A stretch of DNA of 50,669 nucleotides, from positions 1-50,669 of the forward strand of contig JAPHSW010000059.1 of NCBI GenBank assembly GCA_026196615.1, written 5' to 3'. Made by a program: the position numbers and the translations under genes. The first letter of the stretch is position 1; every line of letters begins with the position of its first letter. Source of the stretch: Gammaproteobacteria bacterium (GTDB lineage: Bacteria; Pseudomonadota; Gammaproteobacteria; GRL18). Positions 1 to 50,669 of the stretch are shown piece by piece. Under the pieces are notes generated by a model that saw only the letters and a list, made by a program, of their open reading frames with translations, was not told the DNA's origin and searched no databases.

Positions 1-1
1 T

Positions 2-384
2 AAAATTTACATGAAGGATTTAAAGCATGTATTTAAACAATTGAACCAAGATGTGATGTGTCTCGGAACAATGGCTTAAATTTGTGGGGATCCTTCAGTT
101 TTAAAACCCTAGAAGAAATAGTTAAAAGCTTTGGTGCAAAATCAATTGAAGTAAATCCTAGAGTTCGCTTTACCGTAGATGAAATCGTTAATAAGCGAAA
201 TGCAGTGGCTCATGGTAGAGAAACGCCAACCGTTGTTGGTGAACGATACAGGTGCAGCACCCTGAGAGATAAGACTCAAGATATTCAGATGGTAGCTGAT
301 TTATTTATTGCAACTTTTGAGTCATACATTCAAGAATATGATTACTTAAGAGAAGAACACAAAGATGTATATAAGCAAGAATAA
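2..384 (+). pseudogene. HEPN-domain (MAE_28990-like) gene, 5' truncated by window and frameshifted
   Basis: The C-terminal part of a HEPN domain is encoded from about position 55 to the stop at 382-384. The diagnostic Rx4H motif is visible as RNAVAHGRE, preceded by a helix of the TLEEIVKSFG type. HEPN proteins of this group are usually about twice as long, and many act as RNases in toxin-antitoxin or defence loci. A frame stop at 34-36 closes this frame upstream, while the neighbouring frame is open from position 2 to 73 and reads KDLKHVFKQLNQDV. The junction carries a tandem 5-bp duplication, GATGT at 50-54 and again at 55-59. Deleting one copy joins the two frames smoothly into ...LNQDVSRNNGLNLW. 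I infer a gene inactivated by the duplication. The alternative is a short gene starting at GTG 58. The family assignment rests on motif memory, not a search. Confidence 0.55.
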
Positions 385-423
385 AAAACTTCTAATAATG
401 ATGTTAACAAAAAACAAAAGATG

Positions 424-485
424 ATCTAACCAGAAAATCCAGCGGAGGAGAGACTTTCGTTGGTGGGTGACTTTAAACGTTGGAA
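424..485 (+). repeat. possible integron attC-like site (short)
   Basis: An imperfect palindrome starts with ATCTAAC, which fits the attC 5' consensus RYYYAAC, and ends with GTTGGAA, one base off GTTRRRY. The outer arms pair over TC.AAC and an AAA block, with an unpaired spacer of four bases between, as in attC R and L boxes. An inner stem CCAGCG/CGTTGG is also present. It lies between the HEPN fragment and the next gene, where a cassette boundary would be. No integrase is in the window, so this is tentative. Confidence 0.25.
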
Positions 486-569
486 AGCCTGAAATATCAG
501 ATCTTTACAAGAAAATCAAATTCTGATACTCTATATTATTAATCTCTAATAAACAATGGAATGTCATTC

Positions 570-1175
570 ATGAGAAATATACTTGTCGTTATTTTTTTAT
601 TACTTTTTTCATCTAACTTATTTGCTCAATCTTTTAAAACCGAATATTTATCACTCGATACTTCAATTGAAAAGCCTGTTGTTAAGTTATCAAATGGCTT
701 ACTGCATTTGAATTTTCCATTGGAAAAACTTAAAGATGCAATAATTCTTACCTCAAACAACGATCCTTTAGTTATTTTAAACAAAAGAAAAAAAATTGCA
801 TTTTCAATGAATACAACTGGAAAAGAGTTACTTCTTGATGGGTTTGAAAATGATCCCAAAAAAATTAGTATCAATATTTCTGATATGCCGAGTATCATTT
901 TTGGTTTAAAAAAACAAATAATAAAAAATAGCTCAGATACAGAACTTAGTAAAATTATTTCAAATATGAAAAATATAATGCTTGCGCCAAAAAGTGACAG
1001 TGAAGCTTACTATTCTAAAGCAAATGGAAAGATTGCCTATTTTTTGATAAATGGTGAAAAAAACCATGTATTTGTTGTTAATGAAAATGAAAATGATTAC
1101 TTCACTATAATTATTTCAGATAATGTAAATAAAACTGATTTTATAAATTTGATTGTAAAGGGAGTCTTACAATGA
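570..1175 (+). CDS. exported protein of unknown function
   Basis: About 200 residues with a clear N-terminal signal peptide (MRNILVVIFLLLFSSNLFA, likely cut before QS), so the product is probably periplasmic or outer-membrane associated. There is no lipobox. The rest is a lysine- and asparagine-rich, beta-prone domain without any motif I recognise. I prefer ATG 570 because GGA at 558-560 sits nine bases upstream; ATG 561 in the same frame has no spacing for a ribosome site. The gene is noticeably more AT-rich than the housekeeping genes to its right. It overlaps the next gene by four bases (ATGA), so the two are translated together and probably work together. The flanking attC-like palindromes suggest it may sit in a mobile cassette. 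Confidence 0.7.
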   Translation: MRNILVVIFLLLFSSNLFAQSFKTEYLSLDTSIEKPVVKLSNGLLHLNFPLEKLKDAIILTSNNDPLVILNKRKKIAFSMNTTGKELLLDGFENDPKKISINISDMPSIIFGLKKQIIKNSSDTELSKIISNMKNIMLAPKSDSEAYYSKANGKIAYFLINGEKNHVFVVNENENDYFTIIISDNVNKTDFINLIVKGVLQ

Positions 1176-1525
1176 GTTTACCATTAACACATGATGAGAA
1201 AGAAAAAATAGCTGATATAATTCGAATTTTATACTCTGATAGCACTGTAAATAGAAAAAAGAATAATATAAATTTAGATACTGTTTATGCGTTAGAAAAT
1301 GCATTAAAAGCAATAGGAGATTGTAATCATATTATGAAAATTCTTATTGAACAACTAATTGGCGGTTCTGCTTTATTGGCAAGAGGATGGCTAAGAAAAA
1401 TTCTTTCAAAAGCACATAATGAAATATCTAAAGATAAAATTAAACTTAATGGATTTGGATGTATGTTTTCAGGGGCACTTAATCATAAGTCCTCGATACT
1501 AATGACAATTGAATATGGTAGATAA
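1172..1525 (+). CDS. small cytoplasmic protein of unknown function, coupled to the preceding exported protein
   Basis: 117 residues, no signal peptide or membrane segment. It looks mostly helical, with an N-terminal helix (HDEKEKIADIIRILY) and a central helix containing GGSALLARGWLRKILSKA. A good ribosome site (AAGGGAG) lies before the ATG, which overlaps the stop of the upstream gene. I do not recognise a family. An exported protein followed by a small cytosolic one could be an effector/immunity or sensor pair, but nothing in the sequence proves either. Base composition is as AT-rich as its partner, in keeping with recent acquisition. Confidence 0.65.
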   Translation: MSLPLTHDEKEKIADIIRILYSDSTVNRKKNNINLDTVYALENALKAIGDCNHIMKILIEQLIGGSALLARGWLRKILSKAHNEISKDKIKLNGFGCMFSGALNHKSSILMTIEYGR

Positions 1526-1528
1526 CTT

Positions 1529-1658
1529 TCCAACAAAGCTTTGAAAGTGGATCACAGGGACATAGCGATTTTTAAAAATAAACCGAGTAGGTTTGAATGA
1601 CATTCGTTTTCAATAGAGTATTTCCTAGTCCTTATACCCATTTAAAGCAACGTTGTAC
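1529..1658 (+). repeat. possible long attC-like palindrome (VCR-sized)
   Basis: A 130-base imperfect dyad directly after the two-gene unit. The 5' arm at 1530-1547 and the reverse complement of 1639-1656 match at 12 of 18 positions by hand count: CAAC, a three-base unpaired spacer, then GCTTT and AA.G. The match continues inward, with GGAC and TAG on the left answering CTA and GTCC on the right. This block-spacer-block arrangement, length, and a terminal CGTTG resemble integron attC sites of the Vibrio repeat size. No attI or integrase is visible. The stretch from 1659 to 1871 holds nothing I can assign. Confidence 0.3.
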
Positions 1659-1871
1659 CATATGGATGACCGAAAGTGCTTTTCCGAAAGAAAGACAAAT
1701 TTAAAGCCATAAAATTATATTCGATAGACTCTGAATAACAAACTATAAACCAGGTTGCTTTTATAAATAATTATAATCTTTGAAAAATCTCATGAATTAA
1801 TGCTCCAGAGTATGTATTGATTACAGATTTGTGATGTAGTTATACCATTTAAATTGTTTGTGTGAGGTTTA

Positions 1872-2405
1872 TTATTGGAAAGCATGATGCTTTTCTAAAA
1901 AGCGTGTTGAAACTGCTGAAATCAGCATTGAGAGTATAACGGCACTTAAAAATAAGTAGAGTCCATGGTGAACTTGCATTTCAGCCATTTGATCAAACTT
2001 AATACTGACTAGCATTAAAGCAACTACAAAAACATCCAGCATTGACCATTTTCCCAGATGATGTATTAACTTTAATAATTTTTGTATAAACTCACTTGCT
2101 TCTGAATTCCAGATATACAACATGACTGATAGTTTGAATAGAGGGAATAGAATGCTGAATATAAAAATAATCAAAAAAAGAAAAACTTGTCCTTCATCCA
2201 ATAAACTAAGTAGAGCAGATAATACAGATACGGTATTAGAAAAAAAATAAAATTTTTCCAGAGTAAATAATGGTGAAAATAAGCTGGTGATAAATAATGC
2301 CAGAGTAAAAAGACTGGTGATATTAATCAGTGTTCGTGTCCAGGGAAATTTTTCTGCAAAATTTGTCACCGCTATTTCTTTTGAAACATCTTGGTTATCA
2401 GGCAT
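1872..2405 (-). CDS. PqiA-like (paraquat-inducible protein A family) inner-membrane protein
   Basis: 177 residues with four hydrophobic segments (roughly 25-50, 85-115, 122-140 and 148-168). The family signature is the KWSMLDVFVVA motif at the start of the third segment, typical of the PqiA/YebS domain. PqiA and YebS partner with MCE proteins in lipid transport between membranes, but this is a single-domain copy of about half the PqiA length and no MCE gene is nearby. It starts five bases after the nnrD stop and is probably co-transcribed with hemW-nnrD. Function in lipid transfer is therefore only family inference. Confidence 0.8.
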   Translation of the reverse strand: MPDNQDVSKEIAVTNFAEKFPWTRTLINITSLFTLALFITSLFSPLFTLEKFYFFSNTVSVLSALLSLLDEGQVFLFLIIFIFSILFPLFKLSVMLYIWNSEASEFIQKLLKLIHHLGKWSMLDVFVVALMLVSIKFDQMAEMQVHHGLYLFLSAVILSMLISAVSTRFLEKHHAFQ

Positions 2406-2410
2406 AAATT

Positions 2411-4030
2411 TTAATCGTTCATCAGTTGTCGTATTTTTGGTAGTAGATCACTTACAATCATACCATTTTTTCCTTCCAACGCTGCTAAATCTCCTGCTTT
2501 TGCATGAAGACAAACGCCTAACTGTGTTGCATCAGGAGTTGAAAGTTTTTGTGCTAAAAGAGCTCCAATTATTCCCGTTAGGCAGTCGCCCATGCCAGCA
2601 CTTGCCATGCCTTCATTGCCATAAGGACAAATAGATATTTCATCTTCAAGGTTAACTAGTGTTCCAGCACCTTTTAATATAAACGTACCATAAAATTTTT
2701 GTTTAAGATGTTTAATCATGGCAAATCGATTAGTTTCAACAGAAGGACATTCAGAACTGTGTTTTAGTAAGCGTGAAGCTTCACCAAAGTGTGGTGTATA
2801 AATGATATCAGGATTCTGAATAACCATATTATGTTGAGCCATAATGTTGAGTGCATCAGCATCAATAACGCAAGTCACTTGTTTTTTATCTGATCCCGTT
2901 TGATGCTTGAGTAATTTTATGATCTTATCTAGTAATGCCATTCCCCATTGGTTAGTACCCAATCCTGGTCCAATGGCAATGGTGGTTGCTTTTTTTATCA
3001 GGGGGTCAAGATCTTGAGTCGTTTCAACACCATGTACCATGAGCTCTGGCCGGGCACTATTAACCGCATTAATATTTTCTTTTCGTGTGGCAATGCTCAC
3101 CAAACCTGCCCCTGTTCTTAGGGCTGCTTCTCCTGCAATACGGCATGCACCTGACATGCCGTAATCACCTCCAATAATTAATAAATGACCATTATCACCT
3201 TTATGACTGGTTGGGCTTCGACAGGGTAACTTTCTGGCAAGGTTATTCCATTCCATTAAAGTTGCACTGTGCTCAACTTGTTTATAAAGCGTATCAGCAA
3301 CGCCTAAGGAGGCAAAGTGAATTTTACCACAATGATGACGAGCCATTGCAGTATACATACCCATTTTTTGACCAATAAAAGTTAGTGTCTGGTCTGCAAT
3401 GACAGCGGTCCCATGAATTGCACCTGTATTGGCATCCAGACCTGATGGTATATCAACTGCTAAAACCGGTTTGCTACTGCTATTAATTGCTTCGACGGCG
3501 TCATACCACTCATCTTCTAATGCTCGATTTAAACCTGTACCGATTAATGCATCAATAATTAAATCCGTTCCAGGAAAATGGGCTTCATCCATTGAATCAA
3601 TCTTACCACCACATTCCAGCCAATCCTTATAACCTTGCTGAGCTGCACCAGAGAGGTTTTCTGGATCAACAATTGAAATTAAACGAACTTTTAATTGTGG
3701 CTCTTTATCTTGTAACTTAGCCAGACGGGCTAGAACATAGCCATCACCAGCATTGTTTCCCGCACCACAGACAATGGTAATATGATCGATGTGAGAATAA
3801 TTTCGATTGATAAAGTTTAGTAGTGACTGTGCAGCGCGCTTCATTAATTCATAACTGTTGTCAACAAAGCCTTGTTCTACCATCATGTAATCAATGTCAT
3901 GTATTGCCTCGCTGGAGTAACAATAATGCACATAGCCATAACGGTCATCAGTGTGAGATTCATTGGATGATGATTTACCGCAATTTTTTCGAGTAGTTTG
4001 CTCGTTATAAGAAGAGTTCTTGTAATTCAT
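2411..4030 (-). CDS. nnrD: bifunctional NAD(P)H-hydrate epimerase / ADP-dependent dehydratase
   Basis: A two-domain repair enzyme. The N-terminal YjeF_N epimerase domain (about residues 40-240) shows GAGNNAGDGYVLARLA and DALIGTGL, and converts R-NAD(P)HX to S-NAD(P)HX. The C-terminal ribokinase-like domain (about 260-539) shows HKGDNGHLLIIGGDYG and the GMGDCLTG motif whose Asp activates water, and dehydrates S-NAD(P)HX using ADP. Length matches the bacterial fusion. The first 35-40 residues are polar and unlike the family start; an in-frame GTG at 3931, just before the conserved YSSEAIHDID, is an alternative. With the ATG at 4030 it overlaps hemW by 26 bases. In many gammaproteobacteria tsaE follows; here a PqiA-like gene does. 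Confidence 0.93.
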   Translation of the reverse strand: MNYKNSSYNEQTTRKNCGKSSSNESHTDDRYGYVHYCYSSEAIHDIDYMMVEQGFVDNSYELMKRAAQSLLNFINRNYSHIDHITIVCGAGNNAGDGYVLARLAKLQDKEPQLKVRLISIVDPENLSGAAQQGYKDWLECGGKIDSMDEAHFPGTDLIIDALIGTGLNRALEDEWYDAVEAINSSSKPVLAVDIPSGLDANTGAIHGTAVIADQTLTFIGQKMGMYTAMARHHCGKIHFASLGVADTLYKQVEHSATLMEWNNLARKLPCRSPTSHKGDNGHLLIIGGDYGMSGACRIAGEAALRTGAGLVSIATRKENINAVNSARPELMVHGVETTQDLDPLIKKATTIAIGPGLGTNQWGMALLDKIIKLLKHQTGSDKKQVTCVIDADALNIMAQHNMVIQNPDIIYTPHFGEASRLLKHSSECPSVETNRFAMIKHLKQKFYGTFILKGAGTLVNLEDEISICPYGNEGMASAGMGDCLTGIIGALLAQKLSTPDATQLGVCLHAKAGDLAALEGKNGMIVSDLLPKIRQLMND

Positions 4031-5285
4031 TGAGATACTGAAGCCCCCGTTTTGTTGGTTTAATCTGATGTCTTTGCCATTCGATTAATCCTAGTTTTAC
4101 AGCTTTTTTAAGTCCATTCGCGATTTGAGTAATAGGCATACCTGTTTGTTTGTAAAACAACTCACTGTCAAAACCACCCGTTAAACGGCTGGCATTTAGC
4201 ATAAATTCAAAGCCAATATCATTGCGTGAAAGCTTATCTTCCCCTCCAATAATAGATGATTTTTTAGTATTTGTAGAGTCCATAGGTGGTAAGGAGCCAT
4301 CTGCTAAAAAAGAGCCATCTGCTAATAAAGAATCTTCAGCTAATAAAGGGCCATCAGCGGGTGAAAATCCACCAGCAAATAAATAACTCTGTGGGTGTTT
4401 TGTTTTCCAACGCCGAGTAATGGTTTGCTGAGCCGCATCACTTATTTTCCCATGTGCTCCTGCACCAATGCCCACATAATCACCAAACTGCCAGTAATTT
4501 AAATTGTGTATACACTCATTGCCTGTTTTAGCATAGGCTGAAACTTCATAGTGATTAAAGCCTGCTTCTGCTAACATTTTCTGACATTGTGTCTGCATGT
4601 CATAACTGAGATCATCATCAGGTAACCTGGGAGGCTGATGGGCAAATAGAGTGTTGGGTTCCAGTGTTAATTGATAATGTGATAGATGAGTGGTTTCAAA
4701 GTCAATAGCCTGTTGTATATCAAACTTTGCTTGTTCTAATGTTTGATCTGGTAGTGCATACATTAAATCCAGGTTAATATTTTTAAACCCAGCCTGTTGT
4801 GCGCGGTCAATGGCTTGTCGAGCTTGCTGACTATTATGAATGCGGCCAATTTTTTGCAGTGATTGATCATCAAAACTCTGGATGCCCATAGAAAGACGAT
4901 TAATTCCAGCATCATGAAATTCAGAAAACTTAACTTGATCCACTGTACCTGGGTTGGCTTCCATGGTGATTTCTGCCATGGGAGAGACTTTAAGCAGTGC
5001 ATTAATCTGACTCAGTAGATAATGCATTGATTCTGGTTGAATAAGACTAGGCGTACCTCCACCAATAAATATACTTTGTATTGTTCTACCCCAGATACCG
5101 GGTAATTCTTGTTCAAGATCTTTGATTAAAGCTGCTACATATTGTTTATCACGATGTACATCGTCGTATTTGTTTGAACATTGCGAAGCAGCATGAGAAT
5201 TGAAGTCACAATAGGGGCATTTTTGAGCACACCATGGGTAGTGAATATAGAGTGATAATGGTGGTAGTGTGGTAAAGTTTAACAT
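4005..5285 (-). CDS. hemW: radical SAM haem chaperone HemW
   Basis: 426 residues, a little long for HemW. The radical SAM cluster motif CAQKCPYCDF is at about residues 19-28, followed by GGGTPSL and the HemW-type SMGIQSFDD, and the C-terminal HemN_C domain near LSRNDIGFEFMLNA. HemW-like proteins bind haem and deliver it to respiratory enzymes, and lack the coproporphyrinogen oxidase activity of HemN. Between the core and the C-terminal domain (about residues 303-350) is an insertion made of six-residue repeats of the pattern A-D/E-G-S-L-L, encoded by 18-bp units at 4294-4365. That explains the extra length. Divergent from dinB, and probably first gene of the operon with nnrD. Confidence 0.93.
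   Translation of the reverse strand: MLNFTTLPPLSLYIHYPWCAQKCPYCDFNSHAASQCSNKYDDVHRDKQYVAALIKDLEQELPGIWGRTIQSIFIGGGTPSLIQPESMHYLLSQINALLKVSPMAEITMEANPGTVDQVKFSEFHDAGINRLSMGIQSFDDQSLQKIGRIHNSQQARQAIDRAQQAGFKNINLDLMYALPDQTLEQAKFDIQQAIDFETTHLSHYQLTLEPNTLFAHQPPRLPDDDLSYDMQTQCQKMLAEAGFNHYEVSAYAKTGNECIHNLNYWQFGDYVGIGAGAHGKISDAAQQTITRRWKTKHPQSYLFAGGFSPADGPLLAEDSLLADGSFLADGSLPPMDSTNTKKSSIIGGEDKLSRNDIGFEFMLNASRLTGGFDSELFYKQTGMPITQIANGLKKAVKLGLIEWQRHQIKPTKRGLQYLNELQELFL
4294..4365 (-). repeat. 18-bp coding tandem repeat inside hemW (4 units)
   Basis: Four 18-base units, in frame, reading on the minus strand as ADGPLL, AEDSLL, ADGSFL, ADGSLP. Unit starts on the plus strand are 4294, 4312, 4330 and 4348, with the last slightly degenerate. 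The consensus (GCTGAWGGCTCTTTATTA on the coding strand) is closely similar to the units at 17071-17160 in an unrelated gene, in the same reading frame. Confidence 0.85.
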
Positions 5286-5375
5286 TCATTCATTCTACTA
5301 TAATTTTTTGATATAACTGTTAAACCAAGAAAAATAGTTTATATACACATAGACCCTTTTTGCTAATAAACTAAA

Positions 5376-6479
5376 ATGACAAGAAAGATCATTCACATTG
5401 ATATGGATGCCTTCTTTGCTTCTGTTGAGCAAAGAGATAATCCTGTTTTGCGAAACAGGCCTGTTGTGGTTGGAGGCAATCCTGATAGTAGGGGGGTGGT
5501 TGCTGCTGCTAGTTATGAAGCCAGACAATTTGGGATTCATTCTGCTATGCCTTGTTCTCAGGCTTATAGAAAATGTCCTCAGGCTACTTTTGTTAAACCG
5601 AGATTTGAAGCATATCGTGAAGTATCACAACAAATACATGCTATTTTTTCACAATACAGTGACTTAATAGAACCTTTGTCATTAGATGAAGCCTATTTGG
5701 ATGTCACTGAAAATAAAGTCAATAACCCTTCAGCTACTCATATTGCAGAGACTATTCGACAACAAATTAAACAACAAACCCAATTAACAGCTTCTGCTGG
5801 TGTTTCTTACAATAAATTCCTTGCTAAAATAGCATCGGATATTAATAAGCCCAATGGGATTAAAGTGGTTCTTCCTGAAGAAGGTGAGGCTTTTGTAGCT
5901 AAACTGGCAATTGGCCAGTTTTATGGTATTGGTCAGGCAACAGAGAAAAAAATGAGAGCACTTGATATTGAAAATGGTGCTCAATTGAAAGAAAAGTCAT
6001 TAGATTTTTTGATAAAGAATTTTGGTAAGTCTGGTTCTTTTTTTTACAAAATTGCTCGGGGTATTGATGAGCGAGTGGTGAATAACACTCGAATTCGAAA
6101 ATCATTAGGCAGTGAAACGACTTTTTCAATGGATATTTTAAATCGAGATGAATTGTTAAAATACCTGTCGCAATTGGTTAAAGAAGTAAGTGAAGACTTA
6201 CTCAAAAAGAAGCTTAAAGGAAAAACGGTCACCTTGAAGGTCAAATTTGATGACTTTGTTCAAGTGACTCGAAGTAAGACAATTGAGCGCAAAATAAACG
6301 ACTATGATACCATCTATTCACTGTGTAAAATGTTATTAACCAAGACTGATGCAGGTCAAAGAAAAGTCAGATTATTGGGGGTAAGCCTCTCATCTTTTGA
6401 AGATTTGTCAGATGAAAATGGTTTGGAAAAAAAGCCAATGCAACAACTAGAACTGGATTTGTCGCACACTCTTAAATGA
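5376..6479 (+). CDS. dinB: DNA polymerase IV (Y-family translesion polymerase)
   Basis: 367 residues. The palm catalytic residues are visible as HIDMDAFFASVE (Asp9) and SLDEAYLD (Asp104, Glu105), with the YEAR and finger motifs between. The C-terminal little-finger domain covers about residues 235-345. Replicates past lesions and mismatched ends with low fidelity. The start is the only reasonable ATG, although the ribosome site in front is weak. It is divergent from hemW across a 90-base gap; no clear LexA box is visible there, so SOS control cannot be claimed. The 113 bases before dapF hold no gene. Confidence 0.95.
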   Translation: MTRKIIHIDMDAFFASVEQRDNPVLRNRPVVVGGNPDSRGVVAAASYEARQFGIHSAMPCSQAYRKCPQATFVKPRFEAYREVSQQIHAIFSQYSDLIEPLSLDEAYLDVTENKVNNPSATHIAETIRQQIKQQTQLTASAGVSYNKFLAKIASDINKPNGIKVVLPEEGEAFVAKLAIGQFYGIGQATEKKMRALDIENGAQLKEKSLDFLIKNFGKSGSFFYKIARGIDERVVNNTRIRKSLGSETTFSMDILNRDELLKYLSQLVKEVSEDLLKKKLKGKTVTLKVKFDDFVQVTRSKTIERKINDYDTIYSLCKMLLTKTDAGQRKVRLLGVSLSSFEDLSDENGLEKKPMQQLELDLSHTLK

Positions 6480-6593
6480 TGTGATTCGCTATAATCAATT
6501 AGCTCAAAATCGGATAGTGAACAGCTTAGAAAAATGTTATTGTTTATTGTCGATTTTTGGTGGCAAGATAAGGTGGATAGGTAAAAAGGTAAG

Positions 6594-7460
6594 ATGCAAT
6601 TAAATTTTACAAAAATGCATGGCTTAGGTAATGATTTTGTTGTTATTGATGCCATTTCTCAACACATTGAATTAACGACAGAGCAGGTTCGTTTTATTGC
6701 TGATCGTCGCTTTGGTGTGGGCTGTGATCAGATTCTAATAGTTGAATCACCTAATCCATCTCAGGAGCTGACTGTTGATTTTAAATATCGTATTTTCAAT
6801 GCCGATGGCAGTGAAGTAGAACAATGTGGCAATGGTGCTCGTTGCTTTGCACGTTTTGTTCGAGAAAAAGGCTTAACGACTAAAAAATTAATTGTTGTCG
6901 AAACTTATGGTGGCATTATCCGATTAATGGTTGATGAAGACGAAATGGTCACTGTTGATATGGGCAAGCCTGTTTTTGAGCCTGAACAATTACCATTTAT
7001 TCCTGCAGCAGGTGATTCTCAAACTAATAATCGTTATACTCTAGCTTTAGATGCAGATACTGGAGAGGTCAACGAGGTTGAATTTTCTGCTGCTTCCATG
7101 GGAAATCCACATATCACTATTAAAGTGGATGATATAGATACTTATCCTGTTAAGACAATTGGAAAAATCCTGGAGTCCCATCCCAGTTTTCCAAATCGTG
7201 TTAATGTTGGGTTTATGCAAATAATTGACAGGGAGCGTATTCGACTTCGTGTCTATGAAAGAGGTTCAGGGGAAACTCTGGCTTGTGGCACTGGTGCCTG
7301 TGCAGCAGTGGCAAATGGTATTTCTCGTGGTGAACTTGCCGAACAGGTTGAGGTGGTATTACCTGCAGGCTGCTTACACGTACAATGGCAACAGGGAGAG
7401 CATTCTCTGATGATGACTGGCTCAGCCAGTTTTGTTTATGAAGGTCAAATAAAACTATGA
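6594..7460 (+). CDS. dapF: diaminopimelate epimerase
   Basis: 288 residues. The two catalytic cysteines lie in CGNGARC (Cys78) and in LACGTGACA (about Cys229), and the N-terminal FTKMHGLGNDFVVID is the family start. It interconverts LL- and meso-diaminopimelate for lysine and peptidoglycan synthesis. An AAGG ribosome site precedes the ATG. The stop overlaps the next start (ATGA), and the order dapF-DUF484-xerC is the standard gammaproteobacterial cluster. Confidence 0.97.
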   Translation: MQLNFTKMHGLGNDFVVIDAISQHIELTTEQVRFIADRRFGVGCDQILIVESPNPSQELTVDFKYRIFNADGSEVEQCGNGARCFARFVREKGLTTKKLIVVETYGGIIRLMVDEDEMVTVDMGKPVFEPEQLPFIPAAGDSQTNNRYTLALDADTGEVNEVEFSAASMGNPHITIKVDDIDTYPVKTIGKILESHPSFPNRVNVGFMQIIDRERIRLRVYERGSGETLACGTGACAAVANGISRGELAEQVEVVLPAGCLHVQWQQGEHSLMMTGSASFVYEGQIKL

Positions 7461-8212
7461 ATTCAAGCAGTGAATTAGAAGAAACAATCAAAACAACTGA
7501 ACAAGACGATTCTTTACTATCTGAACAGCCAGTTGCTGAGCCAGAAAAAAACGAAGAACAAATTACCGCTGATTATTTGTCAGTGCATCCTGATTTTTTT
7601 AACCAATATCCAGCACTGTTAGCGTCTTTAGAAATTGCTCATGCCAGCGGATCAGCAGTTTCATTAATTGAACGTCAGGTGAGCATTCTTAGAGAACAGA
7701 ATGCTCAACATAAATCACAGTTGACTGAATTAGTTGAAATTGCAAAAGAAAACGAACAATCCAATCATAGAATGCATAAGCTTACTCTTTCTTTGATGGG
7801 GTGCGAAGGCGTGGATGCCTGTGAAGTGGCGTTGGATGAAATATTATGTGATGATTTTTCAGTTGATGCGATTGCTTTGAAATTGTTTGTTGAGCCGATT
7901 GCTGATCAACCGGAACATCTTTTTGTGCAGTCAGACTCAACGTTAGGCCAGGAGTTAGATAAGCTCTTGACGACTCGTAAACCAATGTGTGGTTTTTTCA
8001 AAAAACTGCCTATGGCAGAATTATTTGAAGAAAAATCACAATCAATTGCATCTATGGCTGTTCTTCCTCTTTTCATTGAGAAAAATAATTGCTTTGGTGC
8101 ATTAATTTTGGGTAGTCAAAATGTTCGACGATTTAATGCTGATATGGGCACATTATTTTTAGAACGCTTGAGTGAAACACTCAGCCATAAGTTAAACTCA
8201 TCAATTAAATAA
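7457..8212 (+). CDS. DUF484 family protein
   Basis: 251 residues, lying between dapF and xerC as in many gammaproteobacteria. The N-terminal 35 residues are acidic and variable. The conserved part starts near residue 35 with ADYLSVHPDFFNQYPALL, followed by a coiled coil (about 70-105: LIERQVSILREQNAQHKSQL) and a GAF-like C-terminal domain. The molecular function of the family is unknown. It overlaps dapF by four bases, so translation is coupled. Confidence 0.9.
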   Translation: MNSSSELEETIKTTEQDDSLLSEQPVAEPEKNEEQITADYLSVHPDFFNQYPALLASLEIAHASGSAVSLIERQVSILREQNAQHKSQLTELVEIAKENEQSNHRMHKLTLSLMGCEGVDACEVALDEILCDDFSVDAIALKLFVEPIADQPEHLFVQSDSTLGQELDKLLTTRKPMCGFFKKLPMAELFEEKSQSIASMAVLPLFIEKNNCFGALILGSQNVRRFNADMGTLFLERLSETLSHKLNSSIK

Positions 8213-8277
8213 AAAAATATTATTTTTATTTACAGCTTTAGATGAATGAATGTATATACGATGTGAGTCAATAAATA

Positions 8278-9192
8278 ATGAAAACTATCGTCAATGCATT
8301 CATTCATTGCCTTAAAATTGAACGACAGCTCTCTCCGCATACTTTATCCAGCTATCAACGTGATTTAAATCAGGCAATCGACTATTTTGTCGAATTAAAT
8401 GAAAAGTCAGGTGAAAAAATTGAATCCTGGCAACAAATTACTAGTCACCACTATCGTGCCTATGTGGCTCGACAACATCGAAAAAACCTTTCAAGTAAAA
8501 CCATTCAACGACAGTTGTCGTCATTACGTCGTTTGTATGAATATCTGATTAAAGAACAGCTGACCAGCAATAACCCACTTAAAGGAGTCACAGCACCTAA
8601 AAATGGTCGAAAACTACCTAAAGCACCTGATATTGAGCAACTGGAGCAATTACTTCATGGAGAAGGTAATGAACCCCTATTGGTAAGAGATCGAGCTATG
8701 TTTGAACTGTTTTACTCATCAGGTTTACGTTTATCTGAATTAACCAATATTGATAGCATTGATCTAAAGTTATCTGAGCACCAAATCAGAGTTTTAGGTA
8801 AAGGCAGTAAAGAAAGGGAGCTACCTATTGGGAAAAAAGCCATAGAAGCCCTTAAAAAATGGCTCAAAGTACGAGGTGAACTCGCAAAACCAGATGAACA
8901 GGCTGTCTTTGTTTCACGGTTTGGAACTCGAATTACTCAGCGAGGTGTGCAACAACGATTACAGAAAATGGCAATTGACCAGGGGCTTCCTATACATCTG
9001 CATCCTCATATGCTTCGTCATGCCTTTGCTAGCCATTTATTAGAATCCAGCGGTGATTTACGAGCAGTACAAGAGCTCCTGGGACATGCTGACATTTCCA
9101 CAACACAAATCTATACTCATCTGGATTTTCAACATCTTGCTGAAGTTTATGATAAGGCACATCCTAGAGCCAGAAAAAAGAAAACATCATAA
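8278..9192 (+). CDS. xerC: tyrosine recombinase XerC
   Basis: 304 residues with the N-terminal SAM-like core-binding domain and the full catalytic set: Arg151 (SSGLRLSEL), Lys in LGKGSKEREL, HxxR at 244-247 (HPHMLRHAF), His270 (LLGHADISTTQIYTH) and the nucleophile Tyr279. It resolves chromosome dimers with XerD at dif, and its place after dapF-DUF484 supports XerC over XerD or an integrase. The 65-base gap in front includes an A/T-rich stretch without a clear terminator. The usual next gene, a yigB-like hydrolase, is absent. Confidence 0.95.
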   Translation: MKTIVNAFIHCLKIERQLSPHTLSSYQRDLNQAIDYFVELNEKSGEKIESWQQITSHHYRAYVARQHRKNLSSKTIQRQLSSLRRLYEYLIKEQLTSNNPLKGVTAPKNGRKLPKAPDIEQLEQLLHGEGNEPLLVRDRAMFELFYSSGLRLSELTNIDSIDLKLSEHQIRVLGKGSKERELPIGKKAIEALKKWLKVRGELAKPDEQAVFVSRFGTRITQRGVQQRLQKMAIDQGLPIHLHPHMLRHAFASHLLESSGDLRAVQELLGHADISTTQIYTHLDFQHLAEVYDKAHPRARKKKTS

Positions 9193-9365
9193 GAAAAGAG
9201 CTTTGGAAGTGCTTTGAAAAGTGTCTGATTATTTTACATTTTATTTTTTTATAATATATTTATATTTTCTTTAGCTCTTGATTTAAAAAGAAATTAATTT
9301 ATTGGCTAACTAATTGCTTGTGTTATATAAGTTTGTATCTTATTCAAATAACCAAGGAAAGAAAA

Positions 9366-9893
9366 ATGAAATTAACAACAAAATTTACTATTTTATTTCT
9401 AATATTATTTCTAGGAAGTAGTGTACAGGCAACCATTGTTCCATTTTCTGATAATGTAGGTGATTATAGTAGTCCTGCAAGAAGTTCGGGGTTTCCACAT
9501 GATTTAGGAGTTGTAAAAACATTTAACTTTGAAGTGGGTGATGTTTTAGCTGCAACAATATCAGGAACTTGGGGTAACGCTGCTTTCAGTGCAAGTTCAT
9601 CAGGGGCTGATATCTATTTAGATAACATTTTAGTTGCACAGTGTATTGAATTTGCAAGTTGTTGGTTGAATTCAACTGGAACCCAGTCTTGGTCTTATAC
9701 TTTTTCTTCATCAGATCTTCTGACTGGAATACTTGATGATGGTATGGCAGAGCTAAGAGTCGTCCAGACTTCTAGCACAAATGTACGTTTAGGAGCATTA
9801 ACTCTTTCTGGGAGAGTTAAGAAGGTCCCTGAACCTGCATCTCTTTTGCTCATTGGTCTGGGTTTAATTGGGCTTCGCCTAACTAGGTCATAA
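9366..9893 (+). CDS. PEP-CTERM sorted exported protein
   Basis: 175 residues from ATG 9366, chosen because AAGGAAAG lies just upstream and a signal peptide (MKLTTKFTILFLILFLGSSVQA) starts there. The C-terminus is a textbook PEP-CTERM tail: VPEPASLLLIGLGLIGL then RLTRS. Such tails are cut by exosortase (EpsH/XrtA) and are linked to exopolysaccharide or biofilm matrix. The body is Ser- and Gly-rich and beta-prone, without a known domain. No exosortase gene is in the window. It is a single-gene unit followed by a hairpin. Confidence 0.88.
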   Translation: MKLTTKFTILFLILFLGSSVQATIVPFSDNVGDYSSPARSSGFPHDLGVVKTFNFEVGDVLAATISGTWGNAAFSASSSGADIYLDNILVAQCIEFASCWLNSTGTQSWSYTFSSSDLLTGILDDGMAELRVVQTSSTNVRLGALTLSGRVKKVPEPASLLLIGLGLIGLRLTRS

Positions 9894-9924
9894 AACTAAA
9901 TAAATTGATTTACACAATATATAA

Positions 9925-9951
9925 ACTATCGGCTTTATGACTGCCGATAGT
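9925..9951. terminator. hairpin between convergent genes
   Basis: A perfect 9-bp stem, ACTATCGGC with GCCGATAGT, around a 9-base loop, placed between the PEP-CTERM gene and the oppositely oriented lipoprotein gene. There is no T-run behind it on either strand, so it may be a weak bidirectional terminator or an mRNA 3' end stabiliser. Confidence 0.5.
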
Positions 9952-10005
9952 GACTATTATTATGTAAAGTTATGGACACATTAGTGTAATTTTTTAATGG
10001 TACTT

Positions 10006-11160
10006 TTAGTTACCTTGTTTTTCTCTTAAGCTACTCAACTTTTCAATAACTTTTTCTGCGCGTAGGATATTTTTTTTAGCAATCACATTTTGAGGTTCAT
10101 ACATTAACACTTGTTGCCAAAGTTCAATGGCTTGATGGAACTGACCATCAGTATAATTTTTATTGGCTTTAGACATTAATTGTTTAATGGTATAACTAAT
10201 GGAGCGATCTAATTCTTGTTTAATTTGAATTAGTTGAATATCATTTTGACCATTGTCATCAAGTTCTGAAATTAACTGCCTTGTTTTAAGAAAATCACCT
10301 CTGTTATAGCTCTTCTCTATTTCTTGTAGGAGACTATTTTGTTGCGTTTGGTGGCTTTTATCCTGAGATATTTTTTTCTTTTTTTGTTTACTTAAATAAG
10401 ATTTTTTTGATTGACTATTTAATTTGGATAAAATGAGCTGACGCTGCTTGCTAGGCTCTAATGTAATTGCTTGTTGAATTCGAATTCTTGCTGTTTTGAA
10501 ATGTTTTCTAGCAATTGCTTGTTCAGCAAGTAGGGTTAATTTTTTTGATAGTTCTGAGGATTCTTGATTTAGTTTTTCAACTTGTTTATAGAGTACTTCA
10601 TTTCTTGGATCGGTATTTAATTTTTCATGATAGATTGGTAGGGTTTTTATCATCCAAAGACTACGTTCTATCATGATACTCTGATCAATTGATGTTAATG
10701 ATTTTTTTTGTTGGGCAAGAAGATTTTTTTCTGTTTTAGCTAATAATCTGTTTTTTGATTCACCTAAAGGATATTTTTCTTTAGCTTGATCAATTAAATC
10801 CAATGCTTGTTTCCATTTTTTTGTTTTTATATATGTTTTTATTTGTGTGTCAATTTGTTTCTCATATTCTGTTGCTTGAGTTAATAATGTTTTTTTTCGT
10901 ATTTGTAACTCTTGATATTGAGGATGGTTTTTCTTGACATAATCAATAGTAGAGAGAGCTTTACCATATTCATTTTCTGAAGACCAGACATCAATCTGTG
11001 TCAGTATGTCATCCTGCTTAGAAGCAACAAATGCACTACCACAACCAGATAAAAAAGGAATAATCAAAAGCAATATAATGAATACATGTTTGATATCAAT
11101 TAATTGTGTAAATTTATCAATTTTATTGAGAGAGAATATTTTATTTATCATTAAAATCAT
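10006..11160 (-). CDS. lipoprotein with tetratricopeptide-like helical repeats
   Basis: 384 residues with a long N-terminal signal and lipobox LSGC (Cys40), so the mature protein is a lipoprotein. The rest is almost entirely helical and lysine/glutamine rich, with TPR-like units such as YGKALSTIDYVKKNHPQ, WKQALDLIDQAKEKYP, HFKTARIRIQQAITLEP and FHQAIELWQQVLMYEP. Such repeats usually mediate protein contacts. It overlaps the 3' end of the upstream cyclase gene by 20 bases and is certainly in its operon, so it may sense or scaffold for the cyclase in the periplasm. That link is inference. Confidence 0.82.
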   Translation of the reverse strand: MILMINKIFSLNKIDKFTQLIDIKHVFIILLLIIPFLSGCGSAFVASKQDDILTQIDVWSSENEYGKALSTIDYVKKNHPQYQELQIRKKTLLTQATEYEKQIDTQIKTYIKTKKWKQALDLIDQAKEKYPLGESKNRLLAKTEKNLLAQQKKSLTSIDQSIMIERSLWMIKTLPIYHEKLNTDPRNEVLYKQVEKLNQESSELSKKLTLLAEQAIARKHFKTARIRIQQAITLEPSKQRQLILSKLNSQSKKSYLSKQKKKKISQDKSHQTQQNSLLQEIEKSYNRGDFLKTRQLISELDDNGQNDIQLIQIKQELDRSISYTIKQLMSKANKNYTDGQFHQAIELWQQVLMYEPQNVIAKKNILRAEKVIEKLSSLREKQGN

Positions 11161-12613
11161 AATTGATTAATTTATCCATATTTTTTGTTAGGTTGATCTG
11201 ATTTTGATTGGTACATGAGTTGACCCTAAATAGAGTGACAGGGTTTTCATGGCCACGAATTTTTATACACTCTTTTTCCTCGATATCAAAGTTATCCTGC
11301 ACTCCCTTACAAGACAGCATGGTATCTGGAATGACCACTTCATTATCTTTTGCATGGCTGGCAATTCGTGCTGCCAGATTAACGGCATCTCCTATGACAG
11401 TATATTCCATTCTTTGTGTTGAGCCCATGTTGCCAGCTAATACCAGACCACTATTGGCTGCAATATGAAAGTTGATTGGAGCCTGATCTTTAGCAATACG
11501 TTTCATGTTTAGTTCAGAAATAATTCGCTGAATCAGTAAGGCGCATGATATGGCTTGATAAGAGTGATGTTCATCTTTTTTAGGTACGCCGAAGACTAAC
11601 ATAACACAGTCGCCCATAAATTTATCGACATGGCCACCATAAATGCCAGCAGACTGAGCAATATATGAAAAATACTCATTGAGTAATTGATTGGTTTTTT
11701 CAGGTTTCATGGTTTGGGATAATTTTGTAAAGCCAATAATATCAACAAATAGTACACTGGCTTCTACCTGCTCACCACCTAAATCAATGCTTTCCAAATT
11801 ACCTAGAATTTCCTGAGCAACTGTAGGTGATAAGTAGCGGGAAAAGGCTTTTTCAACAGACTCTTTGTGAAGTAAGCCATCAGCCATGACATTTAATGAG
11901 TCCATAAGCAGGCCAAACTCATCATTTCGGCGTTCATCAAAACGAAATTGATAATCACCTTTTGAAATCGCTTTGCTGGCATCAACTAAATCATTAATCG
12001 GGCGAGAAAGGCGTTTACCAAGAATAAATGCAAAAATAATACTCAGAATAATTAAGATGATGGTCGTTAAAATAATGGTATAGAGAGTTTTATTACGTGC
12101 CTGAATGAATAATGACTGGTCAAAGGTCAATAATACATATCCAATGGTGACGTCTTGATAGTTAACACTGCCGATATAGGACAAATAAGGTAGATTTGAG
12201 CTTAAAAAAAAGGTTTTAGTGGCTGCTTTGGATGTCTTGGTAGATGTTGGAAACCATAATAAGGTGGAAATTTCATCCATAGTTTTAGGGAAATTTAAAG
12301 TCGTAGGAATTAAACCATGTGCGCTTTTGGATTGTTTTTCATCAGAATAAAAGGAAATACCTAAAATTTCAGAATGTTGGGTAATATTTTTGACCAGTAC
12401 ATCCAGATCGAGAGTATCGGAAGTTAAGAAACCTTCTGTTGCTGAAGCAGAAAGCTGGCGAATTAAAATTTTAGCATAAGAGTGCATTTGCTTTTCAAGC
12501 AATTTATTTTGGTCATGAATAACCAGGCCACCTAATAGCACCATTCCAGATACAATGAGGACAATCATGGAAAGTGCAAGCTTGTGAGCAAAAGGAAAAT
12601 TAACTTTTTGCAT
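11141..12613 (-). CDS. membrane-bound class III adenylate/guanylate cyclase with HAMP domain
   Basis: 490 residues: N-terminal membrane helix (about 11-31), a periplasmic sensor region (about 32-170), second helix (about 175-198, TIILTTIILIILSIIFAFIL), HAMP (about 200-250) and a catalytic domain (about 275-460). The catalytic metal Asp are visible in VLFVDIIGF and KFMGDCVMLVFG, and the nucleotide-binding VIGDAVNLAARI follows. The product should be cAMP or cGMP; substrate cannot be decided by eye. The sensor domain resembles short periplasmic sensors of chemoreceptors. It is the first gene of a pair with a TPR lipoprotein. Confidence 0.92.
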   Translation of the reverse strand: MQKVNFPFAHKLALSMIVLIVSGMVLLGGLVIHDQNKLLEKQMHSYAKILIRQLSASATEGFLTSDTLDLDVLVKNITQHSEILGISFYSDEKQSKSAHGLIPTTLNFPKTMDEISTLLWFPTSTKTSKAATKTFFLSSNLPYLSYIGSVNYQDVTIGYVLLTFDQSLFIQARNKTLYTIILTTIILIILSIIFAFILGKRLSRPINDLVDASKAISKGDYQFRFDERRNDEFGLLMDSLNVMADGLLHKESVEKAFSRYLSPTVAQEILGNLESIDLGGEQVEASVLFVDIIGFTKLSQTMKPEKTNQLLNEYFSYIAQSAGIYGGHVDKFMGDCVMLVFGVPKKDEHHSYQAISCALLIQRIISELNMKRIAKDQAPINFHIAANSGLVLAGNMGSTQRMEYTVIGDAVNLAARIASHAKDNEVVIPDTMLSCKGVQDNFDIEEKECIKIRGHENPVTLFRVNSCTNQNQINLTKNMDKLINYDFNDK

Positions 12614-12775
12614 AGTGACTTTTACTGTGGCGATTATTGTAGCGAAGGTTAATATCTAACATAAATTTTATTTGGCTGACGACTCATAGTCATTTCATTT
12701 CTGAAACTGCGTGGATTTTATATTTTGAATCACCTATAAAAGAGAATAGGTTTTGGTAACAAAAAAACTGTGTAA

Positions 12776-12803
12776 CCTTGATTTTAGTATAAATAATCCC
12801 TAT
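12776..12803 (+). promoter_or_regulatory. heat-shock (sigma-32 type) promoter before hslVU
   Basis: CCTTGAT at 12776-12782 and CCCTAT at 12798-12803, 15 bases apart, resemble the sigma-32 consensus CTTGAA and CCCCAT-TA with its usual spacer. It sits 27 bases before the hslV start. hslVU is a classical heat-shock operon in gammaproteobacteria. Confidence 0.5.
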
Positions 12804-12829
12804 TTCAAAGGAATCATAGAACATGCAGG

Positions 12830-13393
12830 ATGAATACATTGGAACAATATAGAGGAACAACAATCCTTTCAGTGCGCCGTGGAAACCAGGTGGTTATTGG
12901 TGGTGACGGGCAGGTATCACTGAGTAATACCGTAATGAAAGGCAATGCACGTAAGGTTCGTCGTTTGTTTCACGATAAGGTTATTGCTGGCTTTGCTGGT
13001 GGAACTGCGGACGCGTTCACACTTTTTGAACGTTTTGAAGCCAAATTGGAAAAACATCGTGGGCAACTAGTGCGTGCTGCTGTTGAATTAGCAAAAGACT
13101 GGCGTACTGAACAGTCATTAAGAAAACTTGAAGCCTTGCTGGCTGTTGCTGATGAGAGTGCTTCATTAATTATTACGGGAAATGGTGATGTCATTGAACC
13201 AGAAGAAGGTTTAATGGCAATTGGTTCAGGCGGCCCCTATGCGCAGTCTGCAGCACGAGCTTTGTTGGATAATACAGACTTAAGTGCCGAAGAAATTGTT
13301 AAAAAAGGTCTCACTATTGCAGGTGATATTTGTATTTATACCAATCACAACCATACTATTGAAGTGTTGGATTTAGACAATCCAAACGATTGA
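12830..13393 (+). CDS. hslV: ATP-dependent protease subunit HslV
   Basis: Proteasome-beta-like peptidase of the HslVU complex. The catalytic Thr is the first of TTILSVRRG; the residues before it must be removed. [10 protein letters not shown] and the NARKVRRL motif are family hallmarks, and length is normal. The ATG at 12830 gives the start [11 protein letters not shown] and has only a very close AGG. The in-frame TTG at 12839 would give MEQYRGTT, the usual short leader, with AGGA about eight bases upstream, so the true start may be the TTG. Followed by hslU after 37 bases. Confidence 0.95.
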
Positions 13394-13430
13394 TAACAAA
13401 GAATATCTTTAACAGGAGTTAATAGAGTCG

Positions 13431-14786
13431 ATGTCTCAAATGACACCAAGAGAAATTGTTCAAGAACTGGATAAACACATTATCGGTCAGGCTGATGCCA
13501 AACGTGCTGTTGCAATTGCATTACGTAATCGTTGGCGTAGAAGCCAGGTTGAAGAACCTCTATGCAGTGAAATTACACCCAAAAACATTTTAATGATTGG
13601 TCCAACTGGTGTGGGTAAAACAGAAATTGCTCGTCGATTGGCAAAGTTAGCCAATGCACCCTTTATTAAAATTGAAGCAACAAAATTCACAGAAGTGGGC
13701 TATGTGGGCCGTGATGTTGAATCCATTATTCGAGATTTGCTTGATGTTTCAATCAAAATGACTCGTGAACAGGCAGTTGAAAAAGTACAACATCGAGCGA
13801 TGGATGCTGCTGAAGAACGAGTGTTGGATATTTTATTACCACCAGCTCGAAATGATGATAGCGATGGCTGGGATCGTACGGAATCATTGTCAACAGATAC
13901 AGGTTCATCAACTCGTCAAAAATTTCGCAAAATGTTGCGTGAAGGCAAGCTGGATGATAAAGAAATTGAAATTGAAGTGAATGCCCCCAGTGTTGGAGTT
14001 GAAATTATGGCTCCTCCGGGTATGGAAGAGATGACCAACCAGCTTCAGGGAATGTTTCAAAATTTGGGTGGTAGCGGTAAAACAAAACGTCGTAAAACAC
14101 CCGTAAAAGATGCAATGAAGATTTTAACGGAAGAAGAAGCAGCCAAGTTGGTCAACGATGAAGATATCAAACAGCAGGCGGTGAACAACGTCGAACAAAA
14201 TGGTATTGTTTTCCTTGATGAAATTGACAAAATTGCCACACGCAGTAGCGGTGGAGGCGGACCAGAAGTTTCACGAGAAGGAGTACAACGTGATTTGTTG
14301 CCATTGGTTGAAGGAAGTACCGTATCAACCAAGCACGGTATGATAAAAACCGATCACATCCTGTTTATTTGTTCTGGTGCTTTTCATGTTTCTAAGCCTT
14401 CGGATCTGATTCCTGAACTACAGGGACGACTGCCCATTCGTGTTGAGCTCAATGCTCTGGATGTTAAAGATTTCAGTCGCATATTGGTTGAACCTGATGC
14501 ATCACTGACAGAACAATATATTGCATTGATGCAAACAGAACAGTTAGAACTGAAGTTTGAGCATACTGCAGTGGAACGTATTGCTGAAGTGGCCTTTACG
14601 GTTAATGAATCCACAGAAAATATTGGCGCCAGACGCTTACACACCATTATGGAGCGTTTATTAGAATCGATCTCCTATGAGGCCTCAGATAAGCCAGGTG
14701 AAAGCCTGATGGTTGATGGTCGATATGTGGATGAACAGCTGGGTGAGTTAGCTATCAATGAAGATTTGTCACGCTACATTTTATAA
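13431..14786 (+). CDS. hslU: ATP-dependent protease ATPase subunit HslU
   Basis: 451 residues of a Clp/Hsp100 AAA+ unfoldase. Visible are the N-terminal [17 protein letters not shown], Walker [16 protein letters not shown], the pore motif region VGYVGRD, the charged I-domain (about 110-240), Walker [12 protein letters not shown], and the extreme C-terminus LSRYIL that docks into HslV. It unfolds substrates for HslV. A good ribosome site (CAGGAG) lies upstream. Confidence 0.97.
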
Positions 14787-14876
14787 GTGACTTTTTATTA
14801 TTGGTTGAAATAGAAATTTTGAGCTTGGCCGATGGCTTCTTAATTGACCAAAAGCTTTACAAGTAGAGAAAAAAAT

Positions 14877-15248
14877 ATGTCTGAACAAAAAAAACCGACA
14901 CCAACAGAGATTAATTTACACCAAAAATCACATGAACTGGAAATTGCATTTGATGAAGGCAGTCGCTTTCACTTTACCAGTGAGTTTCTAAGAGTTCATT
15001 CTCCTTCCGCAGAGGTCAGAGGGCATGCTCCAGGAGAAGAAACACTTCAGATTGGTAAAGAAAATGTGAATATTAAAACATTAGAACCTGTGGGAAATTA
15101 TGCGGTTAAGATTGTTTTTACTGATGGTCATGATAGTGGTATTTTCTCATGGGATCTTTTCTATGAGTATGGGCAGAATCAGGAAAAAATATGGCAGGAT
15201 TATTTGCAAAAATTAAAAGATGCCGGTCATGAGCGTAAACTAAACTAA
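14877..15248 (+). CDS. DUF971 / gamma-butyrobetaine hydroxylase-like N-terminal domain protein
   Basis: 123 residues from ATG 14877 (a longer TTG reading from 14844 lacks support). The conserved part runs from EINLHQKSHELEIAFDEG through FLRVHSPSAEVRGH, and ends with HDSGIFSWDLFYEYG, the typical DUF971 pattern. It often lies just behind hslVU in gammaproteobacteria, as here. A link to iron-sulfur or metal handling has been suggested for relatives; no activity can be read from the sequence. Confidence 0.88.
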   Translation: MSEQKKPTPTEINLHQKSHELEIAFDEGSRFHFTSEFLRVHSPSAEVRGHAPGEETLQIGKENVNIKTLEPVGNYAVKIVFTDGHDSGIFSWDLFYEYGQNQEKIWQDYLQKLKDAGHERKLN

Positions 15249-15273
15249 GCTCTGAAAGCGTTTCACAAATCCA

Positions 15274-15548
15274 TTATTCAGCATATGCTTGCCAGACTTC
15301 GGATAGCCTGAAGTCTGGACTACTGGATTCAACTATTGCTCTAATAATATTAGGATTGTTCTGAGCAGCACGATCCAGTTGGCTTATTATATTAATATCT
15401 GCTGCATTCATATCATATTCAGTGTATTGATACTTATCGCTATCATAGTTTTTTTGTTAGCCTGGATAATTTCCTTGCCTGTCACCAGAGCAGAAGCTAA
15501 AATCTCAATTCCTTTGTCATTATCAATAAAGTTTACTTTTATCATCAT
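15274..15548 (-). pseudogene. small gene broken by a frameshift in an A7 tract
   Basis: Reading the minus strand from ATG 15548, one frame gives MMIKVNFIDNDKGIEILAS and continues ...LVTGKEIIQANKK, then soon stops. The next frame carries on smoothly with YDSDKYQYTEYDMNAADIN and ...NPNIIRAIVESSSPDFRL, ending AYAE and a stop at 15274-15276. The break is in a run of seven A (plus-strand T at 15449-15455); one more A restores a continuous protein of about 91 residues. The GxEILASxLVTGKEII pattern recalls a conserved family of unknown role whose members are longer, so the C-terminus may also be lost. Could be a true mutation, slippage, or a homopolymer sequencing error. Confidence 0.55.
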
Positions 15549-15611
15549 AAGTCTTTAACTTAATTTGAAGTGGCCAAAAATGGGCATCAATTACTTTAAA
15601 TAGATGAAAAT

Positions 15612-15633
15612 AGAGAGCAATTTTTTGCTCTCT
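15612..15633. terminator. hairpin in the gap before the Rad50-like operon
   Basis: AGAGAGCAA and TTGCTCTCT form a perfect 9-bp stem with a four-T loop. No T-run follows on either strand. It lies upstream of the broken gene on the minus strand and of the operon at 15806. The remaining bases to 15805 hold only the likely promoter and the ribosome site of the next gene. Confidence 0.4.
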
Positions 15634-15805
15634 TAGATATTACTTAATGTCATTAATCAAGAAAAATTATATTATTTGCATTACTGATTGTAAGTGATAT
15701 GAATAATAGTGTATCTTAAAATGCTTATGAATCATTCAATTCCTAGAATAATATGAGATTTCTAAGAATTTCATCAATAATTTATCAATTTTATAGGAGA
15801 TCGTC

Positions 15806-16003
15806 ATGTCGGGTGCAGTGGATACCAAACCTCTGAATATGACTGAGCGTCAAACGACCATTGAAGAGTTTACAAACTTTTGTCATGAAGAAAAAGAACG
15901 CCGGATGAATTCAGGTGATGATTTTGATGAAAAATCCTTTGAAGATGCCAAAGAACTGACTTTGCGTAAGCTTCAGGTACTTGAAGATGAGGGATGGGTA
16001 TGA
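15806..16003 (+). CDS. 65-residue acidic protein, partner of the Rad50-like ATPase
   Basis: A small, highly charged helical protein with a good ribosome site (TAGGAG) seven bases before the ATG. Visible features are ERQTTIEEFTNFCHEEKE, an acidic middle (DDFDEKSFEDAKEL) and the end QVLEDEGWV. No known domain, no signal peptide. Its stop overlaps the ATG of the next gene (ATGA), so translation is coupled and the two probably act together. No function can be given; an adaptor or regulator of the ATPase is the simplest guess. Confidence 0.72.
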   Translation: MSGAVDTKPLNMTERQTTIEEFTNFCHEEKERRMNSGDDFDEKSFEDAKELTLRKLQVLEDEGWV

Positions 16004-17877
16004 TTATTCACAGTATCAGTGCAAAAAATGTTCTTAAATATGAACACCTGGAACTGAAAGATTTACCTGAAGAAGGTGTGATTGCCATCAGTGGTTTTAA
16101 CGAATCAGGTAAAAGCACTATTGGTGAAACGATTTGTTTTGCTTTATTTGGCAGAACATTTTCAATTGATGAAGATGATCTGGATAAAATTATTCGCTGG
16201 GGCGAAAGTGATTGCAGTGTCACTATATGTTTTAGCAATCAAAAGGCTGATGACCCAAGTGATGAGTTGTTTGCGATTACTCGTATGCTGGATTGTGATG
16301 GCAATCATTCTGCTAAGTTATACAAGGTGTATAACGAAGAAAACCCAATAGCTCGTGGAATTGAGCGAGTAGAAGAAGCTTTATTTGAACTAACAGCGGT
16401 TGAATTTGATGAGTTCATTGAATCTTTTTATCTGGCACAAAGAGAAATTACTACGCCGCACCCTCATAGCTATGCGTTGAAAACCATGGCTGGTATTGCG
16501 ACGATGGAATACTGTGATCATGGTATCCATGAAGATATTCAACAAGATCTTGAAGCATCAGAAGAATTGAGTAGCCGAATTGCACAAATTGCAGAAGAGA
16601 TTGATGGCTTAGAGTTAGACACCGGTCATCTTGATTCACTGACTAGCCAACATAATGAGGCACTGGAAGAAAAAGTTAAAACAGATGAGTTGCGGGCTGA
16701 TTATCAAAATTCAATCGAAGAATATAATGAAACTGCACCAAATCTTAGTCGTTACTTAAGCAAAAAAGGTCGAGGTTCTTTTTGGCGTTTTATTTATTTT
16801 GTTATAGCCGTTGCAGCTTTTGGTTTGTGGTGGATATTAATGAAAATGCCAGATGCTGCTGTGCATGAGCAAGTGAGTCAAATTATTCAAACAAACTTGC
16901 CTCAGATGACAACAGAACACTACCCATATTTGCTTTATATTAGCGGTGCTGCCACTTTCTTGTTTCTTTGGATGTGGGCGGCGATTATTAGCCATAAAGG
17001 CAATATTGGTCGTTTGAGTGTGGCTGGACAAGAACTGGCAGATAAAATACAGATGATTGGTGCTTTACAGACTGATGGTTCTTTATCGGCTGAAAGTTCT
17101 TTGTCCGCTGAAGACTCTTTGTCTGCTGAAGGCTCCTCACAAGCTGAAGGCTCTATCAATGAAGCAAGAAAACACCAAATTGCTTTAGTCGCCAGTTCTC
17201 AAATGAGAGAAAAAGAGCTCTCTGATGTGACTGAAGTTGATCTTAAGTTTTTGACGGAACAGCAAGATCAACAAGCAGAAACAATCAGTCAACTCTCTGC
17301 GGAATTAGTGATCGAACGTGATCGGGTCAAGCGTGCTGGAGAGTTACAAGATAAAATTAATAGCCTGCAAACTCAGATTGCGGACAAAGAATTAAGAAAT
17401 CAGATCAGAGAGTTGTCCAGTGAACTATTAAGTGGTGCAACCCGTCATCTGTCAAAACGTTTTAATCATATTATTCGTGATCATGTTGGTAAAACACTGC
17501 CATTATTTACTGAAAATCGCTATGAACACCTACAAATTGATGAAGACCTAACGGTGCGTGTTTTTTCCAATGAAAAACATGATTTTATGGATTTGGATGA
17601 AATTTCCAGTGGAACGCAAAGGCAAATTATGCTGGCTGTGCGTCTGGCACTTTCACAGGAAATGGTCAGTCGAAAAGTGCATAGTCAACAATTCCTTATT
17701 TTGGATGAACCTTTCGCCTTTTTTGATGAAGAACGTACTGAGCGTTCATTATCGGTCTTACCTGAATTGAGTGATGATTTACCTCAAATATGGATCATTG
17801 CTCAAACTTTCCCTGAAAATATGAGTTTCGAGCACACAATTTATTGTGAACGAGATATTGTTTCCAAGATAAACTAG
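16000..17877 (+). CDS. membrane-anchored Rad50/SMC-like ATPase (YhaN-type architecture)
   Basis: 625 residues from ATG 16000, chosen because it overlaps the upstream stop and has GAGGG six bases before it; an in-frame ATG at 15994 is the alternative. Residue numbers count from 15994. Walker A is GFNESGKST (34-42), the signature is near EISSGTQRQIM (about 536), and Walker B is FLILDEPFAF (about 567). Between them lie coiled coils and, unusually, two membrane helices (about 261-283 and 310-333). Rad50/SbcC has a zinc hook there; this has none. Bacillus YhaN has a comparable layout, but no SbcD/YhaO-like nuclease is next to this gene. Residues 360-389 are five six-residue repeats, after the second helix. 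Role unknown; DNA repair or organisation at the membrane is plausible. Confidence 0.82.
   Translation: MIIHSISAKNVLKYEHLELKDLPEEGVIAISGFNESGKSTIGETICFALFGRTFSIDEDDLDKIIRWGESDCSVTICFSNQKADDPSDELFAITRMLDCDGNHSAKLYKVYNEENPIARGIERVEEALFELTAVEFDEFIESFYLAQREITTPHPHSYALKTMAGIATMEYCDHGIHEDIQQDLEASEELSSRIAQIAEEIDGLELDTGHLDSLTSQHNEALEEKVKTDELRADYQNSIEEYNETAPNLSRYLSKKGRGSFWRFIYFVIAVAAFGLWWILMKMPDAAVHEQVSQIIQTNLPQMTTEHYPYLLYISGAATFLFLWMWAAIISHKGNIGRLSVAGQELADKIQMIGALQTDGSLSAESSLSAEDSLSAEGSSQAEGSINEARKHQIALVASSQMREKELSDVTEVDLKFLTEQQDQQAETISQLSAELVIERDRVKRAGELQDKINSLQTQIADKELRNQIRELSSELLSGATRHLSKRFNHIIRDHVGKTLPLFTENRYEHLQIDEDLTVRVFSNEKHDFMDLDEISSGTQRQIMLAVRLALSQEMVSRKVHSQQFLILDEPFAFFDEERTERSLSVLPELSDDLPQIWIIAQTFPENMSFEHTIYCERDIVSKIN
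17071..17160 (+). repeat. 18-bp coding tandem repeat inside the Rad50-like gene (5 units)
   Basis: Five in-frame units start at 17071, 17089, 17107, 17125 and 17143 and encode TDGSLS, AESSLS, AEDSLS, AEGSSQ, AEGSIN. The base consensus GCTGAAGGCTCTTTGTCT is related to the hemW repeat at 4294-4365, in the same frame, although the host genes are unrelated. Confidence 0.88.
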
Positions 17878-17896
17878 TGGTTTAAGCCTGCCTTAC

Positions 17897-17942
17897 TGTG
17901 AATGTTTCTATCAGTTATTATTAAATTGATAGAACATTCACA
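17897..17942. terminator. strong hairpin between convergent genes
   Basis: TGTGAATGTT-CTATCA pairs with TGATAG-AACATTCACA over 16 bp, with one bulged T and a loop of about 13 bases. It lies between the Rad50-like gene and the chemoreceptor gene and its right arm covers the stop codon of the latter. It could end both transcripts, although neither side has a T-run. Confidence 0.6.
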
Positions 17943-19812
17943 CTTTAAACTGAACAATCATGGCATCTAATTGCTCAGAAAGTTGTTTGAGGTTTTCGCT
18001 GATATCAACAGCCTCAGTATTACCATCAACATTGTTTTCAGAAATTTGACTAATGGTTGCAATATTTTGATTAATCCCTTCAATTGCACCTTTTTGTTCC
18101 ATGATAGAGTGGTTTATCTCAATATTACTGGTTTTTATTTCGGCGACTTTGGGAGTGATTATCGACATAGATTCTTCTGTTTTGTTCGCAAGATCAACAC
18201 AACTTTGAACCTCATCCCGACTATGATTCATTTCATTTACAGCAGAACGTGCACCAGCACGAAGTCGTTCAATCATTTGCTCGATTTCCTGAGTCGATTC
18301 CTGAGTCTTACCCGCCAAAGCTCGGACTTCATCTGCAACCACAGCAAAACCTCGTCCTTGTTCACCGGCTCTGGCTGCTTCAATTGCAGCATTAAGTGCT
18401 AAAAGATTGGTTTGCTCTGCAATCCCCTTAATGACCTCAAGAATACTGCCAATTGACTCTGTGTCTTCAGAAAGTTTGTTGATCACCTGGGATGATTGTT
18501 CAACTTGCGATGAAATATTTTTAATTGAATCAATTGTTTTATGAATAATGACACTGCTTCTGCCTAACTCATCATCAGTTTCCTGAGAATGTGTTGTCAT
18601 CTGAGCACTGTATTGAGAAATATTGACAACAGCTGACTCAACGCCCAATGCAGCACTACTGACTTGTTCAATATTGCTTTGTTGCTGAGTAATATTATTT
18701 TTATTTGCCTGTATGGTTTGATCCAGTAATTCAGATGAATGATTAACCTCAGAAACAAGAGGGGCCACTTGAGAAACAAGCTCATGAAGTTTTTTAATGG
18801 TATTAGAAATAGCTCGCTGAATCTCAGCAATTTCATCATTGCGTTGACTTTGTTGTATTGAAACGGTGAGATCACCTTCACTGACAGCTGTTAATGAATG
18901 AGAAATTGAGTGTAAAGGTTTAAGCGATTGACTTAAATACCAGTAGATGAAAACAATAGCGACAATGCTCATGACTAACAAGAGAAATACGGCAGTGACA
19001 TTGATTGATTGTTGGGAATTATAGCTGCTGGTATTATCTGTAAGAGTGATGATGTTGCCAAGTAATTGATTATCGGGGCCAAGAATAGGTAAAATAGTGG
19101 TTGAGTAAGATTGGCCATTACTCTTTATGACAGTATGCTGTGCCTCCATATCTGGAGTGGAAAATTGATTAATTTCTTTTTGTAAATCAATATCAGAATA
19201 GGATTCTATTTTGCCGGATTGATGAGAGATATAAACCTGAGAACCTTGTCTTGTTTTTAGAGAATTAATTGCATTTTCAAGTTTAAGAGCAAAGGAACCG
19301 GCACCAATTATTTTGCCCCGTTGTGTTATTGGAAAGACAAGCTCAGCTTGTAAATATCCCTTTGAATTTTTTGTAATAGAAGTAATATTTTTTTTCTGTT
19401 GAATTGATAAGAGAGATAATTTATTGCTTGAAGACATAGAGCTTTTGTTCGTTGCATCAAATAAAACAACACCATTACTATCCATTAATTGCATAGAAGA
19501 AATAATTCCCTGTCCCTCAAGAAGATTGAATGCTGTTGCAGCATTTTCTTGTATGAGATCTATTTTTTTATTAGCAACTGCTTTTTTTAGCTTACGATCA
19601 CGAGTAACATTTTTTATATTGGGTTCCATTTGTGTAAACTGGTTTATAACAATCAAATCCCATAACTGTTGACTACCATTAATTGCAAGCTGATCGTATC
19701 GGCTTTCGGCTTTATCCATCTTTAAATAGCTGGAAATAAATCCAGAACCAACAATAACAATGGCCATAATAATAACGGTTAAAACGATTCGATTTTTTAA
19801 ATTCATAGTCAT
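17938..19812 (-). CDS. methyl-accepting chemotaxis protein
   Basis: 624 residues: first membrane helix (about 10-30), periplasmic sensor of about 230 residues resembling a dCache or single-Cache fold ([17 protein letters not shown]), second helix (about 275-297, [19 protein letters not shown]), HAMP (about 300-350) and a cytoplasmic signalling domain. The hairpin tip shows [19 protein letters not shown] and [14 protein letters not shown], so it should bind CheA and CheW. No CheR-docking pentapeptide at the C-terminus. The ligand cannot be read. No chemotaxis operon is adjacent. ATG 19806 is a possible alternative start. Confidence 0.95.
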
Positions 19813-19885
19813 GTTTCTTTTGTTATATCAATACTGTCCTCATCAATAGAAAGCCTTACTGCTGATGAGGACGTTTTATTAAGTG

Positions 19886-20308
19886 TTATTCAACAGGATA
19901 TCCAGCGCTTTTCCATGCAGGAAAGCCATCACGATAGTAATAGATGTTGGTAAATCCCCAGGAAACAGCTTTTTTGGCTGCATTAGAACTTCTCATACAA
20001 CGTTCACCATTACAGTAGACGACAGCAGGATCATCCTTCTTCATCTCGGCAGACATTGTCTCTTCAGACAGCTTAGTCTTAATATTGAGTTGAACAGCAT
20101 CAGAAATTCGTCCTGCATTCCAGTCTTTGTCCTTACGAACATCAATGAACAGAACTCCCTCATCAAAAAGTTTTTTTGCTTCTTCTGTTGTGACTGTTTT
20201 GGCACCATCAACGGTCATTGGTGATATTTCGTCACCAGCAAAAGTCAGTGGAGCACTAATTAGAGACAAAACAAACACTGTCGTTAAATAATTAAAAATT
20301 TTTTTCAT
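19886..20308 (-). CDS. periplasmic rhodanese-like domain protein
   Basis: 140 residues from ATG 20308, which has AAAGGGGA upstream; the longer reading from 20338 would bury the signal peptide (MKKIFNYLTTVFVLSLISA). A single rhodanese domain follows, with FIDVRKDKDWNAGRI and an active-site loop VVYCNGERCMRS. The first Cys of that loop is the sulfur acceptor position. It likely moves persulfide sulfur or acts in periplasmic thiol chemistry; the substrate is unknown. It lies between the chemoreceptor and an exported hydrolase, all on the minus strand. Confidence 0.9.
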   Translation of the reverse strand: MKKIFNYLTTVFVLSLISAPLTFAGDEISPMTVDGAKTVTTEEAKKLFDEGVLFIDVRKDKDWNAGRISDAVQLNIKTKLSEETMSAEMKKDDPAVVYCNGERCMRSSNAAKKAVSWGFTNIYYYRDGFPAWKSAGYPVE

Positions 20309-20473
20309 TGGATTCCCCTTTAGTTTTATATCGGTCATAGCTCAAATAACTGTAATTTTCTCTTGTATGATCAAAGGCCATATCAAGCTTAATGAATTTA
20401 TTACATGTTTATACTATAGGAGAGTTTTTTTAAAAATCTAATAAATAACCTTATAAATCTTATGCAAATTGTA

Positions 20474-21403
20474 TTATGGGTGAAAACTATCCAAATCATT
20501 TGGAAAGGTAATGGGGCCCGAATACTCTTTTTTAATAAGCTGTATTGTTTCATCGGTCCGATCAATACTACGTGCCATCATATGGGTCAACAATAAGTGT
20601 TTTACCTTGGCTCTTCCGGCAATCTTACCAATATAACTGGGCTTCATATGCAGCAATTGTGGTGTACCTGTTGCGTCTTCAGTAATGGCATTATGGGCAA
20701 CCAGAATATCTGAATTTTGAGCAAGATCAGGCATGGTATGTAAACGGCCGCTCATATCGCCGGTAAAACTGATAACACAACCTGCAATGTCGACTCGATA
20801 AGCTAGAGCTGGAAATGGACCATGGTGAACTGAGACAGTTTTAATACTAAAATCTTCACTTTCATGAATAGAGCGAATATTTCGATCTTTATAAGTCCAC
20901 TCAATGGTTTTTGTCTTTAATTTAAACTCACTATGAGCATCATGATTTATAAATGGAGAGAGATAGGGGTAGACTCCATGCTTTACACTGAAGAGACGTT
21001 TGACAAATTCTTCAGCGGAAAGAATAAATGTATCTCCGGATGGGCCATAAATGAACAAATCACTTCTACGTTCAGTAAAAAATCCACCTTTGATATAAGC
21101 ACTTAAATCTGCACTGTGATCAACATGAAAGTGAGTAAATAAAAAAACACTGAGGTCATTGAAATTTGCTTTGCTTTGTTTGAAACGCTGTAAAGAGCCG
21201 GGGCCAGCATCAATAATGATACGTGCTTTATCATCCAGCCAAAGTAAATAACTAGAAGAAGCTCTGGTATTTAATAATTCCGGGCCACCAGTACCAAGCA
21301 TTTGTAGCTTGACTCGTTCGGAGTTGCATTGTTCACCTGCATGGCTGATGTTAATTGCCATAAGGATGATAGAAAGAAGAAATAAATGAATAAGTCGTTT
21401 CAT
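20474..21403 (-). CDS. exported MBL-fold metallo-hydrolase (RNase Z/arylsulfatase-like)
   Basis: 309 residues from ATG 21403, chosen for AAGGAAC upstream and the signal peptide MKRLIHLFLLSIILMAINISHA; an in-frame ATG exists at 21490 but places 29 extra residues before the signal. The metal motif is THFHVDHSADL (HxHxDH), with further ligands in VHHGPFPALAYRV, FTGDMSG and LLLTHMM. The GTGGPELLNTRASSSYLL start resembles RNase Z-like and alkylsulfatase-like members of the superfamily. Because it is exported, tRNA processing is excluded. Substrate unknown. Confidence 0.88.
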   Translation of the reverse strand: MKRLIHLFLLSIILMAINISHAGEQCNSERVKLQMLGTGGPELLNTRASSSYLLWLDDKARIIIDAGPGSLQRFKQSKANFNDLSVFLFTHFHVDHSADLSAYIKGGFFTERRSDLFIYGPSGDTFILSAEEFVKRLFSVKHGVYPYLSPFINHDAHSEFKLKTKTIEWTYKDRNIRSIHESEDFSIKTVSVHHGPFPALAYRVDIAGCVISFTGDMSGRLHTMPDLAQNSDILVAHNAITEDATGTPQLLHMKPSYIGKIAGRAKVKHLLLTHMMARSIDRTDETIQLIKKEYSGPITFPNDLDSFHP

Positions 21404-21632
21404 AATGTTCCTTGATAGGGCGGATTGAATCAATGAATTTAGTTTAAAAAAATGGACAATATAAATGAGTACAATGGCTGTGAAAAACATACCATTGCTT
21501 ATTCTGTCCTACATTGTAGAGATCTAACTGCACAGTGAGCAAGTATCCTTGTGTGATTTTTTTACTAATTCATCGTATAATCAATGGATCATATCAAGTT
21601 ATTACAGATTCAAAGCGGTTAGGCAGGAAAAC

Positions 21633-22394
21633 ATGGACAATCAGAATCAATCAGAAGAAACCACCCATTTTGGCTATGAGACCGTTAAAACGGGAGATAA
21701 GGTTGAAAAAGTAGCAGAAGTCTTTCATTCTGTTGCAAGTAAATACGACATGATGAATGATGTGATGTCCATGGGTGTACATCGGATTTGGAAGCGTCTG
21801 ACCATTGAAAAGAGTGGGGTTCGACGGGGGCATCATGTACTTGATTTAGCTGGCGGCACTGGTGATCTGACCATTAAATTTTCTAAAATGGTAGGTGAAA
21901 GCGGCCAGGTGATCCTCAGTGACATTAATGACTCTATGCTTAAAGTCGGGCGTTCTCGATTGCTTGATAAAGGTATTGTTGGTAATGTGGATTATGTTCA
22001 GGGTAATGCAGAGTGCCTGCCTTTTCCTGATAATACCTTTGACTGCATTACCATTGCATTTGGCTTGCGAAATGTGACGGACAAGGATGCTGCTCTGGCT
22101 TCAATGTATCGTGTGCTAAAGCCGGGTGGACGTTTATTGATTTTAGAATTTTCAAAGCCGATTGCCCCTGGACTTAGTCCTATCTATGATTTTTATTCAT
22201 TTAATATTTTGCCATTTATGGGCAAAATGATTGCTAATGACTCTGAAAGTTATCGTTATCTGGCAGAATCGATTCGTATGCACCCTGATCAGGAAACACT
22301 CAAAGATATGATGGGTAATGCGGGATTTGAACGTTGTGAGTATAACAATTTGACTGGTGGTATTGTTGCATTGCACCGTGGCTTTAAGTTTTAG
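21633..22394 (+). CDS. ubiE: bifunctional demethylmenaquinone / 2-polyprenyl-6-methoxybenzoquinol methyltransferase UbiE
   Basis: 253 residues from ATG 21633, with AGGAAAAC before it; an upstream in-frame ATG at 21549 has no family support. The SAM-binding motif is [11 protein letters not shown], and the UbiE signatures [17 protein letters not shown] and [12 protein letters not shown] are present. It methylates C2 of the ring in ubiquinone and, where present, menaquinone synthesis. First of a ubiE-ubiJ-ubiB cluster, the usual gammaproteobacterial order. Confidence 0.97.
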
Positions 22395-22454
22395 TGCTCC
22401 AGGCTTAGAACTGCTAATTTTGAGCTTCAATTTTGCCTAAGTAAAAATGAATTT

Positions 22455-23120
22455 ATGAATCAAACAAAATACTCTGAAGATATTAATCCTTTATTGATCC
22501 CTTTGCTTGCAGCCATTGAAACAGGGCTCAATCAATTATTTGCCCTTGATCCGGAAACTTTTGAGCGTTTAGGGCGTTTTAAAGGAAAAATTATCGCTTT
22601 TCACTTCACTGATGTGGAACAAACCCTTTATTTTTTTCCTGATCAGCAGGGAATTCAGGTTGTGAGTCATTATGATGACGATGCAGATACGGTCATCAGC
22701 GGTTCTATTATGGCCTTTGCTAGAATGGCTATGGCTGATGAAAAAACCAAGACAAAGGCTGTTTTCAAAGGCGATATCAGTATTGCTGGAGATATTACGT
22801 TAGGTCAACACTTTCAATCGCTATTTAAACAATTAGATATTGATTGGGAAGAGCATGTTTCTCACATTACCGGAGATGTTATTGCTCATTCTTTGGGTAA
22901 TATGGCGAGAGGTTTTTTGGGCTGGAGTAAAGATGCGTTTAACTCATTATCTATGGATGTGAGTGAGTATGTACAATATGAAACGCGTGATATTGCTTCT
23001 GGACCTGAAATAAATCATTTTAATCGTCAGATTGATCAAATTCGCAGCGATGTGGATCGTGCAGAAGCACGCATTAACCGTCTTTTTAAAACAATCGATA
23101 ATAAGAAGTCTGCCGAGTGA
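22455..23120 (+). CDS. ubiJ: ubiquinone biosynthesis accessory factor UbiJ
   Basis: 221 residues with an N-terminal SCP2-like lipid-binding domain (about 10-115, including [20 protein letters not shown] and DTVISGS) and a C-terminal coiled coil ([20 protein letters not shown]). UbiJ with UbiK scaffolds the cytosolic Ubi complex and binds lipid intermediates. It overlaps ubiB by four bases. Confidence 0.93.
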
Positions 23121-24742
23121 AGAGTATTACTCATTTTTTCCACCTCTTTTTCATCAGCCGAGTGCTGTTTCGTCACGGCTTAGATGAAATTCTTCTCAGC
23201 ACTCACCTTTTCAGACCGCTTCATTTGGTGCGTTTTTTTTCCCCATCATTTTGGTTGAGGCATCGAACTCGTCGACCTCGTGGTGAACGAATTCGTATGG
23301 CTTTGGAAGATCTGGGGCCGATTTTTGTTAAATTTGGTCAGATTCTTTCCACTCGAAGAGATTTACTTCCTGATGATCTGGCTGAAGAATTAGCCAAACT
23401 ACAAGATCAAGTACCTCCGTTTTCTGCTGATAAAGCCATTGCCATTATTGAAGAACAATTCAAACTACCCATTGATCAAGTTTTTAAAGAATTTGATCAG
23501 ACACCACTGGCCTCTGCTTCAATTGCTCAAGTCCATAAAGCTACGTTACTTGATGGTCGTGAAATGGTGGTTAAAGTGGTGCGACCTGATATTGAAAAAG
23601 TCATTCGTCGAGATTTATCTCTTCTTTATGCCATTGCCGATAAAGTGGAACAATATTGGTCTGAAGGCAAACGTTTACGTCCACATGAAGTTGTGGAAGA
23701 GTTTGACAAGAATATCATTGATGAATTGGACTTACTCAGAGAGGCAGCCAATGCCTCTGAATTAAGACGTAATTTTAAAGATTCTCCTTTGCTCTATATT
23801 CCTGAAGTGGACTGGGATCATTGTAGAAAAAAAGTAATGGTCATGGAACGTATTCATGGTATGCCTGTGACCAATATGGATGAACTCAAAGCCCTGGATA
23901 TTGATTTTAAACGCCTTGCGGAAATGGGTGTTGAAATATTTTTTACTCAGGTTTTTCGTGATAATTTTTTTCATGCTGATATGCATCCAGGCAATATATT
24001 TGTATCCAATACCGGTCAATACATTGCCATTGATTTTGGAATTATGGGCAGTTTGAGTACTGATGACCAACGCTATTTAGCAGAAAACTTTCTGGCTTTT
24101 TTTAATCGAGATTATTACCGCGTTGCTGAGTTACATGTGGAGTCGGGCTGGGTACCGCCTGATACTCGGATTGATGATTTTGAATCAGCTATTCGTTCAG
24201 TTTGTGAACCTATCTTTGAAAAGCCCTTACATGAGATTTCTTTTGGGCAGCTCTTATTACGCTTATTCCAGACGGCTCGCCGTTTTAATATGGAAGTGCA
24301 ACCTCAACTGGTATTATTGCAAAAAACACTATTGAATATTGAGGGACTTGGTCGTCAATTATATCCTCAGTTGGATCTTTGGGATACGGCAAAGCCATTT
24401 TTGGAAAACTGGATGAAAGAGCAATTAGGTGTTCGCTCTTTTGCTAAGCAGGTTAAGCATCATGCGCCACTGTGGTTAGAGCAATTACCTGAATTTCCGG
24501 GGCAAGTTTTTGATGTTGTTCAACAGGCCCGACATGGAAAATTACGGATAAATTATCAGAGTAAAACCCTGGATAGAATTGAGAATAAAATTGAGCGTCA
24601 AAATCAAACAACTGTGCAGGCAATAATCAGTGCAGCACTGATTATTGGAGGTGCAATTCTTTATTCAGGCAATATGATTATTGAAGGCCAAGTGGTGGCA
24701 GGATTTGGACTCATTGGTGGACTTTGGGCTGCCTTTAAGTAG
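23117..24742 (+). CDS. ubiB: ubiquinone biosynthesis regulatory kinase-like protein UbiB
   Basis: 541 residues of the ABC1/ADCK (UbiB) atypical kinase family. The KxGQ motif is seen as [16 protein letters not shown], the A-rich loop as [13 protein letters not shown], the catalytic motif as [11 protein letters not shown] and the metal-binding as AIDFGIMG. Two C-terminal hydrophobic helices (about 497-540) anchor it to the membrane. It uses ATP hydrolysis to assist quinone intermediates reach the Ubi enzymes. Last gene of the operon, followed by a strong terminator. Confidence 0.96.
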
Positions 24743-24781
24743 ATTTAGCTTAAATATTGCATAACCTGGTGCAACTAATAA

Positions 24782-24817
24782 ATGGGTAAGGTGAATAACA
24801 CCTTACCCATTTTTTTT
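24782..24817 (+). terminator. rho-independent terminator of the ubi operon
   Basis: A perfect 12-bp stem, ATGGGTAAGGTG with CACCTTACCCAT, around a five-base loop AATAA, followed at once by a run of eight T. It sits between ubiB and the oppositely oriented cheY-like gene. Confidence 0.95.
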
Positions 24818-24821
24818 AAAT

Positions 24822-25184
24822 CTAAAGTACGCGTTTTGCCGTATTGAGTAACTGCTCTGGATTGAATGGTTTTACCAGCCAGCCAGTTGCACCTGCAGCT
24901 TTACCTTCTGCTTTTTTGTCGGTTCCTGCTTCTGTTGTCAGCACAAGAATTGGAGTAAATTTAAAATTAGGCAGTTTTCGTAATTCTTTGGTAAACGTTA
25001 AGCCATCCATTCCAGGCATATTGACATCAGTGAAAACTAAAGCAAAACTCTGACTTTTGGCAATCGTCAATCCTTGAAGACCATCATTGGCTTCAACAAC
25101 TTCATAACCTGAGCCTTTGAGAGTGAAAGAAATCATTTGTCTCATGGATGCTGAATCATCAACAACTAATATTTTTTGCGCCAT
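24822..25184 (-). CDS. single-domain CheY-like response regulator
   Basis: 120 residues, one REC domain and nothing else. The acidic pocket (VVDDSASMRQM), the phospho-acceptor Asp in VFTDVNMPGMDG, Thr in VLTTEAG and Lys in WLVKPFNPEQL are all present, so it can be phosphorylated. ATG 25184 has GGAG six bases upstream; a GTG two codons earlier is less likely. The sequence resembles the CheY-like proteins of chemosensory clusters, but no CheA, CheB or CheZ gene is next to it. Confidence 0.93.
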   Translation of the reverse strand: MAQKILVVDDSASMRQMISFTLKGSGYEVVEANDGLQGLTIAKSQSFALVFTDVNMPGMDGLTFTKELRKLPNFKFTPILVLTTEAGTDKKAEGKAAGATGWLVKPFNPEQLLNTAKRVL

Positions 25185-25332
25185 TACCACTCCAACTATT
25201 TTTTCTTATTTTATTGCTCTAGATAATCGCTAAAAATATAAAAAAAATCAAGCTTGAGATTGAATTTCTAGACGAAGGTATACCCCATCGATTTGTTTTA
25301 TTTTTATTGAATGAGGAAGAGGGGTATTTAGA

Positions 25333-26013
25333 TTAATCTTTAATATGCCAGTCGATTTCCTGCAAATCCTGTTGCCTTAAAAATTGATTGATTTGAGAAA
25401 AAGGCTTGCTGCCAAAAAAACCTCGATAAGCAGATAATGGTGAAGGGTGAGGGGAACGTATTACGAAGTGACGTTTAGTATCAATGATAGCGCCTTTTTT
25501 CTGTGCGTATGCACCCCAAAGAACAAATGCAATAGGACGTGATTGATTATTCAACTCATTAATAATGGCATCTGTAAATACTTCCCATCCTTTGCCTTGA
25601 TGAGAGTTTGCCTGTCCACTTTCAACTGTGAGAACGCTATTGAGTAAAAGGACACCCTGTTCAGCCCAGGACTGTAAATGGCCACTATGATTCACAATAC
25701 CTAAATCGTCTTGCAATTCTTTATAAATATTAATCAATGATTTAGGTATTGGTTTGACTTCAGGTAAGACTGAAAAACATAAACCATGAGCATGGCCGGG
25801 TGTTGGATAGGGGTCTTGGCCTAAAATAACTACTTTGACATCATCTGGTGCAGTGGTATTAAGTGCGTTAAACCAGAGACTGGAGTGGGGTAAAATGACC
25901 TTTCCCTGATCTTTTTCTTTACGTAGGAAAGCTTTCAAAGAGCCCATAGCCTCTGATTCAAAAGTACTCTGGAGACGATTTTTCCAGATATTACCTAATT
26001 GAATTTCACTCAT
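25333..26013 (-). CDS. ung: uracil-DNA glycosylase
   Basis: 226 residues, family 1. The catalytic water-activating loop is GQDPYPTPGHAHG (Asp in the QDPYP motif, about residue 66), with the C-terminal HPSPLSAYRGFFG loop that inserts into DNA. Length is normal. It removes uracil from DNA for base-excision repair. A single-gene unit between cheY-like and DUF3379 genes. Confidence 0.97.
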   Translation of the reverse strand: MSEIQLGNIWKNRLQSTFESEAMGSLKAFLRKEKDQGKVILPHSSLWFNALNTTAPDDVKVVILGQDPYPTPGHAHGLCFSVLPEVKPIPKSLINIYKELQDDLGIVNHSGHLQSWAEQGVLLLNSVLTVESGQANSHQGKGWEVFTDAIINELNNQSRPIAFVLWGAYAQKKGAIIDTKRHFVIRSPHPSPLSAYRGFFGSKPFSQINQFLRQQDLQEIDWHIKD

Positions 26014-26086
26014 TAATTATCCCTGTGTCTGCTTTTTAAAACTCTTATTGTAAGAGAAAGTGTGACACATAGGGTAGAAATTTGTG

Positions 26087-26809
26087 TTAAATGATCCAGT
26101 TTAAATTCTGATCAATGTGCTGGCGTGTTTCTTCAATAGCTTCAGCTTGTTCTGAAATGATTGCAATACTGCCTTTCAGGGAAGGGTATAGAATACCGCT
26201 TAATTGACTTTCTTTTAATAAAGAGACCTTATCCACTTTCTGAGTTGGTAGTAATAATACAGTGACAACACCTTCTGATGTGTTGATAACCATATGAATT
26301 CCCGTGTGTTCACCAATAATGCAGTGTCCAAGGAAAGAGACCTTACCTATGGGGCCATTGAGTCTTCCACCATAGGAAGCCAACATGCTATCAATTCGTG
26401 TTTTAGGTACATTCATCTGAACATCCAGTGCATGGGTGTCATTTTTAACATGGTTCACCACTTCTTGTGCAAGTGCTGTGCTATTAAATGTCGTAGGCAA
26501 TATCATCTGTAAACTGAGTGCAATAATAAGAGAAGCTGCAATGCTGCCACCTAACCAATTACGCCATTGCTTTTGACGTTTTTGGGTTTGATGAAGTTTA
26601 TGCTGAGTAAGTTGCTGAGCAAGAATTATTCTATCAGCCAGATTTTCGGGCGTTGATATTTCAAGTGTGCTTTGGAGTGTTTTATTGAAGGCTTGTTGTT
26701 TTTCAACAAAACGATGATTATTGGGAGTCTGCTTGGCTTTTTTAAGAAATTCAGGATCTTGATTGCCTGGTTCAATGACTGCATTTTTTCGAAACTCAAG
26801 ATCATCCAC
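26087..26809 (-). CDS. DUF3379 family membrane protein, probable anti-sigma factor
   Basis: 240 residues with a cytoplasmic N-terminal half, one membrane helix (about 87-108, WLGGSIAASLIIALSLQMIL) and a periplasmic C-terminal domain containing SYGGRLNGPIGKVSFLGHC. It lies directly downstream of an ECF sigma factor gene, the normal place for a regulator of that factor, and DUF3379 proteins are usually coupled to such sigma genes. The signal sensed by the periplasmic domain is unknown; the conserved Cys and His there could bind metal or sense redox. Confidence 0.82.
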   Translation of the reverse strand: MDDLEFRKNAVIEPGNQDPEFLKKAKQTPNNHRFVEKQQAFNKTLQSTLEISTPENLADRIILAQQLTQHKLHQTQKRQKQWRNWLGGSIAASLIIALSLQMILPTTFNSTALAQEVVNHVKNDTHALDVQMNVPKTRIDSMLASYGGRLNGPIGKVSFLGHCIIGEHTGIHMVINTSEGVVTVLLLPTQKVDKVSLLKESQLSGILYPSLKGSIAIISEQAEAIEETRQHIDQNLNWII

Positions 26810-26928
26810 GTTTAGAACCCCCTAACACGACTCTGGATAGTATATTTTATGCAGATATTCTGCTTACAGCATGTGACAATTTTAGCAGATTGAGTCTTAA
26901 GGCAAGGATATATCTTGTTATGTTTCTA

Positions 26929-27519
26929 CTAGATATTGATACCACCTATTTGATCAAGCTCTTTGCACAGTTTATACCGGAGTTGATCCCGGGCTCTGAA
27001 TAGACGAGTATTGACCGTATTCAGATTCAAATTTAATACTTCTGCAATTTCACTGGTTTTAAAACCGCCAATCGTTTGCATTATTAATGGCTCACGATAA
27101 TCGACATCTAAATCAAGAATCGCTTGATGAAGTTGCTGCTGCTCCATTGATTGTTCAGGACTGAGATTTATTCGATCTTCGACAACAACCTCTTCAATAT
27201 CAACTAAATCAAAACTTTTTCGCTCAAAACGGCGTGCATTTTCTCGTCTCAAGATAGTAATGAGCCAACTTTTTGCCTTTTTTTCATCCTCAAGTTTATC
27301 TAAAGCTTTCCAGGCTCTTAAAAAAGTTTCCTGAACCAAATCATCCGCAATTGAATGATTGCTGCATAGCCAATAAGCAAAGCGGTAAAGATCACTGGAG
27401 TAAGCCTTAACCAAGGTTTCAAAACGTTTTTGTCTGCTTACTTCTCTATAGACCGTGGATTCAACTGTTTTCTTTCGAATCGTTATTTTTTTTATATTGA
27501 ACATGCTCAGATCCATCAA
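26929..27519 (-). CDS. ECF-type RNA polymerase sigma factor
   Basis: 196 residues. Region 2 is visible as YRFAYWLCSNHSIADDLVQETFLRAW and region 4 as the helix-turn-helix FKTSEIAEVLNLNLNTVNTRLFRAR. The first 25 residues are basic and variable, so the start could be somewhat further in. Paired with the DUF3379 gene. Its 5' end faces a bufferin-type gene across 378 bases, which suggests that it may control the latter. Confidence 0.92.
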   Translation of the reverse strand: MMDLSMFNIKKITIRKKTVESTVYREVSRQKRFETLVKAYSSDLYRFAYWLCSNHSIADDLVQETFLRAWKALDKLEDEKKAKSWLITILRRENARRFERKSFDLVDIEEVVVEDRINLSPEQSMEQQQLHQAILDLDVDYREPLIMQTIGGFKTSEIAEVLNLNLNTVNTRLFRARDQLRYKLCKELDQIGGINI

Positions 27520-27897
27520 TTAAATGTATTGGCTTGATTTAAAGGAATTGTTCTAAAACTGTCTCATTAGTTTAAAAGAATCATTTTTGCATTGATATTT
27601 CGGAAAATACCTATTATTTAATATCGTCTATTTCGATATTGTGTCTGTTCATTATCCTTATTTGAGCTGAATAAGGGGTGAACAAAGGGCTATTTTTCTA
27701 GTTGATGATGACTAAAAAAGTTAAATTTAATTAAAATGAAATTTTTTTAATTAACATCAGGTCTAGTAAAGTAAGCCAGTCACTGGTAAATTTCACTTAG
27801 GTTTTTTCTTTTATGAAGATTAGGACCTGATTATTTTTTGAAGACAGCCAACATTGGCCTTCTTCTTTTTCCATCAAACTATTACAAGGAAATTAAA
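27520..27897. promoter_or_regulatory. divergent control region between sigma factor and bufferin gene
   Basis: 378 bases with no gene. It holds an imperfect palindrome AATATCG/CGATATT at 27620-27640 with a seven-base centre, a candidate operator, and poly-A/T stretches. The long leader just before the bufferin ATG ends with AAGGAAAT, its ribosome site. No clear sigma-70 or ECF promoter could be fixed by eye. Confidence 0.4.
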
Positions 27898-28149
27898 ATG
27901 GGAAACACTAAAAAAACAGCTATCGTTGGTTTATTTGCTTTAGCTTTTGCTACTTTAGGCGCAACGGCTCATGCTGGGAAGCCAGGCTTTGAAAAGTGCC
28001 AGGGTATTGCTAAAGCTGGTATGAATGATTGTGGTACTAGCAAGCACGCTTGTGCTGGTATGGCAAAAACTGATGCTGATCCAGAAGAGTGGGTTTATGT
28101 TCCAGAAGGTACTTGTGCCAAGATTGCTGGAAACCAGGGCAAGAAATAA
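27898..28149 (+). CDS. bufA1: bufferin-type (DUF2282, BufA1) metallophore precursor
   Basis: 83 residues from ATG 27898 (AAGGAAAT upstream; an earlier TTG-started reading is unlikely). Signal peptide to AHA, then a mature peptide with four Cys in the typical DUF2282 pattern, [19 protein letters not shown], and [12 protein letters not shown]. Bufferins are ribosomal peptides, modified on Cys by a DUF692 enzyme (BufB) with BufC, then exported to bind copper in the periplasm. Here the neighbour is doxX, and no bufB or bufC lies within the window. A hairpin at 28181-28206 separates it from doxX. Confidence 0.88.
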
Positions 28150-28180
28150 GACGGAAGGTTCTATTTCTAAGCTAGAGTGT

Positions 28181-28206
28181 GAGCATCAGAGTTATGTTTG
28201 ATGCTC
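28181..28206 (+). terminator. hairpin after the bufferin gene
   Basis: GAGCATCA and TGATGCTC form an 8-bp stem around ten bases, followed by a pyrimidine-rich stretch with T-rich parts. It lies about 30 bases behind the bufferin stop and 140 before doxX, so it may end or attenuate transcripts, leaving more bufferin than DoxX message. Confidence 0.5.
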
Positions 28207-28345
28207 TTCTCTTGCCTTTTATGTTTTTGATTTCTACTTCTACTTTTTAAGTAGCTTGTAGCTCGTAACAAATAGCTTACCGATACACTAACTGACATTT
28301 TAAAAGCGTCATCACTATTAACTCCTAAGAATAAGAAATAATAAA

Positions 28346-28786
28346 ATGATTAAGAAATTTTTGTTTGCACGCAGCGACATAATGCTCCATGGTTTTGATT
28401 TAGTGGTTCGTTTGTATTTGCTCAAAGTTTTTTTTCAATCAGGTATGACCAAGATTCAATCATGGCAATCCACGCTAGACCTGTTTGCTTATGAATATTC
28501 AGTTCCTTTATTACCACCAGAAGTTGCAGCGATAATGGGCACAGGAGGAGAACTTATCCTACCCGTGTTAATTTTGGTGGGGCTCATGACACGTCCAGCC
28601 GCAATTGGTTTGTTTATTTTAAATGCAGTGGCAGCTTATGCTTATGCATTGACAGACTTCTATAATTTTACCGGTATGCTGGATCACATTCTATGGGGTG
28701 TGATGATTTTGGTTTATGTGCTCTACGGACCTAGCCCACTATCAATTGATAATCTAATCTCTAAAAAAATAAATAATACTGAATAA
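28346..28786 (+). CDS. DoxX family membrane protein
   Basis: 146 residues, four hydrophobic helices. The DoxX pattern is clear: RLYLLKVFFQSGMTKIQSW, PPEVAAIMGTGGELILPVLILVG (broken here as a membrane helix) and LDHILWGVM. DoxX proteins often belong to bufferin operons and other redox or thiosulfate-related clusters. No electron carrier residue can be inferred. The ribosome site is weak. It is probably co-regulated with the bufferin gene. Confidence 0.88.
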   Translation: MIKKFLFARSDIMLHGFDLVVRLYLLKVFFQSGMTKIQSWQSTLDLFAYEYSVPLLPPEVAAIMGTGGELILPVLILVGLMTRPAAIGLFILNAVAAYAYALTDFYNFTGMLDHILWGVMILVYVLYGPSPLSIDNLISKKINNTE

Positions 28787-28799
28787 AATATTTGCTTTA

Positions 28800-29171
28800 T
28801 TAAGGAAGTGATACCTTCACTTCCTTACTGCCATATTTATGCTCACTATCATGGCCTCGGATAATTACCGTTTTAATATGTTCCGGCATTGTAACGGTCA
28901 ATGAACGAGTAAATGGTTGTTCATTGACATGAGGATGGTGCAATGTTCTTACGGCTAATATATTCCCTTTTGTATCCAATACTTCCCAGCGATTAGCATA
29001 ATGCTCCCAACCTGTATCATCATGTTGTAATGTAACTTCAAAACGATATTGATTTTTTTTAAGAGTTTGAACATTGACCTCAATGACTTCCACTGAGTTT
29101 GAAAATGCCAGAGGAGTAAAAATGCTTAAAATAAAACAAATTAATAAAAAGCTAAAAAAACGAATTTTCAT
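28800..29171 (-). CDS. small exported protein of unknown function
   Basis: 123 residues with a signal peptide (MKIRFFSFLLICFILSIF...FS) and an immunoglobulin-like or beta-rich body. The conserved-looking segment is GWEHYANRWEVLD followed by TLHHPHVNEQPFTRSL and RGHDSEHKYG; similar sequences occur as unnamed exported proteins in proteobacteria. Two His-rich stretches could bind metal. A strong ribosome site (GAGGAAGAG) precedes the ATG. Convergent with doxX, 13 bases apart. Confidence 0.75.
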   Translation of the reverse strand: MKIRFFSFLLICFILSIFTPLAFSNSVEVIEVNVQTLKKNQYRFEVTLQHDDTGWEHYANRWEVLDTKGNILAVRTLHHPHVNEQPFTRSLTVTMPEHIKTVIIRGHDSEHKYGSKEVKVSLP

Positions 29172-29272
29172 ATACTCTTCCTCTGAAAATTAGAATATCA
29201 TTACAGTTGTGCCTATTTATATAATATTTTTTTTAATTTCGAAAGTATAAAAAAACAGAAAAAGGAAAAAAC

Positions 29273-30055
29273 ATGCGTTGTCATGAAGTGGATTATGAAA
29301 TTATTGGTCACGATATGCAGATGGTTGAGGTAGAGCTTGATCCAGGTGAAACCGTTATTGCAGAAGCTGGTGCAATGAATTATATGGAAGATGGTATTAA
29401 CTTTGACACCAAAATGGGAGATGGCTCAGAGCCCGACTCAGGTTTTATGGGGCAGCTTTTCAGTGCGGGTAAACGTATGATTACTGGCGAATCTCTTTTC
29501 ATGACACACTTTAGCAATGAAGGTTCAGGTAAAAAACGAGTGGCTTTTTCGGCTCCTTTTCCTGGTAGTATTATCGCTGTTGATATGATGAAAAAGGGTG
29601 GAGAAATTACTTGTCAGAAAGACTCATTTTTAGCTGCTGCTCTGGGAACAAAAATTGATATTGCCTTCAGTAAAAAACTAGGCAGAGGATTTTTTGGTGG
29701 AGAAGGTTTTATTCTGGAAAAACTACAAGGTGATGGTATGGCATTTATCCATGCGGGTGGAACAGTTGTAGAAAAACAGCTTAATAATGAAACTCTTCGT
29801 TTGGACACAGGCTGTCTGGTGGCCTTTAGCAAGGGCATTGAATATGATATTGAAATGGCTAAAGGTTTGAAAAGTATGTTTTTTGGTGGGGAAGGAATGT
29901 TTTTGGCAACACTCAAAGGCACTGGCACCGTTTGGATTCAAAGTTTGCCCTTTTCACGACTTGCCGATAGAATTATCGAACAAGCGCCTTCTCATGGTGG
30001 TAGTTCTCAGGGTGAAGGCTCAGTATTAGGTGGTATTGGTCGTTTAATTGATTAA
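29273..30055 (+). CDS. TIGR00266 / AIM24 family protein
   Basis: 260 residues of beta-helical sandwich type. The start [16 protein letters not shown], the motif [17 protein letters not shown], and the glycine-rich [16 protein letters not shown] and C-terminal [12 protein letters not shown] are family features. The role in bacteria is not known; the yeast relative AIM24 works in mitochondrial membrane organisation. A good ribosome site (AAAGGAAA) lies before the ATG. Confidence 0.92.
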
Positions 30056-30115
30056 CCTCTAATAAATTAATTTTTATTCATTAACTTTCTGTTTATAAAC
30101 AAGGTAAGGTATATT

Positions 30116-30472
30116 TTGGCTAGTGGCATTGCATCAATAGTAATAATAATTATTTCTATCATTACTTATTTTTTATTCGTTTGGTTTGTGAGAAAGTGGA
30201 TGATTACACAGCAGGTTTCCTGCTTATGGCGTAGTCTTTTTCTGGCTATTTTTCTTGCACCGGGATTGTTACTCTATGGTGAGCATGCTGGTATTCCTTT
30301 ACCTTCTTTTGCATGGATGTCTGTGGCAAGTAATGTTTACAATTGTGTTGAAAAATCTTTGTTCTGTTCGGTTAAACTCAACTTGCTAGTCTCTATTTTA
30401 CCATTTCTTGCGACATGGATTTTTGCATTTATGATGTGCAAAGGACCAGCCAAAGAACCTGTCAATGAATAG
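30116..30472 (+). CDS. small inner-membrane protein, TTG start
   Basis: 118 residues with three hydrophobic stretches (about 4-25, 38-56 and 89-109). The only plausible start is TTG 30116, with AAGGTAAGGT about six to ten bases upstream. The loop contains conserved-looking Cys (NCVEKSLFCSV). No family is recognised. It follows the AIM24-like gene after 60 bases in the same direction and may be co-transcribed. Confidence 0.7.
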   Translation: MASGIASIVIIIISIITYFLFVWFVRKWMITQQVSCLWRSLFLAIFLAPGLLLYGEHAGIPLPSFAWMSVASNVYNCVEKSLFCSVKLNLLVSILPFLATWIFAFMMCKGPAKEPVNE

Positions 30473-30489
30473 TAATTGAGACATTGTTA

Positions 30490-31029
30490 TCACTTATATT
30501 TTAGATAACTCTTATAATTATTTTTAAGCTTTGCCAGTTTTGGGGAAATCACTGCCTGGCAATAACGGTTGCCGGGATTAAGCTGAAAATAATTTTGGTG
30601 GTAATCTTCAGCTTCATAAAAAGTACCCAGAGGCTTAAGTTCAGTGACAATCGGATTTGGCCAGGCATCACTCATATCCAACTCTTTGATGTATTTTTCA
30701 GCTTCCTCAAATTGACTCTCAGTATGGTAAAGAATCGTGGAACGATATTGGGTGCCAGTATCAGCACCTTGACGATTTAAAGTGGTGGGATCATGGATGG
30801 TAAAGAAAACTTCCAGCAGTGTATGGAAGCTAATAACCTCTGGATCATAGGTAATCTGAATAACTTCTGCATGCCCTGTTGTGCCAGTACAGATTTGCTC
30901 ATAAGTCGGGTTATCAATATGACCGTCCGCATAACCTGAAACCACTTTGCTTACACCATTGAGCTTATTTAATGTTGCCTCAACACACCAGAAGCATCCA
31001 CCACCTAATGTTATTAATTCAGTCGCCAT
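30490..31029 (-). CDS. msrA: peptide methionine sulfoxide reductase A
   Basis: 179 residues. The catalytic Cys12 lies in GGGCFWCVEA, and the signature GYADGHIDNPTYEQICTGTTG-HAEV follows in two parts. It repairs Met-S-sulfoxide using thioredoxin. There is no signal peptide, so it is cytosolic. Cys15 and a late Cys in NRYCQAV may resolve the disulfide. Confidence 0.97.
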   Translation of the reverse strand: MATELITLGGGCFWCVEATLNKLNGVSKVVSGYADGHIDNPTYEQICTGTTGHAEVIQITYDPEVISFHTLLEVFFTIHDPTTLNRQGADTGTQYRSTILYHTESQFEEAEKYIKELDMSDAWPNPIVTELKPLGTFYEAEDYHQNYFQLNPGNRYCQAVISPKLAKLKNNYKSYLKYK

Positions 31030-31068
31030 TTTATTTGTCCATGATTTTTAAGAGTTAAAATGAACTCT

Positions 31069-32367
31069 CTATTGAATGACAGTCTCATTGGATGAGTAGG
31101 TTATTGTCCGGTTACGGCCACCTTCTTTGGCATGATATAATGCTGTATCAGCCTGATTGAACATTAGTTCAAAGTTTGAATGACTATCCGCACAAGCGAC
31201 ACCGATACTGATCGTTATTTTGAGTCCTTCAATTAAATGATTTTCGATATGAGTTCTGAGTAATTCAGCTTTTTCAACTGCATCATCATTATTTGAGTTG
31301 GCCATAATAACCACAAATTCCTCACCACCATAGCGGGCGATCAGGTCTTCTGAGCGAAAGTTTGCTGTGATCAATTGACCAAATTTACTCAATACGTCAT
31401 CACCTTTACTATGACCATAATTATCATTAATTTGTTTGAAATGATCAATATCCAGGACGAGTAAACTTAAGGGCGTTGAATGCCTAACGGAATGACTGAA
31501 ATATTTAGGTAATAATTGCACAAGTGAGTGACGATTATAAAGACCTGTGAGTTGATCTGTCATAGCAAGCTGGAATAATTGTTCCTGTTGCATTTTTACC
31601 TGATCAAATAATTGCTTAGTCGTTACTAAATTGCTTAGTCTTGCCACTAACTCTTCTTTTACAATAGGTTTGACAATGTAGTCATTGGCTCCAATGTTTA
31701 ATAATTCAATACGTCGAGTTACATCGTCAAAACCAGAAATAACTAAAATAGGCAGCTTAGAGCGATCAGGAATAATTTTTCGTATTTCACGAATAAGACC
31801 CATGCCACTGAGCGCACCTTCAACTAATAGGTCAGTGATAATAATGTCATAAGTTATAGATGACTGTTTAAACTTTTCTAATGCTTCTGCGGCACTAAAA
31901 AAATGCTCTACCGTCATTTTCATTGATTCCATCTGACGTGTCATCATTGTTGCAACTGTTTTACTATCTTCAATGAATAAGACGCTGGCATTAATTTCAT
32001 TTTTCTTTGTTTGGATGGATTTTTTTAGATCTTTAGAAAGGGCATTAATGTCAGAGCGATTATAGATTTCTGTAACACCAGAGTGATAAGCATAATCAAA
32101 GGAACTATCAATTTTATTAGAAGTCAATAAAATAACGGGGATGTCTTTTGTCTTTGGAGTGGTTCGGATGAGTTGAGCAAGTTTTATTCCATCAAGACCA
32201 CAGGGCAAGTGAAAAGCAGTACAAACAAAATCCATTGTTTCATTTTCAAGAGCATTAATGGCTTCATCACAATTACTGGCAATACGAACTACCAGACCTT
32301 CATTATTGAAGATTTGTGAAATCATTATTTGATGAAAGCGAGAGCTCTCAACGACAAGTACTTTCAT
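31069..32367 (-). CDS. response regulator with two REC domains and a GGDEF diguanylate cyclase
   Basis: 432 residues. REC1 (about 1-118) is degenerate: the acidic pocket reads VVESS and the acceptor position is Ala51 (CTAFHLP), so it cannot be phosphorylated in the normal way. REC2 (about 127-248) is intact with Asp in IIITDLLVEG and Lys in IVKPIVKEEL. The GGDEF domain (about 265-430) has an active GGEEF, and RSED five residues before it fits the c-di-GMP inhibitory site. So the protein should make c-di-GMP under REC2 control. No kinase is next to it. Confidence 0.93.
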   Translation of the reverse strand: MKVLVVESSRFHQIMISQIFNNEGLVVRIASNCDEAINALENETMDFVCTAFHLPCGLDGIKLAQLIRTTPKTKDIPVILLTSNKIDSSFDYAYHSGVTEIYNRSDINALSKDLKKSIQTKKNEINASVLFIEDSKTVATMMTRQMESMKMTVEHFFSAAEALEKFKQSSITYDIIITDLLVEGALSGMGLIREIRKIIPDRSKLPILVISGFDDVTRRIELLNIGANDYIVKPIVKEELVARLSNLVTTKQLFDQVKMQQEQLFQLAMTDQLTGLYNRHSLVQLLPKYFSHSVRHSTPLSLLVLDIDHFKQINDNYGHSKGDDVLSKFGQLITANFRSEDLIARYGGEEFVVIMANSNNDDAVEKAELLRTHIENHLIEGLKITISIGVACADSHSNFELMFNQADTALYHAKEGGRNRTITYSSNETVIQ

Positions 32368-32742
32368 AATGTGCTCAGGATTGAAAAATAGTATCGATTA
32401 TCGTGATCTTAATATAAAGTAAACCTATACCAGACCTGGATTTGGCTAGCTATACTCTATCGATAAAAGTGATTTTTATATATAGGAGATATATGACGCT
32501 TAGTGTAGGCAATTACCTACAATCCCTGTCTATAGGTATAGCACAAAAATATGAGATACTCTGCCATTTCATTATATTTTTATTACATGTTAGCTATCAT
32601 ATTGAAAATATTGAATAAAAACAATTGTTTTGTTATATTGCTCTGGATTGATTTTAATTATGTGATGCAGTCCTCAAGTAAAAAATATAGTACTTTTGTT
32701 ATAGATTATTAATGACAGTGCTACAAAACTGATGAAACCCCA
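32368..32742. promoter_or_regulatory. divergent gap between GGDEF and dioxygenase genes
   Basis: 375 bases. Apart from the small reading frame at 32493-32618 it holds A/T-rich sequence and a short dyad TGTAGG/CCTACA. I see no clear operator. Promoters for both flanking genes must lie here. Confidence 0.35.
32493..32618 (+). CDS. possible 41-residue small protein
   Basis: A short reading frame preceded by a strong ribosome site (TAGGAGAT) at good spacing to ATG 32493. The product would be MTLSVGNYLQSLSIGIA... with a hydrophobic stretch ILCHFIIFLLHV near the C-terminus, so a small membrane protein is possible. Nothing like it is known to me, and composition alone could produce this by chance. 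Confidence 0.3.
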   Translation: MTLSVGNYLQSLSIGIAQKYEILCHFIIFLLHVSYHIENIE

Positions 32743-33645
32743 ATGCTTATTTCTGAATCGAATTCCATCTCTAAAGAAAGTCCATTTCATTGTGAAAATG
32801 AAATGGCTTATCAACAGTGGAAAAAAGACAAGCTATCTGATTACCCTAAGACAATGGCTGAGCTTGTCGTTTCTCTAAATGACCCTAAACAGTTAACGCC
32901 TTATGAAACTCAACAATTAAAGGCTATATTGCTTAAAACCAATATGGTTATTTATGATATTGCAGGTGAAGCAATTGAAGATAAATCAATTCCTGAAAAG
33001 CTAGGGCGCCAGTTGGGGATTCATAAACTGGATAAAAATGAATGTGCAGATGATGATGGTTTTACTTCTATTCAAGTAGTTGGTAACGGTTTGCATGCCA
33101 TCTATATTCCTTATAGTGAGAAGGGAATTAACTGGCATACGGACGGTTACTACAATCGTTTGTCTGAACAGATCTATAGTATGATTTTACATTGTATTCG
33201 GATGGCACAAGAGGGAGGTGAAAATCAGTTATGGGACCCCGATATTGTTTATATGATGCTCAGAGATGAAAATCCAGATTTTATTCAAGCATTGATGGAA
33301 CCGGATGCTATGACCATTCCAAAAAATGTTTTAGATGGAAAATTGATTCGTCCTGATCGTAGTGGCCCTGTGTTTATGATTACAGAAGAAGGCCAATTAC
33401 ATATGCGTTATACTGCCAGAGCGCGTAATGTCATTTGGAAGGATGATGAGTTAACACAAAAGGCCCAAAAAAAATTACGTGAAATTCTCAATAGCAATTC
33501 AGATTTTATGTTTCAGGGTAGCTTGAAGCCAGGACAAGGCCTGATTTGTAATAATGTTCTACATACTCGAACGGCCTTTAAAGATGATCCAAATAATCCA
33601 AGGTTACTTTATAGGGGACGTTACTTTGATAAAATTGTGTTTTAA
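32743..33645 (+). CDS. TauD/TfdA-like Fe(II)- and 2-oxoglutarate-dependent dioxygenase
   Basis: 300 residues. The facial triad is visible as INWHTDGYYN (HxD) and NNVLHTRTAF (distal His), with a 2-oxoglutarate-binding Arg in RLLYRGRYFD. The fold is that of the TauD/TfdA superfamily. The substrate is unknown: it is not a close TauD, and no sulfonate or amino-acid transport genes lie nearby. A single gene with its own promoter; the ribosome site is weak. Confidence 0.85.
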   Translation: MLISESNSISKESPFHCENEMAYQQWKKDKLSDYPKTMAELVVSLNDPKQLTPYETQQLKAILLKTNMVIYDIAGEAIEDKSIPEKLGRQLGIHKLDKNECADDDGFTSIQVVGNGLHAIYIPYSEKGINWHTDGYYNRLSEQIYSMILHCIRMAQEGGENQLWDPDIVYMMLRDENPDFIQALMEPDAMTIPKNVLDGKLIRPDRSGPVFMITEEGQLHMRYTARARNVIWKDDELTQKAQKKLREILNSNSDFMFQGSLKPGQGLICNNVLHTRTAFKDDPNNPRLLYRGRYFDKIVF

Positions 33646-33873
33646 CAACTCTATCAATGCAGTCATTCAAAGTGTGAAGCTTTGAAAACAACTAAGTGTG
33701 GTTATGATCAAAAAGAAAATTTATATAAAGGTCATTAAACTAACCCATTAATGCATAGATTATTTGTAACTGAAGGGCAATATAATAAGTCGATGTTCTA
33801 ATGAGTTTTCATCTATTATTGAAGCTTGAAATAATAGTATATGAAAACGTTAGCTTAAGGTTGCGATATTTCT

Positions 33874-34491
33874 ATGAATGATTGGGTTACATTGATAAAT
33901 AAAATTAAGGCAATTAGTCAAATTGGAAAAGCGTATTCCAAAGACCCGTTTGATACTGATAGATATGATCAGCTATCCTTGATTGCTAATGAAATGTATT
34001 CAAAAATATCAAATGAGAAATTAGAAACTATTGAAAATTTCTTCTTTCCTGATAAAGGGTATGCAACAGCGAAAGTAGATCTTAGAGCTGGTATCATTAA
34101 GGATGATAAAATTCTTTTAGTGAAAGAACGTCGGGATGGTAAATGGGCTTTACCTGGTGGATGGTCTGATGTTGGTGAAACTCCCAAAGAAGGTATCGTC
34201 AGGGAAGTTGAAGAGGAAACTGGTTTTCTTGTTAAAGTCAATAGACTAATCTCTATTCGTGATCAAAGTATTGGTGAGTATAGTCCTAGATATCCTGTTC
34301 ACGTATATAAAATTTTTTTTCTATGTGACATTGTGGATGGAACAGCGAAAAATAATATTGAAATCTCAGATGTTTCTTTTTTCCCGTTTGATTCACTCCC
34401 CGAGTTGTCTGTAGGAACTACTTTAAATAGAGATATTCATGATATTAAAGAATACTATAATAATTCTATGAAGTTACCTATATGTGAATAG
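33874..34491 (+). CDS. Nudix hydrolase with N-terminal helical domain
   Basis: 205 residues. The Nudix box is complete: GGWSDVGETPKEGIVREVEE-ETGF fits GX5EX7REUXEEXGU. The first 60 residues form the helical domain seen in ADP-ribose pyrophosphatase-like members (NUDIX N-terminal domain type). It hydrolyses a nucleoside diphosphate linked to another group; the actual substrate cannot be read. AT-rich, probably acquired, together with the next gene. Confidence 0.9.
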   Translation: MNDWVTLINKIKAISQIGKAYSKDPFDTDRYDQLSLIANEMYSKISNEKLETIENFFFPDKGYATAKVDLRAGIIKDDKILLVKERRDGKWALPGGWSDVGETPKEGIVREVEEETGFLVKVNRLISIRDQSIGEYSPRYPVHVYKIFFLCDIVDGTAKNNIEISDVSFFPFDSLPELSVGTTLNRDIHDIKEYYNNSMKLPICE

Positions 34492-34502
34492 GTTAACAAA
34501 GA

Positions 34503-34540
34503 TTTTTCAGTTAACACAAAAAATTGTGTTAACTGAAAAA
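34503..34540. repeat. perfect 17-bp inverted repeat with four-base loop
   Basis: TTTTTCAGTTAACACAA at 34503-34519 is exactly complementary to 34524-34540, with AAAA between. It lies directly behind the Nudix gene; the last base is the first A of a possible ATG. No T-run follows on either strand except the T arms themselves, so it is not a classical terminator, but it is the most perfect palindrome I see in the window. Confidence 0.9.
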
Positions 34541-34569
34541 TGAGATTATATTCCTTAAAATACGAGTCT

Positions 34570-35079
34570 ATGAGAGTACACATAACTGGAAATGCAGGAA
34601 GTGGTAAAACAACTTTAGCTAAAGAGCTAGGGGAGATTCTTCAATTAGATGTTTACGGGTTGGATAAAGTTGTTTGGATGCCAAATTGGAGGAAAACTCC
34701 ATCTGATAAAAGAAAACAACTTGAGCAAGAGTTGGTTGATAAATCAGAGTGGGTAATTGAAGGAGTTTCTTCGATTGCGCGCCAAACATCTGATTTAATT
34801 ATTTTCTTAGATTATCCACGTCATATCTGTTTAATTCGATGCATCAAAAGGAATTGGAAGTATCTATTTACATCAAGACCAGAGCTACCCAATAATTGTC
34901 CTGAAATTAAAATAATTCCACAACTGCTAAAAATAATTTGGCAGTTCCCTATAGTAGCAAAGCCTATTATTGTTAAGGAATTAGATAGTCATAAGCATTT
35001 CGTAACAGTAACTAATACTTATGAACTAAATGAACTTATTAATGGGATAAGGTCATTCCCAATGGATGTGTCTTCCTGA
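34570..35079 (+). CDS. P-loop kinase-like protein (FlaR / DNA topology modulation family)
   Basis: 169 residues from ATG 34570, at which relatives start (MRVHITGNAGSGKTTLAKEL). Walker A is GNAGSGKTT, followed by LDKVVWMPNWRKTP and EWVIEGVSS, a pattern of adenylate-kinase-like proteins annotated as FlaR or topology modulators. Substrate and role are unknown. An ATG at 34540, inside the palindrome, lacks a ribosome site. Behind the Nudix gene, both AT-rich. Confidence 0.82.
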   Translation: MRVHITGNAGSGKTTLAKELGEILQLDVYGLDKVVWMPNWRKTPSDKRKQLEQELVDKSEWVIEGVSSIARQTSDLIIFLDYPRHICLIRCIKRNWKYLFTSRPELPNNCPEIKIIPQLLKIIWQFPIVAKPIIVKELDSHKHFVTVTNTYELNELINGIRSFPMDVSS

Positions 35080-35180
35080 ATTGTCTTTTACAAAATAAGG
35101 AGTGGTCGGTTTAAATTAGCTTTATTGATACATGGTATTAGATGTTATTACTCAACTATACTTAGACTTAAGCTGCACTA

Positions 35181-35462
35181 TTACCACTTAGCCGTTGTGT
35201 AATATTTTTCTAATCGACGAATCTTTGTGTTAATTTCAGCAATCTCTTGTGAGTTAGTGTTTTCTTTACTGGCTTCACAATGTGCATAAACATCAGTTTG
35301 ACGAGCCTGTAGATTATCTTCAGCTTTTAGTACTTTACGCATAATGATACTTGCTTGTACGCATTCTTCAGGATTATCGTATACTTTTTCCATTTGATGG
35401 CGAAACTCAAGATCTGATCCGTTTGTTATCCCCGAAACAACAAGAAATAATATGACTTTCAT
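35181..35462 (-). CDS. small exported protein of unknown function
   Basis: 93 residues from the ATG whose first base is 35462, which is also the last base of the upstream stop (TAATG). A short signal peptide (MKVILFLVVSGITNG) is followed by a helical, charged body with two Cys (EECVQASIIMRK and YAHCEASK) that could pair. No family is recognised. Translation is coupled to the rhodanese in front, so the two may cooperate. Confidence 0.65.
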   Translation of the reverse strand: MKVILFLVVSGITNGSDLEFRHQMEKVYDNPEECVQASIIMRKVLKAEDNLQARQTDVYAHCEASKENTNSQEIAEINTKIRRLEKYYTTAKW

Positions 35463-35887
35463 TAGCACTGCTCCCAAGGCAGGTTATGATAGCGCCAACC
35501 ACCGAGAGTGCTTCGTTGATGGTTTTCATCTAGATCGCCTTCAAAGCCTTCATCAATATTAAAAACATTACATAGCCCAGAATCTATTAAAAGTTGCCCT
35601 GCTTCAAATGAACGTTTACCACTGCGACAAATTAAAATGATATCAGGATGTTCTTCATCTTCACCACAGACACCGCCAAGCACTAATTTACGTATTTCGG
35701 TGACAAAATTTGGATTAATATCCCAGTCGGGTTCATCAATCCAGGCAATATGTATAGCACCTTTGGGATGACCGACAAAAAGAAATTCCATTGACGAACG
35801 GACATCAATTAAAAGATATTTTGGATTTTCACTGAGCATTTTAAATGCTTCATTGGGTGAGATGGATATAGGGGTTACTTTATTCAT
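35462..35887 (-). CDS. cytosolic rhodanese-like sulfurtransferase
   Basis: 141 residues of a single rhodanese domain. The N-terminal YLLIDVRSSMEFLFVGHP and active-site loop ILICRSGKRSFEAG (Cys then SGKR) are intact. No signal peptide, so cytosolic. It likely carries persulfide sulfur. The C-terminus is extended past the domain with RSTLGGWRYHNLPWEQC, ending in Cys. First gene of a pair with the small exported protein. Confidence 0.92.
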   Translation of the reverse strand: MNKVTPISISPNEAFKMLSENPKYLLIDVRSSMEFLFVGHPKGAIHIAWIDEPDWDINPNFVTEIRKLVLGGVCGEDEEHPDIILICRSGKRSFEAGQLLIDSGLCNVFNIDEGFEGDLDENHQRSTLGGWRYHNLPWEQC

Positions 35888-36081
35888 GAAATAATAGATC
35901 TCTTATTGACTCAGTTGATTTAATAATAACCTTGTTATATTTCTGAAAAATCAGTTAAATTTATTGGGAATATTTTCATTATGAACACATATGGCTCAAC
36001 GGGTTGTTCTAAAATAATAGGTAATTTAAAATATATTATAGGTAACTTTCACGAAAACTTATAGATAAAAGCAAGGAAATA

Positions 36082-36480
36082 ATGATGGTTGGCAGACGCA
36101 AAGACAAAAAGAAAAAAATGGATACTGGTAAACTGGATGCCATTGTTAAAAAAGTTCATAGTGATGCAAATGAGAGAGAAAAAGGTTATCGCGAACAATC
36201 TTTAAATATTCACCCATGGGTTTGTGGACGTTGTGGTAAGGAATTTACCAGAGAAAACCTGCAATTATTGACAGTACACCATATTGATCATAATCATAAC
36301 AATAATCCTCCAGATGGCAGTAATTGGGAAAATTTATGCATCTATTGTCATGATAATGAGCACCAGAAAATGAATGAATTTGAAGCTTATGGTGATGTGA
36401 ATGCTGGTGCTCAATCAGAAGCAGCAACACATAATCCATTTGCTAATCTGAAATCTATGATAAATAAGGATGATGAATAA
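36082..36480 (+). CDS. yajD: YajD-like HNH nuclease family protein
   Basis: 132 residues. The HNH core shows WVCGRCGKEF, LTVHHIDHNHNNNPPDGSNW and NLCIYCHDNEHQK: paired CxxC zinc ligands around the HH/N/H nuclease motif. E. coli YajD is close in length and has the same tail (NPFANLKSMI here). A nuclease role is family inference; biological target unknown. AAGGAAAT precedes ATG 36082; ATG 36085 is equally possible. Confidence 0.92.
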   Translation: MMVGRRKDKKKKMDTGKLDAIVKKVHSDANEREKGYREQSLNIHPWVCGRCGKEFTRENLQLLTVHHIDHNHNNNPPDGSNWENLCIYCHDNEHQKMNEFEAYGDVNAGAQSEAATHNPFANLKSMINKDDE

Positions 36481-36614
36481 GCATAAAACATTTTTATTTC
36501 ACCCTATTCATGATCAATTTCATTTGAATTACCTGTAATTAGCGATTAAGGTGCGTCTGGGTTAAAATACGGTCTTCTTTTTAGTAGTTATGAGACAGAA
36601 GTAAGGAATGCTGT

Positions 36615-37277
36615 ATGAGTAAACCATTGGATCAAAAATCCTCTAATAACGATGAAGTCGCTTATCCACCACCTCAACGTGTCAGCTTTGCTGAGCATGA
36701 ACAGCGCTTGCCATGGCTCAGTATCTTAATGGACGCCTATTTGATTACTGATCAGGGAATCAGTGAATCTATTAAACGAGAAGAAAAACAAGGTAAAAAA
36801 CTGGCTTGTGCTAGAGGTTGTGCCACTTGTTGCAAGTCGCATGAAACGATTCCTGTATACCCTTTAGAATTAATGGGCATGTCATGGTATGTGATTGAAG
36901 TCATTGAAGGTGAATTGCGTGAGAAATTGAAGGCTCAATTAAGAAATCTTGAGTCACTGCAGTCCTGTCCTTTTTTGATTGATAATGCCTGTTCATTGCA
37001 TGCTGTTCGACCTATGGCCTGCCGTAGTTTTAATGTGTTTAATAAGCAATGTATTGATGGTGAAGATGCATACTATACTCGACGTGATGATGTGTTAACT
37101 CCAATACAGAAATACAATGATGATGCATTTGATGTGATGTTACCTTTTTATGGAATTAAAAATAAAGCAGAACGCCGCAAGATGATCAAAACGGGTGGAA
37201 TGCATCAGATGGCAAAAGTTATGCGAGACCTAAACTGGTCATCTTTGCCTGATAAAATGGATGCGTTTGAGAAATAA
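36615..37277 (+). CDS. YkgJ family cysteine-cluster protein
   Basis: 220 residues. The Cys motif CARGCATCCKSH together with CPFLIDNACSLH and RPMACRSF fits the YkgJ (CxxxCxxCC) zinc- or iron-chelating family. Function is unknown; a metal centre is likely. The ribosome site is AAGGAATGC before the ATG. Stands alone, followed by two structured repeats. Confidence 0.88.
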   Translation: MSKPLDQKSSNNDEVAYPPPQRVSFAEHEQRLPWLSILMDAYLITDQGISESIKREEKQGKKLACARGCATCCKSHETIPVYPLELMGMSWYVIEVIEGELREKLKAQLRNLESLQSCPFLIDNACSLHAVRPMACRSFNVFNKQCIDGEDAYYTRRDDVLTPIQKYNDDAFDVMLPFYGIKNKAERRKMIKTGGMHQMAKVMRDLNWSSLPDKMDAFEK

Positions 37278-37312
37278 GTTAAGGTGATGTTCGAAAGTGG
37301 TGCTTTTAAGTC

Positions 37313-37434
37313 AGAGAGTGGTATGGTGTCCTTGACCTGACAGGGGACGCTCCAAGCACGTCCATGTGTCGCTTATCCTCGGCATCCATGCCTCGAAATA
37401 CCTCTGTCAAGCCAAGGACACCATACCACCCTCT
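37313..37434 (+). repeat. structured hairpin repeat, copy 1
   Basis: The outer arms 37313-37334 and 37413-37434 pair over 22 bp with one mismatch (ends at GTGTCCTTG/CAAGGACAC), and pairing goes on through TGACAG. Inside is a 51-base core (37348-37398) with two small hairpins, each of five pairs around CC: CACGTCCATGTG (37357-37368) and GGCATCCATGCC (37381-37392). The core matches copy 2 in the opposite orientation at 44 of 51 positions. It lies between YkgJ and copy 2. A reading frame through it (37364-37561) is not a gene. Confidence 0.88.
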
Positions 37435-37568
37435 TAATAGAATCACGTTTCTCACTGGAGGTAGAAGAGCAAAGCAAAAGAAAAATCAACAGCAAGATTA
37501 TTCGAAATTAGGCTTTGTTTTTTCTTATCTTTTGATTTTCCCCTCACTAGTGAAGGAATGACGTAGAA

Positions 37569-37683
37569 GTGATTTGAAGTACTGTGGTAGTTTAAGGGGC
37601 TTTCGAGCCATGGATGGCGAGGTTGAGCGACACACGGATGTGCTTGAAGCGCCCCCCTAAACTACCACAGTACTCCAAAGCAC
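37569..37683 (-). repeat. structured hairpin repeat, copy 2 (opposite orientation)
   Basis: The outer arms 37569-37594 and 37658-37683 pair over 26 bp with two mismatches and have no sequence in common with the arms of copy 1. The core (37601-37651, read on the minus strand) contains the two hairpins CACATCCGTGTG and GCCATCCATGGC. Compared with copy 1 the pair G-C in the second hairpin has become C-G on both sides, a compensatory change. It ends 27 bases from the stop of the next gene, on the minus strand. Confidence 0.88.
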
Positions 37684-37710
37684 GTTTTAAATACCACAAT
37701 TCCTGAACGA

Positions 37711-38868
37711 TCAATCCCAGTATTCTGTCTTAATCGGATTACCTAAATCCGCATCAATAAGACGTTGCCTGACTTCTAATAGCTTCTCAATTAATGCCGG
37801 TTCTGTTTTTTCATAAGACTCTGCATCAGGCACCCGTCGTACTACAACACCTAATAATTCCGTGATGGCATTACCAATCGAATTTTGGCTAATTGTCACA
37901 ATCAATTTGCCTTGTTCATTACGATAAATCAGTTGCTTGAAGGCGGGCTGCCAACGAATGGAGTTGGCATATTTTGCATCATGCACACACATGTCGCGTA
38001 CTTTTTTGGCGCTGGCTAAAAAGTCATTATCAAACAGTAAAGTATTTTCAATTTGATCGGGGAAATATGTCTTTGGTGGAATAGGAGCATTTCGTGTTGA
38101 AACCTGACTGAAAAAGGTGCGATAGAAATCCAGAAAGCCTTTGAGGATCAAATCATATTCTTTCCAGAAATGGGTACTTTTTAGCATATCAACACCACCC
38201 TGGATTTCCCAACTAGGTAAACCCTGAGGATAGCCTGTTAGAGAGAGCTGTGAAGCTTTTCCTTCAATAGGTTTTAGGATCTGTAGGTCAAGCGACTCAA
38301 AGAAAGTACGATAGACATGGCGCATATGGGCCTGAAACAAACTGTTTTGGCCTCCATCTGTCAAATTAGGATTTTTAGGATCGGCATTTTCTGCATTTCG
38401 CAATTGATCCATATTAAATACAATAAAGTGATTGTGTAGCATACGAATGCTGGGTACACCAGGAGCGGTTAAAGGCCAGGTGGCATCCAGACTGGCTTCA
38501 CCTGCTAAAACTAATGCATCATTCGGATCAGGGTATTTTTCCAGCATGTACTCAATCATGATTTGGTTCATCCGATTCCAAACGGTTTTGGTTTGTTCCG
38601 GAAGCTGTGTTCGGCGTACAGGACGGCCTAAAGGATTAAGAATACACTCAGAGGAATTAAAGATAATAGAGGTATCAAATTCATTACTATGACCTAATGC
38701 TTTTCGATACATTAGGAGGTGTTCAGGGTTTTGGAGCAGGCCGTTATTTTGAGTGAGATCCTGAAGATTTTCAGTACTATTAAAAAACTCGTTGGGCTTC
38801 ATGCCCTCTGGCACATCCAGGGGAATAGGACGAAATGGGGTAATGATCTCTTTTGGGCCTGACTTCAT
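37711..38868 (-). CDS. unrecognised 385-residue cytosolic protein
   Basis: No signal peptide or membrane segment. I do not recognise the family. Features: proline-rich start (ITPFRPIPLDVPEGMKP), a His pair in IRMLHNHFIVFNMDQL, the segment LTGYPQGLPSWEIQGG, aromatic-rich FWKEYDLILKGFLDFYRTFF, and a C-terminal helix with LLEVRQRLIDADLG. The HNH stretch recalls HIT-like or radical metal sites, but there is not enough for a call. It is well formed, of normal base use, so probably a real conserved enzyme. Upstream, an inverted repeat at 38896-38928 may control it. Confidence 0.75.
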   Translation of the reverse strand: MKSGPKEIITPFRPIPLDVPEGMKPNEFFNSTENLQDLTQNNGLLQNPEHLLMYRKALGHSNEFDTSIIFNSSECILNPLGRPVRRTQLPEQTKTVWNRMNQIMIEYMLEKYPDPNDALVLAGEASLDATWPLTAPGVPSIRMLHNHFIVFNMDQLRNAENADPKNPNLTDGGQNSLFQAHMRHVYRTFFESLDLQILKPIEGKASQLSLTGYPQGLPSWEIQGGVDMLKSTHFWKEYDLILKGFLDFYRTFFSQVSTRNAPIPPKTYFPDQIENTLLFDNDFLASAKKVRDMCVHDAKYANSIRWQPAFKQLIYRNEQGKLIVTISQNSIGNAITELLGVVVRRVPDAESYEKTEPALIEKLLEVRQRLIDADLGNPIKTEYWD

Positions 38869-38895
38869 GCGTTTTCCTTGAACAAATTATGGAAC

Positions 38896-38928
38896 AGACA
38901 TATTAACATTTTCTTATTTAATATGTCT
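38896..38928. promoter_or_regulatory. inverted repeat upstream of the unrecognised gene
   Basis: AGACATATTA at 38896-38905 is exactly complementary to TAATATGTCT at 38919-38928, with 13 bases between. It lies 28 bases before the start of the gene on the minus strand, a good place for an operator. It could also end the cheV transcript. Confidence 0.4.
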
Positions 38929-39007
38929 TGATGTTTGTCATAAAACGAAATATGTCTGCTTTGATCTCAGTGTGTGACTTGCCTTTTAAGTAACATTGGC
39001 TTATCTG

Positions 39008-39991
39008 TTACTTATGTTCTAATTTGTTTTGAGCCTTGGATGCTGCAATAGCAATATTTTTTTCAATAACACTGGAAAGGTTGGTTGGATCGAATTTAGG
39101 TACATAGTCATCAGCCCCTACATTTTTACCTAAACTCTGGTTAGAATCTGCGGAAAGTGATGAATGCATTATGACGGGAATATCATTGAAGCGTCCATCG
39201 GCTTTGATTTTTTTAGTTAACACAAAACCATCCATTTCAGGCATTTCAACATCGGTCAAAATGAGCTGTATGAAGTTGGCAACAGGCTGTTTGGCGTTGT
39301 CTGCTCTATCAGCAATTTCCTTTAGCTTTTCCCAGGCTTCAAGACCATTATTGGCACTCACATGAGTGAACCCCATATGATCTAAGGTTCGTGAAATTTG
39401 TTTGCGAGCAACTAAAGAGTCGTCAGCATAAAAGATTGTGACTTCGCGACTTTCAGACGCTTCAACATCACTAAACCAGCTGTCTTTAGAAGTGTCTTGA
39501 GCTGTATCTGCAAGGACTTTTTCAACGTCCATAATCATAACAATACGGCCATCTTCAAGCTCTGTGACGGCAGTGACAACGCCTCCCATTTGCTCGGAAA
39601 GCATCTCAGGCGGTGTTTTAACTGTATTCCAGTCAAGACGCAATATTGTATCTACAGAGTGAACCATATAACCCTGCATCATATTATTATATTCAGTGAC
39701 AATCATGATTTGTGGTGGCTCATCAATTTGTAAACCACAAAATTTGGCCAGGTTAACCACTGGAATTAAATGACCTCGAAGACTGATCATACCTTCAACG
39801 GAAGCTGGCATATCTGGTGCTTGAGTTATTTCCGGTATAGACATGACCTCACGTACTTTGAATACATTAATGCCAAAGACTTCTTCACGGCCAGTGTTGG
39901 AGTCATGTCCCAGACTGAATAATAATAGTTCTAGACGATTTGTACCTGCCAGATTTGTTCGTTCATCTACAGATTGGATAAAATTGGTCAT
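39008..39991 (-). CDS. cheV: chemotaxis coupling protein CheV (CheW-REC)
   Basis: 327 residues. N-terminal CheW domain (about 15-165) with EVFGINVFKVREVMSIPEIT and GMISLRGHLIPVVNL, and a C-terminal REC domain (about 185-315) with the acceptor Asp in ILTDVEMPEMDGF. CheV couples receptors to CheA and adapts by phosphorylation. It is alone here, like the CheY-like and receptor genes. Confidence 0.95.
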   Translation of the reverse strand: MTNFIQSVDERTNLAGTNRLELLLFSLGHDSNTGREEVFGINVFKVREVMSIPEITQAPDMPASVEGMISLRGHLIPVVNLAKFCGLQIDEPPQIMIVTEYNNMMQGYMVHSVDTILRLDWNTVKTPPEMLSEQMGGVVTAVTELEDGRIVMIMDVEKVLADTAQDTSKDSWFSDVEASESREVTIFYADDSLVARKQISRTLDHMGFTHVSANNGLEAWEKLKEIADRADNAKQPVANFIQLILTDVEMPEMDGFVLTKKIKADGRFNDIPVIMHSSLSADSNQSLGKNVGADDYVPKFDPTNLSSVIEKNIAIAASKAQNKLEHK

Positions 39992-40172
39992 AACTTACTC
40001 GAATTCTTTATTAAAAATAGAAATAACAGCCGTTTTAGTTGTCTATATCAACTTGCATTAATTTTTTTATCGGCAAGAAGATAAATTTGTTTAATTTTGT
40101 AAAATCTTGGTACTGATTAGTGGAGTATAGTTGAAAGTAAGTAATATTCCAGATGAGAGTTACTTCATTTGA

Positions 40173-41675
40173 CTAATTTTTTTTAAGTAGCTTTGTAATT
40201 GCTGAAATATCGAGGTTTTCTTCTAAAGTGTCGGCTAATAAGTTGATACCTTGTTCCTGAAATTCTCTATAATCATATTGCTGTTGAGTGGTTAAACCTG
40301 CCCAGCTTAATAAATGATTACAAGCCTGAGGATGATCAAAAATACCATGTAGATAAGTGGAAATAATTTGTTCGTCAGCAGAAATAGCACCATCCATTTC
40401 ATCTTGATGTAGAGGATTTTGAATCAAAAGTAAGGCTGATTCTTTGTTGTCATATTGAGTTGAGCCTGCATGAATTTCATAGCCTGTTATATGAATATCA
40501 GGATGAGATTGGAAACAAGCCTGAACTTGCTTGAGTTTTTTTTCTGCCTCTAACGTTGTTTCATAGTTAAAATAACCCAGTCCATTACTGCTGCCAGGTG
40601 TGCCTTCAAGACCTAAAGGGTCGTGAATTTTGTTCCCTAAAATCTGTAATCCACCACAAATACCCATGAGTTTTCCACCATATCTAAGGTGTTTTTTTAT
40701 GGCAATATCCCAGGCATTTTCCTTTAGCCATTGGAGATCTGGACGGACACTTTTACTACCAGGAATAATAATAAGATCCGCAGGGGGAATGGCTTGTCCC
40801 TCTCGAATAAAACAAAGCTCAACCTGTGGATGCAAACGTAAGGCATCAAAATCAGTGTGATTGGCAATACGAGGGAGTACGGGAACAATAATTTTTATGG
40901 TTTCAGTGCTTAATTTGTCATTGTTGAAGTGTGCCTGATATGAGATGGCGTCTTCTGCTTCGATGTATAAATTGTGTAAATAAGGTAATACGCCCAGAAC
41001 AGGGGTTTGTGTTGTCTCCTCAAGCCACTGATTTCCAGGCTCAAGCAGTGAAATATCACCACGAAATTTATTAATAATATACCCTTTGATACGTTGTTGC
41101 TCTGAAGATGACAATAATTTTAAGGTGCCATATAGATGGGCAAATACCCCACCTTTATCAATGTCTGAAACAAGTAACACAGGACAATCAACGGCTTCGG
41201 CGAAGCCCATATTGGCAATATCATTTTCGCGTAAATTAATTTCTGCAGGACTACCAGCTCCCTCAACAATAATTAAATCATATTGCTGGCATAAGCGCTG
41301 ATGAGATTGAAGAACATAAGACATTGCTGTTTTTTTATAGGCATGATAAGAGGTGGCATCCATTTGTGTCATGGCTTTACCATGAATTATAACTTGAGCA
41401 CCTGTATCTGAATTGGGTTTGAGTAAAATAGGATTCATATCGGTGTGAGGCTCAAGATTGCAGGCCTGAGCCTGAACGGCTTGTGCGCGACCTATTTCAC
41501 CGCCATCAAGAGTAACAGCACTATTAAGAGCCATATTCTGTGGTTTAAAGGGAGCAACACGATAACCTTGTCGATAAAAAAGTCGACACAAGCCTGCGAC
41601 CAGCACACTTTTACCAGCATCAGAGGTTGTTCCCTGAATCATTAGGGTGACAGCCTGTTTCTTATTGTTTTGCAT
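40173..41675 (-). CDS. cobQ: cobyric acid synthase
   Basis: 500 residues. The N-terminal ATP-binding domain shows [17 protein letters not shown] and [11 protein letters not shown]; the C-terminal glutamine amidotransferase domain has the Cys in [10 protein letters not shown] and the His in YLHGIFDH. It amidates adenosylcobyrinic acid a,c-diamide at four sites. Divergent from cbiB over 120 bases, in which I saw no cobalamin riboswitch. Part of the late cobalamin module. Confidence 0.96.
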
Positions 41676-41795
41676 GTTAGAATAGATCCGTCATTTCTCA
41701 ACACAATTTCTTATTCTTATAAGACTTTAGCGCTCTTAGTTATAAAAAAGAGGAAAGGGAATGATAAATAAAAAGTTGATATATAAAGGTTAAAA

Positions 41796-42794
41796 ATGCT
41801 TATTGTACTATTATGCGCTTTGCTTCTCGATTATTTTTTTGGTGAGCCAGTGAAATATCATCCATTGGTCGCTTTTGGTCAATTGGCTAACTGGTTAGAG
41901 GAGCGTCTGAATGAAACATTAATTAATATCCATTCGGAATCAAAAGTTGAATTCAGTTCAGAATTTATTATAGAAGCGACTAATGACTCAGGCTCAAGCA
42001 GTACAAAAGCATCAAATCAGAATCGTCTCAATGGCTTGATTGCAGTGTTAATTTGTATAATGCCTGCAGGTTGGCTGACTTATGCTGTGGTAGATGAGGG
42101 AATTATTGGTTTTGTACTTGAAGTAATAATTCTCTATTTTGCGATAGGTCTCAGTAGTCTTAAACAGCATGCTCAAGAGGTATTAATCCCCTTAGTTGAA
42201 CGTCAATATGAACAGGCCCGTCAGGCTCTATCAAAGATTGTTAGTCGGGATACAGAGGATATGGATGAAGAAGGAATTTGTCGTGCAGCAACGGAATCTG
42301 TTCTGGAAAATGGAAATGATGCTGTTTTTGCAACGATTTTCTGGTTTGCTGTTGCTGGTGCACCTGGTGTTGTTATCTTTCGATTAACCAATACACTGGA
42401 TGCAATGTGGGGTTATAAAACAGAACGTTTTAATAGTTTTGGTTTTTTTGCTGCAAAATTTGATGATATTTTAAATTACATTCCTGCCCGCCTGACAGCA
42501 GTGACTTATGCTTTGATGGGGAATTGGAAAAATGCTATGCAGTGCTGGACAATTCAAGGTTCATTATGGGAAAGCCCAAATTCTGGTGTGGTCATGGCGG
42601 CAGGGGCAGGAGCGCTGGATGTACAATTGGGTGGTGCGGATCAGTACCATGGAGAGTACAAAGAACGTCCTGATTTAGGCTGTGGACAAAAGGCAAAACC
42701 TGAAGTGATTCAGCAAGCCTGTGACTTGCTTGATCGATCAACAATTGTCTGGGTTGTTATCATTGCACTGATTACTATACCCAGCTGGATATAG
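41796..42794 (+). CDS. cbiB: adenosylcobinamide-phosphate synthase CbiB
   Basis: 332 residues with several membrane segments. The family start LLDYFFGEPVKYHPLVAFG and motifs ATESVLENGNDAVFATIFW, RLTNTLDAMWGYKTE, and SPNSGVVMAAGAGAL are present. It joins aminopropanol phosphate to adenosylcobyric acid. A polar insertion of about 30 residues (about 44-75, Ser- and Glu-rich) follows the first conserved segment. It works directly on the product of CobQ and is followed by the gene making the aminopropanol phosphate. Confidence 0.94.
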   Translation: MLIVLLCALLLDYFFGEPVKYHPLVAFGQLANWLEERLNETLINIHSESKVEFSSEFIIEATNDSGSSSTKASNQNRLNGLIAVLICIMPAGWLTYAVVDEGIIGFVLEVIILYFAIGLSSLKQHAQEVLIPLVERQYEQARQALSKIVSRDTEDMDEEGICRAATESVLENGNDAVFATIFWFAVAGAPGVVIFRLTNTLDAMWGYKTERFNSFGFFAAKFDDILNYIPARLTAVTYALMGNWKNAMQCWTIQGSLWESPNSGVVMAAGAGALDVQLGGADQYHGEYKERPDLGCGQKAKPEVIQQACDLLDRSTIVWVVIIALITIPSWI

Positions 42795-42831
42795 TAATGA
42801 TTGGTTGTAATCATTGTGTGTAATTAATGAT

Positions 42832-44052
42832 ATGAATACACATGTGCCGGTACTACCAAAACATGGTGGTCGTTTAAATGATGCCATAAAAAAGTATGCC
42901 AACAAAAATGGTTGTCCTGATAAGGAATACTGGCTTGATTTATCGACTGGTATTAATCCAAATGGCTGGCCAGTACCTGTGTTACCAGGTAGTATTTATA
43001 ATCGTCTTCCTGAAAATGATGATGGGCTTATTGAAGTTGCACTGGCTTATTATCAAGCGAAAAATATCCTTCCAGTTTCAGGCTCTCAAGAAGCGATACA
43101 ATTGTTGCCAGTGATCTTTGAACAGTACAATCTGTTCCAACGTCAGTTATTACAAAGTCAGTCGTTTCAAAAAAAATTATCACGCAATGATCGATGTTCA
43201 AAAAAAGCAACGGTAGGTATTGTGAGTCCCTGCTATGCAGAGCATGAATTTCAATGGAAGAAGAATCATTTTTCTGTATGTCATTTAACAACTGAAAACG
43301 TAGATGATGTATTAGATGAACTGGATGTATTGGTTTTAATCAATCCTAATAACCCAACGGGAGAGTTCATTGAAACGGAGATTATAAAACGATGGCAGAT
43401 TCGATTGAATCATAAAAAAAGAGAGACTCAGGGCTATTTAATTATTGATGAAGCTTTTATGGATAGCACGCCAGATAGCGGTATGCCTGATATATCCACT
43501 ATGGATAACTTAATTGTTTTACGATCCGTTGGAAAATTTTTTGGTTTGGCTGGTGTACGTTGTGGTTTTGTAATTGCTCATCCGAGAATATTATCACTAT
43601 TGAAATATCATCAGGGACCATGGTCAGTGAGTGGCCCCACTCGCTGGATTGTAAAAAAAGCATTATGTGATAAAAGTTGGATTGAGAAGAATAAACTTTA
43701 TTTAAGAAAATCATCAATGCGATTAAAAACGTTATTGGAAAAGTATCTTATAAATGATCAGCAATACGATATGATTTCAGGCACGGTATTATTTATAACA
43801 ATTTATATTAATAATGCATCAATGATTTTTGAGCAATTAGCACAACAAGGCATATTGGTTCGTTTACTGGATAAAAGTTGCCAGTGCCATTCTTGTCTAT
43901 TGCAATATAAAAGTATTAAAGCTCAGCATAAAGGGTTACGCTTTGGACTACCTGCCAATGAAAATCAGTGGCAATGTTTAGAAACTGTTCTAAAAAATAT
44001 TACTGCTTATAAAGAAGAGTCAACAACAAAAGATAGAATTTCAACAGAGTGA
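42832..44052 (+). CDS. cobD: L-threonine-O-3-phosphate decarboxylase (CobD/CobC type)
   Basis: 406 residues from ATG 42832; a GTG at 42814 is an alternative. PLP-dependent fold type I: LINPNNPTGEFI, YLIIDEAFMDSTPD, and the Lys in RSVGKFFGLAGVRCGF. It makes (R)-1-amino-2-propanol phosphate for the cobalamin loop. A Lys- and Gln-rich insertion lies near residues 105-125. No C-terminal zinc extension with many Cys, only a short CQCHSC, so the call is by context. Confidence 0.9.
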   Translation: MNTHVPVLPKHGGRLNDAIKKYANKNGCPDKEYWLDLSTGINPNGWPVPVLPGSIYNRLPENDDGLIEVALAYYQAKNILPVSGSQEAIQLLPVIFEQYNLFQRQLLQSQSFQKKLSRNDRCSKKATVGIVSPCYAEHEFQWKKNHFSVCHLTTENVDDVLDELDVLVLINPNNPTGEFIETEIIKRWQIRLNHKKRETQGYLIIDEAFMDSTPDSGMPDISTMDNLIVLRSVGKFFGLAGVRCGFVIAHPRILSLLKYHQGPWSVSGPTRWIVKKALCDKSWIEKNKLYLRKSSMRLKTLLEKYLINDQQYDMISGTVLFITIYINNASMIFEQLAQQGILVRLLDKSCQCHSCLLQYKSIKAQHKGLRFGLPANENQWQCLETVLKNITAYKEESTTKDRISTE

Positions 44053-44056
44053 AATA

Positions 44057-44872
44057 TTAAGAATGTGAACTGTATATAATAGTTGTGTCATTCATATATT
44101 TCAAAAGTTGGCGAACAGTCAGGGATATTAAAAAGGCATTATCTTTCTTTTCTAAAGAGTGTTCAAATAAGTTAAAGGATTTTTGAGCTTTGGCTAAAAG
44201 CAATTTCACTTCTTCAGTATTTCCCTCGTACTGATTAAGATAGGACATACTTGTTGAAAAAGCTTTACGTGCTTGTGCTAGTTCATTTAGATAATATTGA
44301 TCTTCAAATCCCCAATTCTGTAGTAAATAAAATAGTTCAATTCGTTGACTGAGCATGCGTTGACGACCTGAAATATTAACTATTTTTCCAACAGTTTTAT
44401 TAGAAACAGCCTCTAAATTCATAACGATTTTGTGAGAAATTTTAAGTAACTTTTCATTCATTCTTATTAATTCAGGAATATTTTCTTTGCTTGAAGAACT
44501 AAGAATTAATGTTTTATATTTGGGCCAAATTTGATTGATTTTGATCAGTGATGATTGGACACCAGAGATTTGATGATAATCCACTAGAAACTCAAGACCT
44601 TCTTCATATTCAGCAAGTGCCTTTTGCATTTTTTCTTCAGGTTGATTGTAGAACTGATCCTGTCCAATCTGACAATAAAATTTGAGGATTTTTTGCGTTA
44701 ACATTCGCTGTAATCCAGCGCGGTTAATGGCTGTGTTGAGTTTTAAATCAGTTGTACTTGCTTCGGCAAAGACTTTGTCAGGGAAAATAAGGCTTGAACT
44801 CAAAATAAGAAGGGTGAGTAATAGAAAAGCACTGATATTAGGAAAAAATAAGTGGAATCTATGATTAATCAT
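44057..44872 (-). CDS. exported PilJ N-terminal-like (type IV pili receptor sensor) protein
   Basis: 271 residues with a signal peptide (about 1-36, ending KVFA) and two copies of the PilJ-N helix motif: NRAGLQRMLTQKILKFY and SGRQRMLSQRIELFY. In PilJ/NarX-type sensors this four-helix domain precedes HAMP and signalling domains, but here nothing follows, so the protein is a free periplasmic sensor-like domain. It is convergent with cobD, four bases apart. Partner unknown. Confidence 0.82.
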   Translation of the reverse strand: MINHRFHLFFPNISAFLLLTLLILSSSLIFPDKVFAEASTTDLKLNTAINRAGLQRMLTQKILKFYCQIGQDQFYNQPEEKMQKALAEYEEGLEFLVDYHQISGVQSSLIKINQIWPKYKTLILSSSSKENIPELIRMNEKLLKISHKIVMNLEAVSNKTVGKIVNISGRQRMLSQRIELFYLLQNWGFEDQYYLNELAQARKAFSTSMSYLNQYEGNTEEVKLLLAKAQKSFNLFEHSLEKKDNAFLISLTVRQLLKYMNDTTIIYSSHS

Positions 44873-45032
44873 TATTAGCTAGCTACCTGAAAGTTAATAA
44901 GACCGCTAAAGTTCCATTTATCACGTCTTAAGTAAATAAGTGTAATTTAATTTAAGGAGCAGTTTATCATGATTCAGTATTTTTGCATATACTAATATGG
45001 TTGTTTTTCTATATTGCTAATATCCCTGATTA

Positions 45033-47219
45033 TTATGAGCGACGCCATTGATGAAATTTTTCTAGCCAGTGTAAAGCTTTTTCAGGTTTATGGGCTTGTT
45101 TCCATTGACCTGCAACGTATTTATTGGCCTCGGCTAGAGTTGGGTAAATATGAATAGTGGAAAGAATTTTATTCAAGCCAATATTATGACGCATAGCCAT
45201 CACATATTCGGTAATCAAATCTCCAGCATGCTCACCAACAATGGTCACGCCGAGTATTTTATCTTTTCCTGGAACTGTCAGAACTTTAATGAAACCATGA
45301 GCTTCTTCATCAGCAATAGCTCTATCCAGATCATCTATACCAAATTGACTGACTTCATAAACAATATTTTGCTCATTTGCTTCCAGTTCGTTTAAGCCTA
45401 CCCGAGCTACTTCCGGATCGGTAAATGTTGCCCATGGAATCACAGAATAATCGACTTTAAAAGCTCTTAATCCACGAAATAAGCCATTAACAGAAGCATA
45501 CCAGGCCTGATGCGCTGCTGTGTGTGTGAATTGATAAGGTCCTGCAACATCACCACATGCGTAAATATTGGGGAATTTGGTCTGTAAAAATTCATTGACT
45601 TCAATGGTCTTTTGTCTTGTTAATGGAATGTCTAAATTTTCCAAACCAAAGCCACTGACATTGGCTGAACGTCCTAAAGCAATGAGGACTTCATCAAAAA
45701 CAATTGAGATATTATCACCTTCTGCATTAGTACAAATAAGGGTCTTATTACCATCTACTATTTCAAATTTTTGTGCTTGATGTTGCAGTCGTAAGTCGAT
45801 GCCTTCCTCTATAAAACGAGTTTGAACAATTTCTGAGACTTCAGGATCTTCTCGCTTCATTAAGCGAGTATTACGTTCAACATGAGTGACCTGACTGCCT
45901 AGGCGAGCAAAACTCTGAGCTAATTCACACCCAATAGGTCCTCCCCCCAGAATTAAAAAACGTTTTGGTAATGACTCTAACTCCCAAAGGTTATCTGAAG
46001 TTAAATAACCAACGTCTTCAATACCTTCTATCGATGGGACAAAAGGACGGGCGCCTGTGGCGATAACAATGTTTTTCGTTGTCAATGTCTGTCCATTGAC
46101 TTCAACGGTATAGGGTGAAGTAATTGTTGCTTCACCTTGTATGCATTCAACTCCAAGTTCTGTATAGCGTTCAATGGAATCATGGGGTTCGACTTTGCTG
46201 ATGACTCGTTTAATACGTTGCATGATTTCTTTAAATTCAAATTGAGTTTCTGTTTTTTGAAACCCCAATTCTTCAGCACGGGCTACATGAGACTTGAATT
46301 TGGCAGAACGGATAAGTGCTTTTGATGGTACACAGCCAGTATTAAGACAATCACCACCCATTTTGTGTTTTTCAATTAAAGTTACTTTTGCTTTAACGGC
46401 AGCGGCAATGTATGAGGTAACCAAACCTGCAGCACCAGCACCTATAACGACCATATTGCGATCAAACTTTTCGGGTTTTTTGAATCCTTTATAGACTTGA
46501 TTGGCTTTTAGTACATTGATTGTTTTTTTAGCAATAAGAGGAAAAATTCCCAGTAAAGTAAATGAGATAATGAGTGGTAGAGATAAAATACCAGAAGCCG
46601 ATTCAAGTTGTCCAAGTTGTGTTCCGGCATTAATATAAACTGCAGTCCCAGCCAACATGCCTAGTTGGCTGACCCAATAAAAGGTCCATGTTTTAATAGG
46701 AGTGAGTGCCATGACTAAATTGATCATAAAAAATGGAAATGCGGGAACCAATCTTAGAGTAAAAAGATAAAAAGCGCCTTCTTTTTCAATGCCAGAATTA
46801 ATTCGTGATAGATAGTGTCCAAATCTATTTTGTACACTATCACGTAAGATAAAACGAGACACAAGAAAAGCTAATGTTGCACCAATACTACTGGCAAAAG
46901 AAATCAAAATCAGTCCCCAAACAAAACCAAAAATAGCACCGCCCATCAAGGTTAGTATGGTTGCGCCAGGAACTGATAATGCTACAGAAATGACATAAAT
47001 AATAAAGAAACTCACTGAAACAAGAATAGGGTTGTCCTGATAATAATCATTAAAAATCAGCTGGTTTTCTTTTAAATAGGTAAAACTAAGGTAGTGAGAT
47101 AAGTCAAATGCAAAAAAAGCAACAATGGCTGAAAGTACTAGAGCAAGAACAAAAAATTTCTTTGAGCTAAGGGCTGAAGTCTTCTTTGGTGTGGTAGCAG
47201 ATGATTTAGCTGAGGACAT
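45033..47219 (-). CDS. fusion of TVP38/TMEM64 membrane domain and FAD-dependent disulfide oxidoreductase
   Basis: 728 residues. The N-terminal 235 are a TVP38/SNARE-associated membrane domain (several helices, GAIFGFVWGLILISFASSIG and FRLVPAFPFFMINLV-like pattern RLVPAFPFF). Residues about 255-728 are a mercuric-reductase or dihydrolipoamide-dehydrogenase type enzyme with VIGAGAAGLV, the redox pair in CLNTGCVPSKAL, NAD site ILGGGPIGCELA and GDVAGPYQFTH. The catalytic HxxxxE comes at HIYPTLAEA. No C-terminal mercury Cys pair is seen, so mercury reduction is unlikely. The fusion suggests electrons are delivered to a membrane substrate. Confidence 0.9.
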   Translation of the reverse strand: MSSAKSSATTPKKTSALSSKKFFVLALVLSAIVAFFAFDLSHYLSFTYLKENQLIFNDYYQDNPILVSVSFFIIYVISVALSVPGATILTLMGGAIFGFVWGLILISFASSIGATLAFLVSRFILRDSVQNRFGHYLSRINSGIEKEGAFYLFTLRLVPAFPFFMINLVMALTPIKTWTFYWVSQLGMLAGTAVYINAGTQLGQLESASGILSLPLIISFTLLGIFPLIAKKTINVLKANQVYKGFKKPEKFDRNMVVIGAGAAGLVTSYIAAAVKAKVTLIEKHKMGGDCLNTGCVPSKALIRSAKFKSHVARAEELGFQKTETQFEFKEIMQRIKRVISKVEPHDSIERYTELGVECIQGEATITSPYTVEVNGQTLTTKNIVIATGARPFVPSIEGIEDVGYLTSDNLWELESLPKRFLILGGGPIGCELAQSFARLGSQVTHVERNTRLMKREDPEVSEIVQTRFIEEGIDLRLQHQAQKFEIVDGNKTLICTNAEGDNISIVFDEVLIALGRSANVSGFGLENLDIPLTRQKTIEVNEFLQTKFPNIYACGDVAGPYQFTHTAAHQAWYASVNGLFRGLRAFKVDYSVIPWATFTDPEVARVGLNELEANEQNIVYEVSQFGIDDLDRAIADEEAHGFIKVLTVPGKDKILGVTIVGEHAGDLITEYVMAMRHNIGLNKILSTIHIYPTLAEANKYVAGQWKQAHKPEKALHWLEKFHQWRRS

Positions 47220-47346
47220 GTCGTATTTTCTCGTTCAAACTCCCTTCAAAAAGAGAGTTATGTAATAATATTTATCGTTATAGAGAAGTTTAGCGACTAT
47301 TATGGATGAAATGTAGCGGTAATACTACAGCCCTGATTTACGGTAA

Positions 47347-48282
47347 TTACCTATCTTTTCGCAAAAGTTTTTTCTCAAATGCAGGTGCATTTCTATCGAC
47401 ATCCTGAGCTTTTTCATTTGTGACCCAATTAATAATGCGACCATCTGGATTATTGAGTTGTACCTCGTCGCAAGTATTAAGACATTGACCACATTGTGTG
47501 CAGGTAAATTTTGCTCGTTTGATACTCCGAGTATGCAGTCGCATAGGACAAGCTCGATCACATTCTCGATCACAGGATTGGCATGAATGTGCTCTGGATT
47601 TATCAAAACTGACCACCATCGCTTTACTATTAGCCATCCAGATCAGACTTTGAAATACTCCCACGGCACAGCCAAATTTGCAAAACAGATGTCGAGCAAA
47701 AAAGAAATCAATAGTAAAAATGGTGGTCGCTGCAATAAGAAAACGAGTTGAACCTGCTCCCAGTTCAAAGTTAAGTAAACCAGGAATTAACTCTTTAGGA
47801 GGTAATAAATAACTCAACAAACTAAATGCCCAGACAAAGGCCATTAGTGCACAGGAAAAAAAAACTAACAACCAGGGCAGAACGCCTTTTGATTTTTTAC
47901 TGGCCTTTTCCCAGAGAGTAACTCGATTGAGGTGTTTGAGCATCATATCGTTAAATATTTCTACAATAGAAAAATGAGGGCAAAGCCAGCCACAATAAAT
48001 ACGACCCATTTTCCAGATAATAAGGGCGATAATGACAATAAAGCTTAAAACAGGTAGAAAGGCATGAGTGAGCAAAGTGATGGAAGCAGAAGCTGCATCA
48101 CCATGTCCTTGTTGGAAAGAATCCAGACCCAGGGTCCAGGGTTGACCAAATATTATAAAATGTCCTAGAGTGAGATCGAGTCGAAAAATATCTAAAAAAG
48201 GAGCAAAAATAAAGAGCAGAAAAAAACTAGTACGTGTAAACATACGGATTTTTTCTCGCCTGGGCTTTTGATAAAAATTCAT
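47347..48282 (-). CDS. membrane polyferredoxin (NapH/CcoG-like 4Fe-4S protein)
   Basis: 311 residues. Five or so membrane helices and Cys motifs: YCGWLCPH and FCKFGCAVG near the membrane, then two ferredoxin sites, CQSCDRECDRACP and CTQCGQCLNTCDE. The layout matches NapH, CcoG and related polyferredoxins that pass electrons from quinol or thiols. No nap, cco or fix genes are nearby. It is upstream of (5' to, in the minus direction) the TVP38 fusion and behind the haemoglobin gene. Confidence 0.9.
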   Translation of the reverse strand: MNFYQKPRREKIRMFTRTSFFLLFIFAPFLDIFRLDLTLGHFIIFGQPWTLGLDSFQQGHGDAASASITLLTHAFLPVLSFIVIIALIIWKMGRIYCGWLCPHFSIVEIFNDMMLKHLNRVTLWEKASKKSKGVLPWLLVFFSCALMAFVWAFSLLSYLLPPKELIPGLLNFELGAGSTRFLIAATTIFTIDFFFARHLFCKFGCAVGVFQSLIWMANSKAMVVSFDKSRAHSCQSCDRECDRACPMRLHTRSIKRAKFTCTQCGQCLNTCDEVQLNNPDGRIINWVTNEKAQDVDRNAPAFEKKLLRKDR

Positions 48283-48372
48283 AGTGATTAATATTTTTCT
48301 AAGACTTATGCATAAAGTGGTATAAGGTTAGTTGATATTGAAATGAGTTTCATTATTTTAAATCAAGAAGCT

Positions 48373-48744
48373 TTAATCAATAATGTCTGTTCGAGTACTT
48401 TCAATAAAAGATAAAACATCCTCTGTCTCATTTTCGGGTAACTGGAAATGAGTTAAAGTTTCTTTTAAATGACTGATAAAAAGAGTCCAGTCGCTTTCAG
48501 TAATTCCCATTCCTCGATGAGAGGTTTTATTATCACGTCCGGTATAGAGCATTGGACCGCCAGCATTTGCACAGAGATAGTCAATCAGTAATTGTTTCTC
48601 GCGATTAATGCCATCCTCGCCTCTATTCTCCCAGAATCGTCCCAATTGTTTATCTGACATAAGACGAGATATTAGTTCATTTACAACAGCTGAAATTGCA
48701 TCATACCCACCCAGGCGAGTATAGAGTGTATTTGAAGTAGTCAT
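48373..48744 (-). CDS. group 1 truncated haemoglobin
   Basis: 123 residues. Typical features are LGGYDAISAVVNELISRL, GRFWENRGEDG, the CANAGGPMLYTGRD turn and the proximal His in SHRGMGI. The B10 position, Tyr in many trHbs, is Ile here, as in a subgroup with other ligand chemistry. Such proteins bind O2 or NO. It lies between the GAF regulator and the polyferredoxin, all in the same direction. Confidence 0.92.
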   Translation of the reverse strand: MTTSNTLYTRLGGYDAISAVVNELISRLMSDKQLGRFWENRGEDGINREKQLLIDYLCANAGGPMLYTGRDNKTSHRGMGITESDWTLFISHLKETLTHFQLPENETEDVLSFIESTRTDIID

Positions 48745-48825
48745 ATTTTTCTCCGAGTGTTGTTTTAAATTAGTACTTGGTGAGTATAAAGACTAAGAGA
48801 ACAATAATTGTGACAGAGGAGTGTT

Positions 48826-49752
48826 TTATTTGTGATTTTTTTGTGACAAAACATCAGGGCTAACAAGCATATAGCCAATGCCTGTGATGGTTTTTATGGT
48901 GAGGTCTGGGAGCTTATTTCGAAGACGACGCAATAAAGAGCGTAATGAAGATTCACCCACTATCACATTTTCCCAGACATGCTTTTCAATGGTCAAATAT
49001 TGAGTGGGATGATCGCAGTTAATCATTAATATTTCTAAAAGTTTGAGTTCTTTTTTTGTCAGTAAAACTGTTTGTCCATTTTTTGTTAAAGTAAGCAGTG
49101 AGTGGTTAAATTCGTAATTTGAACCAAGCAAAGTATTCTTATCAAGAACTAATAAACGCTCTTTGTATCGATTCAGTTCAGTTTCAACTTGTTTATGTTT
49201 AATATTATTTTGATAAGCCTGTATTAAATTACCACAACTCATAAGAAATGGCTGTAGTGACTCAGCGAGTGCTTTATGATATCCATTTTTTCTATTGGCA
49301 ACACCAACAATACCCAATAATTTCCCACCGCCATAAAAAGGAATACCCATAAATGCATTAAGAGGTGGATGACCTTCAGGTAAGCCGAAACGTCTAGAGT
49401 CAGTGTTAGGGTTATTTGAAATAACCAGTTGACCAGTTTTTATAACAGAGCCATAAAGAGAATCAATTTTTGAAAAAATCATTCCCTTTTTCTTTGTTTC
49501 CTCATAAAGACGTCTTGTTTTTTCACTCCATGCAATATTGGTGGTGGCATAGCTTTTAATATAAGGTTTGTTCTCATCGGTATAAAATATTTCACCAATA
49601 AAACCATATTCGCTTTCTGTGATTTCAAGTAATACGTCAAGAAGACCATTAAACAAAATATAGGGATCGGTCTCAGTGATATATTGTGAAAGTACTGTCG
49701 TAATAGCATTGAGCAATAATTTTTCAGGGATTTGTTGCTCAGATTGATTCAT
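48826..49752 (-). CDS. GAF-domain transcription factor with OmpR-type winged helix
   Basis: 308 residues. A GAF domain (about 20-170) contains ESEYGFIGEIFY and AFMGIPFYGGGKLLGIVGVA; a short linker helix, then a Trans_reg_C winged helix (about 215-300) with LTKKELKLLEILM and SLRSLLRRLRNKL. OmpR-like factors normally carry a REC domain; here GAF takes its place, so a small ligand or redox signal is the likely input. It is first in the run of haemoglobin and polyferredoxin genes, which it may control. Confidence 0.88.
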   Translation of the reverse strand: MNQSEQQIPEKLLLNAITTVLSQYITETDPYILFNGLLDVLLEITESEYGFIGEIFYTDENKPYIKSYATTNIAWSEKTRRLYEETKKKGMIFSKIDSLYGSVIKTGQLVISNNPNTDSRRFGLPEGHPPLNAFMGIPFYGGGKLLGIVGVANRKNGYHKALAESLQPFLMSCGNLIQAYQNNIKHKQVETELNRYKERLLVLDKNTLLGSNYEFNHSLLTLTKNGQTVLLTKKELKLLEILMINCDHPTQYLTIEKHVWENVIVGESSLRSLLRRLRNKLPDLTIKTITGIGYMLVSPDVLSQKNHK

Positions 49753-49963
49753 ATTTGATGATATTCGTTGGGATTAGATGTTTACTTAAGAACAGATTTA
49801 TTTATAAGTTTAGTTAATTTGATGTGGATCAGTATACATTAGCTTAAATAAATTGGCATTATTTCATATCAAGATATTTTTACTCTACAAATTCATGATT
49901 TGTAATAATAATGATCAAATTTGTATTAGATTAAAATAAGGGAGTAATTTATATAATGAAAAT

Positions 49964-50669
49964 TTATACTTCATCTAATTGCACTATGATGTCATTAAGT
50001 GTTTCCAAAGCAGTATTGAAATCAAACTGACTGATTTGATCGTATAATTCTCTGAGTTGAACTGATATTTTTTTATTGCTTGTTCCTGATTTTAAAAATG
50101 TCACTTCTTTGGTTTCAATATAATCACCTGTTTGTATTTTTTCAGCTAAAGGCTGAAGTAAGTCAAGAAGCTGTTTGTTATTTAATTCTATTGGCTTGTC
50201 AGTAAGTGTTGTTGAAGAAGAGTGTTCGTTCATATATTGCATCATAGCGACTTTTAACTGTTCACATATACTGACCAGTTTAGACATGTTGTGAGGTATT
50301 AGTTCTAGTTTATGTAATTTTACATCTGATTCTATTTGCGCTGCTAGATGCTGTAATTTTAATGCCCCAAGATTGGCAGCAACACCTTTTATGGTATGTG
50401 CAGCACGTCTGATTTCATCATCATCATTATCTTTATTAACGGCTTCTTGTAATTCATCCAGACGAATGGGTATATCATTAAGAAATAATTCAATTAATGG
50501 TAAAAGACGCTCTGCTTGACCTCCAACTCTTGTTAAAGCCGCTTTAGTATCCCAGTTCTTTGACTTTTCTGAAGAGATATTAGTGGTCTTTTTAGAATTT
50601 TTTGTCTGAACTTGTTCTTTCTGTTTATTTTGGGTAAGAAAGTCATTATTGTGGTTGATGATGTTTTCA
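49964..50669 (-). CDS. C-terminal Hpt domain of a signalling protein, partial at window edge
   Basis: The reading frame is open from the window edge (50668) to its stop at 49964-49966, giving at least 234 residues. The Hpt (histidine phosphotransfer) motif is RAAHTIKGVAANLGA with the phospho-accepting His, within a helix bundle that starts at WDTKAALTRVGG. The visible upstream part is a polar linker. The C-terminal tail of about 105 residues after the Hpt is helical and unassigned. The missing N-terminus is probably a hybrid kinase with receiver domains. A short reading from ATG 50287 alone would miss the Hpt. Confidence 0.88.
   Translation of the reverse strand, partial: ENIINHNNDFLTQNKQKEQVQTKNSKKTTNISSEKSKNWDTKAALTRVGGQAERLLPLIELFLNDIPIRLDELQEAVNKDNDDDEIRRAAHTIKGVAANLGALKLQHLAAQIESDVKLHKLELIPHNMSKLVSICEQLKVAMMQYMNEHSSSTTLTDKPIELNNKQLLDLLQPLAEKIQTGDYIETKEVTFLKSGTSNKKISVQLRELYDQISQFDFNTALETLNDIIVQLDEV

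Follow-up and report, generated by a model that had tools for sequence, protein, structure and literature searches.

An inverted-pair unit at about 37290–37709 of the window, that is, the whole stretch of 50,669 nucleotides analysed here, consists of two structured elements. The element is neither an artefact nor categorically new: it is a divergent, paired, mobile form of a known, unexplained RNA family, TwoAYGGAY (RF01731). The best reading, to which we give a probability of roughly 0.55, is that it represents a mobile, 3′-end-associated RNA with two CsrA-binding sites that belongs to this family. The function of TwoAYGGAY has been unexplained since 2010, and the link to mobile inverted repeats, together with the strand assignment and the head-to-head pairs with their CsrA-like loops, makes it testable. 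New here are the -+ pairing of the elements, a 183-bp mobile relative, the concentration between convergent genes, the assignment of the GGA strand by mismatch bias and the CsrA-like loops. In short, the unit reads as a predicted transposable CsrA site.

The unit is placed between two convergent stop codons, 13 nt after one and 1 nt before the other, and its limits are based on the sequence and on three relatives that lack the element. The left neighbour gene (36615–37277, plus strand) was recognised by an ORF call and a Pfam match as a CxxCxxCC domain protein (PF03692); the right one (37711–38868, minus strand) is an ORF call of 385 aa without a Pfam match. The 385-aa protein is present in 13 of 16 genomes of the genus, the own genome included, with 85–100% identity. 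Element 1 occupies 37313–37434 with its GGA strand on the minus strand, and element 2 occupies 37569–37683 with its GGA strand on the plus strand. Each comprises an outer stem, hairpin 2 and hairpin 1, and the covariance model R1, built from 70 elements, scores them at 109.7 and 102.7 bits, respectively. The outer stem of element 1 is formed by 37313–37346 with 37401–37434 (34 nt, 88% complementary), that of element 2 by 37569–37599 with 37653–37683 (31 nt, 90% complementary). The conserved cores, each defined by its identity to the other, lie at 37343–37398 (minus) and 37601–37656 (plus); when 37343–37398 (+) is compared with 37601–37656 (−), 48 of 56 positions are identical. On the GGA strand, hairpin 1 of element 1 (37357–37368, minus) displays the loop C[ATGGAC]G, as judged by position, pairing and loop conservation. 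By position and the pairing in the alignment, hairpin 2 of the same element (37381–37392, minus) carries C[ATGGAT]G, and in element 2 the plus-strand hairpins 2 (37607–37618) and 1 (37631–37642) carry C[ATGGAT]G and C[ACGGAT]G, respectively. Possible distal stems were seen by eye, in the flanks of at least many of the copies listed, between 37440–37455 (5′ side) and 37290–37303 for element 1 (minus), and, among the copies listed, between 37555–37563 (5′ side) and 37695–37709 for element 2 (plus). An A+T-rich spacer (37456–37554) separates the two elements.

The first-pass annotation of this DNA had described two elements in opposite orientation, and they are indeed inverted copies of one structured element. 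Its hand count of 44 identities in 51 core positions was reproduced exactly in the best ungapped 51-nt stretch, and the base-pair swap that it claimed in one hairpin was found as well (GGC/GCC to GCC/GGC). It placed the elements correctly; the limits of the unit turned out to be wider than it gave, reaching about 37290–37709. Its outer stems are near-palindromic, as it held, and those of the two window elements, aligned side by side, have no obvious shared sequence. Its further claim that they have no common sequence does not survive a comparison over 70 copies, in which the median identity is 0.58 vs. 0.50 for shuffled arms; the stems are slightly more alike than shuffled arms, i.e., fast-changing rather than wholly unrelated. 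Single-strand folding gives a z value of −7.8 for copy 1, while for copy 2 it is −9.2 on one strand and −9.5 on the other, and none of 200 shuffles folds equally well for any strand tested. Three alternatives had been offered for the nature of the element. The mobile palindromic repeat and the structured RNA, the latter as Rfam TwoAYGGAY, both hold, and the tRNA-like one was rejected, ARAGORN finding 0 genes in 37000–38000; a DNA hairpin read by a protein, also among the proposals, is less likely. A protein-coding reading was also rejected, there being no ORF of 80 aa or more across the window copies; short ORFs (60–78 aa) that overlap copies at other loci were judged mechanical. An origin from a plasmid or phage was discarded as well: blastn with 36600–38900 returned no plasmid match, and the core returned no phage match. 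The core itself has one weak 31-nt match to a Xanthomonas plasmid, and its pattern gave no match in viral contigs.

A scan of the window against Rfam at gathering scores was empty. In a relaxed scan, RF01731 covers both elements on their GGA strands over the full model (positions 1–168 of 168), at 37300–37448 (minus) with 37.6 bits and at 37562–37690 (plus) with 38.1 bits, short of the gathering score of 43. Names of miRNAs in the relaxed scan were taken as chance matches to long hairpins. Copies exceeding the cut-off occur in the own genome and in the genus: L076 reaches 49.1 and L101 43.9 bits (two matches in 20 loci), G000:C4 44.8 and G006 47.7. Of 369 genomes of the class, 24 contain RF01731, 16 of them above the cut-off, vs. 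0 of 14 control genomes. Judging by these matches, the window elements are divergent relatives of TwoAYGGAY, below the curated cut-off. With this family (clan CL00106; PMC2864571) they share the long outer stem, two AYGGAY-like hairpins, a full-length match and the right strands, and all four window hairpins have loops of the AYGGAY type. They differ in that the window copies score under the cut-off, that element loops may also be AGGGAY, AGGAC and others, and that head-to-head pairs and carriage in mobile units are absent from the available parts of the family descriptions. As far as the accessible text of PMC2864571 (2010) goes, TwoAYGGAY is listed as probably RNA and probably not cis-regulatory, from the human gut, gammaproteobacteria and Clostridiales. 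In the corresponding part of PMC4333381 it is matched to a model of the CsrA site, from which CsrA binding was predicted; two tandem G.A pairs are noted there, and validation is described as being under way. That of PMC11661157 calls the motif relatively unexplored. Repeats, pairs or mobility are not mentioned in the accessible portions of the TwoAYGGAY literature (e.g., PMC2864571, PMC4333381, PMC11661157). Similarly, no such element is described in the accessible part of the literature that connects CsrA or RsmA with repeats, MITEs, palindromes or sponges, a part that covers few of the subscription journals.

For the comparison of copies, 112 distinct sequences were limited to those with complete flanks and a sufficient score (100 remain) and then to less than 90% mutual identity, which gave 90 elements. 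Seventy of the 90 were aligned by sequence alone; the 20 elements left out, from 17 loci, were truncated, chimeric or badly paired, so that the selection favours good pairing. On this alignment RNAalifold yields 36 pairs, of which 30 vary on both sides. The proposal in the first-pass annotation that structure is kept through compensatory change is thus borne out, and with 26 model matches in the own genome the element is neither solitary nor devoid of covariation. Standard pairs fill 94.4% of the cells, vs. 64.7% after shuffling and 37–44% with the partners slid; the covariation score is 0.743 vs. 0.180 and 0.10–0.12, respectively. In the small hairpins the stem pairs vary, and the closing C-G pair is retained in 69 of 70 and in 70 of 70 rows. 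The A and the GGA of the loops are retained in all rows except one, which has a different letter in place of the second G of one loop. Across the copies the loop takes either the form C[ANGGAN]G or the shorter C[AGGAN]G. A pair of C[A(N)GGAN]G hairpins is present in 79 of the 90 elements, a count biased by the loci L050–L102, which were fetched by a pattern requiring TCC in both loops, and in 39 of the 46 elements from loci found without the loop pattern (L001–L049), which are free of this bias. GAG/CGAG beside hairpin 2, a possible counterpart of the tandem G.A pairs, was found in 70 of 90 elements by a loose pattern, and some of the others have standard pairs. AGCG words are also nearly invariant among the elements. 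In two loci (L019, about 1471–1574, and L022, about 1300–1700) a further stem, about 24 bp long (GCCTCGTGGTACCTACTTTGGG and variants), lies between the outer stem and the core; it looks as if another palindromic element had been inserted into the element or extended it. Words similar to this stem were seen in L024, L070, L071 and L090 too.

The strand that carries the information, overlooked by the first-pass annotation, is the complement of the one it had read, and its loops hold the nearly invariant GGA. Read on the TCC strand, the outer-stem mismatches of the 90 elements comprise 136 A.C vs. 32 G.T, and these 136 A.C correspond to G.U on the GGA strand. Element by element, 59 of 90 lean toward the GGA strand, 6 the opposite way and 25 are tied; the elements are related, and a formal p value would overstate the case. 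From this bias the GGA strand is identified as the one folding alone, whether as RNA or as single-stranded DNA. Since the two halves of a pair point in opposite directions, the bias is not a leading/lagging-strand effect.

The element is widespread among relatives. A BLAST search with the core gives 15 matches at E ≤ 1 in the own genome and finds matches in 15 of 57 relatives, the own genome included, from two genera of one family. At E ≤ 0.001, R1 detects copies in 22 of the 57 genomes, at least 26 in the own genome and up to at least 64 elsewhere, these counts being lower bounds obtained by scoring the best candidates of each genome. An R1 search of four genomes gave 27, 25, 49 and 108 copies. 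A pattern search over named genomes returned 53 stretches, mostly from gammaproteobacterial MAGs; the carriers include Taylorina and Lucinoma symbionts and a record titled Thiohalomonas sp. Two outliers are records titled Lysobacterales and Holophagaceae. The former (L067, 1349–1463) has a 67-bit R1 match, apparently within a coding region, and the latter (L062) matches the pattern and not R1. A recurring neighbour gene was dismissed as an explanation, because the 118 ORFs next to elements fall into 100 clusters, the largest of which has three members from apparently orthologous loci.

Several comparisons bear on mobility. At the window junction, the relatives L109, L112 and L118 have the two genes 4–12 nt apart and the element is absent; in L108 and L110 another short sequence, not matched by R1, is found there, and L111 carries different elements at this position. 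In L109 an element lies on the other side of the gene. At junctions shared between species, the median identity of the 5′ arms is 0.54 vs. 0.58 for random pairs (eight comparisons, one possibly of different sides). The genome G009 contains a 183-bp unit with the RNA core and inverted ends ACCTGARYTCTGGATAA, which occur there 127 times (with up to two mismatches) vs. once in the reversed control. Ten of the 15 copies fetched from G009 fit these ends, and four have different ends. Target duplications of 6 bp (TANNTA-like) are exact in 8 of the 10, vs. 4 of 90 mismatched flanks; the remaining copies have one duplication matching at 5 of 6 positions and one 7-bp duplication seen by eye. The ends and duplications point to recent movement of the 183-bp element. 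In the same genome, L153, L155, L156 and L164 form a second single-element group with other ends (TAGGTACTTAAG...), and some ACCTGARYTCTGGATAA ends enclose units of about 82 bp, which leave no room for the RNA. In G012, pair units of about 540 bp at three places are 96% identical and have the common ends ACTACCNTAGCGGTAATT, with 20 occurrences vs. 3 in the control and one match in the own genome; consistent target duplications were not found for these G012 pair units. The window unit has neither ACCTGARYTCTGGATAA nor ACTACCNTAGCGGTAATT ends and no recognised transposon ends or target duplications. At L010 (G000:C208), the unit is flanked to the left and right by inverted copies of a stretch of about 44 bp, which may be either longer transposon ends or an assembly fold-back. 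The G009 copies resemble MITEs in being short, non-coding and multi-copy, with inverted ends and target duplications, and differ from them in that a covarying RNA-like core is common to units with different ends and in that no parent transposon was noticed. Like REP sequences and BIMEs, the elements are palindromic, intergenic and arranged in inverted pairs; however, at about 120 nt with two inner hairpins they exceed the 20–40 bp given in the accessible part of PMC3733652.

Such mobility raises the main rival to the RNA reading, a single-stranded DNA transposition signal, in which a transposase or nuclease recognises DNA hairpins, as happens in REP or IS200/IS605 systems, and the RNA annotation misreads mobile DNA. 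The multiple copies, the inverted pairs and the recent movement agree with it, and the strand bias suits G.T-tolerant single-stranded DNA equally. Yet the loop letters are kept, and C[A(N)GGAN]G with its optional N contains the very letters of a CsrA site. Moreover, outside the stem the moving unit of G009 is bounded by inverted ends and 6-bp duplications of its own, so that ordinary end recognition would suffice, and RF01731 is described as RNA in the available text of PMC2864571. We consider a DNA-level signal unlikely, albeit the strongest of the competitors.

The arrangement of copies speaks to the 3′-end association of the proposed CsrA-binding RNA. Applied to 91 loci, R1 delimits 76 unique units with 111 elements. 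There are 35 two-element clusters: 33 have the order -+, with the GGA strands outward, and the other two are -- and ++. Six -+ pairs less than 400 nt apart were also found in two other families (G180 twice, G290 twice, G383 and G109), so pairing is not confined to the genus of the window; a third family has one ++ pair (G113). In L126, L130 and L134, from other gammaproteobacterial families, an RF01731 pair is nested in a larger palindrome, the outer arms of which carry TTTTCTTGCTTGTCCAAGAAAA-type hairpins. By ORF calls rather than annotation, the 38 units with both neighbours called comprise 22 convergent, 14 tandem and 2 divergent contexts, vs. 17, 120 and 37, respectively, among 174 element-free gene pairs of the same loci (Fisher test, 6e-10 for convergent and 0.02 for divergent). 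The distance from stop codon to model edge is 30–46 nt in 28 of 81 cases. A T4 run within 30 nt 3′ of the modelled stem occurs in 47 of 99 cases on the GGA strand vs. 15 of 99 on the other strand. Among recent copies, 2 of 11 in G009 and, for the pair units of G012 and G004, 5 of 13 lie between convergent genes, a count based on 31 of 38 fetched stretches. As these copies have little convergent bias, the excess of convergent genes may reflect survival. Where a lone element sits in a tandem gene pair, its GGA strand runs against the genes six times and along them twice, the opposite of what simple read-through would give.

The excess of convergent contexts (22 of 38), the stop-to-edge distances and the T-run bias would also be expected of a bidirectional 3′-end structure that has no protein partner, its stems blocking exonucleases or aiding termination between convergent genes. 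This explanation leaves the kept loop letters beside changing stem letters without a cause; a pattern search found no standard intrinsic terminator at the window copies, and the little convergent bias among recent copies tells against it as well, which together make it improbable. Mutation bias, whereby template switching in near-palindromes copies arm onto arm and pairing persists without selection on RNA, would account for stems that differ freely and stay paired even between species at one junction, but it predicts neither the one-strand bias to G.U over A.C nor kept loops next to changing stem pairs, and unlike stems at one junction may stem from independent insertions, so that we regard it as very improbable.

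The reading as a CsrA-binding RNA draws on the loops. The consensus of a CsrA site is A(N)GGA in paired hairpin loops, and hairpin loops of this type, in pairs, are what the elements contain. The accessible parts of PMC4333381 and PMC4383904 likewise give this consensus for CsrA binding. The nearly invariant C[A(N)GGAN]G loops fit such a site, and binding is predicted. Several GGA hairpin loops, and the sequestering of CsrA proposed for the element, are features in common with CsrB, RsmY and RsmZ. In contrast to one multi-site sRNA gene, the element has two sites each in many dispersed copies, and no clear sigma-70 promoter was identified in or near the unit (one site found, 0.8 expected).

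We assume that, on the GGA strand, the long stem would display the two small hairpins with their C[A(N)GGAN]G loops, which would suit the pair of RNA-binding faces that one CsrA dimer has. A mobile inverted-repeat unit of the MITE type would combine two of these modules back to back, with their 5′ sides turned inward. Transcription coming from either of the convergent genes would then yield an RNA that contains the first element as TCC strand and the second as GGA strand, and that ends in the second, with a two-site CsrA clamp as its 3′ end. Even with cores that form inverted repeats, each module could fold by itself, as the outer stems differ. Units may have spread to many sites, mostly behind stop codons and above all between convergent genes, so that both convergent mRNAs would gain a structured CsrA-binding 3′ end, and dozens of copies, summed, could act as a distributed CsrA sponge. 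If CsrA does bind, the effective dose of a global regulator would depend on the copy number of a mobile element. A more far-reaching idea, which we put forward tentatively and hold to be doubtful, is that TwoAYGGAY is the payload of selfish mobile elements: one and the same two-site CsrA clamp would travel with several sets of transposon ends, every insertion downstream of a stop codon would supply another CsrA decoy, and in a genome with up to about 100 copies a part of global post-transcriptional regulation would be set by transposition. The CsrA reading has most difficulty with the AGCG words, for which CsrA does not account, with the way lone elements are oriented and with the finding that recent copies are only weakly biased toward convergent genes.

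The gene for the putative partner protein is present in most carriers. Of 57 relatives, 50 have csrA, as do 23 of another 25 genomes that carry the element; because it is common anyway (50 of 57), its presence lends weak support to the CsrA reading. It was not found in G015 (64 copies, 81% complete) or G031 (2 copies, 75% complete). In the own genome, csrA (L150 1076–1273) encodes a product of 65 aa and follows an ORF which we take to be an aspartate kinase gene. A second CsrA-domain protein of the own genome, with 122 aa and a long C-terminal extension, is encoded at L151 691–1059 (G000:C252).
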